Shown: one piece after another, positions 1-64,000 of the stretch
How the letters are laid out: every line of letters begins with the position of its first letter
How positions within the stretch are numbered: position 1 is the stretch's first letter
DNA from: Bradyrhizobium sp. B097
GTDB taxonomy: Bacteria; Pseudomonadota; Alphaproteobacteria; Rhizobiales; Xanthobacteraceae
Direction of reading: 5' to 3'
DNA: 64,000 nucleotides
Assembly: GCF_038957035.1 (NCBI RefSeq)
Contig: NZ_CP152412.1
Span: 62,001-126,000 of the forward strand
The notes under the pieces: model-generated
The model's input: only the letters and a program-made list of their open reading frames with translations
The model's database searches: none
Told to the model about the DNA's origin: nothing
Program-made: the position numbers and the translations under genes

Positions 1-1097
1 GCGTTCGGCAGGCCGCCCGCGAGCAGCAGGCGCAGATTGCGCCGGCCTGCGATGATCGAGATCGCCTCTTCGGTCGCGTCGGGCGCGATGATCACCTCGG
101 TGAAGATGCCGATGATGGCGCGCGCTGCGTCCGCATCGAGCGTGCGGTTGACCGCGATGATGCCGCCATAGGCCGAGGTGGAGTCGCAGGCAAGCGCGCG
201 GGCATAGGCGGTGGCGAGATCCGGACCCTCGGCGACGCCGCAGGGATTGGCATGCTTGACGATCACGCAGGCCGCGGTGCGCTGCGGGTCGAACTCGCCG
301 ACACATTCATAGGCCGCGTCGGTGTCGTTGATGTTGTTGTAGGACAGTTCCTTGCCCTGCAGCTGGCGTGCGGTCGCAACGCCCGGCCGCTTCTCCGGCG
401 TGGCGTAGAACGCCGCGGTCTGGTGCGGGTTCTCGCCGTAGCGCAGCGACTGGATCAGCCGGCCGCCGAAGGCGCGGAAGTCCGGCGCCTTGGTGTCGAG
501 CTGCACGGCGAACCAGTTCGAGATCGCGGCGTCATAGGCCGCGGTGCGCGCATAGGCCTTGGCGGCGAGCCGCCGGCGCAGGCCGAGCGAGGTCGCGCCC
601 TTGTGCGCGGTAAGCTCGTCGAGAACAGCTTGATAGTCGTTCGCCTCGACCACCACGGCGACGTCGTCATGGTTCTTGGCCGCGGCGCGGATCATCGCGG
701 GGCCGCCGATGTCGATATTCTCGATGCACTCCTCGAAGCCGGCGCCTTTGTCGACGGTGGCCTCGAACGGATAGAGATTGACCACCAGAAGGTCGATCGG
801 CGCGATGCCGTGCGAGGCCATCGCCGCGGCGTGTTCCTTGTTGTCGCGGATCGCGAGCAGGCCGCCATGCACCTTCGGATGCAGCGTCTTGACCCGGCCG
901 TCCATCATTTCAGGGAAACCGGTGAGCTCGGAGACGTCCTTGACCTTGAGCCCGGCCGCCGCGATCGCCTTGGCGGTGCCCCCGGTCGAGACCAGCTCGA
1001 CGCCATGGTCGGAAAGCGCCTTGGCGAAATCGATCAGTCCGGTCTTGTCGGAAACGGACAACAGAGCGCGGGTCACGCGGCGAAGCTGTTCGGTCAT
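1..1097 (-). CDS. purH: Bifunctional AICAR transformylase/IMP cyclohydrolase PurH (3' end outside window)
   Basis: Catalyses the last two steps of de novo IMP synthesis in the cytosol: formylation of AICAR, then ring closure. The translation on the minus strand begins [20 protein letters not shown] and continues through an MGS-like cyclohydrolase domain (about residues 8-150, with the STGGT and [15 protein letters not shown] segments). The transformylase domain follows and holds the VKHANPCG segment with the catalytic Lys-His near residue 277. About 365 codons of an expected roughly 530 are present; the gene runs off the left edge. ATG at 1097 follows an AGGGATTTCC stretch. It is followed on the left by unseen sequence, and the upstream neighbour on the same strand is the heparinase-like gene. 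Identification is very secure. Confidence 0.97.
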
Positions 1098-1190
1098 TCT
1101 AGGAAATCCCTGGCTGTTAAGGCAGCCGGGTAGCACGGTTTTGTGTGGCACGAAACCGGTCTCCGAGGCCGATTCCCGGGAATCTATCCC

Positions 1191-1327
1191 CGTCACCCTG
1201 AGGAGCGCCAACGGGTCCGCGCGAAGCGCGGCCCGATGACAGGCTCCGCGCGTCTCGAAGGGTCGACGGCCACCGGCGGGGCCGTGGATCCTTCGAGACG
1301 CCGCTTCGCGGCTCCTCAGGATGACGG
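1191..1327. repeat. Palindromic intergenic repeat (CCTGAGGAGC family)
   Basis: A long imperfect inverted repeat between purH and the heparinase gene. The ends read CGTCACCCTGAGGAGC and GCTCCTCAGGATGACG, and inner arms contain CTCGAAGG and CCTTCGAG. It is a non-coding element of the REP/BIME type common in Bradyrhizobium chromosomes. A related core lies at 59229-59388. Confidence 0.75.
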
Positions 1328-1347
1328 TTCAAATAGCGGAGATTGCC

Positions 1348-3099
1348 CTACAGCGGCAGTTCCGGCTCGCGGCGGGCGTTGCGGCGAGCGTTGGTGGCGG
1401 TGGCCGAGGTCGAGGAGCGCACGAAGCTCCAGCGGATGGTGGCGGCCTGCCTTGCGTCCTGCCGGATCACGATCTGGGAGGTGCGGCGCGGGCCGTCATT
1501 GCCGGCCAGGAAGACGCTGTCCTCGAGGTCGACCTTGTCGTCCAGCGCCTCGAAGGTCCAGACGTCGCGATTGGGCAGCACCAGCATCACGCCGCGGGCA
1601 TCCGACAGCCGGCTCGCCTTCACCGAGGGGTGCAGATGGAAGCGCAGCGCGAAATCGGCCTCGCTGCCCTTGATGCGGCCGCCGGGCGCCGGCGACAGCG
1701 AGTCCTCGCCCTCCATCCGCGTGCCGTCCTGGGCGATCATCAGCACGCGGCGGTGGATCACGCCGAAGCGCGAGAGATAGCCGTCATGCGAGGCGGTCAG
1801 CACGTCGCCGCCGGGGATGGCCTCGCGGTAGCTCTCGACATTGCTGGGCCCGCTGGTGACCGGCGCGCCGCGCAACAGCCGCTTCATCGCCGACAGTTCG
1901 ACGAACTGGCACGATGAGGTGTCGCGATAGGTCAGCGTCGAATGCGCCGCGGTGGAGCGAGCGAACGGCCGCCAATTGTCGCGCCCCGTGTTCGGCATGC
2001 CGCAATTGACGACGATGCGGCTGACGCCGGAGGAGAGCTCGAACGACAGGCAGCCGGCATGCGCATCCTGGCTGACGCTTGCTGGTGGCGGCGGACCGGT
2101 GTCGATGATCAGGGTCATGTTGCCGGCATCGAGGCGCTGGAAGCCGGTGTGGGGCATGCTCGCCATCGGCACGCCGCGGGTGTCGTCATAGGCGAGCAGT
2201 GTCGCGACGAGATCGGACGGCGCGGTGCTCATGCCGTTGAACAGCGCGAAGCTGCCGTCGCCGTGCCGGAAGAAGCGCAGCATCGGCATCATGCGGTCGA
2301 TGGCGTTGAGCAGCGCCGGCGGCGGCGCGATATTGCGTGCAGCAAAGGTCTGCCGCAGCGGCAAGAGATCGCTGAGCAATTCGACCAGCGCGCCGGGATT
2401 GCGCGAGATGTGGCCGCCGTCGGGCAGGATCTGGCGCTGCAATTCGTCCGACAGCCTGCGCGTGGCCGATTTGATGTTGCGCGCCTGGTTGGCGAGGCAG
2501 AGCGAGGCGTAGCACAGCGCGATCAGCACTTGCAGGCGCGGCACGCCGTCAATGTCGAGTGTTGCGTGGCGCAGATAACGGATCTCGCGCGCCAGCCCGC
2601 GCAGATATTTGCGGTAGAATTTTCCGTCGGTGTCGCCGAGCACCAATGGGGCCTGCGACAACAGCGAGATCACCCGCCGTGCGCGCACGTCGGCGCGCCG
2701 CTCCAGCGGCCGCTTGCGGGCCTGGTTGGAGATCCAGTCGTCGACCAGCGAGCGGGCATTGGCGCGGGTCAGCGCGGTGTCGGCGGCGCGCAGATGGCGC
2801 AGCCAGCCGAAGCCGAGCAGGGCGGCCTCCCAATCCTCCGACGGCGGTTCGAGATCGAAGATCGAGCGGCCGTGGCAGGTGACGATCTTGCCAGCGAACA
2901 CGAATCGCCCGGCATAGATCTCGGCCGCGCGGGTGGCGTCGGCGGTCCGCAGATCATGCGGGGCGATGATCAGCCGGTCGGTGCGGCCGGGCCAGAGCCG
3001 CGACAGTGCCACCGTGCTCCCGCTGGCGCGTGCGAGCATGCTGCGGGCAAACCGGCCAGCAATCAGCGTCGAGATGCGTCTGCTTTGAGCGACCGACAC
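1348..3099 (-). CDS. Heparinase II/III family protein
   Basis: 583 residues. The C-terminal half has the beta-sandwich signature of heparinase II/III proteins: HAGCLSFELSSGVSRIVVNC around residues 345-365, followed by GRDNWRPFARSTAAHSTL. The N-terminal half is an alpha-helical toroid-like region. Family members cleave uronic-acid polysaccharides by beta-elimination, but the rhizobial members found beside purH and rsmB have no established substrate, so the function here is inferred only at family level. No signal peptide is obvious. The start is GTG at 3099, preceded by AAGGTTAGGC. It lies between purH and rsmB on the same strand, an order typical of Rhizobiales. It may be involved in turnover of a cell-surface polysaccharide. 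Confidence 0.88.
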   Translation of the reverse strand: MSVAQSRRISTLIAGRFARSMLARASGSTVALSRLWPGRTDRLIIAPHDLRTADATRAAEIYAGRFVFAGKIVTCHGRSIFDLEPPSEDWEAALLGFGWLRHLRAADTALTRANARSLVDDWISNQARKRPLERRADVRARRVISLLSQAPLVLGDTDGKFYRKYLRGLAREIRYLRHATLDIDGVPRLQVLIALCYASLCLANQARNIKSATRRLSDELQRQILPDGGHISRNPGALVELLSDLLPLRQTFAARNIAPPPALLNAIDRMMPMLRFFRHGDGSFALFNGMSTAPSDLVATLLAYDDTRGVPMASMPHTGFQRLDAGNMTLIIDTGPPPPASVSQDAHAGCLSFELSSGVSRIVVNCGMPNTGRDNWRPFARSTAAHSTLTYRDTSSCQFVELSAMKRLLRGAPVTSGPSNVESYREAIPGGDVLTASHDGYLSRFGVIHRRVLMIAQDGTRMEGEDSLSPAPGGRIKGSEADFALRFHLHPSVKASRLSDARGVMLVLPNRDVWTFEALDDKVDLEDSVFLAGNDGPRRTSQIVIRQDARQAATIRWSFVRSSTSATATNARRNARREPELPL

Positions 3100-3236
3100 G
3101 CCTAACCTTGCGGGGAGGGAATTTTCAACGAATCCTTATTTAATCCGGAAACGCGGCCAAGACACCCTCTTGATATCGAAGACACCCTCTTGATACCGCG
3201 CGAATCACTTCGAGCTTAGAGGACTGAAGTTTAAAA

Positions 3237-4583
3237 TCAGGATTTGACCAGCCGGGCCGCGTAAAAACCGTCCAGTCCACCCAGCCGCGGGTCGGCGTTG
3301 GGCAAATGGCTGGGCAGGGTGCGCAGATCGCCGTCGGCGGTGATGATGTCGTCGAGGCCGGCAACCTCGTCCTTCTCGATCGGCGCACGGCGCAGGCCTG
3401 ATTCGCTCGCCAGCAGCGCGGCAATCGCGTGCTCGCCTTCCTCCGGCTCCAGCGAGCAGGTGCAGTAGACCAGCGTGCCGCCCGGCTTCAGCAGATTGGT
3501 GGCCTTATGCAACAGCCGCTTCTGCAGCGCCGTCAGCGCGGCGATGTCGCTTTCCTGGCGCAGCCAGGCGACGTCGGGATGGCGGCGGATGGTTCCCGTC
3601 GAGGTGCAGGGCGCATCGACCAGAATACCGTCGAAGCTCGCGGCCTCCGCCGGCCATTCGGCGGCGTCGGCGACGACGGTCTCGGCTTGCAACGCCAGCC
3701 GCGTGAGATTGTCGCGCAGCCGCGCGACGCGCGCCGGCGAGCGGTCGACCGCGGTGACCTGTGCGCCGGCCAGCGCGAGCTGGGCCGTCTTGCCCCCGGG
3801 CGCCGCGCAGAGATCGGCGACCCGCTTGTCCTTGATGTCGCCGAACAGGCGCACCGGAAGTGCTGCGGCGGCGTCCTGCACCCACCATTGGCCTTCGGCA
3901 AAGCCCGGCAGCATGGTCACGGAACCCTGCAGCAGCGTGCGTACGGTTCCCGTCGGCAGGATCTCGCCATGCAGGCGGCTCGCCCATTGCGGCGCGTCGG
4001 ACTTCACCGTGAGATCGAGCGACGGTTCGTGGCCGAGCGCCAGCGCCATGTCGCGCGCGGTGGCTTCACCGTAATGCGCATTCCAGCGCGCCAGCATCCA
4101 TTGCGGCAGGTCCAGCGTTTGCGGGCTGATCTCGTCGATCAGGCCCTGGCCCTCGCGCGCGCAGCGGCGCAGCACGGCGTTGACCAGCCCGGCATATTTC
4201 GCCGCGCGCCGGTCGGACTGTACGAGCCGCACCGAGAGATCGACCGCGGCATGGTCAGGCACGTCCATCCAGAGGATCTGCGCGGCGCCGATCAGCAGCG
4301 CGCTCTGCGCGCGCGGTGCATCGGTCGGGACACCGCGGTCGAGCAGGCGTGACAGCAAATGGCCGAGCGTGCCGAGCTTGCGCAGGATGGTCGACACCAG
4401 CCGGCGCATCAGCGCGCGGTCGCGATCGGCCAGCGATTTCAGGCCGGGATGCGCGCCGGCGCCGTCGAGCTGATCGTCGAGCGTGCGGTGCTTGTGCAGC
4501 ACGCCGTCGAGGATGTCGGCCGCGATGCGGCGCGCGGCGAGACCGGGGACTTCGGCAGGGACTGCAAATCTTGAAGGAGGCAT
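3237..4583 (-). CDS. rsmB: 16S rRNA (cytosine967-C5)-methyltransferase RsmB
   Basis: 448 residues. The N-terminal part (about 10-150) is a NusB-like RNA-binding domain. The C-terminal Rossmann methyltransferase carries the SAM-binding segment VADLCAAPGGKTAQLA, the motif IV Pro-Cys in VDAPCTSTG near residue 322, and motif VI LVYCTCSLEPEEGE near residue 375, whose TC cysteine is the catalytic nucleophile in the family. It methylates C967 of 16S rRNA. It is divergent from the DUF1674 gene, with 174 bases between them. No strong Shine-Dalgarno precedes the ATG, so the start is the longest reasonable choice; the next residues fit the NusB-like helix. Confidence 0.94.
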   Translation of the reverse strand: MPPSRFAVPAEVPGLAARRIAADILDGVLHKHRTLDDQLDGAGAHPGLKSLADRDRALMRRLVSTILRKLGTLGHLLSRLLDRGVPTDAPRAQSALLIGAAQILWMDVPDHAAVDLSVRLVQSDRRAAKYAGLVNAVLRRCAREGQGLIDEISPQTLDLPQWMLARWNAHYGEATARDMALALGHEPSLDLTVKSDAPQWASRLHGEILPTGTVRTLLQGSVTMLPGFAEGQWWVQDAAAALPVRLFGDIKDKRVADLCAAPGGKTAQLALAGAQVTAVDRSPARVARLRDNLTRLALQAETVVADAAEWPAEAASFDGILVDAPCTSTGTIRRHPDVAWLRQESDIAALTALQKRLLHKATNLLKPGGTLVYCTCSLEPEEGEHAIAALLASESGLRRAPIEKDEVAGLDDIITADGDLRTLPSHLPNADPRLGGLDGFYAARLVKS

Positions 4584-4757
4584 GGAGCGGAGATATCTCG
4601 AAGGTGCTGAGTTACATTCGGCTCATGCCATCAACTCGAAAACACCACTGGCATGCGAATATGCCAAATGTAAGAATCGTCTTGCGGGATTTTGTGATCG
4701 TGATGTCGTCACTGAGCCAACACCAAGATACGAAATTCGCAGGCAGAAAGTTTTGTC

Positions 4758-5009
4758 ATGTCTGAGAAATCGCCATCGCCATCGCCATCGCCATCGCCAT
4801 CGCCATTGCCGCCGGAACCCGCGCCGCGCAAGCCGCTGACGCCGGCGGCGCAGCGCGCGCTCGCCGAGGCTGCGGCGCGGCGCAAGGCTGCCGAGGAAGC
4901 CGCCGCGAAGGATGCGGCCGCGCGGCCGAAGGAATTCCAGGGCCCGAAGGGACCAGAACCGACGCGTTACGGCGATTGGGAGACCAAGGGCATCGCCTCG
5001 GACTTCTGA
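4758..5009 (+). CDS. DUF1674 protein, SDHAF4-like (putative succinate dehydrogenase assembly factor)
   Basis: 83 residues. The C-terminus FQGPKGPEPTRYGDWETKGI-ASDF is the hallmark of the DUF1674/SDHAF4 family. In eukaryotes that family helps flavinated SdhA assemble into succinate dehydrogenase; the bacterial role is inferred. The N-terminus holds six Ser-Pro dipeptides encoded by a perfect hexanucleotide repeat, then an Ala/Lys-rich helix. The gene is divergent from rsmB and followed closely by the thermonuclease-like gene. The ATG is the only in-frame start that includes the family domain. The repeat is in frame, so copy-number change would alter the Ser-Pro tail length but not the reading frame. 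Confidence 0.88.
   Translation: MSEKSPSPSPSPSPSPLPPEPAPRKPLTPAAQRALAEAAARRKAAEEAAAKDAAARPKEFQGPKGPEPTRYGDWETKGIASDF
4770..4805 (+). repeat. Hexanucleotide tandem repeat (TCGCCA)6 inside the DUF1674 gene
   Basis: Six exact copies of TCGCCA encode Ser-Pro six times right after the first four codons. It is a simple-sequence repeat likely to vary in copy number between strains. Confidence 0.95.
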
Positions 5010-5049
5010 GAGTCTTGTCTGCCGGCCCGACTCAAGCCAGTCTGGGAAT

Positions 5050-5658
5050 ATGTCCCCATACGAGAGAATAAATCCTTATCGTGGGACGGGACGTCCGCCC
5101 TTTCGCCGCTCACCCTGGGGCCGGCGTGTCTCGGCGGCGCTGCCGTGGGTGTTCGTGCTTGGCATTGCCGTCGGCAGCGTGCTGCCGGTCCGCCGATGGG
5201 TGCCTGAATGGGTGCCCTTGCCGTCGCACTGGTCGTTGAGCCGGTCGCGCGATGCCGAAATGATCCGGCAGCGCGCCGGCGCGCCTGACGCACGCCACGC
5301 TGTTGATGTCGTCAGGACGATCGATGGCGACACCTTCGAGGCGCGGGTGCATCTCGCGCCGGGACCCGATCTGTACACGCGGGTCCGGCTGCGCGGCATC
5401 GATGCGCCGGAGCTGAAGGCGTCGTGCGCGCGCGAACTGCAAATGGCGCAAGCGGCAACGGTGGCGCTGCGCGATCTGCTCGGCCAGGGCGACGTCGCGA
5501 TCTACAATGTCGGTCCCGACAAATACCAGGGACGTGTCGTCGCCGACGTTGCGACGAAGAAGACCGACAACGTTTCGGCCGCGCTGCTCGCGGCCGGCCA
5601 TGCGCGCGCCTACAATGGCGGCCACCGCTTCGGCTGGTGCGGATACTTTACGCGCTGA
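5050..5658 (+). CDS. Thermonuclease (SNase)-family protein with membrane anchor
   Basis: 202 residues from ATG 5050. A basic N-terminus is followed by one membrane segment (about residues 28-46), so the protein is probably anchored or exported. The SNase-like domain has DGDTFEARV, the RLRGIDAPEL segment carrying the first catalytic Arg and the Glu, and KYQGRVVADV with the second Arg. Family members cleave nucleic acids with Ca2+, though many bacterial homologues are uncharacterised. A longer in-frame extension to 4912 would lie inside the DUF1674 gene and is rejected. A bidirectional hairpin terminator follows at 5695. Confidence 0.85.
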   Translation: MSPYERINPYRGTGRPPFRRSPWGRRVSAALPWVFVLGIAVGSVLPVRRWVPEWVPLPSHWSLSRSRDAEMIRQRAGAPDARHAVDVVRTIDGDTFEARVHLAPGPDLYTRVRLRGIDAPELKASCARELQMAQAATVALRDLLGQGDVAIYNVGPDKYQGRVVADVATKKTDNVSAALLAAGHARAYNGGHRFGWCGYFTR

Positions 5659-5694
5659 GCGGTCGTGGCGGCGATAGCGCAGGACAGGCAAACA

Positions 5695-5720
5695 AAAAGC
5701 CGCGCATCTGCGCGGCTTTT
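5695..5720. terminator. Bidirectional intrinsic terminator
   Basis: AAAAGCCGCGCA-TCTGCGCGGCTTTT forms a perfect stem with A and T runs on both sides. It lies between the convergent nuclease-like gene and the L,D-transpeptidase gene and can serve both. Confidence 0.85.
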
Positions 5721-5744
5721 CTTTCGACGAAGCGCCCTGCGCGA

Positions 5745-6254
5745 TCAGCGGGTGACGACGACTGTCGTGCCGATCTCGACGCGCGAGTAAAGATCGGTGA
5801 TGTCGGTGTTCAGCATGCGGATGCAGCCGTAGGAGACGAAGCCGCCGACCGAACCCGGCACGTTGGTGCCGTGGATGGCATATTCGCCGCCGGCCAGCGT
5901 CATCGCGGCGACGCCCATCGGGTTCGCCGGCGAACCGCCTGCGATTACGTTCGGGATGCTCGGCTTGTCGCGCCTGATCTCGGCGGGCGGCGACCAGGCC
6001 GGGTTGCGATACTTGCCGTCGATCCGGGTCGTGCCGGCCCACTGCTTGCCGGACCTGCCGACGCCGACCGGGTAACGCATTGCGTGACCGGAATCGAGAA
6101 TGAGATAGAGCCGCCGTTCGTTGGTCTTCACCACGATGGTGCCCGGCTCATAATTATCAGCGTGTATTCCGACCATTTCCGGCCGCGCTTCGGCCGTCTG
6201 CGACATCACAACAACAGCGCCAAGGGTGGCAGCCAGCGCCACCGCAAATTTCAT
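5745..6254 (-). CDS. Secreted L,D-transpeptidase (YkuD domain)
   Basis: 169 residues. A signal peptide (MKFAVALAATLGAVVVMSQTAEA) precedes a YkuD domain with the catalytic motif HGTNVPGSVGG...SYGCIRM at about residues 128-148; His and Cys are both present. Such enzymes form 3-3 peptidoglycan cross-links or attach proteins to peptidoglycan in the periplasm. I chose ATG 6254 because GGAGAGG lies nine bases upstream; an ATG two codons earlier lies too close to that site. A much longer in-frame extension to 6674 has no support. It converges on the nuclease-like gene. Confidence 0.92.
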   Translation of the reverse strand: MKFAVALAATLGAVVVMSQTAEARPEMVGIHADNYEPGTIVVKTNERRLYLILDSGHAMRYPVGVGRSGKQWAGTTRIDGKYRNPAWSPPAEIRRDKPSIPNVIAGGSPANPMGVAAMTLAGGEYAIHGTNVPGSVGGFVSYGCIRMLNTDITDLYSRVEIGTTVVVTR

Positions 6255-6260
6255 CGACAT

Positions 6261-6713
6261 CAACCTCTCCACTTCCCAACAGCTCCCAGGAGGAGCCAAA
6301 AACGAAGGTGTAGAACCCTGAAAAAGCCGGGCCCGCCGGTCCACGCACGCAATATTAACCGCGTGTCTTAACCGAGTGGTTTCACACCGGCCGCGAGACA
6401 CGTCCTGATGGCGGGCAGAAAAGGAAAAGTTCGGATTAAAGTAAATGACCTGAAAACAACACTTGGCCACAAACGCGCCGCAATGGTGCCGCGCCTCTGA
6501 CAATCCCGTGAAACAGCCGGCCTCGGAGTGTGATGAGATTACGCTGAATGGCGGCCGCGACCGCAGTGTGCTCCCGGTCCCGCATGCGGGGAGGCTGGCC
6601 AGTCTGCCGTGAGATCGATTCAACCTGACTTGATCGTGCTCCAAAAAAGCGAAGGGCCGCGGCGGTGATCGCACGCGGCCCTTGCTCGATGTTCCGATCT
6701 TGCTGCCGCCGGC
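6261..6713. other. Intergenic region, no gene seen
   Basis: About 450 bases between the L,D-transpeptidase start and the acs stop. It is more AT-rich than its neighbours near 6340-6470, as expected for promoter DNA of the transpeptidase gene, and contains the acs terminator at 6643-6683. I see no convincing reading frame. Confidence 0.6.
6643..6683 (-). terminator. Intrinsic terminator of acs
   Basis: Read on the minus strand, AAGGGCCGCG pairs with CGCGGCCCTT across a 12-base loop and is followed by CGC and six T residues. It lies 31 bases beyond the acs stop codon. Confidence 0.85.
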
Positions 6714-8666
<1,953 letters not shown>

Positions 8667-9519
8667 CATTTTCCTCCACTCATTGCCGATCGCACACAAC
8701 GCGCCGACAAGCCATCTTGATCATTGCCGCGATTATGCGTTGCCGCATTCCGGCCCGGCAAGGAAAAAGGACTGTCACTTTCGTCGCGGCAAAGCCGCCG
8801 GGCATCCTGCCGGCTTCCTCATCTGATTGGGCGGTTTACCGCGCCTGGTTGACGAGCGAAACCTATGCTCCATCGTCTGCTTCAGGTCACTGGTCTCTTG
8901 GTCGTAGTGGTATCGTTCTCTGCTCCGCTTGCCGGCGTTTCACGCCGTCACCGCAGAGGCTGGATGTCGCGAAGGAATTGCTGACCGCGATCCGCTGATG
9001 CCGATATTGGAGAGCCTCAATCAACGTTCAGGGAGCGACGCCGACGGTGGCACGGCGCCAATTCTGCTGGACCACCTCCAGCGTGCTTCGATGAATACCG
9101 GCAGGGCCGCCGCGACGATCCGCGCCGACAATTTCGCCCGAACAGGCTGTGAGGTTTGATCATTCTTCCGGACGAGCTGGACGGATCGTGAGGTGCGGCG
9201 GTGCCGTCCGGGGACCTGGTACGAAACGGCACGATCCCTGACCTTTCTCGTGGAGCCTGGTCGCCCTGGTCGCGCCTAAAAACCCGGTTCCCAAGCCGGG
9301 CTTCCGCCATTTTGACCGATCCCGGAGGGCTCAAAATCAAGGTTAGCGGGCGAATGGCACCCATGAAAGGTAATTAGAAACCGTCGATAACCGATTCGCG
9401 ACTCGCAATGTCAGCCCTGACGCCCTAAATCGCCATTCCGAGGCCGGACGGCCCCACCGGAACGAAGCCCGAAGCAACGGCATTACCGGGAGAACAGCGG
9501 AACAAGGCGTCTTGGAAGT
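8667..9519. other. Long intergenic region without a supported gene
   Basis: Divergent region between acs and topoisomerase IB. Several ORFs of 76-115 codons exist on both strands, but none has a recognisable domain or convincing ribosome-binding site. It must contain the acs and topoisomerase promoters. A minus-strand terminator-like hairpin at 9278-9300 has no matching gene. Confidence 0.55.
9278..9300 (-). terminator. Orphan terminator-like hairpin
   Basis: On the minus strand CCCGG, an eight-base loop and CCGGG are followed by TTTTT. The stem is short. No minus-strand gene is seen between it and 10880, so it may end an unannotated transcript or be chance. Confidence 0.35.
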
Positions 9520-10716
9520 ATGATGGATCAGCAGAACATCGCGGCTGTGCGGCCCATGTCCGCCGATCCCGCTGTCGCCTTGGCCAAGGCGCTGGGCCAA
9601 TGGCCCAAGCAGCCGCAGGCAAAATTGCGGCCGCAGGCGAAGTTGCAGCCGCCCCGGGCAAAGCTCATGCTCGACGCGCCCGCTGCCATCAAGACCTCGG
9701 TCGAGGATCTGGCGCGTGATCTGGGCCTGCGGCTCGGCGACCAGAATGAGCTGACCATCCGCCGCATCAAGCGCGGCAAGAATTATTCGTTCGTTCGCGC
9801 CAACGGTTCGCGCGTCCGCGATGCGCGTACGATCCGCCGGCTGCATGCGATGGCGGTTCCGCCGGCCTATCGCCAGGTGCGCTATTCCAGCGATCCGAGC
9901 TCGCATCTGCAGGCGGTCGGCCGCGATGCCGCGGGCCGATTGCAGTACCGTTATCACGCCGACTGGGAGAAGGTCCGCGAGCAGCGCAAGGCGCATCGCC
10001 TGGCCAAGCTCGTCGCCGCGCTGCCGAAGATCCGGCGCAAGGTCTCGGCGTTCCTGTCCGGCGACGAGCCGACGCGCGAGTTCGCGCTGTCGGCGGTGAT
10101 CGAGCTGATCGCGCGCACCGCGATCCGGCCCGGCAACGAGTCCTATGCCCGCCTCAACGGCACCCGCGGCGCCACCACGCTTCTGAAGTCCAACGTCACG
10201 CTGGAAGACGATTCCCTGGTGCTGACCTTCAAGGCCAAGGGCGGCAAGGCCGTACGCAAGGAATGCGATGCGGCCAAGCTGGTGCGTGCGATCGGCATTC
10301 TGCGCGGTGTCCCGGGCAAGCGCATGTTCCAGTACCACGACCGCTCCGGCGTGGTCCGCGCTGCCTCGACCACGGCGGTGAACGCATTCCTGCGCGAGCT
10401 CGCCGGCATCAAGATCTCGCTGAAGGATTTCCGCACCCTGATGGCCTCGGCCGTCGTCGTGGAATCGCTGTCGCGGATCACGCCGGCCGCCAGCCAGCGC
10501 GGCCGCAAGCGCCAGGTGCTGGACGCGATCCGCGCCGCCGCCGACCAGCTCTCCAACACGCCGGCGATCTGCCGCAAGAGCTATGTCCACGACACCATCG
10601 TCACCGCCTTCGAGGACGGCATCCTCGAACGCTTCGCCGCGACGATGGGCGGTTACCGCACCCAGTCCAAGCGCGAGCAATTGCTGGCGCAGGTGGTGAT
10701 GGCGGCGGGGGCGTAA
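9520..10716 (+). CDS. DNA topoisomerase IB (poxvirus/bacterial type)
   Basis: 398 residues. It relaxes supercoils by transient 3'-phosphotyrosyl cleavage. The body matches bacterial poxvirus-type topoisomerases: IRRIKRGKNYSFVR in the N-terminal domain (about 85-98), PPAYRQVRY, a YRYHADWEKVREQRK segment, ELIARTAIRPGNESY with a catalytic Arg, LTFKAKGGKAVRK with a catalytic Lys, SLKDFRTLMAS, and the nucleophile Tyr in CRKSYVHDTI near residue 357. The first 45 or so residues are a Lys/Gln/Pro-rich tail with near-repeats of QAKL. ATG 9520 lies in a stretch without a strong Shine-Dalgarno; a second Met is at residue 2. The gene stands alone. Confidence 0.93.
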   Translation: MMDQQNIAAVRPMSADPAVALAKALGQWPKQPQAKLRPQAKLQPPRAKLMLDAPAAIKTSVEDLARDLGLRLGDQNELTIRRIKRGKNYSFVRANGSRVRDARTIRRLHAMAVPPAYRQVRYSSDPSSHLQAVGRDAAGRLQYRYHADWEKVREQRKAHRLAKLVAALPKIRRKVSAFLSGDEPTREFALSAVIELIARTAIRPGNESYARLNGTRGATTLLKSNVTLEDDSLVLTFKAKGGKAVRKECDAAKLVRAIGILRGVPGKRMFQYHDRSGVVRAASTTAVNAFLRELAGIKISLKDFRTLMASAVVVESLSRITPAASQRGRKRQVLDAIRAAADQLSNTPAICRKSYVHDTIVTAFEDGILERFAATMGGYRTQSKREQLLAQVVMAAGA

Positions 10717-10728
10717 GCCCGCCTCACT

Positions 10729-10863
10729 CGTCGTCCCGGCCAAGCGAAGCGCGAGCCGGGACCCATTACCCCAAATGTTGATTGTGGAAATGAGCTGGAG
10801 CCACAGCACGCCCTAACAATGGTCGCCTGTGGTTATGGGTCCCTGCTTTCGCAGGGACGACGG
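10729..10863. repeat. Palindromic intergenic repeat (CGTCGTCCC family)
   Basis: CGTCGTCCCGGC and a GGGACCC half lie at the left, and GGGTCCCTGCTTTCGCAGGGACGACGG at the right end forms its own hairpin. It lies between convergent topoisomerase IB and EVE-domain genes. Confidence 0.65.
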
Positions 10864-10879
10864 TTGAGTTTGTGGAACG

Positions 10880-11293
10880 CTACAGCCCGCCCATCTTGCA
10901 GACGTATTTCCATTCCTCTGATGTCACCGGCTGCACCGAGAGCCGCGAATATTTCACCAGCGCCATGTCGGCGAGTTTCTTGTCGGCCTTGATCGCGGCC
11001 ATCGTCACCGGCGTCTTCAACGGCTTGTCGGCCTTGATGTCGACGCAGACGAACTTGCCGGTCTTGTCGGTCGGATCGGGATAGGCCTCCTTGATGATCT
11101 CGGCGATGCCGACGATCTCCTTGCCCTCGTTGGAATGATAGAAGAACGCCTTGTCGCCCTTCTTCATGTTGACGAGGTTCTGCCGCGCCGTGAAGTTGCG
11201 CACGCCGGTCCAGGCTTCGCCCTTCGCGCCCTTGGCGACCTGCTGGTCCCACGACCAGGTCGACGGTTCGGATTTCACCAGCCAGTAATTCAT
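10880..11293 (-). CDS. EVE domain-containing protein
   Basis: 137 residues, a single EVE domain: the protein starts MNYWLVKSEPSTWSW, then WTGVRNFTARQNL, MKKGDKAFFYHSN and IVGIAEI. EVE domains have a PUA-like fold that reads modified bases in nucleic acids, and stand-alone members (thymocyte nuclear protein 1-like) are widespread in proteobacteria. The specific ligand here is unknown. It converges on topoisomerase IB. ATG 11293 is the only sensible start, and the length matches the family. Confidence 0.9.
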   Translation of the reverse strand: MNYWLVKSEPSTWSWDQQVAKGAKGEAWTGVRNFTARQNLVNMKKGDKAFFYHSNEGKEIVGIAEIIKEAYPDPTDKTGKFVCVDIKADKPLKTPVTMAAIKADKKLADMALVKYSRLSVQPVTSEEWKYVCKMGGL

Positions 11294-11389
11294 CGCAACT
11301 CACCCCGTTCTCGAGCGTCCATTGCGCGGCAATCTACAGGCAGCCGGATGCCCGCGACAAGCACGGGCATCTGATCCTGATGGCAGCAC

Positions 11390-12502
11390 TCACTGCTTCA
11401 GGTATCGATCGAAGAATTTGGCGATGTCGGTGAAGGCTTCCTTGGTCTCGGGCGCATCGACGTTCATCTGGTACTGCGCGTGGGATTGCCCCTCATAGAC
11501 ATTGAGATCGGCGATCACGCCGGCGCGGCGCAATTTGCGATGCGTGCGAACCGTGTTGCTGAGGAACAGGTCGCGCGTGCCCGACGTCAGGATGGTCGGC
11601 GGGAAACCCTTGAAGTCGCCGTAGATCGGCGAAATGTAGGGATTCTTCAGGCTGGTCCCGTTGGCATAGAGCTTGGCCGCGCGGCCGAGCCATCCGTCCC
11701 AGGTCACCAGCACATTGTCGAGCCACTCGTTGCTCGCGTAGCTGTCGCCGATCTTGTCGATGTCGGACCACGGCGTGCCGGGCGCGATGGCGGCAGGCAA
11801 CGGCAGCTTCTCGTCCCTCGCCCGCAACACCATCGCAAGCGTCATCGCGCCGCCGGTCGAGGTGCCGAAGATCGCCAGCCGGTGGCGCTCGTGCGATTTC
11901 AGAACCTCCTTCCACACCGCCATCGCGTCGTCCATGGCAGCCGGATAGGGGAAGTCCGGCGGCATCCGGTAGTCGACGGAGATCACCTTGTAGCCGCCGA
12001 AGCCGGCCATCATGATGGCTTCCGGCAACGCCGCTTCGCCGGGGCCGAATACGTAGCCGCCGCCATGCACGTGGATCAGCAGGCGCCGCCGGTTCTCGAG
12101 CGCGATCTTGTTCGGCGTCACGATGTAGCAGTGCACGCCGGCAAGCCTGGTTTCCTCGACCTTGACGCCGAGCTTCGCCTTCATCGCCGGGATATTTGCG
12201 ACGGCTTCCTTGGCGCGGCGATCGATCAACTCCTTCCATTCCGCCGGGGTCTTCGGGTCGGCGTTGAAATGCGCCGGATAGGGCGCGCCGATCATCGCCT
12301 GCATCTCCGCCGAGACGTCACTTGAGGGATTGCCGATCGATTTGAGCGGGGCGACCCGCTTGCCATCCTCGGCGTTCGCCGCAGCCTCGCGCTTGGCGAG
12401 TTCGTCGTACGGTACCGCCGTTTGCGCGCGCGTGGTGGCGCAAGAGGTGGCGACGGCAAACAGAATGCTGATCGAAACGATAACGCGACGCAGTTGACGC
12501 AT
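11390..12502 (-). CDS. Exported alpha/beta hydrolase, hormone-sensitive-lipase type
   Basis: 370 residues. A signal peptide occupies about residues 1-27 (MRQLRRVIVSISILFAVATS; a Cys at 21 without a clear lipobox). The catalytic domain has the oxyanion HGGGYVFG (near 145), the nucleophile elbow GTSTGG (near 195), the acid in SGTRDLF and the base in QSHAQYQ. This is the HSL/acetyl-hydrolase pattern, so the protein is probably a periplasmic esterase of small esters; the substrate is unknown. It lies upstream of, and on the same strand as, the LysR gene, with 124 bases between. No strong ribosome-binding site decides the ATG, but the signal peptide supports it. Confidence 0.87.
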   Translation of the reverse strand: MRQLRRVIVSISILFAVATSCATTRAQTAVPYDELAKREAAANAEDGKRVAPLKSIGNPSSDVSAEMQAMIGAPYPAHFNADPKTPAEWKELIDRRAKEAVANIPAMKAKLGVKVEETRLAGVHCYIVTPNKIALENRRRLLIHVHGGGYVFGPGEAALPEAIMMAGFGGYKVISVDYRMPPDFPYPAAMDDAMAVWKEVLKSHERHRLAIFGTSTGGAMTLAMVLRARDEKLPLPAAIAPGTPWSDIDKIGDSYASNEWLDNVLVTWDGWLGRAAKLYANGTSLKNPYISPIYGDFKGFPPTILTSGTRDLFLSNTVRTHRKLRRAGVIADLNVYEGQSHAQYQMNVDAPETKEAFTDIAKFFDRYLKQ

Positions 12503-12626
12503 GTACTTTCCCCAAGTTCGGTTTCTTGTTGTTGGAACGGGATCCGACGGTCGCTGCTACGCCAGCACAGTGCGCATGATGTCTGCGCGAAAGCCAGCGC
12601 CGTCAAGCGCGACGGCTGCAGACCCG

Positions 12627-13532
12627 CTATGGGTGGTTGAATGCCGTCTGGGGTAGCTCACCCGCGGCGAAGTTCAGGAAGCTCCGAATGCGCGGCGCCA
12701 TCAGGCGTGCGCTGGGAAAGACCAACTGGACCGGGATCGGCGCCACTTCATAATCCCTCAGCACGCGGACCAGGGTCCCTGCCGCGAGTTCACCCGCAAC
12801 CTGGTACGACAGCACGCGCGTCAAGCCCATGCCGTCACGCGTCAGTCCGATCGCCGTTTCGGCGCGGTTGACCTCCATGCGGCTCGACACCTTGACCTTC
12901 TGCGGACCCCCTTGTTTGTGCTGGAACGACCAGGCCGCGGGGCTCGCCTGATTGACGAAGGTCACGGCGTGATGCCACGCGAGATCGTCGGGTCTGCGCG
13001 GCCGGCCATGCCGCTTCAAGTAATCGGGGCTGGCGACGACAATGCGCCGGACTTCCCCGACGCGTCGGGCCCTCAGCGAGGAGTCCGTCAGATGGCCGAT
13101 CCGCAGCGCGATGTCGATCCGCTCGTCGATCAGATCGACGAGACGATCCTCGAGCACCAGTTGCAGCGTGATGTCAGGGTGACGTTCAAGGAATGCGCGC
13201 ACCAGCGGTGCGATGTGACGGCTGCCGAACAGCGTCGGCGCTGACAGCTTGATGTTGCCGCGCAGGCTTGCGGCCTCGCCGATCGCGCCGTCGATCGCGT
13301 CGTCATAATCGGAGAGCAGGCGGCGCGCCTGCGCCGCAAGCCGCGCGCCGGAGTCGGTCAGCGACAGCTTTCGCGTGGTCCGCTGCAGCAGCCGGGTGCC
13401 GAGGCGCCGCTCGAGCTCGGCGACGATCCGCGTCGTCGAGGAGGGTGAACGTGCGAATTTTCGGCCGCCGGCCGCAAACTTTCCGCTGTCGACGATCGCG
13501 AGAAACAGGCGGAGCTCCTCGAGCCGGTCCAT
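12627..13532 (-). CDS. LysR-family transcriptional regulator
   Basis: 301 residues. The N-terminal winged helix-turn-helix (about 1-60: ELRLFLAIVDSGKFAAGGRK, SSTTRIVAELERRLGTRLLQRTTR, LTDSG) is followed by a LysR substrate-binding domain. Start ATG 13532 is six bases downstream of GGAGGG; the ATG two codons earlier abuts that site. It is divergent from the Tat-exported HAD-like gene with 112 bases between them, the classical arrangement in which the LysR protein controls its divergent neighbour. The inducer is unknown. A palindromic candidate operator lies at 13589-13606. Confidence 0.93.
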   Translation of the reverse strand: MDRLEELRLFLAIVDSGKFAAGGRKFARSPSSTTRIVAELERRLGTRLLQRTTRKLSLTDSGARLAAQARRLLSDYDDAIDGAIGEAASLRGNIKLSAPTLFGSRHIAPLVRAFLERHPDITLQLVLEDRLVDLIDERIDIALRIGHLTDSSLRARRVGEVRRIVVASPDYLKRHGRPRRPDDLAWHHAVTFVNQASPAAWSFQHKQGGPQKVKVSSRMEVNRAETAIGLTRDGMGLTRVLSYQVAGELAAGTLVRVLRDYEVAPIPVQLVFPSARLMAPRIRSFLNFAAGELPQTAFNHP

Positions 13533-13588
13533 CGTCATCCCTCCCTGATTGTTCTGAAACACGGAATGATCTCTGCTGAAATCGGGCG

Positions 13589-13606
13589 ATTGTGCCAACA
13601 CGCAAT
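13589..13606. promoter_or_regulatory. Candidate LysR-type operator
   Basis: ATTG-N10-CAAT, a palindrome near the LysR-box size, in the intergenic region between the divergent LysR and HAD-like genes. Position and symmetry fit, but this is a guess from one site. Confidence 0.35.
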
Positions 13607-13644
13607 TGTGTGAACGCTGGCGGCACGCAATGCGAGGAAACGAC

Positions 13645-14409
13645 ATGCTCCTGGATCGCCGGACGTTTACGACCCTGGCCGCGGCTTCAGTCACGGCCGC
13701 GACGGTGCTGCCCGATCGGTCGCGCGCGGCAGGCCGCCCGCCGTTCCGGGCGGTCGCCTTCGACGGCTTCCCCGTGATCGATCCCCGTCCCGTGTTCGCC
13801 CGGACGGACGAGATGTTCCCGGGCAAGGGCGCGGAGCTGAGCGCCATGTGGCGAACCCGGCAATTCGAATACACCTGGCTCAGGACGCTCGGCGGGCAAT
13901 ATGCCGACTTCTGGCGGGTCACCGAGGACGCGCTGGTGTTCGCGGCAAAGGCGATGAAGATCTCGCTCTCGCCCGAGCAGCGCGACCGCCTGATGCAGTG
14001 TTACCTGGAACTCAAGGTGTGGCCGGACGTCGTGCCGGCGCTGGTGCAGCTTCGCGCCGCCGGCCTGCGCATGGCGTTTCTTTCCAACTTCACCGCACCG
14101 ATGCTGGACGCGGCGATCAAGAATTCCGGGCTCGAGGGTCTGTTCGAAGATCACCTCAGCACCGACAAGGTCGCGGCCTTCAAGCCGGATGCGCGCGCCT
14201 ATCAAATGGGTGTCGACGCGTTCGGACTGAAGAAGGAGGAGATCGTCTTTGCCGCATTCGCCGGATGGGACGTGGCCGGCGCAAAATGGTTCGGTTATCC
14301 GACCTTTTGGGTCAACCGCAGCAATGCGTCAGCCGAGGAACTCGGCGTGACACCCGACGGAGCGGGGCCCGGACTGCACGACCTCGTCGCCTTCGCGACG
14401 GCGCGGTGA
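13645..14409 (+). CDS. Haloacid dehalogenase type II-like hydrolase with Tat signal
   Basis: 254 residues. The N-terminus MLLDRRTFTTLAAASVTAAT is a twin-arginine signal, so the protein is probably exported folded. The HAD domain has the nucleophile Asp in AVAFDGFPVID (canonical Thr of DxxGT is replaced), motif II LSNF, motif III Lys in DKVAAFKPDAR, and the acidic motif in AGWDVAGAKWFGYPTFWVNR, which is the signature of L-2-haloacid dehalogenases. ATG 13645 has GAGGAAAC upstream. It is divergent from a LysR regulator that probably controls it. Dehalogenase activity is inferred; extracytoplasmic location is unusual for the family. Confidence 0.85.
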   Translation: MLLDRRTFTTLAAASVTAATVLPDRSRAAGRPPFRAVAFDGFPVIDPRPVFARTDEMFPGKGAELSAMWRTRQFEYTWLRTLGGQYADFWRVTEDALVFAAKAMKISLSPEQRDRLMQCYLELKVWPDVVPALVQLRAAGLRMAFLSNFTAPMLDAAIKNSGLEGLFEDHLSTDKVAAFKPDARAYQMGVDAFGLKKEEIVFAAFAGWDVAGAKWFGYPTFWVNRSNASAEELGVTPDGAGPGLHDLVAFATAR

Positions 14410-14474
14410 TGAGAACGCTCTTGAACGAAGCGGTCGCCGTCTCGCGTGGAGAAAGCGCGTCAGCACGACCAGCT

Positions 14475-15455
14475 CTAGCCTTCCGCCTTGAATGGCCGCG
14501 TCAGCAGGCCTTCGATCGCGTCATCGATCGTCAGCCGGTCGCTCAGGATCGCGGCGACCGCGTTTGACACCGGCATATCGACCTTCTGCGCGGCGGCGAG
14601 CTCGCACAGCACCGGCGCGGTGAATGCGCCCTCGGCGAGCTTGCCGACCGGCGCCGCTTCGCCGCGGCCGAGCGCGAGGCCGAGCGCGAAATTGCGCGAT
14701 TGCGCGGTCGAGCAGCTGAGCAGGAGATCGCCCAATCCTGACAGGCCGGAGAGGGTTTCGGTGCGCGCCCCGCAGGCGCGGCCCAATCGCGCGAGCTCGC
14801 TGAAGCCGCGCGTGGTCAGCGCGGCGAGCGCGGAAGCGCCGAGATTTTTGCCGGCGACGATGCCGGCGGCGATCGCCAGCACGTTCTTGGCCGCGCCGCC
14901 GATCTCGACGCCGCGGACGTCGGTGGTGTGATAGGGCCGGAAGGTCGCCGAGCCGAGCGCTTGCACGAGCGCACGCGCCAGCGCCTCGTCTTTGGTTGCC
15001 AACGTTACGGCCGTCGGCAATCCGCGCGCGACGTCGTCGGCGAAACTTGGTCCCGACAGGATCGCGGGCACGGCGCGCGGTGCTGCTTCCGCGATCACCT
15101 CGGTCATGAACTTGTGCGTGCCGTGCTCGATGCCCTTGGCGCAGGCGATGACCGGTGTATCGGGCGCAAGATACGGCGCCAGATGGCTGACCGCGGCGCG
15201 CAGATGCTGCGCCGGAGTGACCGCGAGAATGATGTCTGCGCGCGCGGCAGCGGCGATATCCGATGTCACCGCGATGTCGGGATGAAGCTGGACGCCAGCC
15301 AGCCGCGGATTGACCCGCGTCGCCTGGATCTGCGCGGCATGCTCTGCATTGCGCGCATACAGCGTCACCTTGCGTCCGGCGCGCGCCGCGACCTCGGCCA
15401 ATGCGGTGCCCCAGGCGCCGGCACCGATCACGCTGACTGACATATGCGCGGGCAT
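14475..15455 (-). CDS. gpsA: Glycerol-3-phosphate dehydrogenase [NAD(P)+]
   Basis: 326 residues. It makes sn-glycerol-3-phosphate from dihydroxyacetone phosphate for phospholipid synthesis. The N-terminal Rossmann fold has [13 protein letters not shown]; the domain VIACAKGIE, the catalytic Lys region [13 protein letters not shown] and [10 protein letters not shown] are all present. I chose ATG 15455 (MPAHMSVSV) because GAGGG lies five bases upstream and it leaves 13 bases after the tsaD stop; ATG 15443 is an alternative. It is in one operon with tsaD, a pairing common in Rhizobiales. Confidence 0.96.
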
Positions 15456-15468
15456 CGGAACCCTCAGC

Positions 15469-16542
15469 TCAATATCCGGCGCGGCTGTTGGCGTAGCCGG
15501 CCGGCGCCTTGGCGTTGGCATCGAGCAGCCAGCGTGCGCGCGGCGGCGCTTCCAGCGTGTCGGTGAGGCCGAGCGCCATTCGCTCGGCGCCGGCCCAGGC
15601 GATCATCGCGCCATTGTCGGTGCAGAGCGCCGGCGGCGGGATGATCAGCGTGGTCTGCGCTTTCGCCGCGACATCCTGCAACGCGCTGCGAATGGCATGG
15701 TTGGCGGCAACGCCGCCGGCCGCGACCAGCGCGCGCGGCGTGCCGAACCGCTCCTCGAACAATCTCAAGCCGACGGTCAGCCGATCCGCGGTCGATTCCA
15801 GCACCGCGGCCTGGAAGCTTGCGCAGAGATCGCTGATGTCCTGCGGCTCCAATGGCTCCAGCCGGCTGGCTTCATTGCGCACCGCCGTCTTCAATCCCGA
15901 CAGCGAGAAATTCGCATCGGGCCGGCCGAGCATCGGGCGCGGAAACGCAAACCGCGTCGGGTCGCCGCCGGCGGCTGCGCGCTCGACTTGCGGTCCGCCG
16001 GGATAGGGCAGCGACAGCATCTTCGCCACCTTGTCGAACGCCTCGCCCATCGCGTCGTCGACGGTGGTGCCGAGCCGCACATATTCGCCGACGCCCACGA
16101 CGGCGACGATCTGGGTGTGGCCGCCCGAGGCCAGGAACAGACAATAAGGAAACGCCAGCGCGCAGGTCAGCCGCGGCGTCAGCGCGTGCGCCTCGAGATG
16201 GTTCACCGCAATCAGTGGCGTATCGTGCACCATCGCGATCGCCTTCGCGGTGGTGAGGCCGACAATCACGCCGCCGATCAGGCCGGGGCCGGCGGCTGCC
16301 GCGACCGCCGACAATTGTCCGTAGCCGACACCGGCCTCCTTCATGGCGGAGGCGACGATCCCGTCGAGCAGGTCGACATGGGCGCGTGCGGCGATCTCCG
16401 GCACCACGCCGCCGAAGCGGGCGTGCTCGTCGGTCTGCGAGCGCACGACGTTGGAGAGGATCCTTGCCTGTCCGTCAGCCTGGCGCTCGACCACCGCGGC
16501 TGCGGTTTCATCGCAGGTGGTCTCGATCCCCAGCACCAGCAT
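15469..16542 (-). CDS. tsaD: tRNA N6-threonylcarbamoyladenosine transferase TsaD
   Basis: 357 residues. It transfers the threonylcarbamoyl group to A37 of ANN-decoding tRNAs. The ASKHA fold begins [16 protein letters not shown]; the metal-binding HxxxH is HLEAH near residue 113; [18 protein letters not shown] and [12 protein letters not shown] follow. ATG 16542 gives the standard N-terminus; the in-frame extension to 16653 runs through an intergenic repeat and is rejected. It is cotranscribed with gpsA and divergent from hemD. In many alphaproteobacteria hemC sits between tsaD and hemD, but here only 173 bases separate them. Confidence 0.97.
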
Positions 16543-16579
16543 CGGTGGTTCGTGTCCCAATTGAGGCCCTTGTGCTACC

Positions 16580-16625
16580 AGCATGATCCGGACAGGCCGG
16601 AACCGGTTTCCGGCAAGATCATGTT
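16580..16625. repeat. Palindromic intergenic repeat (GCATGATCCGGA family)
   Basis: AGCATGATCCGG ... CCGGAACCGGTTTCCGG ... GATCATG forms nested palindromes between tsaD and hemD. Variants lie at 33502, 35191 and 39001. Confidence 0.7.
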
Positions 16626-16715
16626 CATCAAAATGTCCCCTCCGGGGTAGCATTGCGAGGTCTCAAAGTGCAATCGGTCGGCAAGGTCCAATTCGCAAGC
16701 CGGGAGACCTGATCC

Positions 16716-17444
16716 GTGACCATCCTTGTCACACGACCGCATCCGGACAACGAAGCGACGCTGGCGACGTTGCGCCAACGCGGCTTTGCGGCCGTCGCGG
16801 CGCCGGTGCTGCGCTTCGAGCCGTTACCGTTCCATGACGACGACGCGGATTATGACGCGGTCATCCTGACCAGCGCCAACGCCCCGCGCGCAATCGATCT
16901 CGCCGGCAGCCGGCTGCTGCGGCTGCCGCTGTTCGCGGTCGGCGCACACACCGCCGACGCGGCGCGCGCCGCGGGCTTCGGCAAGGTGATGGTGGCCGAG
17001 GGCGATGCGGTGAGCTTGCGCGATCTCGTGCTCGCGCGGGTCAAGGCCGGCGAACTAGAGGCTTCGGCCACGCTGCTCTATCTCGCCGGCGCCGACCTGT
17101 CGCGCGATCTGGCGGGCGAGCTCAGCGAAACCGGCCTGACCGTCGTCACCCACACCACCTACCGCATGGCGCCGGTGGCCGGCTTCCCAACGGCGGTCAG
17201 TGACGCCTTCCTGGCCAACCGGATCACCGCGGTGCTGCATTATTCCCGCCGCAGCGCGCAGGCGTTTCTGGACACAATACGGGCCGACGGAATCGAGATT
17301 TCGGCGCTCGCCCTGCCGCAATGCTGCATCTCGGCCGCGGTCGCCGCGGTGCTCCATGACGCCGGCGCGACCAAGGTGGTGGTGGCGGCGCGGCCGGACG
17401 AAAACGCCCTGCTGGAGGCGCTCGGTCGCACCCTGCGGCCGTGA
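16716..17444 (+). CDS. hemD: Uroporphyrinogen-III synthase HemD
   Basis: 242 residues. It closes hydroxymethylbilane to uroporphyrinogen III in tetrapyrrole synthesis. The family is poorly conserved, but the start TILVTRPHPDNEATLATLRQRG, the VILTSANAPRAI segment, LYLAGADLSRDLA and VLHYSRRSAQAFLD fit HemD. Its position before a COG4223 gene and hemY confirms it. The start is GTG 16716 with GGGAG upstream. hemC is missing from the place where it commonly stands, so the preceding enzyme must be encoded elsewhere. Confidence 0.9.
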   Translation: MTILVTRPHPDNEATLATLRQRGFAAVAAPVLRFEPLPFHDDDADYDAVILTSANAPRAIDLAGSRLLRLPLFAVGAHTADAARAAGFGKVMVAEGDAVSLRDLVLARVKAGELEASATLLYLAGADLSRDLAGELSETGLTVVTHTTYRMAPVAGFPTAVSDAFLANRITAVLHYSRRSAQAFLDTIRADGIEISALALPQCCISAAVAAVLHDAGATKVVVAARPDENALLEALGRTLRP

Positions 17445-17564
17445 GCGGAATAATTCTTTCGTCTGACCATGATGTTAGGCAATGCTCCGGTTTTCGGATC
17501 GTGCTCTAAGAACGTCGGCCGATTCTGCTACAATGTGCGGCCAGTAGTTTTGAGGACCCTCGCG

Positions 17565-18824
17565 ATGGCTGAAGAAAGGCCCGACGACCCAGGACCTTCG
17601 CCGGATTCCCGGCCCAAGCGCCCGCCGCCGACCATCGATCTTCAGGCGACCGAGATCTCCAGCGAGCCGGCTAGGGCGGAGGGGGGCGAGGAAGCCGCCA
17701 AGGAAACTGACAAGGATACCGACAAGGCAGCGGAGGCGGCCGCGCCTGAGGCGGAGCCCCATCCGGATCCTGCTCGCCAGGCAGAGCCGCAGCCCGAGGC
17801 CGCCCCCGCAGCGTCCGTGGCCGAGCCGTCGCGGCCGGTGTCGCCCTGGGTGGTGGCGCCGGTATCGGGCGCGGTCGCGGCAGCGCTCGTGATCGGGGTC
17901 GGCTGGCTGCTCGGCTGGCCCGCGGTGCCGCCGGCGTCCGCGCCGCAGCCCAGTGCCGCAACGGTGGACGAACTCGGCACGCGCCTGACGGCGCTTGAAG
18001 CAAAAGCGAGCAGGCCGGTCACTGCGGCCGCCGATCCCGCGGCAGCCGCGCGGCTGGAGGCGCTCGACAAATCGATCGCCGCGTTGCGCACCGAGCTCGC
18101 CGCCACGCGGGCGCAATCCGACAAGCTTGCGGCGGCGGTTACTGATGTGAAGGCCGCGCCGCGCGATGGCGCGGCTGCGCCCGACATCTCCGGCATCACG
18201 GCCCGCATCGACAAGGTCGAGAGCGCGGTGAAGGCGCAGGGTGCCGCGATCGCCAAGCAGGATAGCAAGATCGCCGACACCAAGGCCGAGGCGAAGGCGG
18301 ACGACGTGCCGTTGCGCCGCGTGGTGGCGGCATCGTTGCTCGACGTCGCGGTTCGTCACGGCGATCCCTATGCCTCGGCGCTCGAGGCCGCGAAAGCGAT
18401 CGCCGACAATCCTGACGCGCTGAAGCCGCTCGACGTCTTCGCCGCATCAGGCGTGCCTAGTCCGAACAAGCTGTGCCGCGATCTGATCGAGATCGTGCCG
18501 CAGCTCGCACCGCCGCCGCCGGACGCCGCGGCGGCCAGCGCCGGGCTGGTCGATCGTCTGCAGGCCGGCGCTTCCAAGCTGATCCGCATCGAGCGGACCG
18601 ACGGCACCGGGACCGACCGCGGCAGCATCGTCGCGCGCGTGACATCGGCCGCCGTGCATAATGATCTCGCATTGACCGAGCGCGAATTGAAGTCGTTGCC
18701 GCCGGCCGATCGCACCGCGGCGCAAGCCTGGCTCGCCAAGGTGGACGCGCGCCGCGCCGCGCTCGACGCGTCGCGGAAATTTGCCGACAACGCCATGGCG
18801 GCGCTCGCCACGGTCAACCAGTAA
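17565..18824 (+). CDS. COG4223 mitofilin-like inner-membrane protein
   Basis: 419 residues. An acidic, Pro/Glu/Ala-rich N-terminal tail (1-90) is followed by one membrane segment (about 93-118, SPWVVAPVSGAVAAALVIGV) and a long coiled-coil-prone periplasmic part with heptad-like Ala/Leu/Lys stretches (about 130-260). The C-terminal domain (270-400) is characteristic of alphaproteobacterial COG4223 proteins encoded between hemD and hemY. These are the bacterial relatives of mitofilin/Mic60 and are thought to shape the inner membrane. I start at ATG 17565 (MAEERPDDPG), with GAGGA upstream, rather than the longer frame from 17469. Confidence 0.88.
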   Translation: MAEERPDDPGPSPDSRPKRPPPTIDLQATEISSEPARAEGGEEAAKETDKDTDKAAEAAAPEAEPHPDPARQAEPQPEAAPAASVAEPSRPVSPWVVAPVSGAVAAALVIGVGWLLGWPAVPPASAPQPSAATVDELGTRLTALEAKASRPVTAAADPAAAARLEALDKSIAALRTELAATRAQSDKLAAAVTDVKAAPRDGAAAPDISGITARIDKVESAVKAQGAAIAKQDSKIADTKAEAKADDVPLRRVVAASLLDVAVRHGDPYASALEAAKAIADNPDALKPLDVFAASGVPSPNKLCRDLIEIVPQLAPPPPDAAAASAGLVDRLQAGASKLIRIERTDGTGTDRGSIVARVTSAAVHNDLALTERELKSLPPADRTAAQAWLAKVDARRAALDASRKFADNAMAALATVNQ

Positions 18825-18844
18825 GTCTTTGCAATAGGCTCTCG

Positions 18845-20602
18845 ATGATCCGCATCATTCTGTTCCTGCTGCTGATCGCGCTCGCTGCAGCGGGTGCGGC
18901 CTGGTTGGCCGATCAGCCCGGCGATCTCGTGCTGAATTGGGGCGGTCTGCGCCTGACGTCCAAGCAGCCAATGTATCTGCTCGGCCTCGTCATCGTCGTC
19001 GCGATGGTCGCCGGCGTGATCCTGCGCGGAATGTGGAAGATCCCGGGCCATGTCCGCCGCGGCAGGCGCGAGCGGCGCCACGCGCGCGGCCGTCACGCGA
19101 TCACGCGGGGCCTGCTCGCGATCGGGCATGGCGATTCGTCGGCAGCGCGCGCGCATGCCGAAGTGGCACGGCGCCATGCCGGAGGCGATCCGCTGACGCT
19201 GTTGCTGCACGCGCAATCGGCGCAGCTCGACGGCGATCGCGACGGCGCGCAGCGCGCCTTCCGCGCCATGGCCGAGCGCGCGGACACGCGGCTGCTCGGC
19301 CTGCGCGGCCTGTTCATCGAGGCACAGCGCGCCGACGATCCGGTTGCGGCCGTGATGATCGCCGAGGAAGCGCTGAAGATGTCGCCGTCCTCGTCTTGGG
19401 CCTCGCATGCGGTGCTCGGTTTCTGCTGCGCCAAGGGCGATTGGGCCGGCGCGCTGTCGATCATCGACAACAACCAGGCCGCCGGGTTGATCGACAAGGC
19501 GACCTATCGGCGGCAACGCGGCGTGCTGCTCGCGGCGCGTGCGCTCGAGTTCGAGACCATCGATCGCGACCTGTCGCGCGCGAGCGCGATGGAGGCGCTC
19601 AAGCTGGCGCCGACGCTGATCCCGGCCGCGGTGCTTGCCGCCAAATTCGAGAGCGAGGCGCATCAGGTGCGCCGCGCGATGCGGATCGTCGAGACCGCGT
19701 GGCTGGCGCAGCCGCATCCCGATCTCGCCGACGCCTATTCGCATGTGCGGCTCGGCGATGCCGCGCGCCAGCGCCTGGTGCGCGTCGAGACGCTGGCAGC
19801 GAAAACGCCGGGCCATATCGAGGGCGCGCTGGCGATCGCGCGCGCCGCGATCGATGCGACCGAATTCGCCAAGGCGCGTACGGCGCTGGAGCCGTTCACG
19901 GCGGCGCCGACGCAGCGCGTCGCGCTGTTGATGGCGGAGATCGAGCGCACCGAGCACGGCGACAGCGGCCGGGCGCGGGCCTGGACCTTGCGCGCGGTGC
20001 GCGCGCTTCACGATCCGGTGTGGACCGCGGACGGCTATGTCTCCGACCGCTGGCGTCCGGTGTCGCCGGTCACCGGCCGTCTCGATGCCTTCCAGTGGCA
20101 GACGCCGGTGGCGGCGCTGCCGTCCGACAAGGGCCATGCGATCGAGCCCTCGCCGTTCCAGGAGGCGATGCTGGCGCCACGCCGGGTCGAACCGCCCAAG
20201 GAAGTCGCCAGCGAGCCGCCCCCGCCCAAGCCGGCTGAGCCGGTCGAGGCCAAGGTCGAGGTCAAGCCCGTCGAGCCGGCTACGCCGACGGCGCAGGATA
20301 ACGCCCCGCTGCCGGCGGCTGTCGAGGCTGAGCCAACCCCCGCCGACCCGCCCGCATCGGAGCCGGCTCCGCCGCCGGCCGCCGAATCGGCCCCCCCGGC
20401 GCCCGCGCCCCTGTTCCGTTCCCGGACCGACCTGCCCAAGGCGGCGCCCGCTCCCGTTCCGGCCGTGATCCCCATCGTCCGGGCCCCCGACGACCCCGGG
20501 GTCGACGAGGACGGCGCGGTAGACGAATTTGCGGAACAAATCGGCCCGCCCAAGGCCCAGATCGGCGGTTGGCGCGGATTTCTGTCACGTTTGGGAAGCT
20601 AA
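18845..20602 (+). CDS. hemY: Haem biosynthesis HemY N-domain / TPR protein
   Basis: 585 residues. The first 65 residues form two membrane segments around the HemY_N signature GDLVLNWGG, followed by an Arg-rich cytoplasmic stretch, then TPR-like helical repeats to about residue 400. A WxxDGYVSDRWRPVSPVTGRLDAF motif typical of alphaproteobacterial HemY follows, then a long Pro/Ala/Glu-rich tail. Despite the name, this is not protoporphyrinogen oxidase; its role in haem synthesis is uncertain. It begins 20 bases after the COG4223 gene and ends the hemD operon. The tail is longer than in enteric HemY, as is common in this group. Confidence 0.9.
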   Translation: MIRIILFLLLIALAAAGAAWLADQPGDLVLNWGGLRLTSKQPMYLLGLVIVVAMVAGVILRGMWKIPGHVRRGRRERRHARGRHAITRGLLAIGHGDSSAARAHAEVARRHAGGDPLTLLLHAQSAQLDGDRDGAQRAFRAMAERADTRLLGLRGLFIEAQRADDPVAAVMIAEEALKMSPSSSWASHAVLGFCCAKGDWAGALSIIDNNQAAGLIDKATYRRQRGVLLAARALEFETIDRDLSRASAMEALKLAPTLIPAAVLAAKFESEAHQVRRAMRIVETAWLAQPHPDLADAYSHVRLGDAARQRLVRVETLAAKTPGHIEGALAIARAAIDATEFAKARTALEPFTAAPTQRVALLMAEIERTEHGDSGRARAWTLRAVRALHDPVWTADGYVSDRWRPVSPVTGRLDAFQWQTPVAALPSDKGHAIEPSPFQEAMLAPRRVEPPKEVASEPPPPKPAEPVEAKVEVKPVEPATPTAQDNAPLPAAVEAEPTPADPPASEPAPPPAAESAPPAPAPLFRSRTDLPKAAPAPVPAVIPIVRAPDDPGVDEDGAVDEFAEQIGPPKAQIGGWRGFLSRLGS

Positions 20603-20709
20603 TTCGCGGTTAGATAACCGGTGTGTGGTTCAATAACCGCGTTTGCCTTGCCAATCGGGGTCATGCCCGATATCAGGTGGCGCGTTGTCAGGCCGTTGCC
20701 GAACGGTTC

Positions 20710-20785
20710 GCCGCAATAGCTCAGTTGGTAGAGCACGTCATTCGTAATGACGGGGTCGGGGGTTCGAGTCCCTCTTGCGGCACCA
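20710..20785 (+). tRNA. tRNA-Thr (anticodon CGT)
   Basis: 76 bases including an encoded CCA. The acceptor stem GCCGCAA pairs with TTGCGGC, the D arm contains AGCTCAGTTGGTAGAGC, the anticodon loop is TTCGTAA, and the T arm is GGGGGTTCGAGTCCC. It reads ACG codons. An accessory island starts just downstream. Confidence 0.96.
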
Positions 20786-20837
20786 CCCCTCAGCGACATC
20801 CCCCGCCTCGATGCGCAGGTGAGATTTACTCGCCTGG

Positions 20838-21182
20838 ATTCTCGCGCGGCACAGTCTGCATATGATCGCAATCGCGACCGGTCCGCCGGCTGCCCGGTTG
20901 GCGACAGTGGCGGCCCCGCAGTGCGTCAGAACATGGTACAACCCCGGCGCGAGATGCCCAAACACGAAGAAAACGCCGAATGCACCGCCCGCGCCGAGAC
21001 GAACGCGGTATTCAGATGGGTGACGATGAACGTGGCGAGATAAACGCCCGAGCCGATCTGCAACACCCGGAACACATCCGGCGGTAGCGAACTCCAGCGC
21101 AACACCAACCGCACCCAATGCGCAAGCCGACTAAATGATTGGTGAGATGAGACGCGACATGGAGCAGAATAACCGCGGCGGA
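20838..21182 (-). pseudogene. Decayed partial copy of the downstream membrane-protein gene
   Basis: This stretch aligns in the same orientation with 23819-24388, the 3' half of the intact multi-pass membrane-protein gene. Matching translated segments are FQIGSGVYLAAFIVTHLNSAFVSARAVH (here LQIGSGVYLATFIVTHLNTAFVSARAVH) and GVFFVLAHLASGL (here GVFFVFGHLAPGL), but they fall in two different frames. Two segments of the intact gene, about 100 and 130 bases, are missing. It is non-functional and lies between tRNA-Thr and the glycosyltransferase gene, so the glycosyltransferase is flanked by direct copies of this sequence. Confidence 0.85.
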
Positions 21183-21247
21183 ATCGGTCTTCGTAGATTG
21201 GGCGTTTTCGCGCGGAAGACTTAATAACCAAAATACGTTGCCGGGGA

Positions 21248-23821
21248 GTGACGTTGGGACCGAAGAATCGCGATAGCGAATTTCAACTACAGCTTGCCTT
21301 CCTGAGGGAGTTCCAACGCGCCCATAATCGCCCGCTGCGCGTCCTGCATATCGGCAATATCGCGAACAACGCCTACAATAATGCCTTGATTCAGCGGCGC
21401 TTCGGAATCGAAGCGGATGTCATTTGCTATAACTACTATCACGTCATGGGTTGCCCGGAATGGGAGGCCGCAAGCTTCGACAGCAACATCGACAACATGT
21501 TCCCGGATTGGTGGGCGACCGAGTTGGGCGGTTGGCGGCGACCGGATTGGTTTGTGCAAGGCCCCGTTCTCGATTGCCTCTCGTACCTTCGTGCAAAGAA
21601 CGCCGGCGACGGCGGAGCAGCCGCATTTTTCTGGACGCTGCTGCAGGCAAGATATTGGGAGATGCTTGATGGCATCGCCGCCGCAGAGAGCCGGGTCCGT
21701 CCACCGATGCCGGAGCATCTGGCAGACACAATTTCAATTGCGCGTGAGTTTCAGGACTTCCAGGCAAGCAAGGCAATTCCGCAGCCGCTCGATCAACCGA
21801 CCAGCGTCCTGCCAGGGGCGACCATAGAGCCTGAGCCTACACTCTTCCCGATTTCGTCGGCCTCGTCAGAGCCGGCCTCGCCTGATCCGCAGCCTGTGCA
21901 AAGCCGATCTTCTGCCAACGAATATCCAGATTCCGAAGGACCAGGCCGCTTCGTATCAACCTATCGCTCCTTGCTGGCGAAGTACGTGTTTGTTCATTTG
22001 CGGCGTGAGGCGGAAACCGGCGTCGTCGACGGGGCGAGTCTGGCGGTCGCAATTTGGCGAAGCCAGAGACGCAGCCGCGGCTTGCCGCGCTTTGGCTTCG
22101 AGTTTCCAGCCGATGTCTTCACGATGCCGAATCCTGACACCGCGCCGCCGGCTGCAAGCAAAGGTAAGGAATATCGGACGTTCCGCGGCTCGCGGTCATC
22201 AAGTGCCAAGGGGCCAAGCCGCCTCGTATCAATCTATCGTTCCCTGCTAACGAAGTACGTATTTGTTCATTTGCAGCGTGAGGCGGAAACCGGCGTTGTC
22301 GCCGGGCCGAGCTTGGCGGTCGCAATCTGGCGAAGCCAGAGACGCAGCCGCGGCTTGCCGCGTTTTGGCTTCGAGTTTCCTGTTGGTGTCTTTACGGTGC
22401 CGAATCCCGACGCCGCGACGTCGGCTGCAAGCGAGAGCGATGAAGATGGGACGTTTCGCGATTTGCGGTCACCAAATCCCAAAGGGCCAGGCCGCCTCGT
22501 ATCAATCTACCGTTCGCTGCTAACGAAGTATGTGTTTGTTCATTTGCAGCGTGAGGCGGAAACCGGCGTTGTCGACGGGTCGAGTGTAGCGGTCGCATTC
22601 TGGCGAAGTCAGAGACGCAGCCGCGGCCTGCCGCGCTTTGGCTTCGAGTTCCCAGCTGATGCCTTCACGATGCCGGATCCCGTCACCGCGACGCCGGCCG
22701 CAAGCAACAGCGCGGCCGCTGACGTCGGTTCATCAGGCATTGCCGTGGTGATCCAACCGGCCATCGTCGACCGCCCGGAGTTTCGCTATTTCGAAAAATA
22801 CGGCAAGGGCGAGGATCGAAACGCCTCGCAACGTGCGGCACGTCTTGGTGACCTGCTGCGACAGTTCACGGACTATCCGGCAGAAGCCTTGGTCTTGGTT
22901 GAAGCCTTCGCATCCACCATTGCCAATGAATTCGCCGACGTATTGGAGCACTATGACATCATTCAGGGTTATTCGATCGACGGGTTCATTCCGTTCATCA
23001 ACGGACTCAAGAATTACACATGTTACGAGCATGGCACGTTGCGCGAACTGCCTTTTGAGAAAACCTATAATGGCATTCTTTGTTCGGCGTCGTACAAGAA
23101 TGCGGCTTTCTCCTTCGTGACCAACTCGGACGTGCTGCCGTCTGTGGCACGGCTGAAGTTGAATAGAGAGCGGACCGTTTATCTTCCGCATGCCTTCGAC
23201 GATGAAAAGATTTCAAGCTTTCGAGCAGGCCTCAAGATTCCGAAGCGGGACCCCAAGGTCACCACATTCTTTAGCCCGACGCGACATCACTGGCACGCAG
23301 CACCTGTTTCGATGCAGAAAGGCAACGATCTTTTCTTGAGGGCGGCAGCGCAGGTTGCGCAAGCGGATCGCGATTTTCGCATCATCCTGGTCGAGTGGGG
23401 CGTTGACGTTTACCGAAGCAAGGAACTCATTCAGGAACTTCGAATCGAAGATATGGTTTCGTGGATACCGTCGTTGAACAAGGCGGAGCTTCGACAGCGG
23501 TACTGCTCGAGCGACGTCGTCGTCGATCAGTTCAGGATACCCGCAATCGGCGGCGTTACCTTTGAGGCAATGGCGCTCGGACGCCGCGTTATAACCAATC
23601 TTGATGAAACCCAATCAGCGGAGTTCTTTGGAGCGACGCCGCCTTGCCTGGTCGCCGACAGCATCGAGTCGTGCGCGGCCCGGATTCTCGAGGTTCTTGC
23701 TGATCCGCTGGACGGCAACGGCTGCGGCGATGCCGCGCGTCTGTGGTTTGAGAAATGTCATTCCGCGCAGCGCGTCGTCGCGCTTCAACTGGCCGCCTAT
23801 CGAACGATTTGCGCCGCCTAG
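21248..23821 (+). CDS. Large glycosyltransferase-like protein (GT-B/GT4 type) with three internal 91-residue repeats
   Basis: 857 residues. Residues 28-60 (LRVLHIGNIANNAYNNALIQ) look like the first strands of a GT-B N-terminal Rossmann domain. Residues 231-485 are three tandem repeats. The rest (about 510-857) completes a GT-B protein: IIQGYSIDG, TFFSPTRHHWH near 676, and the GT4-like donor-site motif GGVTFEAMALGRRVIT near 769. So the repeats seem to be inserted within the N-terminal domain. It probably transfers sugar to a surface polysaccharide or protein, but donor and acceptor are unknown. Base composition is visibly less GC-rich than in its neighbours, suggesting transfer. The start is uncertain: GTG 21248 or TTG 21254, the latter five bases after GGGGAG. 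It overlaps the convergent membrane-protein gene by four bases at CTAG. Confidence 0.75.
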   Translation: MTLGPKNRDSEFQLQLAFLREFQRAHNRPLRVLHIGNIANNAYNNALIQRRFGIEADVICYNYYHVMGCPEWEAASFDSNIDNMFPDWWATELGGWRRPDWFVQGPVLDCLSYLRAKNAGDGGAAAFFWTLLQARYWEMLDGIAAAESRVRPPMPEHLADTISIAREFQDFQASKAIPQPLDQPTSVLPGATIEPEPTLFPISSASSEPASPDPQPVQSRSSANEYPDSEGPGRFVSTYRSLLAKYVFVHLRREAETGVVDGASLAVAIWRSQRRSRGLPRFGFEFPADVFTMPNPDTAPPAASKGKEYRTFRGSRSSSAKGPSRLVSIYRSLLTKYVFVHLQREAETGVVAGPSLAVAIWRSQRRSRGLPRFGFEFPVGVFTVPNPDAATSAASESDEDGTFRDLRSPNPKGPGRLVSIYRSLLTKYVFVHLQREAETGVVDGSSVAVAFWRSQRRSRGLPRFGFEFPADAFTMPDPVTATPAASNSAAADVGSSGIAVVIQPAIVDRPEFRYFEKYGKGEDRNASQRAARLGDLLRQFTDYPAEALVLVEAFASTIANEFADVLEHYDIIQGYSIDGFIPFINGLKNYTCYEHGTLRELPFEKTYNGILCSASYKNAAFSFVTNSDVLPSVARLKLNRERTVYLPHAFDDEKISSFRAGLKIPKRDPKVTTFFSPTRHHWHAAPVSMQKGNDLFLRAAAQVAQADRDFRIILVEWGVDVYRSKELIQELRIEDMVSWIPSLNKAELRQRYCSSDVVVDQFRIPAIGGVTFEAMALGRRVITNLDETQSAEFFGATPPCLVADSIESCAARILEVLADPLDGNGCGDAARLWFEKCHSAQRVVALQLAAYRTICAA
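21938..22705 (+). repeat. Three tandem 273-bp in-frame repeats in the glycosyltransferase gene
   Basis: Copies begin at 21938, 22211 and 22484 with GPxR(F/L)VSxYRSLL; the first two are exactly 91 codons and the third ends after about 74. The core is KYVFVHL(R/Q)REAETGVV ... RSQRRSRGLPRFGFEFP. DNA identity is high in the core (long exact runs) and lower in the Ser/Asp-rich tails, indicating recent duplication with the tail diverging faster. Confidence 0.93.
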
Positions 23822-24885
23822 ATCCGCGCCCCGCACAGTCCGCTCATGATCGCGATCGCGACCAGCGCGCCGGCCGCGAGCCCGGTTGCCCAGATACGGT
23901 TGGCAACCGCCGTGGCCACACCATGCGCGATCAGGACGCCGCGCAGTCCCGATGCGAGATGCGCGAGGACGAAGAACACGCCGAGTGCGTAGTGCGGCAC
24001 CAGGCGGATGCTCCAGGCGTCGTGGATCAGGCCGGTCGGTGCGCCCGACGCCCAGTCCCAATTGGTGTCGATGTGGTGCACGGCCCGCGCCGAGACGAAC
24101 GCGGAATTCAGATGGGTGACGATGAACGCCGCGAGGTAGACGCCGGAGCCGATCTGAAACACGCGGAATGCATCCGCCGGCCGTGAGCTCCAGCGCCAGG
24201 CGAGCCGTACCCCGACGACGACCTGGAACAGCATCAAAGCGACAAGCACCGGCTCGACCACGGACGATCGATAGACCGTGCGGCCCATCTTCATCACGGC
24301 GGCATGAACCTCGGGTCCAAGCAGGCCGAGCAGATGATTGGTGAGGTGAAACGCGACATAGAGAAGGATGACCGCCGCGGCGATGCCATGCGTGACACGC
24401 CATCCGGCAATGGACGGAGCAGTCGCGGCTGATACTGCCGGCCGCTCTTGCTCGCCGCCGAGCAGCACATAGAGACACGCGGCGAGCCAGCCCGCGACCC
24501 AGACGAGCTCGTCGCTGACATGGATATGCAGCAGTCCAAGACCGACGCCGGTCAACACGAACAGTGGCGGCGCACCGATGCTGAGATAGGCGAGCCGCCG
24601 GGCGCGCAGCTCGAACGAGGAAGGTGCTGGCTTGGTCATCCAATAGGCGCAGGCGAGACCCAGCAAGGGCGCGGCCGTTGCAGCCAGCAGAAGGAGTGCC
24701 GCCAGCGCCAGCCGCCCAAACGATATCGGACCGTTAGCGGGCGAGACCGCGAGATGAAATCCATCGAGCAGGAACGGATAGGCGATCGCGCCGGCGACCG
24801 GGATCGTTGAACGGAGCCTTTCGGCGACCGCATTCGCCAAGCCATCGTCGCCGGGCCGTGCGCGACCTTGTTCTAGTGCACTCAC
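23818..24885 (-). CDS. Multi-pass membrane protein with conserved histidines (possible haem-b protein)
   Basis: 355 residues with about nine hydrophobic segments. Histidines inside or at the edge of helices occur in VTHGI, FHLTNH, VTHLNSAF and LAHLASGLRG, a pattern reminiscent of succinate dehydrogenase/fumarate reductase cytochrome b subunits, where paired His bind haem. No pathway partner is nearby, so the function is unknown and the haem idea is inference. A decayed partial copy lies upstream at 20838-21182. It converges with the glycosyltransferase gene with overlapping stop codons (CTAG). ATG 24885 lacks a strong ribosome-binding site. Confidence 0.75.
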   Translation of the reverse strand: MSALEQGRARPGDDGLANAVAERLRSTIPVAGAIAYPFLLDGFHLAVSPANGPISFGRLALAALLLLAATAAPLLGLACAYWMTKPAPSSFELRARRLAYLSIGAPPLFVLTGVGLGLLHIHVSDELVWVAGWLAACLYVLLGGEQERPAVSAATAPSIAGWRVTHGIAAAVILLYVAFHLTNHLLGLLGPEVHAAVMKMGRTVYRSSVVEPVLVALMLFQVVVGVRLAWRWSSRPADAFRVFQIGSGVYLAAFIVTHLNSAFVSARAVHHIDTNWDWASGAPTGLIHDAWSIRLVPHYALGVFFVLAHLASGLRGVLIAHGVATAVANRIWATGLAAGALVAIAIMSGLCGARI

Positions 24886-25150
24886 CGAGTTCTCCAGAGT
24901 TCAGGCATCGTGCGAAGGAGAGGGCCAAACCGACGGATCTATTCCCGGGTCACCATCCGCGGCGCAACACACAAGCTCGTGCTGTAGACGCCGGCGTGCA
25001 CGGCAAATGATGTTGCGCCGAGACCGTGTCTCAAGGCGCATCATCGTACAGTGATACGGGCCCGCCGACAGGACCAGGTTCCAACAATCCGACTGGACCA
25101 CCGACCCGTTGGCAGTACTGTCCTGCTGGCGTGATGGAAGACGCCTCCGA

Positions 25151-25888
25151 TCACTCTTTCGCGTTGACAAGCGATTCAATGCGCCGCGATTGCGCGATGG
25201 CGTCGCCGAGATCCACGAACGCTGCAATATCTTGAGGTGCCGCCGCCAGACCGATCCCGTCGGCATCACCGGAACGCGGAGCCCATATCGTGCGGCTCTC
25301 CAGAAGATAGGCGCCGTATGCCGCTTCGATCCCGGTGTAGCCGTTGGTCCTCAGTTCTTCCTGGATCGAGTAGGCCGCCAGCGCGGCGTTGGTGACAATC
25401 GACGTCTCAATCAGGGCTTTTCGATACCCAGGGCGGTGCACGACACTTGGCCCGAACGCGGCGACCAGCTTTCTCTCGGAAGTCTGGACCACGACCAACG
25501 CACCGTCGAGAATGCTGCGGAGCGAACGCTTGGTCGCGAGCGGCAAGTATTCACGCGGATTCAGGAATACATCGACGGCTGTCGTAAGCGCGCCGCACCC
25601 GCTGTGGCCGAGTACGACGATGAGTTTGAGGCTGCCGCCAAGGTTCTCGACTGCGTATTTGAGGCTTCCAAGCACCTCTATTCCGAGGCCGTTGCCCGCG
25701 ACGCGGACCACGAAGAGATCATTGGGTCCGAACGGAAACTGCAATCCTATTGAGCGATCCATCGGCAAGCCGCCGTTGATCCAGATCAAGACTGCTGCAA
25801 GGCGGGGACCGCGGTGATGCCCTGTCCAGGGCGCCGCCGAGGTGGGGCGCAGCTGCGGCTGATGATCACAGGGAGATGAATGCGGCAC
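25151..25888 (-). CDS. Beta-carbonic-anhydrase-like protein with degenerate active site
   Basis: Up to 245 residues. The region GPNDLFVVRVAGNGLGIEVL ... LKLIVVLGHSGCGAL is clearly beta-carbonic anhydrase, and the LGHSGCG segment keeps the His and second Cys zinc ligands. The first motif, normally CxDxR, reads WINGG here (25769-25783): the Cys ligand is Trp, Asp is Asn and Arg is Gly. Each of the three changes can be explained by one base change. Activity is therefore doubtful; it may be a regulatory remnant or a pseudogene in progress. The start is unclear: GTG 25888 includes all homologous sequence, while ATG 25762 would begin just after the mutated motif. Confidence 0.7.
   Translation of the reverse strand: MPHSSPCDHQPQLRPTSAAPWTGHHRGPRLAAVLIWINGGLPMDRSIGLQFPFGPNDLFVVRVAGNGLGIEVLGSLKYAVENLGGSLKLIVVLGHSGCGALTTAVDVFLNPREYLPLATKRSLRSILDGALVVVQTSERKLVAAFGPSVVHRPGYRKALIETSIVTNAALAAYSIQEELRTNGYTGIEAAYGAYLLESRTIWAPRSGDADGIGLAAAPQDIAAFVDLGDAIAQSRRIESLVNAKE
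25776..25789. promoter_or_regulatory. FNR/FixK-type palindrome TTGATCCAGATCAA
   Basis: Matches the TTGAT-N4-ATCAA pattern bound by FNR/FixK proteins, which in Bradyrhizobium regulate low-oxygen genes. It lies inside the carbonic-anhydrase-like frame and 178 bases before the small secreted-protein gene at 25967. Functional status is unknown. Confidence 0.4.
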
Positions 25889-25966
25889 GCGATGGCTGCG
25901 TGAAGCAGCTCACACAGTCGTCTGGACGACCTGGCTAGTTTTCCGGCCACCAACGGGAGAACAACA

Positions 25967-26368
25967 ATGCGCAAACTCATCCTGATCACGGCGATGGTTT
26001 TGGCTTCCGCTTGCGCGCAGGCCGGTGAACGAAGCCTGTCGTTGGGCGGGGCAGGGTCGCTGCCGGTCGCCGCGTCGAATTCGGTCAATGCTGCCGCTGT
26101 CGAGCCGCCACCGAAGCCGCCGGAAGCGCCAAAATATGTCGAGCGCGCCGCGCCTGTCGCGACGCCGGCTCCCACTCCGCAGGCCCAACCCACAGTGCAG
26201 CAGGCGCCACTGCAGCAGGCCAACGTCCAGCCGCAGGCGGCGCCCGACACCAGACCGGCAGGCGAGCAGCGGGCGCCCTCGCACAGGTCGGGCCACCGCC
26301 GCCACGCACGGCGCTGGACCGAGGGCCGCATCATCGGCGAGCTGCATCGCCACGGGATTTACTGGTAG
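25967..26368 (+). CDS. Small secreted Pro/Gln-rich protein of unknown function
   Basis: 133 residues. The signal peptide MRKLILITAMVLASACAQAG is followed by a long Pro/Ala/Gln-rich low-complexity region (about 45-100) and a basic His/Arg-rich C-terminus (HRSGHRRHARRWTEGR) ending in HRHGIYW. No domain is recognised. The ATG is preceded by GGGAGA. It is divergent from the carbonic-anhydrase-like gene. The basic tail could bind nucleic acid, peptidoglycan or metal, but that is speculation. Confidence 0.7.
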   Translation: MRKLILITAMVLASACAQAGERSLSLGGAGSLPVAASNSVNAAAVEPPPKPPEAPKYVERAAPVATPAPTPQAQPTVQQAPLQQANVQPQAAPDTRPAGEQRAPSHRSGHRRHARRWTEGRIIGELHRHGIYW

Positions 26369-26383
26369 CCACCAGTTCAATTT

Positions 26384-26445
26384 CGTCATGCCCGGGCAAG
26401 CGCGCGAGGGCGCGTCTTCAAGCAAAACCGCCCGGGCATCCCCGT
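26384..26445. repeat. Palindromic intergenic repeat (CGTCATGCCCGGG family)
   Basis: CGTCATGCCCGGGC and GCCCGGGCATCCCCG flank a short spacer, the usual Bradyrhizobium stem-loop form, partly degraded. Confidence 0.6.
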
Positions 26446-26606
26446 CTTTGCCCAACGGGTCAAATTGCCTTGTCGAGCGCCGGCACCCGCCAGCTACTTT
26501 GCATGGGGTTGTTTTCGATATTTTGGTGGGACCCGCAGCTACCGGACGCGATGGCGCCACGCTCGAAGGCGCATAGGCAGAAGGTGGCTGCGATCAGAAA
26601 GCGAAA

Positions 26607-26634
26607 ACGCCCCCGGATCGGATCCAGGGGCGCT
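26607..26634 (-). terminator. Intrinsic terminator of the deacetylase gene
   Basis: On the minus strand GCGCCCCTGGATC pairs with GATCCGGGGGCG and is followed by TTTTC. It is 33 bases beyond the deacetylase stop codon. Confidence 0.8.
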
Positions 26635-26666
26635 TTGCGTTTGGCGTATTCAATGCGTGGGTTGTG

Positions 26667-27722
26667 CTAGTCGGCGATCGTCTGCACGACGTTGCCGATT
26701 GGCCGGCCCGTTGCGATCGGCTTCTCGGTCTTCGCCATCATCGCGTCGTATTCGGGCAGCGTCTCGATCTGGGTCTTGGCCTTCATCCAGACCACCTTGT
26801 AGCCGCCCGCCTTCAGTTTGCGCAGCAGCGTCGGCAGCGCCTGCGCGGTGTGCTTCTGCAAGTCATGCATCAGGATGATGCCCTTGTGCTCCTTGTCGAG
26901 CTTGGTCATCACGTTGTTGATGACTTCGTCGGAGCTCTTCGATTTGAAGTCGTTGGAGTCGACGTCGACCGAGAACATCGCGATGTTACGGGTGCCGAGA
27001 TAGGCTGTGGTTGCCGGGGTGTGCGCCAGCGCCGGGAAGCGGAAGAACGGGGCGGGGTTGCTACCCAGCGCCAGCTTCACCGCGCTAAAGCCTTTCTCGA
27101 TCTCGTCCTTGGCCTGCTGCTCGGTGAGCTTCTTGCTCGCCAGATGCGCATGCGACCAGGTGTGGGCGCCGATGGTGTGGCCGGCGGCGGCGACCTGGCG
27201 GAGGATGTCCGGGTGATAGGTGGTGTGCAGGCCGATCGGGAAGAACACCGCCTTGGTGCACTCGTCCGCCAGGGCTTTGAGCACGGCCGGCGTGGTCGGC
27301 CACGGACCGTCGTCGAAGGTCAGCACGACCTCATGGTCGGTCAGGAAGTCATATTGCTTGTACTGCAGGAAGCCGAAACCCGGGCCGCCAGTGGTGTCGA
27401 CCACGACGGTGCGGCTGATGCCGAGCGCATCGGGATTGGCGCATCTGGGTGCGGCGGCAACCGGGGCCGGCGCCGGGGCGGGGGCAGCGGCCGGGGCTGC
27501 CGCCTGGGTGGCATCGGCGCGCTTCGACAGCGCGGCGGTCGTCTCGACATCGTCCCTGGTAGCCTGCTTTGCCGCTGCCGCAGGAAGCGCATCGGCCTTG
27601 GCTGCGGCAGTTGTCTGCGGAGGAGCCGCGTCGGCACGCGGGGAGGAGGTCCAGAACCACACACCGGCGATCACGATCGCCGCTACAACACTGGCCAGCA
27701 TCAGGCCCAACGCACTACGCAT
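26667..27722 (-). CDS. Membrane-anchored polysaccharide deacetylase (NodB domain)
   Basis: 351 residues. One N-terminal membrane segment (about 7-25) is followed by an Ala/Pro-rich linker and a CE4 NodB domain from about residue 125. All catalytic motifs are present: TFDDGPWP with the Asp pair, HTWSHAHL with two metal His, FFRFPALAHTP, and ILMHDLQKHTAQAL with the final His. It removes N- or O-acetyl groups from a polysaccharide in the periplasm; peptidoglycan or an exopolysaccharide are the likely substrates. ATG 27722 has GAGAGAG upstream and is preferred over the frame from 27758. A terminator follows. Confidence 0.92.
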   Translation of the reverse strand: MRSALGLMLASVVAAIVIAGVWFWTSSPRADAAPPQTTAAAKADALPAAAAKQATRDDVETTAALSKRADATQAAAPAAAPAPAPAPVAAAPRCANPDALGISRTVVVDTTGGPGFGFLQYKQYDFLTDHEVVLTFDDGPWPTTPAVLKALADECTKAVFFPIGLHTTYHPDILRQVAAAGHTIGAHTWSHAHLASKKLTEQQAKDEIEKGFSAVKLALGSNPAPFFRFPALAHTPATTAYLGTRNIAMFSVDVDSNDFKSKSSDEVINNVMTKLDKEHKGIILMHDLQKHTAQALPTLLRKLKAGGYKVVWMKAKTQIETLPEYDAMMAKTEKPIATGRPIGNVVQTIAD

Positions 27723-27940
27723 CGCTACACTCTCTCGGAACTTAAGGATACGCCACACCCGTAACGAGCGATTAATGCCAACAAGGTCTTAACGCGATCC
27801 CAACACGGCGCCGGAAGGACAAGAAAAAGTGCGGCTTACGCGTGCGTGATGACCATCACAGTTGGTCAGCTCGCTCCCGTGCAGGATCGAACCCATCGAA
27901 CAACGGGCCCCGCCATTTGCGGCGCCGATGGGAGCCGATC

Positions 27941-28231
27941 ATGACCACCGTCTTCAAAAGTCAGGTTCTAGAGCGTGCAGTTCGCAGCGTCGGCGTCGCG
28001 CTGGCTTTTGCGGCCAGTTTTTCCGTGCTGTCGTCGACCGCGAGCTTTGCGTTCAGCGCCGAGGCGCAGCAGATGTGCTCGGGCGACGCGTTCCGCCTGT
28101 GCAGCGCGGAGATCCCGAACATCCCCAGGATCACGGCCTGCATGGTCAAGAATCGCTCCCAGCTGAGCAGCGGCTGCCGCGTGGTGCTGGATCGCGATCT
28201 CGCCGCCCAGCGCAGGGCCGCCGCGGAGTGA
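27941..28231 (+). CDS. Small secreted cysteine-rich-repeat protein 1
   Basis: 96 residues. A hydrophobic signal sequence (about 15-38, VGVALAFAASFSVLSSTASFAF) precedes a four-Cys module: CSGDAFRLC, then a spacer, CMVKNRSQLSSGC. This is the C-x5-7-C ... C-x10-C pattern of cysteine-rich (GLG1-type) repeats. Disulfide formation in the periplasm is expected; the function is unknown. ATG 27941 has GGGAG upstream. The next gene (28394) encodes a second protein with the same module, so the two may be tandem paralogues. Confidence 0.75.
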   Translation: MTTVFKSQVLERAVRSVGVALAFAASFSVLSSTASFAFSAEAQQMCSGDAFRLCSAEIPNIPRITACMVKNRSQLSSGCRVVLDRDLAAQRRAAAE

Positions 28232-28393
28232 TCTTGCGCGGCATCTGACGGGGCAGACCTGCGGCGACGAGACGCAGGCCGTCTCCGGATGGTCATCCCG
28301 GGGCGGAACCTGCCGCTTCGCCCTCGGTTTCAAGCTTCTTCGCGGCCCTGAAACGCTATAGAACCGGCGTTGCATTCCTTAGAGGCATTGAAG

Positions 28394-28609
28394 ATGACCC
28401 GATTTCTATTCGCCGTCGTTCCACTGGTTCTGTTGACGTCGGCCGCCTCGGCACAGCAGCAGGGGCGTGATGCCTGCTCGCGCGACGCCTCGCGGTTCTG
28501 CCGCGCCCATCTCAGCGAGGGCGATCAGGTCGTGCTGGCCTGCCTGAAGGAGCATCGCAGCCGCCTCAGCAAGGCCTGCCAGCAGACGCTCATCGACAAC
28601 GGGCAGTAG
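28394..28609 (+). CDS. Small secreted cysteine-rich-repeat protein 2
   Basis: 71 residues. A signal peptide of about 20 residues (MTRFLFAVVPLVLLTSAASA) is followed by CSRDASRFCRAHL, GDQVVLACLKEHRSRLSKAC and a short tail: one complete Cys-rich repeat with the same spacing as in the protein encoded at 27941. The function is unknown; the four Cys probably form two disulfides in the periplasm. ATG 28394 gives a proper signal peptide; the in-frame start at 28370 would add eight residues and is less likely. Confidence 0.75.
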   Translation: MTRFLFAVVPLVLLTSAASAQQQGRDACSRDASRFCRAHLSEGDQVVLACLKEHRSRLSKACQQTLIDNGQ

Positions 28610-28620
28610 CTCCGATCACC

Positions 28621-28719
28621 GTCGTTCCGGGATGCGCGCAAGCGCAGACCCGGAACCCCGAGATTCCCCGATGCGCAATTGCGCATCTGGGGTTCATGCT
28701 TCGCATGCCCCGGAATGAC
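28621..28719. repeat. Palindromic intergenic repeat (GATGCGCAATTGCGCATC family)
   Basis: Outer arms GTCGTTCCGGG and CCCCGGAATGAC, and an inner perfect palindrome GATGCGCAATTGCGCATC. A second copy of the family is at 34983-35084. Confidence 0.8.
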
Positions 28720-28727
28720 GACTGAGA

Positions 28728-30407
28728 CTACGTGCTGCTGCCCGCCGCCGTCGCGACCACCGGGATCACTTCCTTGGCGGCGCGGTCCGGGGTCTCGTCC
28801 TTCCAGCGCACCGAGCCGAACGGGCGCTCCAGCATCCGGCGCACCCGGATCGGGTCGGCGCCGATGTGGAAGTCGGCCGCCTTCTGGTGCAGCTCGCGCT
28901 CGATCTGGGTGGCGCGGTTGCGCTGGCGCAGGAAATCGAGCCAGGTCGGGCAATGATAGCGCTCGGTCCACAATTCGGGATCGGCGATGTCGCGTGCGAT
29001 CGACCAGCCATAGGCGCCGTTGCGCTGGCGGCTCAGCTGCACGTCCTGCATCACATTGTGGAAGGCGCGGGCATTGTCCTGCGCCACCCGGTACTCGATC
29101 TCGACCACCAGCGGGCCGCTGCGCCCGGTCAGTTGCAGCCGCACCTCGGGATCGGCCAGCGTATCGGTGGCGTCCTCGTTGCGCGCGCCGACCGGCGGCA
29201 TCCTGAGCCAGATGCCGAGCACCGGCGACAACAGCATCAGCCCGGCGGAGATCAACAGCGCCATCTCGACGCCGCCGAGGTCCGTGATGCGGCCCCAGCA
29301 CCAGCTTCCGATCGCAATGCCGCCGGCGATCGAGGCCTGGAAGGCCGCCAGCGAACGGCCTGCGACCCAGCGCGGCGCCGACAGCTGCACGCCGATATTG
29401 AACAGCGCGATCGCAAGCATCCACACCGCGCCGGCAACCACCAGCGCGGCGGCGGTGAGCACCGGCTGCCTGCTCACGGCGACGATGGCGATCGCGACGC
29501 CCATCAGCAGCGCGCAGGTGCGCACCGCGGCTTCGCCGCTGAGCCGGCTGCGAATCTCGCTGATGTTGAGCGCGCCGATCACCGCGCCCATGCCGAAGGC
29601 GCCGAGCATGATGCCGTAGGTCTGCGCGCCGCCATGCAGCAGGTCACGCGCCACCAGCGGCATCAGCGCCGAGACCGAGCCGCCGATGATGCCGGTCACC
29701 ATGGTGCGGGTCAGCACGATTCTGATCGACGGCGAATTGGTGATGTAGCGCACGCCGGAGACGATGGCGCGGTTCAGCCGCTCGCGCGGCAGCCGCGACG
29801 GCTCGCTGACGCGATTCCACAGGAACAGCACGGTCAGCAGCGGCAGATACAGCACGGCATTGGCGGCGAATGCCGCCACGGCGCCTGCGGACGCGACCAC
29901 GATGCCGCCGATCGCCGGGCCGAAGCTGCGCGCGATGTTGTAGCTGATGCCGTTCAACGCGACCGCGGCGGGCAGCGTCTCCGACGGCACCTGCTCGCTG
30001 ACCGAGGATTGCCAGGCCGGGCCGAACAGCGCCATGCCGCTGCCGACGACGAAGCACAGCGCAAGCAGGATGTTCGGCGTCACCAGACTGAGCCAGGCCA
30101 GCACCGTCAACGTGGTGGCGCCGGAGAGTGCGATCGCCAGCGACACCAGTGCCACGATGCGGCGGTCATGCATGTCGGCGATGGCGCCGGCCGGCATCGC
30201 GATCAGCATCACCGGCAGCATCAGCGCGGTCTGCACCAGCGCGACCTTGTCGGCCTCCGCGGTCATCTGGGTCATCGCCCAGGCGGCGCCGACGCCCTGG
30301 ATCAGGATGCCGAGGTTGGAGAGCAGGCTGGCGAGCCAGATTCGCCTGAAGATTGAGTGCCGCAACGGCGCAGTGATACTGTCGGGTCGATCAGGCGGTG
30401 CGGTCAT
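28728..30407 (-). CDS. MFS transporter (EntS/MFS_3-like) with C-terminal extra domain
   Basis: 559 residues. Residues 20-400 form about twelve membrane helices: FRRIWLASLLSNLGILIQGV, the DRR loop in ADMHDRRIVALVS, GNLG-like symmetry helices and NGISYNIARSFGPAIGG, all typical of MFS_3/EntS exporters. The last 150 residues (about 410-559: VEIEYRVAQDNARAFHNVM, YGWSIARDIADPELWTERYHCPTWLDFLRQRNRAT) form a soluble ferredoxin-like domain often attached to this subfamily. It probably exports a small compound; the substrate is unknown. It stands alone, divergent from the exported hydrolase gene. ATG 30407 fits the first helix. Confidence 0.88.
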   Translation of the reverse strand: MTAPPDRPDSITAPLRHSIFRRIWLASLLSNLGILIQGVGAAWAMTQMTAEADKVALVQTALMLPVMLIAMPAGAIADMHDRRIVALVSLAIALSGATTLTVLAWLSLVTPNILLALCFVVGSGMALFGPAWQSSVSEQVPSETLPAAVALNGISYNIARSFGPAIGGIVVASAGAVAAFAANAVLYLPLLTVLFLWNRVSEPSRLPRERLNRAIVSGVRYITNSPSIRIVLTRTMVTGIIGGSVSALMPLVARDLLHGGAQTYGIMLGAFGMGAVIGALNISEIRSRLSGEAAVRTCALLMGVAIAIVAVSRQPVLTAAALVVAGAVWMLAIALFNIGVQLSAPRWVAGRSLAAFQASIAGGIAIGSWCWGRITDLGGVEMALLISAGLMLLSPVLGIWLRMPPVGARNEDATDTLADPEVRLQLTGRSGPLVVEIEYRVAQDNARAFHNVMQDVQLSRQRNGAYGWSIARDIADPELWTERYHCPTWLDFLRQRNRATQIERELHQKAADFHIGADPIRVRRMLERPFGSVRWKDETPDRAAKEVIPVVATAAGSST

Positions 30408-30558
30408 ATCCGGTTCCGGTTGGCCTGCTATGGCTTGTTGAATGATTCCGGCTGCATCAACTGATGCCCGCCAAATGCGTGTCCTGTCCAGAGATTACGG
30501 TATCCTTGGCGGGTGTAGGACACAGCTAAAGCCCTGAAAGGGTTGGGGAAGGGGACAA

Positions 30559-31950
30559 ATGGCGCTGTCGCGGCGGAGTATTTTGCAAGGAGCCGGCGCG
30601 CTGTCCCTGCTGGCGGGCCGTCTTGCCGTCCCGGCCCTGGCTCAGTCGGTCCTCGCTCAGTCGGTCCTGGCGCAGCCGGCGCCTGCCGGCGACATCCCGC
30701 CGATCCTGTTCGTGCATGGCAATGGCGATCACGCCGCGCTCTGGTTGACGACGCTCTGGCGGATGGAATCGAACGGCGTGCCGCGTGAGCGCATGGCCGT
30801 GATCAATTTCACCGATCCCTTGGCGCGCACCGACGACAAGGTCGAGCAGGCGGGCCGCTCCTCGACCGAGGACCAGCGCCGCGAGCTCGCCGAGGCGGTC
30901 AGGGAGCTGAAGCAGAAGAGCGGCGCCGCCCGCATCGCGCTGGTCGGAAATTCGCGCGGCGGCAATGCGATCCGCAACACCATCAAGAATGGCGGCGGCG
31001 GCGACATCAGCCACGCGGTGCTGTGCGGCACGCCCAATCACGGTGTGTATGCCTCGGACGACGGGCTCGGCAACGAGTTCAACGGGCGCGGTCCGTTCCT
31101 GCGCGGGCTGAACGACGGCGACAGCGAAGTGACTGCTGGCACCGCATTCCTGACCTTGCGCAGCGATGGCCTCGACAAATATGCCCAAGCCGACGGCCGC
31201 TTCATCGGCAAGCCGGGCACGCCGACCAACGTCACGGCCGAAGGTCCGGCGTTGAAAGGCGCGACCAATCTGGTGCTTGGTGCCGTGGATCATCGCGAGA
31301 CCGCGTATCATCCGCGCGCCTTTCGCGAGATCTACAAATTCATCGCGGGGCACGAGCCGTCGCGGATCGAGATCGTGCCGGAGGCGGCGGTGAGGCTGAG
31401 CGGCCTCGTCACGGGCACGCCCGGCGGCGTGCCGACCAACCGGCCGGTGCCGGGTGCCACGGTCGACATCTATCGCGTGTCGGCGGAAACCGGCGAGCGC
31501 CTCAGTGGTCCGCTGCACAGTTCGCAGACCGGCGCCGACGGCCGTTGGGGACCAGCGCAGGTCGATCCGTCCTGGCCGCTCGAATTCGTGCTGACCTCGC
31601 CGGGTGCACTGACGACGCATATCTATCGCTCGCCGTTTCCGCGCTCCTCCGAGATCGTGCATCTGCGCGCGGCACGACCGCTGCTGCCTGCCGATGCCAG
31701 TGCGGGCGCCATCGTGCTGATGTCGCGGCCGCGCGGCTATTTCGGGCTACCGCGCGATATCGTGCTGTTCGACGGCAAGGAACCGGCCGATGTCAAATCC
31801 GGCGTGCCGACGGATGCCGTGACGACGTTGCGGCTCGCCGCGGCCGATGTCGGCCGTCCGGTGGCCGCGATCTTCAACGGGGAACGCATCGTGGCGCGGG
31901 CCTGGCCGGCGTCGGAGAATCGGATTGCAGTCGCCGAGCTGACTTATTAG
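30559..31950 (+). CDS. Tat-exported alpha/beta hydrolase (esterase/lipase-like)
   Basis: 463 residues. The N-terminus MALSRRSILQGAGALSLLAG is a twin-arginine signal, followed by a repeated QSVLAQ. The alpha/beta hydrolase domain starts IPPILFVHGNGDHAALWLTTLW, with the nucleophile elbow GNSRGG (near 135) and GTPNHGVYA. The C-terminal 170 residues contain a beta-rich region (GATVDIYRVSAETGERL...TGADGRWGPAQVDP) like a carboxypeptidase-regulatory or Ig-like fold. This is the layout of extracellular PHA-depolymerase/lipase-like proteins, but the substrate is unknown. ATG 30559 follows GGGGAAGGGGAC. The P450 gene follows after 83 bases. Confidence 0.82.
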   Translation: MALSRRSILQGAGALSLLAGRLAVPALAQSVLAQSVLAQPAPAGDIPPILFVHGNGDHAALWLTTLWRMESNGVPRERMAVINFTDPLARTDDKVEQAGRSSTEDQRRELAEAVRELKQKSGAARIALVGNSRGGNAIRNTIKNGGGGDISHAVLCGTPNHGVYASDDGLGNEFNGRGPFLRGLNDGDSEVTAGTAFLTLRSDGLDKYAQADGRFIGKPGTPTNVTAEGPALKGATNLVLGAVDHRETAYHPRAFREIYKFIAGHEPSRIEIVPEAAVRLSGLVTGTPGGVPTNRPVPGATVDIYRVSAETGERLSGPLHSSQTGADGRWGPAQVDPSWPLEFVLTSPGALTTHIYRSPFPRSSEIVHLRAARPLLPADASAGAIVLMSRPRGYFGLPRDIVLFDGKEPADVKSGVPTDAVTTLRLAAADVGRPVAAIFNGERIVARAWPASENRIAVAELTY

Positions 31951-32033
31951 GTCTGGTGCAGGGTCCGCGCGCCTTCATGGCGCCGGGATCGCATGGCCGG
32001 ATCGGCCGTTGCGTGAGGCAGGAAGCGAGGACC

Positions 32034-33419
32034 ATGAGCATAGCCGAAGTCTACGACATCACGGTCACGCGGCGTCCCCTGGTCCCGCCGGCGCCGCCGC
32101 GGGCCCCCGACGACATGGGTGCGTTCGAGCGGATGCGGGTGATGCGCAACTCGCCGATCGAGACCTGGGGCCAGCGCGCCTATGAGGACGACATCGTCCA
32201 GGGCCGCTTCCTCAACCACTCGAGCTTCATCCTCAACACGCCGGATGCGATCCGCCACGTGCTGGTCGACAATTACGAGAACTACACCCGCACGCCGGCC
32301 GGCCTTCGCGTGCTGCGCCCGATGCTGGGCGAGGGACTGCTGATCGCCGAGGGCCGTGCGTGGAAGCATCAGCGGCGTACGCTGGCGCCGGCGTTCACGC
32401 CGCGCGCGGTGACGACACTGGTGCCGTACATGATCGCGGCGGTCGACGAGACCATCGCCAAGCTGAAGGCCGCGAGCGGCGGCCCAGTCGATCTGCGCGA
32501 GGTCATGCAGCGCATGACGCTGGAGATCGCCGGCCGCACCATGTTCTCGTTCGGCATGGATCGCCACGGCGCCGCGCTGCGTGACTTCGTGATGGAGTAC
32601 GGCGACACGCTGGCGCGGCCGCATATGCTCGACCTGGTGCTGCCCTTGAGCTGGCCGACCCTGCAGGATTTCCGGCGCGCCCGATTTCGCAAGCGCTGGA
32701 CCGCGTTTGTCGGCCAGCTGATGGCCGAGCGTCGCGCTGCCGGCAAGGATGACAACGCGCCGGCCCGCGACCTGTTCGACCTGATGGGCGCCGCGCGCGA
32801 TCCTGAAACCGGCGCGGCCTTCACCGACGCCCAGCTCGGTGACCAGGTCGCGACCATGATCCTGGCCGGCCATGAGACGACCGCGACCGCGCTGTTCTGG
32901 GCGCTCTATCTGCTGGCGCTCGATCCCGACACCCAGGAACAATTGGCAGCAGAAGTCAGGAGCGTGTCGACATTAGGCGCGCTCGACATCGAGCGGCTGA
33001 AATTCACCCGCGCCGTGATCGATGAAACCATGCGGCTTTATCCGCCGGCGTTCCTGATCGCGCGTGCGGCTGCCGGTCCCGATAGCATCGCGGGCCGTCC
33101 GGTCAGGGAGCATGACGTAATCCTGATCGCGCCGTGGCTGCTGCACCGGCACGAAAAGTTGTGGCGCGATCCTAACGCGTTCGTGCCGCAGCGTTTCATG
33201 ACACAGACGCCGCCCGATCGCTTCGCCTATCTGCCGTTCGGGGTCGGCGCGCGGGTCTGTATCGGCGCGCATTTCGCGCTGGTCGAGGCGACGCTTGCGC
33301 TTGCGCGGATCATCGGCACGTTCCGCGTCGCGCTGGCGGACAAGGATCCGGTGCTTCCGATCGGCGTGGTGACGACACAGCCGAACCGCTCGCCGGTGTT
33401 CACGATCAAGCCGCGCTGA
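32034..33419 (+). CDS. Cytochrome P450
   Basis: 461 residues. The I-helix AGHETTATALFWALY (oxygen activation), the K-helix ExxR in DETMRLYPP, the PERF-like VPQRFMTQ and the haem-ligand loop FGVGARVCIG (Cys near residue 409) are all present. No membrane anchor, so it is soluble as in most bacterial P450s. It resembles the CYP families that oxidise hydrophobic acids or terpenoids, but the substrate cannot be told. ATG 32034 is preceded by GGAAGCGAGG; a longer in-frame extension back to 31023 runs inside the hydrolase gene and is rejected. No ferredoxin partner is adjacent. Confidence 0.95.
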   Translation: MSIAEVYDITVTRRPLVPPAPPRAPDDMGAFERMRVMRNSPIETWGQRAYEDDIVQGRFLNHSSFILNTPDAIRHVLVDNYENYTRTPAGLRVLRPMLGEGLLIAEGRAWKHQRRTLAPAFTPRAVTTLVPYMIAAVDETIAKLKAASGGPVDLREVMQRMTLEIAGRTMFSFGMDRHGAALRDFVMEYGDTLARPHMLDLVLPLSWPTLQDFRRARFRKRWTAFVGQLMAERRAAGKDDNAPARDLFDLMGAARDPETGAAFTDAQLGDQVATMILAGHETTATALFWALYLLALDPDTQEQLAAEVRSVSTLGALDIERLKFTRAVIDETMRLYPPAFLIARAAAGPDSIAGRPVREHDVILIAPWLLHRHEKLWRDPNAFVPQRFMTQTPPDRFAYLPFGVGARVCIGAHFALVEATLALARIIGTFRVALADKDPVLPIGVVTTQPNRSPVFTIKPR

Positions 33420-33501
33420 CCTTGCGCGACGGTGTCGCAATGCTCATCTAAAGCGGGATAACTCTTCGTCGAATCGTCATCCCGCTCTATCTCTGTGTTT
33501 T

Positions 33502-33553
33502 GAGCATGATCTCTGCGGAAAACCGCTACACGCTTTTCCGGATCATCCTCTAG
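33502..33553. repeat. Palindromic intergenic repeat (GAGCATGATC family)
   Basis: GAGCATGATCTCTGCGGAAAACCGC and GCTTTTCCGGATCATCCTC pair imperfectly, ten bases before the cyclase start. Confidence 0.65.
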
Positions 33554-33562
33554 GGGCTCACC

Positions 33563-34972
33563 ATGAGCGATACGCAAGCCCACTTCGCAGTCCTCAGGCA
33601 GACGACCGATCCGGCCGTCGTCGATGCCATGCAGCAGCTGATCGCGGACGGCCATGACCGCGAGCTCAATCGTATCAACGTTCTGGATTTCTCGCGCCGT
33701 ACCGGGCTCGACCAGGAGAAGGTGATCTCCGGCTTCCTGCATGCTTCGCGGCTCGGCCTGTTCGACATGAGCTGGAACGTGCTGTGTCCGGGGTGTGGCG
33801 GCGTGCTCGACGCCCACACCACGCTGAAGTCGCTGCGCCATGACGACTACAATTGCGCGCTGTGCGCAGCCGGCTACGAGGCCTCCGTCGACGAGCTGGT
33901 CGAGGTTGCCTTCACCGTCAGCCCGCGGGTCCGTCACATCGCCGCGCACGAGCCGAACACGCTGCCGATCTGGGAATATTTCCGGCAGATGTTCTGGAGT
34001 TCCGGGATCGAGTTCGACGAGAGCGCGGTGTCGACCCTGATCAACGAGGTGACGCTGGAGGGGCTCGAGCTGCCGCCCGGCGAAAAGGCGATCCTGTCGC
34101 TCAATCTGCCCAATCAGTTCGTCATCGTGTTCGAGCCGGTGACGCATTCGGCGCACTTCTTTGCTGTCGAGGGCGAGCCGACTACCGAGCGCCAGCAGTT
34201 CTCGATCGCGTTCAACAAGTCTCATGCGCCGACCGGCACCTCGACGATGCGGCCGGGGCCCCTGCGGCTCTCGCTGGAGAATCACGCCGACGTTCGCGTG
34301 CTGCCGTCGGTGTGGATCGCGGGCGATCCGCTGCACAAATTGCTCGGCAAGCGCAAGCCGATCCTCACTGCGAAGCGGATGCTGTCGAACCAGACCTTCC
34401 GCGACGTGTTCAAGGCCGACAATCTCACTGTCGACCAGCGGCTGAAGATCACCGCGCTGACCTTCCTGTTCACTGATCTCAAAGGATCGACCGCGCTCTA
34501 TGAGCGGGTCGGCGATCTCGCTGCGTTCGACCTGGTGCGCGCGCATTTCCACGCGCTGCTCGAGATCATCGCCTCCGAACACGGCGCAGTCGTGAAGACG
34601 ATCGGCGATGCCGTGATGGCGACCTTCATCCGGCCCGAGCACGCATTGTCGGCGGGCCTGCGGATGCGGGCTGCGATGAAGCAGCTCAACACCGAGCGCG
34701 GCAAGGAAGATCTGATCGTGAAGATCGGCATCCATGAGGGGCCGTGCCTCGCGGTGACGCTGAACGAACGGCAGGATTATTTCGGCCAGACCGTAAATAT
34801 CGCCGCACGGGTGCAGAGCCTGTCGACGTCACAGGAAATCCATTTGACTCAGCCGGTGATGGAAGCAGCGGAGGTCGCGGGCATCCTCGATCGCGCGGCG
34901 ATCAAGCCGATCCAGAAGGAAGCGGCGCTGCGCGGCATTGCCGACAAGCTCGTGGTGTACGAGATACCGTAG
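33563..34972 (+). CDS. Class III adenylate/guanylate cyclase with N-terminal zinc-ribbon region
   Basis: 469 residues. An N-terminal helical part is followed by a zinc ribbon, CPGCG (near 76) and CALC (near 99), and a beta-rich DUF5939-like domain. The C-terminal catalytic domain (about 295-430) has the metal Asp in FLFTDLKGSTALYER, the second metal Asp in KTIGDAVMATF, and the transition-state pair in FGQTVNIAARVQ. It makes cAMP from ATP or, less likely, cGMP. The base-recognition Lys/Asp pair was not assigned, so the nucleotide is inferred. It lies 143 bases after the P450 gene on the same strand. The protein seems cytosolic; the sensory input is unknown. Confidence 0.9.
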   Translation: MSDTQAHFAVLRQTTDPAVVDAMQQLIADGHDRELNRINVLDFSRRTGLDQEKVISGFLHASRLGLFDMSWNVLCPGCGGVLDAHTTLKSLRHDDYNCALCAAGYEASVDELVEVAFTVSPRVRHIAAHEPNTLPIWEYFRQMFWSSGIEFDESAVSTLINEVTLEGLELPPGEKAILSLNLPNQFVIVFEPVTHSAHFFAVEGEPTTERQQFSIAFNKSHAPTGTSTMRPGPLRLSLENHADVRVLPSVWIAGDPLHKLLGKRKPILTAKRMLSNQTFRDVFKADNLTVDQRLKITALTFLFTDLKGSTALYERVGDLAAFDLVRAHFHALLEIIASEHGAVVKTIGDAVMATFIRPEHALSAGLRMRAAMKQLNTERGKEDLIVKIGIHEGPCLAVTLNERQDYFGQTVNIAARVQSLSTSQEIHLTQPVMEAAEVAGILDRAAIKPIQKEAALRGIADKLVVYEIP

Positions 34973-34982
34973 TCCGGTGCGC

Positions 34983-35084
34983 TGTCATTCCGGGGCGATG
35001 CGACAGCATCGAACCCGGAATCTCGAGATTCTCGGTGCGCAATTGCGCACCTGAGGGTTCTCGCTTCGCGTGCCCCGGAATGAC
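34983..35084. repeat. Palindromic intergenic repeat (GTGCGCAATTGCGCAC family)
   Basis: Same organisation as 28621-28719: GTCATTCCGGGGC at the left, GTGCGCAATTGCGCAC in the middle, GCCCCGGAATGAC-like at the right. Confidence 0.8.
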
Positions 35085-35190
35085 TCAAATTCACATTGCC
35101 GACACGTAATGCTTGCTGAAACGTAATGCCGCAGCGGGAACCCGCGCGGATTGCGCCGGTTCTGTTTCCACGCCATATAGATTTCAACAG

Positions 35191-35235
35191 CGCATGGTCC
35201 GGAAAAGTGCGTAGCGGTTCCGGACAGATGCTCAA
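35191..35235. repeat. Palindromic intergenic repeat (GGTCCGGAAAAGTGCG family)
   Basis: GCATGGTCCGGAAAAGTGCGTAGCGGTTCCGGACAGATGCTC, a near-palindrome of the GCATGATCCGGA family, 36 bases before the TerB gene. Confidence 0.6.
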
Positions 35236-35270
35236 TCAAAGCCTCCAGGCTTCATCCCACAGAGAGAGCG

Positions 35271-35774
35271 ATGCTCGACGGACTCCGCCAATTCATTGCC
35301 GATATCGTCTCCCCCGATGCCCAGGCTGACCGCGCCTTCGATGACGGCGACTACCGCCTGGCGGCGACCGCGCTATTGGTGCATGTCGTCTCGCTGGATG
35401 GTGAGCCAACGCCGGCCGAGACGCGCAAGCTGCACAGCCTGATCGAGAGCCGTTTCCAGCTCGATCCCGGCACCGCCGACAAGTTGATCGCCTCCGCCAT
35501 GCGCGTTGAGGGCGAGGCCGTGGATCTCTATCACTTTACCAGTGTGATCATGCGCTCGGTGAATGAGGAGGGACGGCTGCGCATCGTCGAGATGATGTGG
35601 GAGCTGGTCTATGCCGACGGCCAGGTTAGCGAGTTCGAGGACAATGTGGTCTGGCGTGCTGCCGATCTGCTCGGCATTTCCTCGCGCGACCGCATCGATC
35701 TCAAGCACCGGGTCGCCGAGAAGCAGGCGGAGCTGCCAAAGGGCCCCTGGGGCACGGCAGACGCGGCAATCTGA
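35271..35774 (+). CDS. TerB-family protein
   Basis: 167 residues. The all-helical TerB domain is recognised by the acidic repeats AATALLVHVVSLDGEPTPAE and WELVYADGQVSEFEDNVVWRAADLLGIS, in which conserved Asp/Glu can bind divalent metal ions. TerB proteins are linked to tellurite resistance and stress, but single-domain copies such as this, without other ter genes nearby, have no assigned role. It is preceded by two intergenic repeats, and AGAGAGAG precedes the ATG. The protein is cytosolic. Confidence 0.88.
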   Translation: MLDGLRQFIADIVSPDAQADRAFDDGDYRLAATALLVHVVSLDGEPTPAETRKLHSLIESRFQLDPGTADKLIASAMRVEGEAVDLYHFTSVIMRSVNEEGRLRIVEMMWELVYADGQVSEFEDNVVWRAADLLGISSRDRIDLKHRVAEKQAELPKGPWGTADAAI

Positions 35775-36001
35775 CACGGCTGCCTGCGCAGGCGGACGCC
35801 CCCCTGCCGGCGCTGCGCATGACGAAATTTTAATGTCCGCCGCGATTGTGGGCGATCCGACTGAAAATCGGTCGTTTCGTCACGAAACCAGCGGCCCCGC
35901 CGCTATCCACAAGCCCATACGCGGCTTGCGTCACACCGCATCCCTATGCTCTCGTCGCCCCGTTGGGGACCTCACTAGAATTTGCAGTAAGAGTTTGAAA
36001 C

Positions 36002-36781
36002 GTGACTGAGCGTGTGACGCTGATAACCGGGGCATCGGCGGGCATAGGCACCGAACTGGCGCGCGTGTTTGCATCGAATGGTCACCGCGTGGCGCTGGTG
36101 GCGCGGCGCGCCGATCGCCTGAAGACGCTTGCCGACGAGCTCGAGGCCAAGGGCGGCGCGGCGCCGATCGTGATTGCCTGCGATCTGCAGCAGACCGATG
36201 CCGGCGAGCGGATCGCGCAGGCCCTGACCGATGCCGGGGTCGAGGTCGAATATCTCGTCAATAATGCCGGCTTCGGCCTGTTCGGCCTCGCGATCGAGCG
36301 CGACCGCGCCGAGCAGCTCAATATCATCAACCTCAATATCCGCGCGCTGACCGACCTGACGCTGCGCTTTGCCGATCAGCTGATCCGCAACCGCGGCGGC
36401 ATCCTCAATCTCGGCTCGATCGCCGGATTCCTGCCGGGCCCCGGCATGGCCGTGTACTATGCCAGCAAGGCCTATGTGCTCTCGTTCTCCGAGGCGTTGC
36501 GTTGTGAACTGGCACCGAAGGGCGTGCGCGTCACCGTGGTTTGCCCGGGTCCCGTGCCGTCCGAATTCCAGGACCGCGCCGGCTTTGCCCCCGGATTCGA
36601 TTCCGCCATCCTCAACGTCGCGCCGGCCGAGGTCGCCCGCCAGGCCTATCGCGGCCTGATGGCCAACAAGCGCGCCGTGCTGCCCGGCGCCTTCATCAAA
36701 ATGGTGCCGTTCCTGCTCCGGCTGTTTCCGCGCTCCTTCATCCTGACCGCGGTCGGCGGATTTCAGCTCCGCAAGCGCTAG
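36002..36781 (+). CDS. Short-chain dehydrogenase/reductase
   Basis: 259 residues. The cofactor motif GASAGIG (about 9-15) and RRADR after strand 2 suggest NADP(H); LVNNAGFG, the catalytic Ser in NLGSIAGF and Tyr/Lys in YYASKAY are present. The protein is close to the SDR family members annotated as short-chain dehydrogenases with hydrophobic C-termini (PFLLRLFPRSFILTAVGGFQLRKR). The substrate is unknown. GTG 36002 starts it. The preceding 227 bases contain no gene. It stands before a glutamine-amidotransferase gene, 144 bases apart. Confidence 0.92.
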   Translation: MTERVTLITGASAGIGTELARVFASNGHRVALVARRADRLKTLADELEAKGGAAPIVIACDLQQTDAGERIAQALTDAGVEVEYLVNNAGFGLFGLAIERDRAEQLNIINLNIRALTDLTLRFADQLIRNRGGILNLGSIAGFLPGPGMAVYYASKAYVLSFSEALRCELAPKGVRVTVVCPGPVPSEFQDRAGFAPGFDSAILNVAPAEVARQAYRGLMANKRAVLPGAFIKMVPFLLRLFPRSFILTAVGGFQLRKR

Positions 36782-36925
36782 CCTCACCCGAAAAAGCCCG
36801 TTCATCGCCGTTAGGCCTGTTTCTGGCCCGCGATTTGCTTCGCATGGGTGTGCGCAAACTCACACGATGTTAACGACCACTTAGCTATGATCGTACCTTA
36901 CGTGCCGAAACTTTAAGCAGAGGCA

Positions 36926-37729
36926 ATGTTGTTCCGGTCTGACCAAAGCCGTGTCGTGGTGCCCTTCGCGAGCCGAAGGCCGGCCGCGGTCACGCCGGCG
37001 GACCAGGCGTCGCTGCGGCCGGTGCTGGTGGTCCTGCATCAGGAGACATCGACCCCCGGCCGGATCGGCAACGCCCTGCGCGCGCTGGGCTACCCGCTCG
37101 ATATCCGCCGCCCGCGCTTCGGCGATGCGCTGCCCGACACGCTCGAGGCGCATGCCGGCGCGGTGATCTTCGGCGGTCCGATGAGCGCCAACGATCCCGA
37201 CGACTATGTGCGACGCGAGATCGACTGGATTTCAGTGCCGCTGCGCGAGCAACGTCCGTTTCTCGGCATCTGCCTCGGTGCGCAAATGCTGGCGCGGCAA
37301 CTCGGCGCCAAGGTCGCGCCGCATCCGCAAGGCCGCGTCGAGGTCGGTTATTACCCGGTGCGGCCGACCGAGGCCGGCCGCGCGTTGTGCCCGGACTGGC
37401 CGGCGCGGGTCTATCACTGGCATGGCGAGGGCTTTCAATTGCCCGCGGGTGCGGACCTGCTCGCGGCGGGCGATGATTTCCCGGTGCAGGCGTTCCAGTT
37501 CGGCAACGCCTTCGGTCTGCAATTTCATCCCGACGTGACCTACGCGATGATGCATCGCTGGACCACGCGCGGTTGCGCGCGGATGGATTCGCCGGGCGCG
37601 CAGCCGGGTCATCTGCACTTCGCCGAGCGCGCCGTGCACGATGCCGCCGAGCGCGCCTGGCTGAAGCATTTCATCGACGGCTGGATCGCGCGCGTGCCGC
37701 GGCCGGTGATGCTGCAGGCCGCGGAATAG
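36926..37729 (+). CDS. Class I glutamine amidotransferase-like protein
   Basis: 267 residues. A GATase1 domain with nucleophile Cys in LGICLGAQMLA (near 115), His in QFHPDVT (near 193) and a following Glu-free stretch; the third triad member may be the Asp in HPDVT rather than Glu. No synthase domain is attached, so it resembles the GuaA-N-like stand-alone proteins that hydrolyse glutamine or gamma-glutamyl compounds. The N-terminal 25 residues are not part of the domain. It is between an SDR gene and an enoyl-CoA hydratase gene, all on the same strand with gaps over 100 bases, so cotranscription is unsure. Confidence 0.87.
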   Translation: MLFRSDQSRVVVPFASRRPAAVTPADQASLRPVLVVLHQETSTPGRIGNALRALGYPLDIRRPRFGDALPDTLEAHAGAVIFGGPMSANDPDDYVRREIDWISVPLREQRPFLGICLGAQMLARQLGAKVAPHPQGRVEVGYYPVRPTEAGRALCPDWPARVYHWHGEGFQLPAGADLLAAGDDFPVQAFQFGNAFGLQFHPDVTYAMMHRWTTRGCARMDSPGAQPGHLHFAERAVHDAAERAWLKHFIDGWIARVPRPVMLQAAE

Positions 37730-37850
37730 CCGCCGCGCGGAATTTCGCGCCGCCTTTTCATTTGTAGGGATGTGCTAGTCTTGCCGCGGCTGCCGCGCGC
37801 GGCCCGCATCGCCGCGCGTATCAATAACAACGAGGCACAGGGAGATCGTC

Positions 37851-38660
37851 GTGAGCTACGAACACATCCTCTATGAGGTCAGCGACAGGATCGCGACCAT
37901 CACGCTCAACCGCCCCGACCGCATGAATGCGTGGACCGCGATCATGGAGCGCGACGTGCGCCACGCGATGGAGACGGCGGCCAATGACGACAATGTTCGC
38001 GTCATCGTGCTGACCGGCGCGGGCCGCGGCTTCTGCGCCGGCGCCGACATGGAAGCGTTGAAGGGGATCGATCCGAACGAGGTCAGGCGCGGCGAGAACA
38101 TTCCGTTCGATATGAACCGCCGTGCCGACTGGCAGACGCGCTACGCCTACTACCCCGCCATCAAGAAACCCGTGATCGCCATGCTCAACGGTGCCACCGC
38201 CGGCATCGGCCTGGTCCACGCGCTGTATTGCGACCTGCGCTTCGCGGCCGACAGCGCAGTGTTCACCACCGCCTTCGCGCGGCGCGGCCTGATCGCCGAG
38301 CACGGCATCAGCTGGATGCTGCCGCGCATCGTCGGTCACGCCAACGCGCTCGATCTGTTGATGTCGGCGCGGCGCGTGTCGGCTGCGGAGGCGCTGCGCA
38401 TCGGCCTCGTCAACCGGCTCTCTGCGCCGGAGAAGCTGCGCGAGGAAACCTATGCCTATGCCCGCGATCTCGCCGATTTCGTCTCGCCGAGCGCGATCGC
38501 CGTCATCAAGCGCCAGGTCTACGACGTGCCGTTCCAGTCGCTCGCCGAAGCCACCATCGACGCCAACCGCGAAATGCTGATCGCGCTCAAGGGTAACGAT
38601 TTCAGGGAAGGCGTCGCGAGTTTTGTCGAGAAGCGCCCGCCAAGGTTTACGGGGACGTGA
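37851..38660 (+). CDS. Enoyl-CoA hydratase/isomerase family protein
   Basis: 269 residues. The crotonase fold is shown by ITLNRPDRMNAWT, GAGRGFCAGADMEAL (oxyanion loop), NGATAGIGLVHAL and FARRGLIAEHGISWMLPRIVG, with the catalytic Glu in AEHG. It hydrates or isomerises an acyl-CoA in fatty-acid or aromatic degradation; the exact substrate is not clear. The start is GTG 37851 after AGGGAGATC. The gene is not in an obvious beta-oxidation cluster. A tRNA-Ala gene lies downstream on the other strand. Confidence 0.92.
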   Translation: MSYEHILYEVSDRIATITLNRPDRMNAWTAIMERDVRHAMETAANDDNVRVIVLTGAGRGFCAGADMEALKGIDPNEVRRGENIPFDMNRRADWQTRYAYYPAIKKPVIAMLNGATAGIGLVHALYCDLRFAADSAVFTTAFARRGLIAEHGISWMLPRIVGHANALDLLMSARRVSAAEALRIGLVNRLSAPEKLREETYAYARDLADFVSPSAIAVIKRQVYDVPFQSLAEATIDANREMLIALKGNDFREGVASFVEKRPPRFTGT

Positions 38661-38716
38661 GGGGAGGGGGCCGGGGACGATAAGGTCCGTCTTCGCCCTT
38701 TGGGCTTCGCCGGACA

Positions 38717-38776
38717 CCACGCTTCACCCTTCGGGCTCTGCGCGGCTGCGCCACGCGTAGCCCGAAGGGCGAAGCG

Positions 38777-38779
<3 letters not shown>
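38717..38779. repeat. Palindrome overlapping the tRNA-Ala CCA end
   Basis: CCACGCTTCACCCTTCGGGCT and AGCCCGAAGGGCGAAGCGTGG pair almost perfectly. The right arm reaches the encoded CCA of the tRNA gene, so the hairpin begins at once after the mature 3' end and could stop transcription or guide processing. Confidence 0.8.
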
Positions 38780-38852
<73 letters not shown>

Positions 38853-38899
38853 ATTGCGGCCGGGTGTTGCTGAGTATCCCGGCCGTCAGTCGGGCGCCA

Positions 38900-38927
38900 T
38901 TTACAGTCCCGCCCAAGGTCAAGTCAA
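38900..38927 (-). promoter_or_regulatory. Candidate sigma-70 promoter of tRNA-Ala
   Basis: On the minus strand TTGACT (38927-38922), a 16-base spacer and TGTAAA (38905-38900), about 47 bases ahead of the mature tRNA 5' end. Confidence 0.45.
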
Positions 38928-39000
38928 GAACGGTGAAACAACGGTTTTCGGCCGTCCCGCCGGGAACTTCCCTTGTTTGCGGGGGGATGAACCGATATTT

Positions 39001-39070
39001 AGAGCATGATCTGGACCCGGCGGGCTGCGCCAGCGAAAGTACGTAGCGGTTTTCCGAGAAGATCCTGCTC
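39001..39070. repeat. Palindromic intergenic repeat (AGAGCATGATC family, with insert)
   Basis: AGAGCATGATCTGGACC at the left and GGTTTTCCGAGAAGATCCTGCTC at the right are the two halves of the GCATGATCCGGA family, separated by extra sequence. Confidence 0.6.
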
Positions 39071-39147
39071 AAACGAGAAGCGCGCTGGCGGTTCAGTCCG
39101 GTCTCGTAGCGCTTCACCTGGTCGTCCCACCCGCGAGCCCCCATCAA

Positions 39148-39438
39148 ATGCGCGCTGTTCTCGACATCGTCATCATCGTCCTCGACCTCTATGTCTGGCT
39201 CTTGATCGCCTCCGCCATCCTGTCCTGGCTGATCGCCTTCAATGTGGTCAACACGCGCAACCAGTTCGTCTCCGCGGTGGCCGAGTTCCTGTACCGGATC
39301 ACCGAGCCGGTGCTGCGGCCGATTCGCAACGTGATGCCGAATCTGGGCGGGCTCGATATCTCGCCGATCATCGTGATCCTGATCATCATGTTCATCCAGC
39401 GGGTGATCGCCTATTACATCTACCCCAACGTGATCTGA
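39148..39438 (+). CDS. YggT family membrane protein
   Basis: 96 residues with two hydrophobic halves: VLDIVIIVLDLYVWLLIASAILSW and ISPIIVILIIMFIQRVIAYYI, joined by the YggT signature VLRPIRNVMPNLGGLDISPI. YggT proteins are inner-membrane proteins associated with osmotic tolerance and, in other bacteria, cell division; the role here is unproven. It begins the YggT-DUF167-folD set conserved in Rhizobiales and is 37 bases before the DUF167 gene. The ATG is preceded only weakly by GAGCCCCC. Confidence 0.92.
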   Translation: MRAVLDIVIIVLDLYVWLLIASAILSWLIAFNVVNTRNQFVSAVAEFLYRITEPVLRPIRNVMPNLGGLDISPIIVILIIMFIQRVIAYYIYPNVI

Positions 39439-39475
39439 TCCCTCGCGATCGACCCTTGCTGATGGAGCCCTGGCG

Positions 39476-39799
39476 ATGGATCCTTGGCGCTATTCCACCG
39501 GGGGCATCAGCATCGCGTTGCGCGTGACGCCGCGCGGCGGCCGCGACGACATCGACGGGATCGAGACGCTGGCCAACGGCCGCTCGGTGGTGAAGGTGCG
39601 GGTGCGCGCCATTGCCGAAGGCGGCGAGGCCAACCGTGCGGTGACCGAGCTGCTGGCCAAGGCGCTCGGCGTGCCCAAGGCCAGGGTGAAGCTGTTGTCC
39701 GGCGCCACCTCCCGGCTGAAGCAGGTGGCGGTCGACGGCGACCCGAAAGGGCTTGGCGAAACGCTGAGGAAGCTGACCAAGCAGGAAACAAGGGACTGA
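39476..39799 (+). CDS. DUF167 (YggU) family protein
   Basis: 107 residues. The small alpha/beta fold of YggU/DUF167 proteins is shown by [36 protein letters not shown] and [19 protein letters not shown]. The function is unknown in bacteria. GGAG lies upstream of the ATG. Its stop is one base before the folD start, so the two genes are probably translationally coupled. Confidence 0.92.
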
Positions 39800-39800
39800 C

Positions 39801-40685
39801 ATGACTGCCCGCATCATCGACGGAAAAGCCATCGCCGCCGAACTTCGCGCCCGCGTCGCCGACGAGGTCGCCCGCGTCAAGCGCGACCATGCGCTCACGC
39901 CGGGGCTCGCCGTCGTGCTGGTCGGCCATGATCCGGCGAGCGAGGTCTACGTCCGCAGCAAGCACACCCAGACCCAGGCAGCCGGCATGGCCTCGTTCGA
40001 GCACAAGCTGCCGGAGGACGTGTCGCAGGCCGATCTCTTGGCGCTGATCGCACAGCTCAACCGCGATCCGAAGGTGCATGGCATCCTGGTGCAGCTGCCG
40101 CTGCCGAAATCGCTGCACACCGAGACCATCATCAATGCGATCGACCCGGCGAAGGACGTCGATGGCCTGCATCCGAACAATGCCGGCCGGCTCGCCGGCG
40201 GCCTTGCCGCGCTGTCGCCCTGCACGCCGCTCGGCTGCATCATCCTGACCAAGAGCGTGCACCCCTCGCTCGAGGGCATGAACGCGATCGTGATCGGCCG
40301 CTCCAATCTGGTCGGCCGTCCGCTGGTGCAATTGCTGCTGAACGAGAACGCGACGGTGACGATCGCGCATTCGCGCTCGCGCGATCTGCCGAAGCTCTGC
40401 GCCCAGGCCGATCTGGTCTATGCCGCGGTCGGCAAGCCCGAGATGGTGCGCGGCGACTGGCTGAAGCCGGGCGCGACCGTGATCGATGTCGGGATCAACC
40501 GCATTCCGGTTACCGGCGGCAAGCCGAAGCTGGTCGGCGATGTCGCATTCCAGGAAGCACTCAACGTCGCCGGCGCGATCACGCCGGTGCCTGGTGGCGT
40601 CGGGCAGATGACGGTGGCGTGCCTGTTGGTCAACACGCTGCGCGCCGCCTGCGCGATTGCCGGCCTGCCGACGCCGGCGGTGTGA
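39801..40685 (+). CDS. folD: Methylenetetrahydrofolate dehydrogenase/cyclohydrolase FolD
   Basis: 294 residues. It interconverts 5,10-methylene-, methenyl- and 10-formyl-tetrahydrofolate in the cytosol. The active site is marked by [14 protein letters not shown] (Tyr and Lys of YxxxK-type catalysis), [11 protein letters not shown], the [13 protein letters not shown] segment and the NADP site [11 protein letters not shown]. The C-terminus has [15 protein letters not shown], the family hallmark. It ends the YggT-DUF167-folD group. Confidence 0.97.
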
Positions 40686-40707
40686 GCAAGCGCAAAGATC
40701 TCTAGGC

Positions 40708-40794
40708 CGTCATTGCGAGCGAAGCGAAGCAATCCATCGCGCAGCATTCGCGGAACTATGGATTGCTTCGTCGCTACGCTCCTCGCAATGACGG
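40708..40794. repeat. Palindromic intergenic repeat (GTCATTGCGAGCGAAGC family)
   Basis: CGTCATTGCGAGCGAAGCGAAGCAATCCAT and its inverse ATGGATTGCTTCG ... CTCGCAATGACGG form a long stem between convergent folD and ppa. A second copy is at 44688-44765. Confidence 0.85.
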
Positions 40795-40821
40795 AGAAGG
40801 CGGAAGGACTTCAGTCCTTCC

Positions 40822-41352
40822 CTATTTCTTCTTCGCGCGCTCGATGCCTTCGAGGATCAGCTTGCGGGCTTCGTCGGCGTCGCCCCAGCGCAGCACCTTC
40901 ACCCACTTGCCCTTCTCGAGATCCTTGTAGTGCTCGAAGAAGTGCTGGATCTGCTGCAGCGTGATGTCGGGCAGGTCGCTGTAGTTGTGCACCTTGTCGT
41001 AGCGCTGGGTCAGCTTCGACGACGGCACTGCGATGATCTTCTCGTCGCCGCCGGCCTCGTCTTCCATCAGCAGCACGCCGACCACGCGGACGCTCATCAC
41101 GGCGCCCGGCACGATCGCGCGGGTGTTGACGATCAGCACGTCGCAGGGATCGCCGTCGCCCGACAGCGTGTGCGGGATGAAGCCGTAATTGCCGGGGTAG
41201 CGCATCGGCGTGTAGAGGAAACGGTCCACCACCAGTGTGCCGGCCTCCTTGTCCATCTCGTACTTGATGGGCTCGCCGCCGACGGCAACCTCGATGATGA
41301 CGTTGACGTCGTGGGGCGGATTTTTTCCGATCGATATGGCGTCGATACGCAT
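40822..41352 (-). CDS. ppa: Inorganic pyrophosphatase
   Basis: 176 residues, the family I type. It splits pyrophosphate to phosphate, pulling biosynthetic reactions forward. The active-site motif is [10 protein letters not shown], with metal Asp residues; the substrate-binding KYEMDKEAG and YPGNYGFIP are present. ATG 41352 has GGAG upstream at a good distance. It converges on folD across a palindromic repeat. Confidence 0.97.
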
Positions 41353-41516
41353 GGATTGCTCCGCGTGGCCTTTGGAAGTTGTGAACGATGTGATTTTTTG
41401 CTTGGCGCCGCCAGGCCGCGAAACAGCATCAGACCCGGCCTTGGGGCCGGGCTGGCCGTCGCGCGCAAACGCTCAGGCTGTTTAGCCTTGCTGCAGCTGC
41501 GAGAGAAGCAGGATTT

Positions 41517-42026
41517 TCAGTTGCTCCAGGCGAAAGCGACCTTGTCGAGCGACTTCGGCCCGAACCGCTCCGAGGAGCGCGCCACCATGCGGCCGCCCAG
41601 TGCGCGGTAAAACTCGGTCGCCGGCTCGTTGTCGGAGAGCGCCCAGATCACCATGGTCTTCAGGCCGCTCTGCAGGAGGTCGCGGCGGGCTGCGGCGAAC
41701 AGGCGCCGACCGAAGCCGAGGCCCTGGAATTCCGGCCGCAGGTAGAGCTCGTAGATCTCGCCTTCGAAATGCAGGCTGCGGGCGCGGTTGCGGCCGTAAT
41801 TGGCGTAGCCCGCGATCCGGTCGCCGAACACCAGCACGCTGACGCGGCTGCCCTTGCGGATGGCGCTGTCCCACCACTGCGGGCCACGGCGATTGATCAG
41901 CTTTTCGAGTTCGGCGCCGGGGATGATTCCCTGATACGCCGAGCGCCAGGCTTCGTCATGGGTAGACGCCACCGAGGCTGCGTCTGCAGCTTTGGCCGGC
42001 CGGACCTCGATTAGCGTTGTGCTCAT
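41517..42026 (-). CDS. GNAT-family N-acetyltransferase
   Basis: 169 residues. The acetyl-CoA site is ELYLRPEFQGLGFGRRLFAAARRDL (motif A, R/QxxGxG/A form), preceded by VLVFGDRIAGYANYG and followed by MVIWALSDNEPATEFYRALGG. The substrate is unknown; small amines, amino acids or protein N-termini are possible. I start at ATG 42026; a TTG twelve codons upstream is an alternative. It lies downstream of an AT-rich region and 165 bases before ppa on the same strand. Confidence 0.88.
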   Translation of the reverse strand: MSTTLIEVRPAKAADAASVASTHDEAWRSAYQGIIPGAELEKLINRRGPQWWDSAIRKGSRVSVLVFGDRIAGYANYGRNRARSLHFEGEIYELYLRPEFQGLGFGRRLFAAARRDLLQSGLKTMVIWALSDNEPATEFYRALGGRMVARSSERFGPKSLDKVAFAWSN

Positions 42027-42399
42027 GCATGTAATCAAAGCAAGTCGGAGGGCCGCCTTCAAGGTCCATCGTTAATTATCGGTTAACCTGTGGATTTTTT
42101 GCATCAGTGTCATGAAAACTTGTACCGAAAGAGGACACTCGCCGGGCTCAAGCGACCGATCGCCGATCCTGGCCTGTGCAAAGCGTGGATCGCGAGCGCT
42201 GGATGACAATGCCGCAGATCGGGAAAAGGCCGTTCGGAGCTGATTCGCCGCGGGAATTTTGCGAGCGAATCCAGTCGCAACGTGGTTGCGTCGCGCGTTC
42301 TGCGGCCGCGCCGCCGCAGTGGATTTCCGCGCGTACCCGGCCTATGGCTGCGGCGGTATTGTTGCGCGCCGGGACCGGCCTGATCGCGAGCGGACTGCG
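42027..42399. other. Intergenic region, promoter-like
   Basis: 373 bases between divergent GNAT and DUF2269 genes. The part near 42060-42130 is AT-rich (TTAATTATCGGTTAACC and a T6 run) and probably holds promoters. I see no supported gene. Confidence 0.55.
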
Positions 42400-42867
42400 A
42401 TGACGCTCTACTTCCTGATCAAATATCTGCATGTGCTCGGCGCCATCGTGATCCTCGGCACCGGGACCGGCATCGCCTTCTTCATGCTGGCGGCGCATCG
42501 CACGCATGATGCGGCCTTCATCGCGCGCACGGCGTCGACCGTCGTGATCGCGGACATGATCTTCACGCTGAGCGCCGTGCTGCTGCAGCCGGTGAGCGGC
42601 GGACTGCTCATGATGCTGTCGGCCACAAGCCTGACCGAACGCTGGCTGTTGGTTTCGCTGGCGCTCTACGCGCTGGCCGGCGCGTTCTGGGTTCCCGTCA
42701 TCTTCATGCAGATGGAGATGCGCGACCTCGCGCAGGCGGCCGCCGAGAAAGGTCTTCCGCTGCCGCCGCGCTACGATGCGCTGTTTCGCCGTTGGTTCCT
42801 GTTCGGGATTCCCGGCTTCGGGTCGGTGATGATCGTCCTGTGGCTGATGATCGCGAAGCCATTTTAG
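42400..42867 (+). CDS. DUF2269 family integral membrane protein
   Basis: 155 residues with about four membrane helices. The start MTLYFLIKYLHVLGAIVILGTGTGIAFFM and the HVLG/GTG pattern are typical of DUF2269 proteins. A basic loop RRW precedes the last helix. The function is unknown. It is 17 bases upstream of the SDR-DoxX-like gene and probably in its operon with the later DCC-protein gene. The ORF upstream extension to 42259 lacks conserved sequence. Confidence 0.85.
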   Translation: MTLYFLIKYLHVLGAIVILGTGTGIAFFMLAAHRTHDAAFIARTASTVVIADMIFTLSAVLLQPVSGGLLMMLSATSLTERWLLVSLALYALAGAFWVPVIFMQMEMRDLAQAAAEKGLPLPPRYDALFRRWFLFGIPGFGSVMIVLWLMIAKPF

Positions 42868-42884
42868 AGCATGATCCTGTCCCC

Positions 42885-44213
42885 ATGAGTGACGACGCAT
42901 CACACAACATCCTCGTGATCGGCGCGTCGGGATTGATCGGGCGCACCATCACCGACGATCTGAGGGCGCGCGGCTTTCATGTGATCGGGATCGCGCGGCA
43001 TTTCACGCCTGCACAAAAGATGAGCGCGGCCGACCTCGAGCTTCCCGTGATGTCGATGGATGCCGCGGCGCTGACGCAACTGCTTCGCGCGTACGAGGCG
43101 AACATTGTCGTCAATTGCCTCGGCGTTTTGCAGGATGGTCCGGGCAGCGACACCCGCGCGGTGCATCGCGACTTCGTGGCGCGGCTGTTGCAGGCTGTCA
43201 GCGACAGCCACCGCGCCATCCGTCTCGTGCACATCTCGATTCCCGGCACCGCCAACGAGGATCGCACGGCCTTCAGCACCACCAAGCGCGAGGCCGAACG
43301 GCTGATCGCCGCGTCCGGCATCGCCTACGCGATCCTGCGCCCGGGCTTTGTCATCGCGCCATCGGCATATGGCGGCAGCGCCATGCTGCGCGCGCTGGCG
43401 GCGCTGCCGGTCGATTTGCCGGCCGACGAGGCCGCGACGCCGTTCCAGCCGGTTGCGGTCGAGGATATCGCGGCGACCATCGCATGGCTCGCGGCGCGCG
43501 ATGTCGCCGATGAAGCGGTGCGATCGGTGACATGGGATCTGATGCAGCCGCAACCGATCGTGCTCGGCGGCGTCATCGCCCAGTTCCGCTGGTCGTTCGG
43601 CACAACGAAATATGTCCGCCTTCCGACGCCGTCGTTCCTGATCGATCTCGGCGCCCGTCTCGGCGATCTTACAAGCCGCCTCGGCTGGATGCCACCGCTG
43701 CGCTCCAATGCGATCGCCGAATTGCGCCGCGGCGTCACCGGCGATCCCACAGCCTGGATGACCGCGACCGGCATCGTGCCGAAGACCATCGCGCAAGCCG
43801 TCGGCGGCCGCCCGGCGACCATCCAGGACAAATGGTTCGCGCGGCTGTTCCTGATCAAGGCGCTGATCTTCGCAAGCCTCGTGCTGTTCTGGGTCGCGTC
43901 CGGCTTCATTGCGCTGGTCATCTCTTACCACGCCGCGGCCGGCATGCTGAGCGCGCATCATTTCCCGCCTGCCTTGATCGGACCGGTGACGGTCTTGACC
44001 AGCCTGATGGACATGAGCATCGGTGTGCTGATCGCCTTCCGCCGCACCGCGGCGTTCGGTCTTGTTGCAGGCATCATCGCCTCGCTCGGCTACATGGCCG
44101 GATCGGCGATCCTGACGCCCGATCTCTGGATCGAGCCGCTCGGCGCGCTGGTGAAGACCGGGCCTGCAATCGTGCTGATGCTGGTCGCGTTGCTGATGTT
44201 GGATAACCGATAG
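42885..44213 (+). CDS. SDR/NAD(P)-binding protein fused to a DoxX-like membrane domain
   Basis: 442 residues. Residues 1-280 are an atypical SDR: GASGLIGRTI near the N-terminus, VVNCLGV, VHISIPGTANEDRTAFSTTKREAE (no strict YxxxK: the region reads FSTTKRE, so Phe replaces Tyr) and PGFVIAPSAYGGSA. Residues 300-440 hold about four membrane helices of a DoxX-like type (LIKALIFASLVLFWVASG ... LVALLML). Such fusions occur near DUF2269 and DCC proteins, hinting at a membrane redox job. The substrate is unknown. ATG 42885 lies just after an AGAGCATGATCC half-repeat. Confidence 0.83.
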   Translation: MSDDASHNILVIGASGLIGRTITDDLRARGFHVIGIARHFTPAQKMSAADLELPVMSMDAAALTQLLRAYEANIVVNCLGVLQDGPGSDTRAVHRDFVARLLQAVSDSHRAIRLVHISIPGTANEDRTAFSTTKREAERLIAASGIAYAILRPGFVIAPSAYGGSAMLRALAALPVDLPADEAATPFQPVAVEDIAATIAWLAARDVADEAVRSVTWDLMQPQPIVLGGVIAQFRWSFGTTKYVRLPTPSFLIDLGARLGDLTSRLGWMPPLRSNAIAELRRGVTGDPTAWMTATGIVPKTIAQAVGGRPATIQDKWFARLFLIKALIFASLVLFWVASGFIALVISYHAAAGMLSAHHFPPALIGPVTVLTSLMDMSIGVLIAFRRTAAFGLVAGIIASLGYMAGSAILTPDLWIEPLGALVKTGPAIVLMLVALLMLDNR

Positions 44214-44272
44214 CGTTTTCGAGCGAAGTGGGAACCGGTTCGCGTGAAGAAAACGCGTCGAAGGAAATCAAG

Positions 44273-44680
44273 ATGAGCAAGTGGCCGGATGACGACGTGA
44301 TCCTCTACGACGGCGTCTGCATCTTCTGCTCACGCTGGGTTCGCTTCGTCATCGCCCGCGACACAACGCGCCGCTTTCGCTTCACGCCGATCCAGTCCGA
44401 CTACGGCACGCGGCTGGCAAAGACTTTCGGCATCGACCCCGACGATCCCGACACCAACGCCGTAGTCCATGGCGGCATCGCCTGGATGAAGTCGGACGCC
44501 GCACTGACGGTGCTGAGTCATCTGCCCGGCTGGGGATGGACCCGCGTGCTGTTTAAGGTCCCGAAGCCGCTGCGCGACGCGGTCTACAGCCTCATCGCGC
44601 GCAACCGCTACAAGATCTTCGGGAAGTACGAGACGTGTTTCGTGCCGGATGCCGACATGCGGGCGAGGGTGTTGGAATAG
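44273..44680 (+). CDS. Thiol-disulfide oxidoreductase DCC family protein (DUF393)
   Basis: 135 residues. The name-giving motif is YDGVCIFCSRWVRFVI near the N-terminus, in which CIFC is a CxxC redox site. The rest (FRFTPIQSDYG, SHLPGWGWTRVLFKVPKPLRDAVY, RYKIFGKYETC) is the usual DUF393 sequence. The family has a thioredoxin-like fold but unproven substrates. It follows the SDR-DoxX-like gene by 59 bases on the same strand, and these genes with DUF2269 may work together. Confidence 0.9.
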   Translation: MSKWPDDDVILYDGVCIFCSRWVRFVIARDTTRRFRFTPIQSDYGTRLAKTFGIDPDDPDTNAVVHGGIAWMKSDAALTVLSHLPGWGWTRVLFKVPKPLRDAVYSLIARNRYKIFGKYETCFVPDADMRARVLE

Positions 44681-44687
44681 TTTCCGC

Positions 44688-44765
44688 CGTCATTGCGAGC
44701 GGAGCGAAGCAATCCATCTCTCCGCCTGTGGCAGTATGGATTGCTTCGCTCCGCTCGCAATGACG
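44688..44765. repeat. Palindromic intergenic repeat (GTCATTGCGAGCGGAGC family)
   Basis: CGTCATTGCGAGCGGAGCGAAGCAATCCAT and ATGGATTGCTTCGCTCCGCTCGCAATGACG make a nearly perfect stem between the convergent DCC gene and the amine oxidase gene. Same family as 40708-40794. Confidence 0.88.
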
Positions 44766-44771
44766 ATGCTG

Positions 44772-46019
44772 CTATTTGCGCGTCAACTCAGCCACCACTT
44801 CCCTCGCCGCCCTCTCCCCGCTGTCCCGCGCGCCATGCGCAGTCGAGAAGAAATGCGGCGAGGTGGCTTCGCCGGCGAAGAACAGCCGGCCGTCGACCGG
44901 TGCGGCCAGCACGGCGCGCTTGTCGGCGTGACCGGGCAGAGCGTGCGAGTAGGAGCCGCGGGCGAACCGGTCGTGCGCCCAGCGGGATTCGCTGAGCGGC
45001 TTCAGCTTGCGACGGAAATCGTTGCCGAGAAAGGAAACGATCTCGTCGATGCTGTGGGCGGCGATCGCGCCGTCGCCGGCATCTTCGAGCTCTCGCGCAA
45101 AACGTCCGCCGAAGAAGCCTTCGATGCAGGGCTGGCCGAACGGGCGGATGTGATAGGTGCCCATCTCGGTGCGCATGGTGGCGCCGCGCAGGTTGCCTTC
45201 CTTGGGCAGCGCCTCGGGCTCGGCGAGTGCCAGCGTCACCTTGTCGGCAAGGCCGAGCGGCAGGCTGCGCGCGGCATCGAGCTTGTCGGGCAACGCCGGC
45301 GAAAAGCGGATCGCCTCGTCGCCGATCAGATTGGTCGGCACGGTGACGATCACCTTGTCCGCCTCCAGTGTGCCGCGCGATGTCTCGATGCGCAGGCGCT
45401 TGCCGGAGTGATCGATCAGCCGGACCTCGCAGTTCAGCGCGACCGATACTTGTTCGCCATAGGCCGCGACCAGCGCGCCATAGCCGCGCTTGACGCGCCA
45501 ATTGACGTTGCTGTCCTCATAGGCGTCGAAGTCGAGGATCGAGAGCTGGTCGAGCTCGCAGCCGTTCACATAGGTCGAGATCGCATCGATCATCGGGTTC
45601 CAGCGGTTGCCGGGCTCGAGATAGCGATCGGCGGATGCGTCCATGCCGCCGTGCGCGGCCTGCTCGATGCGATCGTAGAACTGGTCGAGCGCAAGCATGA
45701 ACGCGTCGCGGTCAGCCTGCGGGAATGCCTTGCCATATGCGCGCTCGCGCCACGGCGGCAGGTCCTTGTTGAGCTCGAAGCCGAGCTGCTGGGCGATGCC
45801 GACGAAGCTGTTCTGGTCGGCCGAGTGCAGCCAGCCGCAGCCGACGTCGAACACCACGTCAGGCGCGGCCTGGATCGTATGCGCGCGGCCGCCGAGGCGG
45901 TCGCGGGCTTCCAGAACGATGCTGGAAAGGCCGGTGCCCTTCAGCGCATGCGCGGCGCCGAGGCCCGCAGCGCCGGCGCCGATGACGGCAACATCGACCG
46001 TGGAGGGAAGGGAACTCAT
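44772..46019 (-). CDS. FAD-dependent flavin amine oxidase family protein
   Basis: 415 residues. The FAD-binding dinucleotide motif is VDVAVIGAGAAGLGAAHAL (about 8-26), then LEARDRLGGRAHTIQ, the GG doublet motif of amine oxidases. The C-terminal part has the FAD motif RLFFAGEATSPHFFSTAHGARDSGERAA. The substrate (amine, polyamine or amino acid) is unknown. ATG 46019 gives the typical N-terminus. It lies 38 bases before the typA-terminating region on the same strand but with a repeat between. Confidence 0.9.
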   Translation of the reverse strand: MSSLPSTVDVAVIGAGAAGLGAAHALKGTGLSSIVLEARDRLGGRAHTIQAAPDVVFDVGCGWLHSADQNSFVGIAQQLGFELNKDLPPWRERAYGKAFPQADRDAFMLALDQFYDRIEQAAHGGMDASADRYLEPGNRWNPMIDAISTYVNGCELDQLSILDFDAYEDSNVNWRVKRGYGALVAAYGEQVSVALNCEVRLIDHSGKRLRIETSRGTLEADKVIVTVPTNLIGDEAIRFSPALPDKLDAARSLPLGLADKVTLALAEPEALPKEGNLRGATMRTEMGTYHIRPFGQPCIEGFFGGRFARELEDAGDGAIAAHSIDEIVSFLGNDFRRKLKPLSESRWAHDRFARGSYSHALPGHADKRAVLAAPVDGRLFFAGEATSPHFFSTAHGARDSGERAAREVVAELTRK

Positions 46020-46075
46020 GTCCCGGCTCTAGCACGTCTGGAAAGACGCCTGAAGTCACCACGCGCATAACTGTT

Positions 46076-46172
46076 ATCACCCGTGAATGCGGGTGATCCA
46101 GTATTGCCGAGACGGCGATGATAGAGCCGATAGGCCGCGGCGTACTGGGTGCCCCGGTCAAGCCGGGGCACG
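46076..46172. repeat. Palindromic intergenic repeat (GTGCCCCGGTCAAGCCGGGGCAC type)
   Basis: Two short hairpins, CACCCGTGAATGCGGGTG and TGCCCCGGTCAAGCCGGGGCA, between typA and the amine oxidase gene; the second lies close beyond the typA stop. Confidence 0.6.
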
Positions 46173-46183
46173 ACAGATGGGGC

Positions 46184-48010
<1,827 letters not shown>

Positions 48011-48145
48011 GGCTCTTCTTCTGGTCGTGCAATGGTTAGATGCGCGATCTCGCCGGACCAGTTTGGCCGGCCGCTCGCTCACGTGGCCCAATCGGGGCCC
48101 GGATCACGCTCATACCCAAGAAATTTGACGGGGACGCATCACCCC

Positions 48146-48174
48146 AAAAAGGAAGCCCGGTCAGAGGACCGGGC
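48146..48174 (-). terminator. Intrinsic terminator of the radical SAM operon
   Basis: On the minus strand GCCCGGT, a six-base loop and ACCGGGC are followed by TTCC and TTTTT. It lies 119 bases beyond the last small membrane-protein gene and 136 before the typA start. Confidence 0.85.
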
Positions 48175-48193
48175 ACCTTGCGCGTTGCGGCGC

Positions 48194-48221
48194 AATATAG
48201 TCAGAAAACGCCAAAAAACAA
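48194..48221 (-). promoter_or_regulatory. Candidate promoter ahead of a terminator
   Basis: On the minus strand TTGTTT, 16 bases, TATATT. A transcript starting here would meet the terminator at 48174-48146 after a dozen bases, then typA. It may be chance or a leader/attenuator. Confidence 0.3.
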
Positions 48222-48292
48222 CGGTTTATTGGCGGTTCAAGTGCCTGATTTTCGCTCCGGAAGCCGGTTTTGAGGGGCTTTTCGGGGCCGAT

Positions 48293-48532
48293 TCAGCCTC
48301 GCTTCTGCGCCCGCGCGAACACAATCAGCCCGAGCCCGCCAAGCGTCACCAGCACCGCGAGCCCGGTGATCGGGTCGTTGGACCCACCCAGAGTAACACT
48401 GAGGACCACGCAGAGGGCGCCCGGGACCAGCAGCAGCACCCCGACGATCAGCATGAAAATCGCGCAGCCAGGCGGCAGGCGCGGCTCTCGCCACGGCGGC
48501 TCTGTTGGCGGGGGCGGGTCGGAATTGCTCAT
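48293..48532 (-). CDS. Small membrane protein 2 of the radical SAM operon
   Basis: 79 residues. A Pro-rich cytoplasmic N-terminus (DPPPPTEPPWREPRLPPG) precedes two membrane helices: CAIFMLIVGVLLLVPGALCVVLSV and LAVLVTLGGLGLIVFARA. It is similar in layout and motif (GCAxFM ... LLxPGxC) to the protein encoded immediately upstream, so the two are tandem paralogues. The ATG overlaps the upstream stop (ATGA, 48529-48532). Unknown function; it is the last gene of a four-gene operon. Confidence 0.72.
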   Translation of the reverse strand: MSNSDPPPPTEPPWREPRLPPGCAIFMLIVGVLLLVPGALCVVLSVTLGGSNDPITGLAVLVTLGGLGLIVFARAQKRG

Positions 48533-48801
48533 GAGCTCCCCTTGATCGCGGCGCGGATCAGCATCACGCCGGCAAAGCAGACCGCGAGCCCGAGCAGGAT
48601 CAGGAAGAGAATGGAGGGATCGGTCTTCGACTCGCTCAAAACGCCGAACCCGAACAGGAGGGCGCAGAGCCCGGGCAGCAGCAGGATCAGCCCGAACAGC
48701 ACCATGAACGCGGTAGCGCAGCCGCCACGTTGCGGTGGGAGCGGCGGAGGCAGCGAGGGCGGAGATCCGTCCGGATTGATGGGGCGGTCGTCGTCGCTCA
48801 C
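48529..48801 (-). CDS. Small membrane protein 1 of the radical SAM operon
   Basis: 90 residues. Asp/Pro-rich N-terminus (DDDRPINPDGSPPSLPPPLP), then two membrane helices: GCATAFMVLFGLILLLPGLCALLFGF and ILFLILLGLAVCFAGVMLI. Starts with GTG 48801 after AGGAGGTGCCAAG; the GTGA overlaps the radical SAM stop and the gene ends in an ATGA overlap with the next, so all are probably translated in a coupled way. Function unknown. Confidence 0.75.
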   Translation of the reverse strand: MSDDDRPINPDGSPPSLPPPLPPQRGGCATAFMVLFGLILLLPGLCALLFGFGVLSESKTDPSILFLILLGLAVCFAGVMLIRAAIKGSS

Positions 48802-50243
48802 CTTGGCACCTCCTCACCTTGCCGTGCCTCGCGATAGGTCTGCCCCGCCAGGCTTGCGCGGATGCCGTCGATCAGCCCATTGCGATAGAACAGATTGTAG
48901 GTGTCGAACGGGATGATCGCGCCGCTCTCGGTGACGAAGTGGATGCAGCTTCGCTTGACGTTGCCGACGCAGAAGTTGAAGCGATCGAGAAACTGCACGA
49001 TGGTGACGCGGAACACGCTCTCGTAGGTCAGGCCGTCCGGCACCTCGAAGCTCGGCAGGCAGCACAGCAATTCGCAGACCCGCTCAGAGGTGTTGAGCGG
49101 CCCCGACGACAGCGAGAACAAATCGACGAACTTCTCCCGCAGCACCGGATATTTCTCCGGACTGATCGTGTTGGGCATCACGGCGATGAGCTGTTCCTGC
49201 GGGATCAGCGAGGTCAGCGGCAGCACCTTGTCGCCGTTGCGCAGGCCATAGCCGATCGAGATGCTCTCGGGATTGCACGGCAGCGGGATCATATCCTTGT
49301 CGCCGAACACCCCGGTTTCGATCACGCGCCGGCGGATCTCCGACAGCATGATGCGGTCGGTGTCCTTGTTGAAATCCTGGTTGCGGCCGGCGTCCTGCAC
49401 CGGTTGCAGCGTGACGCCGCGGACGCATGTCCAGGTCAGCGCGTGGCGGACGATGTCGCCGATCTCGGCGTCGTTGACGCCGCGCTTGATGGTCGCGACC
49501 AGCGTGGTCGAGACGCCGTGGCGCTCGAGATTCTCCAGCGCCTGCTGGCGGATCTTGCGTAAGTCCGCGCCGCGCAGATTGACCAGCGCCTCGCGCTTCA
49601 GCGAATCGAACTGCAGATAGACTTCCAGCCCGCGCTTGTTCTCGGCGAGCTTCGCCACGAAGTCGGGCTCGCGCGCGATTCTGAGGCCGTTGGTGTTGAT
49701 CATGACGTGACGGATCGGGCGGGCACGCACCGCGTCCAGAATGGCGAAGAAATCCGGATGCAGCGTCGGCTCGCCGCCCGAGATCTGCACCAGGTCGGGC
49801 TCGCCCTCGCTCGCCACCAGCGCATCGAGCATTTTCTCGATCTTCGCCAGCGGCGTGAAGCTTAAGCGTGCCGGCGAGGACTCCGCAAAGCACACCGGGC
49901 AGGTCAGGTTGCAGTGCTCGGTGATCTCGATCAGCGCCAGGCAGGAGTGCTGCTCGTGGTCCGGGCATAGCCCGCAATCATAGGGACAGCCGAATTCGGT
50001 GTGGCGCTGGAAGGCCAGCGGCCGGTCGCCGGGCTTGATGAAATCCTTGCACAGCCGCCAATAGGCCGCATCGGTCGAGACCAAGGTCGACTGCACGCCG
50101 TGCTGCTTGCAGCGCTTCTCGTACCAGACCTCGTTGCCTGATATCTGGATCTTGGTCGGCACCAGGGTCAGGCAGGTCTCGCAAAGCGACTGGGTCTGGC
50201 CCCAGAAGATGTAAGGGCGGGACTTACGCAGCGGCGCGTTCAT
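48798..50243 (-). CDS. Radical SAM protein, tetraether-lipid-synthase-like
   Basis: 481 residues. A zinc-ribbon-like N-terminus (SLCETCLTLVPTKIQISGNEVWYEKRCKQHG) is followed by CPYDCGLCPDHEQHSC and the [4Fe-4S] motif CNLTCPVC (about 111-118). ISGGEPTLHPDF and SAM-fold strands (HVMINTNGLRI, TTLVATIKRGVN) follow. The C-terminal part holds several more Cys (RVCELLCCLPSF, FCVGNVKRSC). The combination of the CGLC segment, a radical SAM core and a Cys-rich C-terminus is that of the family that includes archaeal tetraether lipid synthase (Tes) and bacterial lipid-joining homologues, though the bacterial relatives are mostly uncharacterised. The gene overlaps the Lgt-like gene by 20 bases and the next gene by four. 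Confidence 0.85.
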   Translation of the reverse strand: MNAPLRKSRPYIFWGQTQSLCETCLTLVPTKIQISGNEVWYEKRCKQHGVQSTLVSTDAAYWRLCKDFIKPGDRPLAFQRHTEFGCPYDCGLCPDHEQHSCLALIEITEHCNLTCPVCFAESSPARLSFTPLAKIEKMLDALVASEGEPDLVQISGGEPTLHPDFFAILDAVRARPIRHVMINTNGLRIAREPDFVAKLAENKRGLEVYLQFDSLKREALVNLRGADLRKIRQQALENLERHGVSTTLVATIKRGVNDAEIGDIVRHALTWTCVRGVTLQPVQDAGRNQDFNKDTDRIMLSEIRRRVIETGVFGDKDMIPLPCNPESISIGYGLRNGDKVLPLTSLIPQEQLIAVMPNTISPEKYPVLREKFVDLFSLSSGPLNTSERVCELLCCLPSFEVPDGLTYESVFRVTIVQFLDRFNFCVGNVKRSCIHFVTESGAIIPFDTYNLFYRNGLIDGIRASLAGQTYREARQGEEVPR

Positions 50244-50943
50244 GCTTCAAGCTCACATTCGGGGCCGTCGCCAGCATGACGGCGGCATAAACCATGACAA
50301 ACAGCGACAGCAGGTGGAACAGCGAGAACGGGCCGATCAGCGCGCCATAGGGCTTGATGAACTCCCACACGAAGCGCTGCAGGCCGTAGTAGAACAGCAC
50401 GAGGTAGAATCCATTGGTGATGACAGCGGCGTTGCGGTTCAACACGGCCCAGACGTAGAAGGCCGCGAACGCCGCCATCGCCAAGCTTTCATAGAGCTGT
50501 ACCGGATGGCGCACGACGCCGTCGCCGAAATCATGGCCCCAGGGCAGTGCGGTCGGCGTGCCATAGGTGAAATCCTCGAGCCCCGCGAAATAGCAGCCGA
50601 GCCGGCCGACCGCGACGCCGACCGCAAGCGGCAGCGCAAACCGCGCCCCGGTGCGCAGCGAGATGCCGTGCAGCCATTTGTAGAGCTCGATCGCGACGAT
50701 GCCGCCGGCCAGCGCGCCCTCGACCGAGCGGGCGATGCCAGATATGCCCGAGAACCACAGGTTCAACGTCCCGAAGATGTAGGCGCCGATGCCGGCGCCG
50801 AACACCAGCGCGGCGATATACGTCAGCTCGAAGGATTGCCGCGGGAATTGCAGCCCCCGCACCCGCGATAGCCACCACATCGCGATGGCCGCCGCGCACC
50901 ATGCTGCGACGTCGAAAACGGCGTGAAGTTCAGCCCCACTCAT
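50224..50943 (-). CDS. Prolipoprotein diacylglyceryl transferase (Lgt)-family membrane protein, divergent
   Basis: 239 residues with about seven membrane helices. The Lgt core is GVAVGRLGCYFAGLEDFTYG ... DGVVRHPVQLYESL; canonical Lgt has GRxGNFxNxE, so the essential Asn position is Cys here, while the Arg and the RHPxQLYE block are kept. Lgt moves diacylglyceryl from phosphatidylglycerol to lipoprotein Cys. This paralogue probably handles a related lipid substrate; the housekeeping lgt should lie elsewhere. It is the first gene of a four-gene overlapping operon with a radical SAM enzyme. The ATG 50943 lacks a strong Shine-Dalgarno. Confidence 0.82.
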   Translation of the reverse strand: MSGAELHAVFDVAAWCAAAIAMWWLSRVRGLQFPRQSFELTYIAALVFGAGIGAYIFGTLNLWFSGISGIARSVEGALAGGIVAIELYKWLHGISLRTGARFALPLAVGVAVGRLGCYFAGLEDFTYGTPTALPWGHDFGDGVVRHPVQLYESLAMAAFAAFYVWAVLNRNAAVITNGFYLVLFYYGLQRFVWEFIKPYGALIGPFSLFHLLSLFVMVYAAVMLATAPNVSLKHERAAA

Positions 50944-50984
50944 GAAGCGAGTGTAGCGTGATTTTCGCGGTCCGCGATAGCTGT

Positions 50985-51130
50985 CCTCCCTCTCCCCGTT
51001 CTTACGGGCTCGAGACGAGCGAAGCTCGCTCTCTCGCCGAGTTCTGACCGCGGTGAGACCTGTACCTCCTCACCCGGATCGCATCTGGCGATGCAATCCG
51101 ACCTCTCCCCGCAAGCGGGGCGAGGTGAGC
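50985..51130. repeat. Intergenic repeat (CCCTCTCCCC family)
   Basis: CTCCCTCTCCCCG at the left and CCTCTCCCCGCAAGCGGGGCGAGGTGAG at the right, with inner hairpin CGAGCGAAGCTCG. A related element is at 56571-56701. Confidence 0.65.
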
Positions 51131-51137
51131 CAGGGCA

Positions 51138-51902
51138 TCAGTTCGCCGGGTTGTCCTCGCTCGGATACACCCCGCGCAGCACTTCCTCGAAGTGATCCTT
51201 CACTGCGTCGTTGCACAGGCAGGAGCGCAGCTTGAGCTTGTCCGGGTCGCGGATCACGATCGCGCCGCGGCGCGTGTCCAGCACGCCCTCCGCCTTGAAG
51301 TTCTGGATCACGCGGCTGGTGTAGCTGCGGCCGACGCCGAGCAGGGTCGAGAGCTGCTCATGCGTCAGCGGCACCACGCCATCGCCATTGGTGCGCTCGA
51401 TCGCCGAGATGATCCATTTCGCGGTGCGCTGCTCGATCGAGTGGATCGCATTGCAGGCGGTCGACTGGAAGATCTGCGCCAACATGCAGTCGGCATAGCG
51501 CGCGAAGATGTTGCGCACCGAGATCGACGTCAGCTTGGCGGCGTCGAGCTTGCTGATCGGCAGCCGCACGAACGGCCCGCCGAACTTGACGGTGATGCGG
51601 GTATAGGCCGGCAGGAATCCCTGGCTGACGATGCCGCCGACCGCGCCCTCGCGGCCGACCAGGATGGTCTCGACGTCGCGGCCGTCCTCGTTGGCCACCA
51701 GGTAGGACGCAAGGCTCGGTCCGCATGGGAAATGCACGATCTGGACGTCGTCGCCGGGATTGTAGAGCAGATCGCCGGCCGCCGCCTCGACCATCGCAAG
51801 ATGCGATGCGATCAATGCGTAGTCGGCGGCATTGAGCCGGCGCAACAGGTTGTTGAACGGCCGGTCATTCGTCCCGGCCACATCGGTCCGTTTCGCAATC
51901 AT
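51138..51902 (-). CDS. Crp/Fnr-family transcriptional regulator
   Basis: 254 residues. A cyclic-nucleotide-binding-like beta-roll (about 25-140: NPGDDVQIVHFPCGPSL, DGRDVETILVGREGAVGG) leads through a dimer helix to a winged helix (about 190-235: LTHEQLSTLLGVGRSYTSRVIQNFKAEGVL). The N-terminal four-Cys signature of Fnr is absent, so it does not look like an oxygen-sensing Fnr. Ligand and targets are unknown. ATG 51902 is preferred to GTG 51962 because the family domain starts soon after; the ribosome-binding site is weak for both. It is divergent from the receiver-protein gene, 200 bases away. Confidence 0.9.
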   Translation of the reverse strand: MIAKRTDVAGTNDRPFNNLLRRLNAADYALIASHLAMVEAAAGDLLYNPGDDVQIVHFPCGPSLASYLVANEDGRDVETILVGREGAVGGIVSQGFLPAYTRITVKFGGPFVRLPISKLDAAKLTSISVRNIFARYADCMLAQIFQSTACNAIHSIEQRTAKWIISAIERTNGDGVVPLTHEQLSTLLGVGRSYTSRVIQNFKAEGVLDTRRGAIVIRDPDKLKLRSCLCNDAVKDHFEEVLRGVYPSEDNPAN

Positions 51903-52102
51903 TGGGAAATCCTGCAGAGCCAACGCGGACCATATTGAAGAAGTTCCAGCTTTTATGTGCACTAGTGAACAGACGCGGCAGCTTACGATGTGATGGGTTT
52001 CATCCCGGGAACAACCGGCGTGCTTTCGGGCGCCGGTCGCGGGCCATCCGGCCGGACTGATCCGGTCCTCTCATCCATCATCGAAGCAATGGACACCGAG
52101 CC

Positions 52103-52477
52103 ATGGAATCCGCTCCCAATGCCGGCATGCCCGGTGACGTTCTCGTGGTCGAGGACGATCCGATCATCTCGCTCTATTTCGAGGACACCATCCTGGGCTT
52201 CGGCGCCCGGACGGTGCGCACCGCTGCGAACGTCGCCCGCGCGCTCGAATTGATCGCCGAGCGCGCGCCGGATTTCGCGCTGCTCGACGTCGGCCTCGTC
52301 AGGGGCGAGAAGACCTTCGCGATCGCCGAGCGGCTGGATGCGCTGAAGGTGCCCTTCGCGTTCGTGACGGGTTATGGCGCTGATATCAGGCTGCCGGAAT
52401 CGCTCGCCGGCAAGCCGCGGTTGACCAAGCCGTGTTCGAGCGAAGCGCTGGAAGCCGCGCTGAAAAACGGACACTGA
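52103..52477 (+). CDS. Stand-alone response-regulator receiver (CheY-like)
   Basis: 124 residues, a single receiver domain: VLVVEDDPIISLYFED (acidic pair), the phosphorylated Asp in FALLDVGLV, FVTGYG (Thr switch region), and Lys in LTKPCSSEAL. No output domain and no histidine kinase nearby, so its partners are unknown; such small receivers often regulate stress response or act in phosphorelays. It is divergent from a Crp-type regulator. The next gene encodes an unrelated exported protein. Confidence 0.93.
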   Translation: MESAPNAGMPGDVLVVEDDPIISLYFEDTILGFGARTVRTAANVARALELIAERAPDFALLDVGLVRGEKTFAIAERLDALKVPFAFVTGYGADIRLPESLAGKPRLTKPCSSEALEAALKNGH

Positions 52478-52570
52478 CCGATCGGCGGGCTTCGGCCTCG
52501 CCGTCGGTGCGTTCGTCGTCTACCATCCGATCTATCGGATTCGGCGACGCACAGGCATCGGGAAGCCGTC

Positions 52571-53731
52571 ATGGCGATCAGGACATCTGCCGCTGCGCCC
52601 GCAGCGGCGCTCTCTCTCGGGCTGCTCCTCGCGCCGGTTGCAACGCATCCGATGGCCGCTGTGGCGTTGTCGTCGCTGGCCTCGGCTGTCGCCATCGGTT
52701 TCGTGTCGCCGGCCATCGCCGAGCCGGCCGCGCTCACGAGCGAGCAATCGGCCGCGCTCAAGACTTACGACAATGCCCTGAAGAACTTCGTCTCGATCCT
52801 GCGCCAGCGGCGCGCGCAGATCGATTCCCGTCAGCCGCTGCCCGACCTGCCGGGCCAGGCCATCTACCTTGCCCGTGTCGAGATGATGAGCGCCTACAAG
52901 GATCTCACCGATGCGCTTCCGTCCAGGATTGGAAAACCCAACCGATTCGGAATCCCGCCGGCCTATTTCGACGCCGACAATGAGCCGCTGCTCGACGAGT
53001 ACAGGAAGCTGTTCGATGTGATGGAGGCGCCGCCCGCGAACGCGCAAAGCTCCGAGACGCCGTTCAAGGACGTGGTCGACCTGGCGACGGTGATCGCGCG
53101 CGCCAGGGGCCTGGATGCCGTTGGCGCCGCTGCCGCCGGCCGGATCAGCCTCGGCCTGTTCTTTGCCGAGACAAGCGGCAAGCAGAATGCCGGGAATGCG
53201 CGGTCGAACACCTACAAGGGCAGCCTGCAGACCGGTCCGTCCGAAGATCGCAATGGTCGAAAGAAGTGGGCCGCCATCAAGCCATCGATCGCGGCCCTCG
53301 ATCCTGCGCTCGGCCGTCGCGACGACATGGAAGAAGCGCGCGTCGGCAATCTCGATCACCGGTTCAATCACTGGACCGCGGTGCGCGATGCGCTCATGAA
53401 CCAGCACGCGGATATTTTCCCGCAGGTCCCGGCGATCGCAAAGGCCCTGCCCAATCCGATCGATCAGATGAAGCTCTTCGAGCTCATCCAGATCATTCCC
53501 AGCCCGACCAGGTCAGCCCTGAAATCAGGCGACCTCGTCAACTACAGAATTTCCGAGCCCAGGATCATGGGATATCTGCGCAACAACAGCATCTTCGCCT
53601 TCGGTCGGGCCGACAGGGCAAGGACATCCGCGAGCTTCCGCGAAATCCTCGACGCGATGTGGCTCTTCAGCCCCAAGTTCGAACAGGCGCTGGCCAAATT
53701 CGCGGAGATCAAGGCCGGCAAACCGGGCTGA
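52571..53731 (+). CDS. Secreted protein, possibly lytic-transglycosylase-like
   Basis: 386 residues. A long hydrophobic leader (about 1-50, with a likely cleavage near AIAEP) targets it to the periplasm. After a helical region (55-150), the segment GLFFAETSGKQNAGNARSNTYKG ... LQTG (near 193-220) is reminiscent of the SLT catalytic stretch ES-x-G ... G-x-x-Q, with a Glu in place and Thr for Ser. That is a hunch; no clear family is recognised. It converges on a peptidoglycan amidase gene, which would suit a cell-wall role. ATG 52571 has GGGAAG upstream. Confidence 0.6.
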   Translation: MAIRTSAAAPAAALSLGLLLAPVATHPMAAVALSSLASAVAIGFVSPAIAEPAALTSEQSAALKTYDNALKNFVSILRQRRAQIDSRQPLPDLPGQAIYLARVEMMSAYKDLTDALPSRIGKPNRFGIPPAYFDADNEPLLDEYRKLFDVMEAPPANAQSSETPFKDVVDLATVIARARGLDAVGAAAAGRISLGLFFAETSGKQNAGNARSNTYKGSLQTGPSEDRNGRKKWAAIKPSIAALDPALGRRDDMEEARVGNLDHRFNHWTAVRDALMNQHADIFPQVPAIAKALPNPIDQMKLFELIQIIPSPTRSALKSGDLVNYRISEPRIMGYLRNNSIFAFGRADRARTSASFREILDAMWLFSPKFEQALAKFAEIKAGKPG

Positions 53732-53747
53732 GCCGATCGCTCGGCGG

Positions 53748-54746
53748 TCAGAGCGGACCGAGGAGCGCCCATCGCGGCTCGCAGAATTCCTTGACGGCAG
53801 AGGCGACGCTGCTGCTGATCGCGTTGCGACGCTCGGGCGAGTCCATCTTGAGTTCTTCGTCCCGGTTGATGATCGATCCCGCCTCCAGCAGGACGGCGGG
53901 CATCGCGGTTTTTCGCAGCACGATGAGCTTATCGTAGCTGTAGACGCCGGTGTCCTTGTTCAGCAGGGGATGCTGGTCGTGGCCCATGATGGGCTGGCTG
54001 TATTGCTCGGCATATTGCAGCCCCTCGGCCTTCAACTCCCTGGCGACCAGCTCGGCGAACAGCAGGCTGGTCTCGAAGTCCGGATTGCTGCGGGAGACGA
54101 ACACCGAGTAGCCGCTGAAGCGGTCGCTGAAGTGGCGTTTCTTGCCCTCGAATTCCCAGTCCTCGAGCATCTTGTTGGGCACGGAATCATGATGGATCGA
54201 CAGCAGGAGATCCGCGTGCAGATTGTTGGCGGCGGCAACCCGCCTGAACAGGCTGGGCCTTGCCTTGCCTTCGGTCAGCAGCAGCCTGGTTTCGGCAAAG
54301 CCTTCGGCCTTCAGCTTCTCCTCGATCAGCCGCGCAAGGCGCAGGTTGAAGGCGAACTCGGCGACGTTGCGTGCGCTGATCGCGCCTTCCGATTCAGCGG
54401 TATGTCCGACGTCGAGAACGATCCGCAATGTCGAGGGATCGCATTTGGCTGAGGCCGGCTTTGAAGCGGAAGGCGGCAGGGCGACCGGCCCAAGGGCGGC
54501 AAGCCGCGTGGCGCGTGGCTTTGATGGCGCGTGGTGCCTTGCCAATCTGGCCGGCTTTGCCGATTTCGCGCGCCTTGGCGCTTTGGGATGCTTCGATGAG
54601 CTCTTGAAGAGATCAGGCAGCCAGCCGGCATCGCTGATCTCGATCGGCAGCAGCGCGAACACAGCGATCGCGACGACAAGCAAACGGTGCGGCCGAAGCC
54701 CCACGACGATGCCACCGAGCACGCGAATCAATTCGCAGCGCCTCAT
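53748..54746 (-). CDS. N-acetylmuramoyl-L-alanine amidase (Amidase_3)
   Basis: 332 residues. An N-terminal membrane segment (about 18-38) is followed by a basic Lys/Arg/Pro-rich linker and an Amidase_3 domain from about residue 110: zinc His in VLDVGHT, zinc Glu in RNVAEFAFN, zinc His in SIHHDS, catalytic Glu in VLLEAGSII. It cuts the muramoyl-alanine bond of peptidoglycan in the periplasm. Start ATG 54746 has GGAGGGGCGGAGC upstream; the frame back to 54815 is less likely. It converges on the secreted protein gene. Confidence 0.93.
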   Translation of the reverse strand: MRRCELIRVLGGIVVGLRPHRLLVVAIAVFALLPIEISDAGWLPDLFKSSSKHPKAPRRAKSAKPARLARHHAPSKPRATRLAALGPVALPPSASKPASAKCDPSTLRIVLDVGHTAESEGAISARNVAEFAFNLRLARLIEEKLKAEGFAETRLLLTEGKARPSLFRRVAAANNLHADLLLSIHHDSVPNKMLEDWEFEGKKRHFSDRFSGYSVFVSRSNPDFETSLLFAELVARELKAEGLQYAEQYSQPIMGHDQHPLLNKDTGVYSYDKLIVLRKTAMPAVLLEAGSIINRDEELKMDSPERRNAISSSVASAVKEFCEPRWALLGPL

Positions 54747-54895
54747 GCTCCGCCCCTCCGGGCCCCCAGCATAACGGCTCTGATAGAGGTACCGGAAGAG
54801 GCAGGTCGCGTCCATCCCCCGTCAATCGCGACGCCCCTGCCTTGGGGCAAGGGCGTTCAGCACGGGGAGGTGGTTCCGTCGCGGCTGCGACCTGA

Positions 54896-56458
54896 TTACA
54901 CCGGCTTCGGATCGAGCGTGATCGCCCACAGCTCGGCGTCGACGCGGTCGCGAAGGCTCACCGTCATCTGCCCGCTCTTGCCGTCGATCTTGACGTGACC
55001 GAAGAACTGCATGCCGGCCGACGGCGGCAGGTTCTGGTTGGCTTCGCCCGGCGCCTTGACGAACTTCACCTCGGGACCAAACGTGTTGTCGAGCTCGTTC
55101 GGACCGAATGTGCCCGCATGCAGCGGGCCGGAGACGAACTCCCAGAACGGATCGAACTCCTGGAACTGGGCCTTGTTCGGGTTGTAGTAGTGCGCAGCCG
55201 CATAGTGCACGTCCGCGGTCAGCCACACCGTGTTAGCGATGCCGGCGGTCTTGATGAAGCGCAGGATGTCGGCGATCTCGAGCTCGCGGCCGCGCGCCGG
55301 GCCGTCGCCCTGCGCGAAGGCTTCCGAGCCCTTCTTGTTGGCGGCATCGTCATAGACGATCAGCGACAGCGGCATGTCGGAGGCGATCACCTTCCAGGTG
55401 GCGCGCGAGTTGAGCAGCGCGCGCTTCAGCCAGGCCATCTGATCAGGCCCGATGAAATAGGCGTCGGGGCCGTAGGTCTCCTGCAGATTCGGACCGTTGG
55501 GGCCGCGATAGCTGCGCTCGTCGAGCATGAACACGTCGAGATGCGGGCCGTAGCTCAGCGTGCGATAGACGCGGCCCGGCTCGACGATGCTCTCGCGCAT
55601 CGGATACATCTCGTGGAAGGCTTTTGCCGCGCGCGCGGCGAGCACGTTGATGTCGCGCTCCTTGTAGGCGGCCGGCAGCTGCTTCGACAGCGACCAGTTG
55701 TTGGTCACCTCGTGGTCGTCCCACTGCACGAAGATCGGCACCTCGGCATTGAAGGCGCGCAGATTGCCGTCGAGGAAATTGTATTTGTGCGCGGCGCGGT
55801 ATTCGTCGAGCGTCTCGGCGACCTTGGCCTTCTCCGGGATCGTGATGTTCTTCCAGATCTTGCCGTCGGGAAGCTTCACTTCGGAGGAGATCACGCCGTC
55901 GGCGTAGATGGTGTCGCCGGAGTGCAGCAGGAAATCCGGATTGTGCTTCTTCATCGCGGCGAAGGTGATCATGCCGCCGTCGTCGGGGTTGATGCCCCAG
56001 CCCTGACCGGCGACGTCGCCGCCCCACACGAAGGAGACGTCGCGGCGGTCGCTCGGCGCGGTGCGGAAGCGGCCGACCACGGGCTCGCCGACAACGTCGA
56101 TATGGGCGAGGTCGCGGAAGCGGACGCGGTAGAAGATGTCCTGGCCGGAGGGCAGATTCTCCAGCAGCATTTTTGCGGTGAAGTCGCTTTCCGGCAGCGC
56201 CGTGATCGGCGGCAGCGCGCGGGCATTCTTGAACGAGTCTGACGTCGCGACCTCGACCATCATCTGCGAGGGACGGTCCGCGCGCGCCCACACCACGCCG
56301 CCGTCGACGCCGACATCGCCGGACTGCACGCCATGGGTGATCACGGGGCGGTCGGCCGCGCGCGACAGATGAGGCATCGCGATCACGCCGGCGCCGGCCG
56401 CAGCAGCCGTCGAGAGAAAGCGGCGGCGGGTCAGATTTCGCGAGAACCGGATCGTCAT
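54896..56458 (-). CDS. phoD: PhoD-family alkaline phosphatase D (Tat-exported)
   Basis: 520 residues. The Tat signal is RNLTRRRFLSTAAAAGAGV. A fibronectin-like N-terminal domain (about 38-125: VQSGDVGVDGGVVWARAD) precedes the metallophosphatase: FLLHSGDTIYADG, QWDDHEVTNNW, and LTADVHYAAAH, giving the metal ligands. PhoD enzymes release phosphate from phosphodiesters and monoesters outside the cytoplasm and often help under phosphate starvation; a Pho box was not identified. ATG 56458 is preceded by GGAGG at six bases. It ends 150 bases before the amidase start on the same strand. Confidence 0.93.
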   Translation of the reverse strand: MTIRFSRNLTRRRFLSTAAAAGAGVIAMPHLSRAADRPVITHGVQSGDVGVDGGVVWARADRPSQMMVEVATSDSFKNARALPPITALPESDFTAKMLLENLPSGQDIFYRVRFRDLAHIDVVGEPVVGRFRTAPSDRRDVSFVWGGDVAGQGWGINPDDGGMITFAAMKKHNPDFLLHSGDTIYADGVISSEVKLPDGKIWKNITIPEKAKVAETLDEYRAAHKYNFLDGNLRAFNAEVPIFVQWDDHEVTNNWSLSKQLPAAYKERDINVLAARAAKAFHEMYPMRESIVEPGRVYRTLSYGPHLDVFMLDERSYRGPNGPNLQETYGPDAYFIGPDQMAWLKRALLNSRATWKVIASDMPLSLIVYDDAANKKGSEAFAQGDGPARGRELEIADILRFIKTAGIANTVWLTADVHYAAAHYYNPNKAQFQEFDPFWEFVSGPLHAGTFGPNELDNTFGPEVKFVKAPGEANQNLPPSAGMQFFGHVKIDGKSGQMTVSLRDRVDAELWAITLDPKPV

Positions 56459-56570
56459 GGGGAGCCTCCTCAGGTCACAGCGACAATGCGCCGCGGGTGA
56501 GCACAGACCTAGAAAAATTCCATGACGGAGAGATTACAGGGAGGGTGTGTGAGGCGAGCACGTCTGTCGG

Positions 56571-56701
56571 GCTCCCTCTCCCGCTTGCGGGGGAGGGTGG
56601 GGTGGGGGCTCTCTCCACGAGTCGTATCGCGGGGAGAGCCCCCACCCGCCGCGCTCTGACGAGCGCGTCGGCCTCCCCCGCAAGCGGGAGAGGCGAAGGG
56701 A
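56571..56701. repeat. Intergenic repeat (CCCTCTCCCGCTTGCGGG family)
   Basis: CTCCCTCTCCCGCTTGCGGGGGAGG at the left and CCTCCCCCGCAAGCGGGAGAGG at the right, with inner AGAGCCCCCACC arms; a long inverted repeat related to 50985-51130. Confidence 0.8.
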
Positions 56702-56726
56702 GTTCGTGGATAGAGTGGCGATGCTT

Positions 56727-58133
56727 CTACGCCGTCCCCGCGGCCCTGAACTGGCTCGCGGTCCGCTGCAAATTCTGCGGCATGCTGAGCAGCAGCGCCT
56801 TGCGGTCGGCCACCGCGTTGTGGAACTGCTCGAGCGCGATGTTGAACGCGGTCAGCGTGCCTTCCTCGATCGCGCCATGCTCGAAACAGTCGAGCGTGTG
56901 GCGCAGGATGTCGTCGGCTTCCGCCTGCAGCTGGTCGAGCTCGTCGGTCGAATCACTCTGCCGCGCGGTCTTCAGCATCTCCAGCAGGCGCTCGCGCTGC
57001 GAGGTGTTGGTGTTGCGCTCGTCCTGCTTGAGATAACCGGCGAACCACGCGCCGGCCGAGCCCATCGCCGAGAACGCCATCAGGCTCCACCAGATGTAAT
57101 CGCTGTAGCGGTCGAGGAAGGTCTTTTCCTCGCCGTCGACGAAGGCCGCCGCGCCCGGATGCACCGGGATGGTGGCGTCCTTGTCGGTGTCGGGCGTCTC
57201 GATCTTGGCAGCGAGCGGAAAATCGTTCTTGAGCGATTGCCGGATCGCGAACAATTGCCGCGTGAATGCCGCGACCGTCGCGTCCGACAGGCCCTTTCGC
57301 GCGACGATGTGGTGCGAGAAGCTGATCGTCTTCACCTCGTCGTCGGGCCGGTCGGCCGAGCCGAGCGAGCCGGCGGGAATTTCCGCGGCCTCATAGGCCG
57401 GATGGTTCTGCGCGATCGCCTCGGACGCATCGATCGGCAGGAAGGTGGGCTCGCCGCCGTCTTTGGTCGACGCCGTGATCGCATCGATCGTGAGCTTGCT
57501 GTTGGCCGGGCCGACGGCGAGATAGGCATCGGCCTTCAGGTTCTTGATGGCCTCGACCGCTTCATTGGCCGGGAATTGCACGATCTCGACCTTCATCGGG
57601 TCGACGCCGTATTGCTGCAGGATCAGTTTCAGCAGATTGACGTTGGCCGGCGTGCGGCCGACGACGCCGATCTTGCGGCCGCCAAGCTGCGCGATCTTGG
57701 TGATCTTTGCGGCCTTGCGGCTCTTGCCCTTGGCTGCGGGCGGCACCCACATCACCACGACGTTCTTGCGCAAGGTCGCGACCGCCTGCGCATTCTTTGG
57801 CACCTCGAGGTCGCCACGGATGATGGCGAGATCGGCCTTGCCGTCGGCCAGCGTCTGCGCGCTGGCGGTGGCGCCGTCGGTCTGCACCGGGCGCAGCTTG
57901 ACCTGGGTGTGCTGCTGGTTGTTGAAGGCCTGCGCCAGCGCCTGCACGACCTTGAGGTCGTCGCTGCTTGCGGGGCCGACCGCGATCCGCAGCGTCACCG
58001 GACGCACCGCGAAATAATACCCGGCGGCCATCGCGCCGACGATGGCAAGCGCGCCGGCGATCAAGACGAACATCAGCCGTCGCTTTGCAGAGCGCAGCGG
58101 CTTGGGCGATATGCTGGCGGAGCCGTCTGTCAT
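56727..58133 (-). CDS. TAXI-family TRAP transporter solute-binding protein with membrane segments
   Basis: 468 residues. One N-terminal membrane helix (about 22-42) anchors a periplasmic TAXI-type binding domain: LRIAVGPASSDDLKVVQALAQAFN, then GKADLAIIRGDL and a region ending SDATVAAFTRQLFAIRQSL. A second membrane helix lies near IWWSLMAFSAMGSAGAWFAG (about 345-365), and a coiled-coil-like tail follows. The extra helix and cytosolic tail are unlike simple SBPs, so it may be a sensor or adaptor rather than a transporter component; no TRAP permease is adjacent. ATG 58133 is chosen over 58148. Confidence 0.8.
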   Translation of the reverse strand: MTDGSASISPKPLRSAKRRLMFVLIAGALAIVGAMAAGYYFAVRPVTLRIAVGPASSDDLKVVQALAQAFNNQQHTQVKLRPVQTDGATASAQTLADGKADLAIIRGDLEVPKNAQAVATLRKNVVVMWVPPAAKGKSRKAAKITKIAQLGGRKIGVVGRTPANVNLLKLILQQYGVDPMKVEIVQFPANEAVEAIKNLKADAYLAVGPANSKLTIDAITASTKDGGEPTFLPIDASEAIAQNHPAYEAAEIPAGSLGSADRPDDEVKTISFSHHIVARKGLSDATVAAFTRQLFAIRQSLKNDFPLAAKIETPDTDKDATIPVHPGAAAFVDGEEKTFLDRYSDYIWWSLMAFSAMGSAGAWFAGYLKQDERNTNTSQRERLLEMLKTARQSDSTDELDQLQAEADDILRHTLDCFEHGAIEEGTLTAFNIALEQFHNAVADRKALLLSMPQNLQRTASQFRAAGTA

Positions 58134-58345
58134 CGATCTCGCAAACAATCGTCGGGGCTCAATCTCGCAAAACTACCAACGCGCACACATTCTGCATTTG
58201 TAGCAAATTCCTGACCCCACAGATGTTACATCTCCGTCATGGTTACCAGCGGCGATAGGACGCTATTTCGGCCTTAATTTCGGCGTGGATCCCACCCCGG
58301 AGGCCGGTTGTTAGGCTAAGGTCGGCGTCAAACGGGAGGGTTGCC

Positions 58346-58651
58346 ATGGTCGAAAGGCTGTCAGCGGAAGCAAGGAAGGCCGCGCTTTGGGAACTGGCCG
58401 GCTGGTCGGAGCTGGCCGGACGCGAGGCTATCGCAAAGACCTTCGTGTTCAAGGACTTCAACGAGGCCTTCGGCTTCATGGCGCGCGCCGCTTTGGTCGC
58501 CGAGAAGAGCGACCATCACCCCGAATGGAAGAACGTCTACAAGACGGTCGAGGTCGTGCTGGCGACCCACGATGTCGGCGGGGTGACCAAGCGCGATATC
58601 GACCTCGCCAAGGCCATGAACGCGATCGCGAGGCAGCTCGGGGTCAACTGA
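58346..58651 (+). CDS. 4a-hydroxytetrahydrobiopterin dehydratase (pterin-4a-carbinolamine dehydratase)
   Basis: 101 residues, the normal length. The active-site pattern is [20 protein letters not shown] and the final [19 protein letters not shown]. It dehydrates the carbinolamine formed during phenylalanine hydroxylation and may also have other pterin roles. The ATG lies after GGGAGGG. It precedes the YkvA-type gene by 95 bases on the same strand. Confidence 0.95.
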
Positions 58652-58746
58652 CCCGGCTGCGCCCAACCTTGCGCCGGTTGGCCGACATCACCAGATTCGC
58701 ATCGTCCGCCGCCGATCCGTCGCGCGGCGCCGAAGGGAACCTGGCG

Positions 58747-59127
58747 ATGCCATCGACCGACACCGGCGTGGGATTCGGGCCTGCCGACCGGCTGGCGCAG
58801 GACCCGGAAAGCGTGCGCCGCCGCTTCTGGATCAAGTTCAAGAAAGTGGTGGCGCGGCTGCCGTTCGCCGAGGATCTGCTGGCCGCCTATTACTGCGCCT
58901 TCGACCGGCAGACGCCGCGCCATGTGCAGGCGGCGCTGCTCGGCGCGATCGCCTATTTCATCCTGCCGTTCGATTTCATCCCGGACATGCTGCCGGTGCT
59001 CGGCTTCACCGACGATGCCGCCGTGCTCGCAACCGCGATCCGCATGGTGGCAAGCCACATCACCCCGGAGCACCGCGAAGCCGCGCGCGCCGCGCTGAAG
59101 CGCGGGGTGCCGGAAAGCGCGGAATAG
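58747..59127 (+). CDS. YkvA/DUF1232 family membrane protein
   Basis: 126 residues. The DUF1232 signature is AYFILPFDFIPDMLPVLGFTDDAAVLATAIRMV (about 67-99), here after an amphipathic N-terminus. The pattern resembles a short hydrophobic hairpin or membrane segment. The function is unknown. ATG 58747 has AAGGGAA upstream. A longer in-frame start would overlap the preceding dehydratase gene. Confidence 0.88.
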   Translation: MPSTDTGVGFGPADRLAQDPESVRRRFWIKFKKVVARLPFAEDLLAAYYCAFDRQTPRHVQAALLGAIAYFILPFDFIPDMLPVLGFTDDAAVLATAIRMVASHITPEHREAARAALKRGVPESAE

Positions 59128-59214
59128 TAGCCCGGATGAAGCGAAGCGTAATCCGGGGTCTTTCTCACCATTCGATCGAGCGGCCCCGGATTTCGCTTCG
59201 CTCCATCCGGGCTA
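59128..59214. repeat. Palindromic intergenic repeat (TAGCCCGGATG family)
   Basis: TAGCCCGGATGAAGCGAAGCGTAATCCGGGG and CCCCGGATTTCGCTTCGCTCCATCCGGGCTA form a stem right after the YkvA-type gene stop. Very common repeat type in Bradyrhizobium. Confidence 0.88.
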
Positions 59215-59228
59215 CGACGCTCTCGATC

Positions 59229-59388
59229 CGTCATCCCCGCGCAACGGCTAAGCCGTTGTCGCTGGAGGTGCGAGCGGAGCGAGCCTCGAAGGATGCACGG
59301 CCGCGCCGGTGGCCGTCGACCCTTCGAGAAGCGCGCAAGGGCGCGCTCCTCCAGCGACAAAGGCGGAGCCTTTGCGCGGGGGTGACGG
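59229..59388. repeat. Palindromic intergenic repeat (CGTCATCCCCGCGC family)
   Basis: Nested arms: CGTCATCCCCGCGCAA with GCGCGGGGGTGACG, and CGCTGGAGG with CCTCCAGCG; the core shares CTCGAAGG and CCTTCGAG with 1191-1327. Confidence 0.75.
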
Positions 59389-59418
59389 TGATAGGGCGAC
59401 GCGCGCGGTCGCCCGTCC

Positions 59419-60399
59419 TCAGCTTCCCGGATGCAGGATCACCTTGCCCATCGCCTTGCGGCCGGCGAGTACCTTCAAGGCTTCCGCGGTCTGCGACAGC
59501 GGGAAGGTGCGGTCGACATGCGAGGAGATCTTGCCTTCCGCGGTCCACTGCACGAGCTTCTCGAGGTTCTTGCGGTTCTTCTCCGGGTTCAGCCGCGCCC
59601 ACGCGCCCCAGAACACGCCGCGGATGTCGCAGCCCTTCAGCAGCGCGAGGTTGAGCGGAATCTTCGGGATGTCGCCGGCGGCAAAGCCGATCACCAGGAA
59701 GCGGCCTTCCCATGCGGTCGAGCGCAGCGCGGCCTCGGCATAAGAGCCGCCGACCGGATCGAACACGATGTCGGCGCCCTTGCCGTTGGTCAGCTTGCGC
59801 AGGCCTTCTTTCAGATCTTCCTTGGCGTAGTTCAGCGTCAGCTCGGCGCCGTGCTGCTTGGCGAAGGCGAGCTTCTCGTCCGACGATGCGCAGGCAATCA
59901 CCTTCAGGCCCGTCAGCCTGCCGAGTTCGCACGCGGCGAGGCCGGTGCCGCCGGCAGCGCCGAGCACCGCGAGCGTCTCGCCCGGCTTCGGGCTCGCGCG
60001 ATCTTCCAGCGCATGCAGCGCGGTGCCGTAGATGATGATGATGCCGGCAGCGCGGTCGTAATCGAGATTGTCGGGAATCTTCACGATCGAATTCGCAGGG
60101 AGCGCGATCTTGTCGCGCGCGCCGTTATGGCCGCATGACGCAACGACGCGGTCGCCGACCTTCAGATCGGTGACGCCGGCGCCGACGCTCTCGATCACGC
60201 CGGCGACTTCGGCAGCCGGCGAGAACGGGAACGGCGGCTTGATCTGGTACTTGCCCTGGATCATCAGGATGTCGAAGAAATTCAGCGCCGCCGCCTTGAT
60301 CGCGATCACGGCTTCGCCGGGACCCGCCACCGGATCGGGCACGTCAGCCAGCACGAGATCGTCGGGTTGACAGTATTGCGAGCAGAGGATGGCTTTCAT
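59419..60399 (-). CDS. NADPH:quinone oxidoreductase family protein (zinc-independent MDR)
   Basis: 326 residues. GroES-like domain, then the cofactor-binding AVLGAAGGTGLAACELGRLTG (about 145-165) and GADIVFDPVGGSYAEAALR. It lacks the catalytic zinc Cys/His pattern of alcohol dehydrogenases, as usual for the quinone oxidoreductase subgroup. ATG 60399 (MKAILCSQYCQPDDL) is the family start; the frame to 60501 is rejected. It is divergent from the SDR gene at 60505 with 105 bases between them. Confidence 0.93.
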   Translation of the reverse strand: MKAILCSQYCQPDDLVLADVPDPVAGPGEAVIAIKAAALNFFDILMIQGKYQIKPPFPFSPAAEVAGVIESVGAGVTDLKVGDRVVASCGHNGARDKIALPANSIVKIPDNLDYDRAAGIIIIYGTALHALEDRASPKPGETLAVLGAAGGTGLAACELGRLTGLKVIACASSDEKLAFAKQHGAELTLNYAKEDLKEGLRKLTNGKGADIVFDPVGGSYAEAALRSTAWEGRFLVIGFAAGDIPKIPLNLALLKGCDIRGVFWGAWARLNPEKNRKNLEKLVQWTAEGKISSHVDRTFPLSQTAEALKVLAGRKAMGKVILHPGS

Positions 60400-60504
60400 G
60401 GACACACCTGAGTTTCGGACGCAGAAAGAGCTGCAAGATCTTGGACTACAAGCTTCATGCCGGATTTGCGGCGGAGCGACAATACAGTGCGGAGGGATCA
60501 AACT

Positions 60505-61344
60505 ATGTTTGAAAAAGGCCTGCTAGCGAAAAAGCGCATCCTTATCACCGGCGGCGGCTCCGGTCTTGGCGCAGCGATGGGCGCCCGCTTTGCCGAACTC
60601 GGTGCCGAACTGATCATCTGCGGGCGGCGGCAAGAGTTGCTGGAGGAAACCGCGGGCAAATTCCGCAGCGAGCTCGGTGCCAAGGTGTCGACCGCGCGCT
60701 GCGATATCCGCGACGGCGCCGCGGTCGAGGCGATGATGGATCAGGTCTGGCAGAAGGCGCCGATCGACGTTCTCGTCAACAATGCTGCCGCAACCTTTAT
60801 TGCGCAGAGCGAACATTTGTCATTCCGTGCCGCGGACGCGATCCTCGCGCCGACGCTGCATGGCACGATGTACTGCACGCTCGCCGTCGGCCGGCGCTGG
60901 ATCGACGGCAAGCACAAGGGCGTGGTGCTCTCGATCCTCTCGACCTCCACAATCACCGGCCGCGCCTTCACGGTGCCGTCGTCGATGGCCAAGACCGCGG
61001 TGCTGGCGATGACCAAGAGCCTGGCCGTCGAGTGGGGCCCGAAAGGCATCCGCACCGTGGCGATCGCGCCCGGCGCGTTCCCGACGCCAGGTGCCACCGG
61101 GCAGTTGCGTCCCGAAGCGCGCGGCGAGACCTGGTCGCAGCGCAATCCGCTCGGCCGCGCCGGCGAGCATTCCGAGCTTGCCAACCTCGCGGCCTTCCTG
61201 ATTTCCGATCAGGCCGGCTACATCAACGGCGAGATGGTGGTGCAGGACGGAGGCGCGCATTTGCGCAGTTCCGGTGCTGAGGACCTGCTGCAATGGACCG
61301 ATGCGCAGTGGGAGAGCCAGCGCGCGGCACGCGCCAAGGGCTGA
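60505..61344 (+). CDS. SDR-family oxidoreductase (2,4-dienoyl-CoA reductase-like), without canonical Tyr
   Basis: 279 residues. The cofactor motif GGGSGLGAAMG, then LVNNAAATFI and GVVLSILSTSTITGRAFTVP. The usual YxxxK reads SSMAK, i.e. Ser-x-x-x-Lys, as in 2,4-dienoyl-CoA reductases; but the separate Tyr used by the mitochondrial enzyme is not seen at its place. KSLAVEWGPKGIRTVAIAPG follows. The function is uncertain; an acyl-CoA or similar substrate is likely. ATG 60505 has GGAGGG eight bases upstream. It is divergent from the quinone oxidoreductase gene. Confidence 0.9.
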   Translation: MFEKGLLAKKRILITGGGSGLGAAMGARFAELGAELIICGRRQELLEETAGKFRSELGAKVSTARCDIRDGAAVEAMMDQVWQKAPIDVLVNNAAATFIAQSEHLSFRAADAILAPTLHGTMYCTLAVGRRWIDGKHKGVVLSILSTSTITGRAFTVPSSMAKTAVLAMTKSLAVEWGPKGIRTVAIAPGAFPTPGATGQLRPEARGETWSQRNPLGRAGEHSELANLAAFLISDQAGYINGEMVVQDGGAHLRSSGAEDLLQWTDAQWESQRAARAKG

Positions 61345-61542
61345 TCAGGCGCTGATCAAGGGCCGATGCGCGACAACAAGCGCTGAGCAAGAACTGAGAA
61401 TCAACGGATGCGCGTGCGGCTGTGGCCAGCGCGCGCGTTCGGGCCTAACTGCCTTCCCAAAAAAGCGTTTCCCGGTTATCCATCCGAGCCGGCGGAGGGG
61501 AATCGCCGGGCCATCTTCCAGTCACAATGATGGGGGAACCAG

Positions 61543-62142
61543 TTGGCCGTGCGGCAGATTCTGACATCACTGGCTGTTTGTGTCGTGTGCGGGATCGTCT
61601 CCCTCGCGCCGGCGCAGGCTGCGCCCAAGAAAGATGCGGCGAAGGAAGCGGCCAAGCCGGCGCCTTCGGCTGCCGCGGTTGCCGCCGGCGGTGCGGAGCC
61701 GACGCTGATCGGCCAATTCGGCACCTGGGGCGCCTACACCGCATCGCCCAACGGCAAGAAGGTGTGCTTTGCGCTCGCCAAGCCGTCGTCGTCGAAGACC
61801 AACCCGCCGAACCGGCCGCGCGATCCGGCCTATGCCTTCATCTCGACCCGCCCGGCCGAGAAGGTCGTCAACGAAGTCTCGATCATGATCGGCTACACCG
61901 TAAAGCCGGGCTCGGAATCGACGCTCCAGGTCGGCGGCGGGACCTATGCGATGTACACCCAGGGCGACGGCCTCTGGATCAAGAATGCGGCCGAGGAGGA
62001 GCGGATGGTGGAAGCCATGCGCAAATCGGCCGATCTGACGGTAAAAGCCGTCTCGGCGAAGGGTACCGAGACGATCGACAGCTTCTCGCTGAAGGGCCTG
62101 GCGCAGGCGCTCGACCGGCTGGGGCAGGACTGCCGGCGTTAA
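61543..62142 (+). CDS. Invasion-associated locus B (IalB)-like secreted protein
   Basis: 199 residues. The signal peptide (VRQILTSLAVCVVCGIVSLAPAQAA) precedes a Lys/Ala-rich linker and an IalB-type beta-sandwich: QFGTWGAYTASPNGKKVCFALA, RPAEKVVNEVSIMIGYTVK, FSLKGLAQALDRLGQDC. IalB is known from Bartonella invasion, but homologues in free-living rhizobia have no proven role. Start TTG 61543 is five bases after a GGGGGAA sequence; GTG 61549 is an alternative. A hairpin at 62183-62200 (TTCCAGC/GCTGGAA) lies between it and rlmN. Confidence 0.85.
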   Translation: MAVRQILTSLAVCVVCGIVSLAPAQAAPKKDAAKEAAKPAPSAAAVAAGGAEPTLIGQFGTWGAYTASPNGKKVCFALAKPSSSKTNPPNRPRDPAYAFISTRPAEKVVNEVSIMIGYTVKPGSESTLQVGGGTYAMYTQGDGLWIKNAAEEERMVEAMRKSADLTVKAVSAKGTETIDSFSLKGLAQALDRLGQDCRR

Positions 62143-62217
62143 GACCGGCTCAAGGACGTAAAAATTGAGGTATTTGGCGGCTTTCCAGCACCGGCTGGAA
62201 GGCCTATTTGAGGTTTC

Positions 62218-63432
62218 ATGACCGACACCGTGACCACCCAAGCCGTGTCCGGCGCCAGCGCGCTGGTCGAAAAGGTTCCGCTCGAGACCTATGTGCCGCC
62301 GGCCAAGCCGTCGCTGATCGGGCTGTCGCGCGCCGAAATCGCCGATCGCCTGGGCGAGATCGGCGTGCAGGCCGCGCAGCGCAAGATGCGCACCCAGCAG
62401 CTCTGGAACTGGATGTATTTCCGCGGCGCCAAGAACTTCGGCGAGATGACCAACGTCTCGAAGGACATGCGCGCCGAGCTCGAGAAGCATTTTACCGTCG
62501 ACCGCCCCGAGGTGGTCGCCGAGCAGATCTCCAATGACGGCACGCGCAAATGGCTGCTACGGCTACCGAGCGGCGACAAGGTCGAGCGGCCGCACGAGGT
62601 CGAGTGCGTCTACATTCCCGAGACCGATCGCGGCACGCTGTGCGTTTCCTCGCAGGTCGGCTGCACGCTGAACTGCTCGTTCTGCCACACCGGCACGCAG
62701 CGGCTGGTGCGCAACCTCACCGCCGGCGAGATCGTCGGCCAGGTGATGGTGGCGCGCGACCGGCTGAATGACTGGGCCGACCGCGAGGACGGCACGCGGC
62801 GCGTTACCAACATCGTGATGATGGGGATGGGCGAGCCGCTCTACAATTTCGACGCGGTGCGCGATGCACTGCTGATCGTCGGCGACAATGAAGGCATCGG
62901 CATTTCCCGCCGCCGCATCACGCTGTCGACCTCGGGCGTGGTGCCGAACATCCAGCGCACCGGCGAGGAGATCGGCGTGATGCTCGCGATCTCGCTGCAT
63001 GCGGTGCGCGACGAGCTGCGCAACGAGCTGGTGCCGCTGAATCGCAAATATCCGATCAAGGAATTGCTGCAGGCCTGCCGCGACTATCCCGGCGCCTCGA
63101 ACGCGCGGCGCATCACCTTCGAATATGTGATGCTCAAGGGCGTCAACGATTCGCTCGATGATGCCAAGCTGCTGGTGAAGCTGCTCAAGGGCATTCCGGC
63201 CAAGATCAACCTGATCCCGTTCAATCCGTGGCCGGGCACCGCCTACGAGTGCTCGGACTGGGAGCAGATCGAAAAATTCTCCGAATACATCTTCAACGCC
63301 GGCTATTCCTCGCCGGTGCGCACGCCGCGCGGCCGCGACATCCTCGCCGCCTGCGGCCAGCTCAAGTCGGAGACCGAAAAGCTCTCGGCCCGCGAGCGCC
63401 AGGCGCTGCGCGCGATGGCGATGACGGATTGA
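62218..63432 (+). CDS. rlmN: Dual-specificity 23S rRNA/tRNA m2A methyltransferase RlmN
   Basis: 404 residues. A radical SAM enzyme that methylates A2503 of 23S rRNA and A37 of some tRNAs. The [4Fe-4S] motif is in [12 protein letters not shown] near residue 150; GGIxxxG-like SAM contacts, [22 protein letters not shown] and [24 protein letters not shown] follow. The C-terminal mechanistic Cys is in AACGQL near residue 380. The start ATG is 75 bases after the IalB stop. Confidence 0.96.
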
Positions 63433-63436
63433 TTAG

Positions 63437-63922
63437 ATGGCCCTGATCGGCCGCCTGTTCGTCGTCGCCTTCGGCTTCCTGATGGCCTGCTTCGTGGCCG
63501 GGATCATCGTGGTCGTCGCGGTGCTGTATCCCGAGATCAGCGATTTCGGCGGGCAGATCGACCAGAGCGCTGTCAACGTCGTGCTCGGCTTCGGCTTCAT
63601 CTTCATATCCGGCTTTGCATTGTTGCCCGCGCTGATCGTGGTGCTGATCACCGAGGCCTTTTTCATCAGGAGCGTGCTGGCCTACGCCGTCGGCGGCGCG
63701 ATCGTCGGCGCGGCCTGCTATCTCGGCCTGGTTCCGTTCGATCCCGACATGATGCAGTTCCACGGCATCGTGCGCCGGCACATGGAGATCATGACCGGCG
63801 CCGGCATCGTCGCCGGCCTGGTCTACTGGTTGATCGCCGGCCGCACCGCCGGCGCCTGGCGCGAGCCGTCGCGCCCCTTGCCGCCGCCGCCACCCTTGCC
63901 GTCGCAATCGCCGCGGTCGTGA
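63437..63922 (+). CDS. Small multi-pass membrane protein of unknown function
   Basis: 161 residues with about four hydrophobic segments (VAFGFLMACFVAGIIVVVAVLY, VVLGFGFIFISGFALLPALIVVLI, AYAVGGAIVGAACYLGLV, IMTGAGIVAGLVYWLIAG) and a Pro-rich tail (PSRPLPPPPPLPSQSP). It begins four bases after the rlmN stop, so is probably cotranscribed. No domain recognised. Its role in connection with RlmN is unknown. Confidence 0.75.
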   Translation: MALIGRLFVVAFGFLMACFVAGIIVVVAVLYPEISDFGGQIDQSAVNVVLGFGFIFISGFALLPALIVVLITEAFFIRSVLAYAVGGAIVGAACYLGLVPFDPDMMQFHGIVRRHMEIMTGAGIVAGLVYWLIAGRTAGAWREPSRPLPPPPPLPSQSPRS

Positions 63923-63934
63923 TCGGGATTCTCA

Positions 63935-64000
63935 TCCTCCCCTGGAGGGGGAGGATCGGTTCGCATGAAGCGCAAACGCAATGCGAACCGAGGTGGGGTG
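63935..64000. repeat. Intergenic repeat cut by the window edge
   Basis: CTCATCCTCCCCTGGAGGGGGAGGATCGGTTCGCAT, then GCGAACCGAGGTGGGGTG at the edge, belongs to the CCTCCCC class of palindromes near protein-gene ends. Confidence 0.6.

Follow-up and report, generated by a model that had tools for sequence, protein, structure and literature searches.

A conserved genomic module of a second Lgt paralogue, a Tes/TrsS-like radical SAM enzyme and small membrane proteins in Bradyrhizobium sp. B097 and other bacteria

Four overlapping genes are encoded on the reverse strand, as are all features described here, in a 64,000-nucleotide stretch of contig NZ_CP152412.1 of Bradyrhizobium sp. B097 (the window). 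They code for an Lgt-like membrane protein of 239 amino acids (50224..50943), which is this genome's second Lgt paralogue, a radical SAM enzyme of 481 amino acids with TrsS and Tes profile matches (48798..50243), and two paralogous small proteins, small1 (90 amino acids, GTG start; 48529..48801) and small2 (79 amino acids, ATG start; 48293..48532). The overlaps of 20 bases between the Lgt-like and radical SAM genes, 4 bases between the latter and small1 and 4 bases between small1 and small2 agree with the first-pass annotation, which had read the genes as one unit. The unit is closed by an intrinsic terminator-like stem-loop with a T-rich tail (48155..48174), located between small2 and typA, the stem of which comprises 8 pairs, 7 of them G-C. 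The strong terminator proposed in the same annotation stands as regards this G-C-rich stem and its tail, which form the strongest of the three terminator-like sites in the region (two of them overlapping) and are correctly placed for the end of the unit, but the number of sites is not significant by itself, since the shuffle mean is 1.9 (sd 1.4). A promoter scan of the locus, which was uninformative, found no sigma-70-like site.

The Lgt-like protein matches the Lgt profile (6e-18), passes the gathering score of the Lgt superfamily PF01790 (24.9) and is predicted to adopt the Lgt fold, while it falls below the cut-off of the Lgt equivalog TIGR00544 (24.7 vs 118.9 bits). Lgt is ranked first for the predicted model by VIA-align, far ahead of the remaining matches, and is absent among the best 50 Foldseek matches listed. 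When residues are placed by alignment to the E. coli Lgt structure 5azb, the Arg143 (R114), Arg239 (R190) and Tyr235 places are kept in all 23 Lgt-like sequences, and those of Glu202 and Glu243 in 22 of the 23, with Asp in the other. Apart from its equivalog score and its status as a second paralogue, the protein differs from Lgt at two places. The codons R114-L-G-C117 (50593..50604) encode Cys at the Asn146 place in 23/23 sequences, confirming that GRLGCY replaces GRLGNF. Further Lgt-like proteins may likewise carry Cys here. The His103 place of the HGGL motif corresponds to position 75, which is Glu in the window and Glu (8), Val (7), Ala (5), Leu (2) or Ile (1), never His, among the 23 sequences; His103 is essential in E. 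coli, according to PMC4728403. An ordinary Lgt was found in 17/17 module-bearing genomes tested, indicating that the Lgt-like paralogue is an extra one.

The radical SAM enzyme belongs to a clade beside TrsS and is related to Tes (profile matches of 5e-89 and 1e-76 for TrsS and Tes, respectively). With these values, and the 6e-18 of the Lgt-like protein, the matches are not due to chance. It resembles the TrsS radical SAM (seleno)proteins in that TrsS (NF045646) is the best-scoring NCBIfam model, with 290-328 bits over five clade members, and differs from them in its score (299 bits for the window protein vs a cut-off of 490) and in its placement. In a tree which left out the archaeal Tes and was rooted on nine of 12 TrsS-like neighbours from the order, every one of the 24 Lgt-linked radical SAM proteins tested falls into a single clade (support 0.989) separate from TrsS; the TrsS-like neighbours, four of which were scored at 564-589 bits, lie on the opposite side. 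The Tes model (NF045702) gives 259 bits for the window protein vs a cut-off of 450, and 264-287 bits for four clade relatives. A match to anti-phage viperin (PADLOC pVip; 46 bits over residues 106-223 and 42 over 107-254) covers the shared radical SAM core only, and a role in anti-phage defence was rejected.

The likeness to Tes/GDGT-MAS (M. jannaschii MJ0619, structures 7tol and 7tom) extends to sequence, where 7tol is matched, to the predicted fold, with a TM of 0.78-0.80 along the chain, and to three of the four GDGT-MAS metal-site motifs, which are present in 23/23 orthologues and 10/10 distant relatives. These are a rubredoxin-like iron motif, C21-x2-C24-x20-C45-x2-H48 (50100..50183), with spacing identical to the C9X2C12X20C33X2H36 motif given for GDGT-MAS in PMC9433317, an N-terminal auxiliary cluster motif of C86, C90 and C93 with H96 as the likely His (49956..49988), and the radical SAM cluster motif C111-x3-C115-x2-C118 (49890..49913). 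The two motifs that had been noticed from the sequence were both confirmed, CNLTCPVC being the CX3CX2C radical SAM motif and CGLC part of a second motif, CPYDCGLC. A pre-set test of the Tes-like grouping likewise placed the enzyme with Tes/TrsS rather than MoaA/SPASM, by profiles and by fold. The enzyme differs from Tes/GDGT-MAS in its scores, in adjoining an Lgt paralogue and small proteins, and in its C-terminal residues. In place of the labile Met439 and conserved Tyr459 of the Tes C-terminal cluster domain, V416 and F436 are aligned (by hand count); S432 and D447 correspond to Cys in GDGT-MAS and in the distant group, C433 is Cys in GDGT-MAS as well, and C273, C323, C394 and C395 are fixed within the Lgt-linked clade. 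V416 and F436 do not exclude Tes-type chemistry, as the GDGT-MAS single variants M439A, Y459F and Y459L remain active. Such chemistry is nevertheless not to be assumed, because the C-terminal cysteines are changed and this region is partly of poor quality in the model.

The GDGT-MAS fold match along the chain and the phosphatidylglycerol-site residues kept in the Lgt-like protein would also suit a path acting on free lipids, which is considered somewhat unlikely. Here the radical SAM enzyme would couple or functionalise the tails of phosphatidylglycerol, giving a lipid that spans the membrane or is modified in its tails, the Lgt-like protein would move diacylglyceryl to a small molecule in head-group remodelling, and the small proteins would act as scaffolds or lipid handlers. 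One proposed scheme for the bacterial Mss begins with a phosphatidylglycerol-containing diacylglycerol (PMC13274423), and bacterial Tes homologues have been hypothesised to make membrane-spanning lipids (PMC8941075); the likeness of the module to Mss lies in the idea of radical SAM coupling of acyl tails. Against this path stand the Tes score below the cut-off and the altered C-terminal cysteines. A literature search on membrane-spanning lipids in Bradyrhizobium turned up one paper, which concerned Acidobacteria. The path furthermore leaves unexplained why the small proteins diverge so fast and share a Cys, and why they have the copy number observed.

Small1 and small2 each comprise a Pro-rich N-terminus and two hydrophobic stretches, so that the two helices of the first-pass annotation are retained and its Pro-rich tail is relocated to the N-terminus. 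Cys46 of small1 (LLPGLC; 48664..48666) and Cys41 of small2 (LVPGALC; 48410..48412) both fall within the outer half of the first helix. An aligned Cys occurs in 27/27 small proteins, a set hand-chosen with the motif in view, immediately preceded by Leu in 10 of the 27; the motif is not a proper lipobox. Mean charges in this set of -1.0 for the loop and +2.9 for the tail place the Cys in the outer half, on the side of Lgt action. A small gene with at least two predicted helices lies no more than 350 bases beyond the stop codon of the radical SAM gene in 18/20 loci vs 5/126 control genes, and Gly/Ala-x-Cys occurs in helix 1 of the small gene in 17/20 loci vs 1/126. The control genes (at least 250 amino acids) came from 19 of the 20 loci, which are distinct without being wholly independent of one another (Bradyrhizobium contributes two) and exclude the window, the near copies L119, L123 and L105, and L126 of another subfamily. 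A cruder first count ([GA][GALSTF]C, within 700 bases, one helix sufficing) had given 82/96 loci, mostly Bradyrhizobium and including L126 from outside the clade, vs 3/23 control ORFs. The second count required two helices and 350 bases and allowed any residue between Gly/Ala and Cys and a slightly longer helix window; it is rule-based rather than blind, as the rules were altered after L129 had been missed and the motif was read from the loci. Approximately one to four copies of the small gene occur per locus (76 loci, by a loose motif rule with overlapping ORFs dropped). In the Bacteroidota locus the small hairpin is without the helix-1 motif, in L133 the small gene is upstream rather than downstream, three related loci encode longer proteins for which three or four helices are predicted, and no small gene was found on the short metagenome contig L109. 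Not singled out in the first-pass annotation, the small proteins as a group seem to belong to the core of the system.

Among 48 loci with radical SAM enzymes of 88-93% identity, the median identity of small1 is 53% (42-68%, over the aligned part) and that of the Lgt-like protein 77%. Fast divergence of small1 beside conserved enzymes is the pattern expected for substrates encoded beside their modifying enzymes. Short, variable and often multicopy genes sharing Gly/Ala-x-Cys next to a radical SAM gene would likewise be expected if the radical SAM enzyme made, for example, a thioether or C-C cross-link near the Cys of the small protein, with the Lgt-like protein lipidating or anchoring the product, a path likened to that of ribosomally made modified peptides. 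This is regarded as quite improbable: the nearest solved relative of the enzyme is a lipid enzyme at a TM of about 0.8, whereas the peptide-modifying radical SAM enzymes among the fold matches listed reach about 0.37, the shared Cys lies within a predicted membrane helix, and no leader-like soluble peptide was obvious by eye in the small proteins, which are mostly two-helix hairpins. It is also improbable, if marginally less so, that the hairpins serve as an anchor or chaperone holding the radical SAM enzyme beside the Lgt-like protein, in which case the Cys would be structural and the lipid product unrelated to the hairpins. The positively charged tails, and the 4-base overlap of the small gene with the radical SAM gene in 9 of the 18 loci with one downstream, would fit such a role, but neither the one shared Cys nor the diverging copies, one to four in number, would be expected of an anchor.

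The dedicated second Lgt paralogue, the radical SAM enzyme and the small, fast-evolving membrane proteins constitute a conserved module, a published description of which was not found in the literature searched. In the order, 14 of 297 genomes encode both the Lgt-like protein (E 1e-25 or better, with a profile built in part from the genomes searched) and a close radical SAM orthologue (58-100% identity), and 283 encode neither; 13 further genomes carry radical SAM relatives of 36-41% identity. Outside the order, the pair is found in further classes of the same phylum and on a megaplasmid of the Bacteroidota, and the gene order is conserved well beyond close relatives. Of 398 candidates, 80 were kept, mostly Bradyrhizobium. 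The Lgt-like gene is present in 102/103 retrieved loci that encode a close radical SAM protein, and the sole exception, L094, lies on a contig that breaks off at the radical SAM gene. The two proteins diverge in a correlated manner (Pearson 0.89, Spearman 0.63; 253 pairs), a pattern which common descent alone can also produce. Bradyrhizobium attaches hopanoid to lipid A. A hopanoid link was rejected and the module is taken to be independent of that pathway, as HpnH is above the cut-off in only 6/17 module-carrying genomes.

As both the grouping of the radical SAM enzyme and the conservation of the gene order held, a lipid-related role is the leading idea for the module. The initial suggestion that the operon modifies a lipid or lipoprotein is retained to this extent, while synthesis of membrane-spanning lipids is not established, given the score below the Tes cut-off, the separate clade and the different C-terminal cysteines. 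It is tentatively preferred that the module modifies a lipid with the small Cys protein as its protein substrate, a proposal in which the architecture is observed and the chemistry would be as follows. The Lgt-like enzyme in the inner membrane would bind phosphatidylglycerol through its conserved Arg/Tyr/Glu site and lipidate the shared Cys on its thiol, most likely with diacylglyceryl; it may dispense with the lipobox-reading His103 because its partner would be a hairpin in the membrane and not a secreted precursor bearing a lipobox. In the cytoplasm, the radical SAM enzyme would modify the acyl chains of this lipid before or after transfer, by abstraction of hydrogen from an unactivated carbon and formation of a C-C or C-S bond, as in Tes. 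These steps would yield a small lipoprotein anchored in the membrane, its tails chemically altered or cross-linked.

Counted in favour of the small proteins as substrate are the genome-matched pair, the co-divergence, the single radical SAM clade, the small-gene enrichment, the copy number and fast divergence of the small proteins and the position of the Cys, as well as the GDGT-MAS fold and metal motifs, the kept phosphatidylglycerol-site residues together with the lost His103, and the extra Lgt. Counted against it are the improper lipobox, L109, L133, the Bacteroidota locus, the longer versions and the changed C-terminal cysteines. Having lost His103 and Asn146, the Lgt-like protein could moreover be incapable of any diacylglyceryl transfer, and a shared substrate would need transmembrane movement, since the radical SAM enzyme should be cytoplasmic and Lgt acts at the periplasmic face.

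GDGT-MAS homologues occur in bacteria without known biphytanyl chains, and their reactions and roles are left open in PMC9433317. The module provides a fixed genomic partner set for one clade of these bacterial homologues in culturable soil bacteria, thereby rendering their role testable. Should the small proteins be the substrate, they would represent a second type of bacterial lipoprotein; should it be free lipids, tail-coupling chemistry would extend to common rhizobia and the reading of environmental lipid biomarkers would be affected. A bolder form of the preferred reading, which is held to be rather unlikely, proposes a lipoprotein-like route parallel to Sec/Lgt/Lsp, in which hypervariable hairpins would be lipidated on an intramembrane Cys by the dedicated Lgt paralogue and the radical SAM enzyme, as one of Tes type, would link the acyl tail to another lipid tail or to sulfur. 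Ordinary Gram-negative bacteria would thereby make a tail-linked membrane lipid anchored to a protein.

The four genes are encoded on the minus strand of the 9.25 Mb genome of Bradyrhizobium sp. B097 as a single overlapping unit, comprising the Lgt-like gene (50943-50224), the radical SAM gene (50243-48798) and the two paralogous small membrane protein genes small1 (48801-48529) and small2 (48532-48293). Successive overlaps are 20, 4 and 4 bases, and the unit ends in a stem-loop followed by a T-rich tail (48174-48155, minus strand), with the translation GTPase gene typA as its downstream neighbour. Directly upstream lies a gene for a Crp-type regulator (51962-51138), which may or may not control the unit; a relative occurs in 70 of 80 loci of a mostly Bradyrhizobium set, and the module's more distant loci showed none.

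Apart from a metagenome bin labelled Tepidamorphus (98% identity in the radical SAM protein), the closest named relatives of the genome are Bradyrhizobium, whose radical SAM proteins share 86-97% identity. The top NCBIfam model is TrsS (299 bits; cut-off 490), followed by the archaeal tetraether synthase model Tes (259 bits; cut-off 450), the intein-bearing Tes model (127 bits) and MoaA (57 bits). Residues 16-324 and 372-457 match GDGT-MAS, the Tes of M. jannaschii (7tol; E 4e-58 overall), and an AlphaFold2 prediction (mean pLDDT 82, with low values at 357-404) aligns with 7tol/7tom at a TM of 0.78-0.80, the next structures reaching about 0.37. The rubredoxin-like, N-terminal auxiliary cluster and radical SAM motifs are each present in 23/23 orthologues and 10/10 distant relatives, and PMC9433317 describes these ligands in GDGT-MAS as well. 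In the C-terminal domain C433 is fixed in the clade and is likewise Cys in GDGT-MAS, whereas S432 (23/23 orthologues) and D447 (Asp in 18, Glu in 5) are aligned with Cys in both GDGT-MAS and the distant group. C273, C323, C394 and C395 are invariant in the clade, and the distant group almost entirely lacks them. By hand count on the sequence alignment, Met439 and Tyr459 of GDGT-MAS correspond to V416 and F436; variants of GDGT-MAS at either residue are described as still active. From these C-terminal differences and the scores below cut-off, the enzyme is therefore of Tes-like build yet fails to pass as a member of Tes, and the last step, in which the bond is made, may be a different one. Bacterial GDGT-MAS homologues are already known, with their function left open in PMC9433317 and PMC8941075.

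Radical SAM relatives (E 1e-20 or better) are encoded in 27 of the 297 genomes of the order, 14 with a close orthologue (58-100%) and 13 with a distant one (36-41%); a profile of the Lgt-like proteins (E 1e-25) recovers exactly the same 14 genomes and none besides. At E 1e-60, 4/385 genomes of the class (two from Bradyrhizobium) and 12/398 of the phylum (six from Bradyrhizobium) are positive. The architecture of the module is evident across the fetched loci: an Lgt-like gene lies near the close radical SAM gene in 102 of 103, the sole exception (L094) being a contig which stops at the latter. The pair does not overlap in a few loci, where a few hundred bases separate its genes, and in Persicobacter psychrovividus (Bacteroidota) the pair, with a radical SAM protein of 46% identity, is on a 1.07 Mb plasmid. 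In a tree rooted on TrsS-like proteins the 24 tested Lgt-linked radical SAM proteins form one clade (support 0.989), outside which fall the root proteins, L126 and Mycolicibacterium L144. The divergence of the Lgt-like and radical SAM proteins is correlated (Pearson 0.89, Spearman 0.63), for which common descent alone could account. L126 (7698-10044) and L144 (6998-9366, on a plasmid) carry another subfamily of the same group with a methyltransferase gene as neighbour; the L144 gene is annotated as such, and that of L126 looks similar by eye. L125 has another ORF (13690-15000), of 36% identity to the B097 radical SAM protein, some 5 kb away from the module, and TrsS-type proteins are encoded in order genomes lacking the module (nine loci, L134-L142; 4/4 scored proteins pass the TrsS cut-off).

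BLAST clustered only the closer small proteins; side-by-side reading of the loci showed that in nearly all of them the radical SAM gene is followed by a gene for this kind of protein. Under a rule fixed after the motif was noticed (start at most 350 bases past the radical SAM stop), an ORF of 50-140 aa with at least two predicted helices follows in 18/20 loci (5/126 control genes), with Gly/Ala-x-Cys in helix 1 in 17/20 (1/126). Exceptions are L109, where no small gene was seen, L133, where one with the motif lies upstream of the Lgt-like gene, and Persicobacter, whose hairpin lacks the helix-1 motif. By an approximate rule, 76 mostly Bradyrhizobium loci encode one (38), two (26), three (10) or four (2) copies. 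Across the 48 loci with 88-93% identity in the radical SAM protein, median identity is 53% for small1 and 77% for the Lgt-like protein. Since among 27 aligned small proteins the loop is slightly negative on average and the tail positive, both ends are predicted to be cytoplasmic and the helix-1 cysteine to lie in the outer half of that helix.

In the Lgt-like paralogue the lipid-donor site is retained and the residue that reads the lipobox is gone, while the small proteins are fast-changing, often multicopy and mostly share a cysteine, the residue modified by Lgt. This anatomy suggests two conserved enzymes and their substrate, and we therefore think that the Lgt-like enzyme would place a lipid on the small-protein cysteine and the radical SAM enzyme would alter the acyl tails by Tes-like chemistry; we infer the lipid transfer, as we do the bond type and the order of steps. 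The chief alternative is a free-lipid pathway, with the small proteins as accessory components, while a modified-peptide pathway or a pure scaffold role for the small proteins is less likely. The module combines known kinds of enzyme in a system (radical SAM enzyme, Lgt paralogue and small proteins) for which no description was found in the open-access literature searched. Helix 1 of many small proteins from Bradyrhizobium and close kin (L030-L108) has a second Cys, placed at its inner end (R-S/G/N-G-C-L/V/A-T); no such residue was seen in those more distant loci that were read. Longer small proteins of 110-127 aa with three or four predicted helices occur in L121 (7576-7959), L123 (7634-8017) and L124 (5429-5761), where GGC is retained in helix 1.
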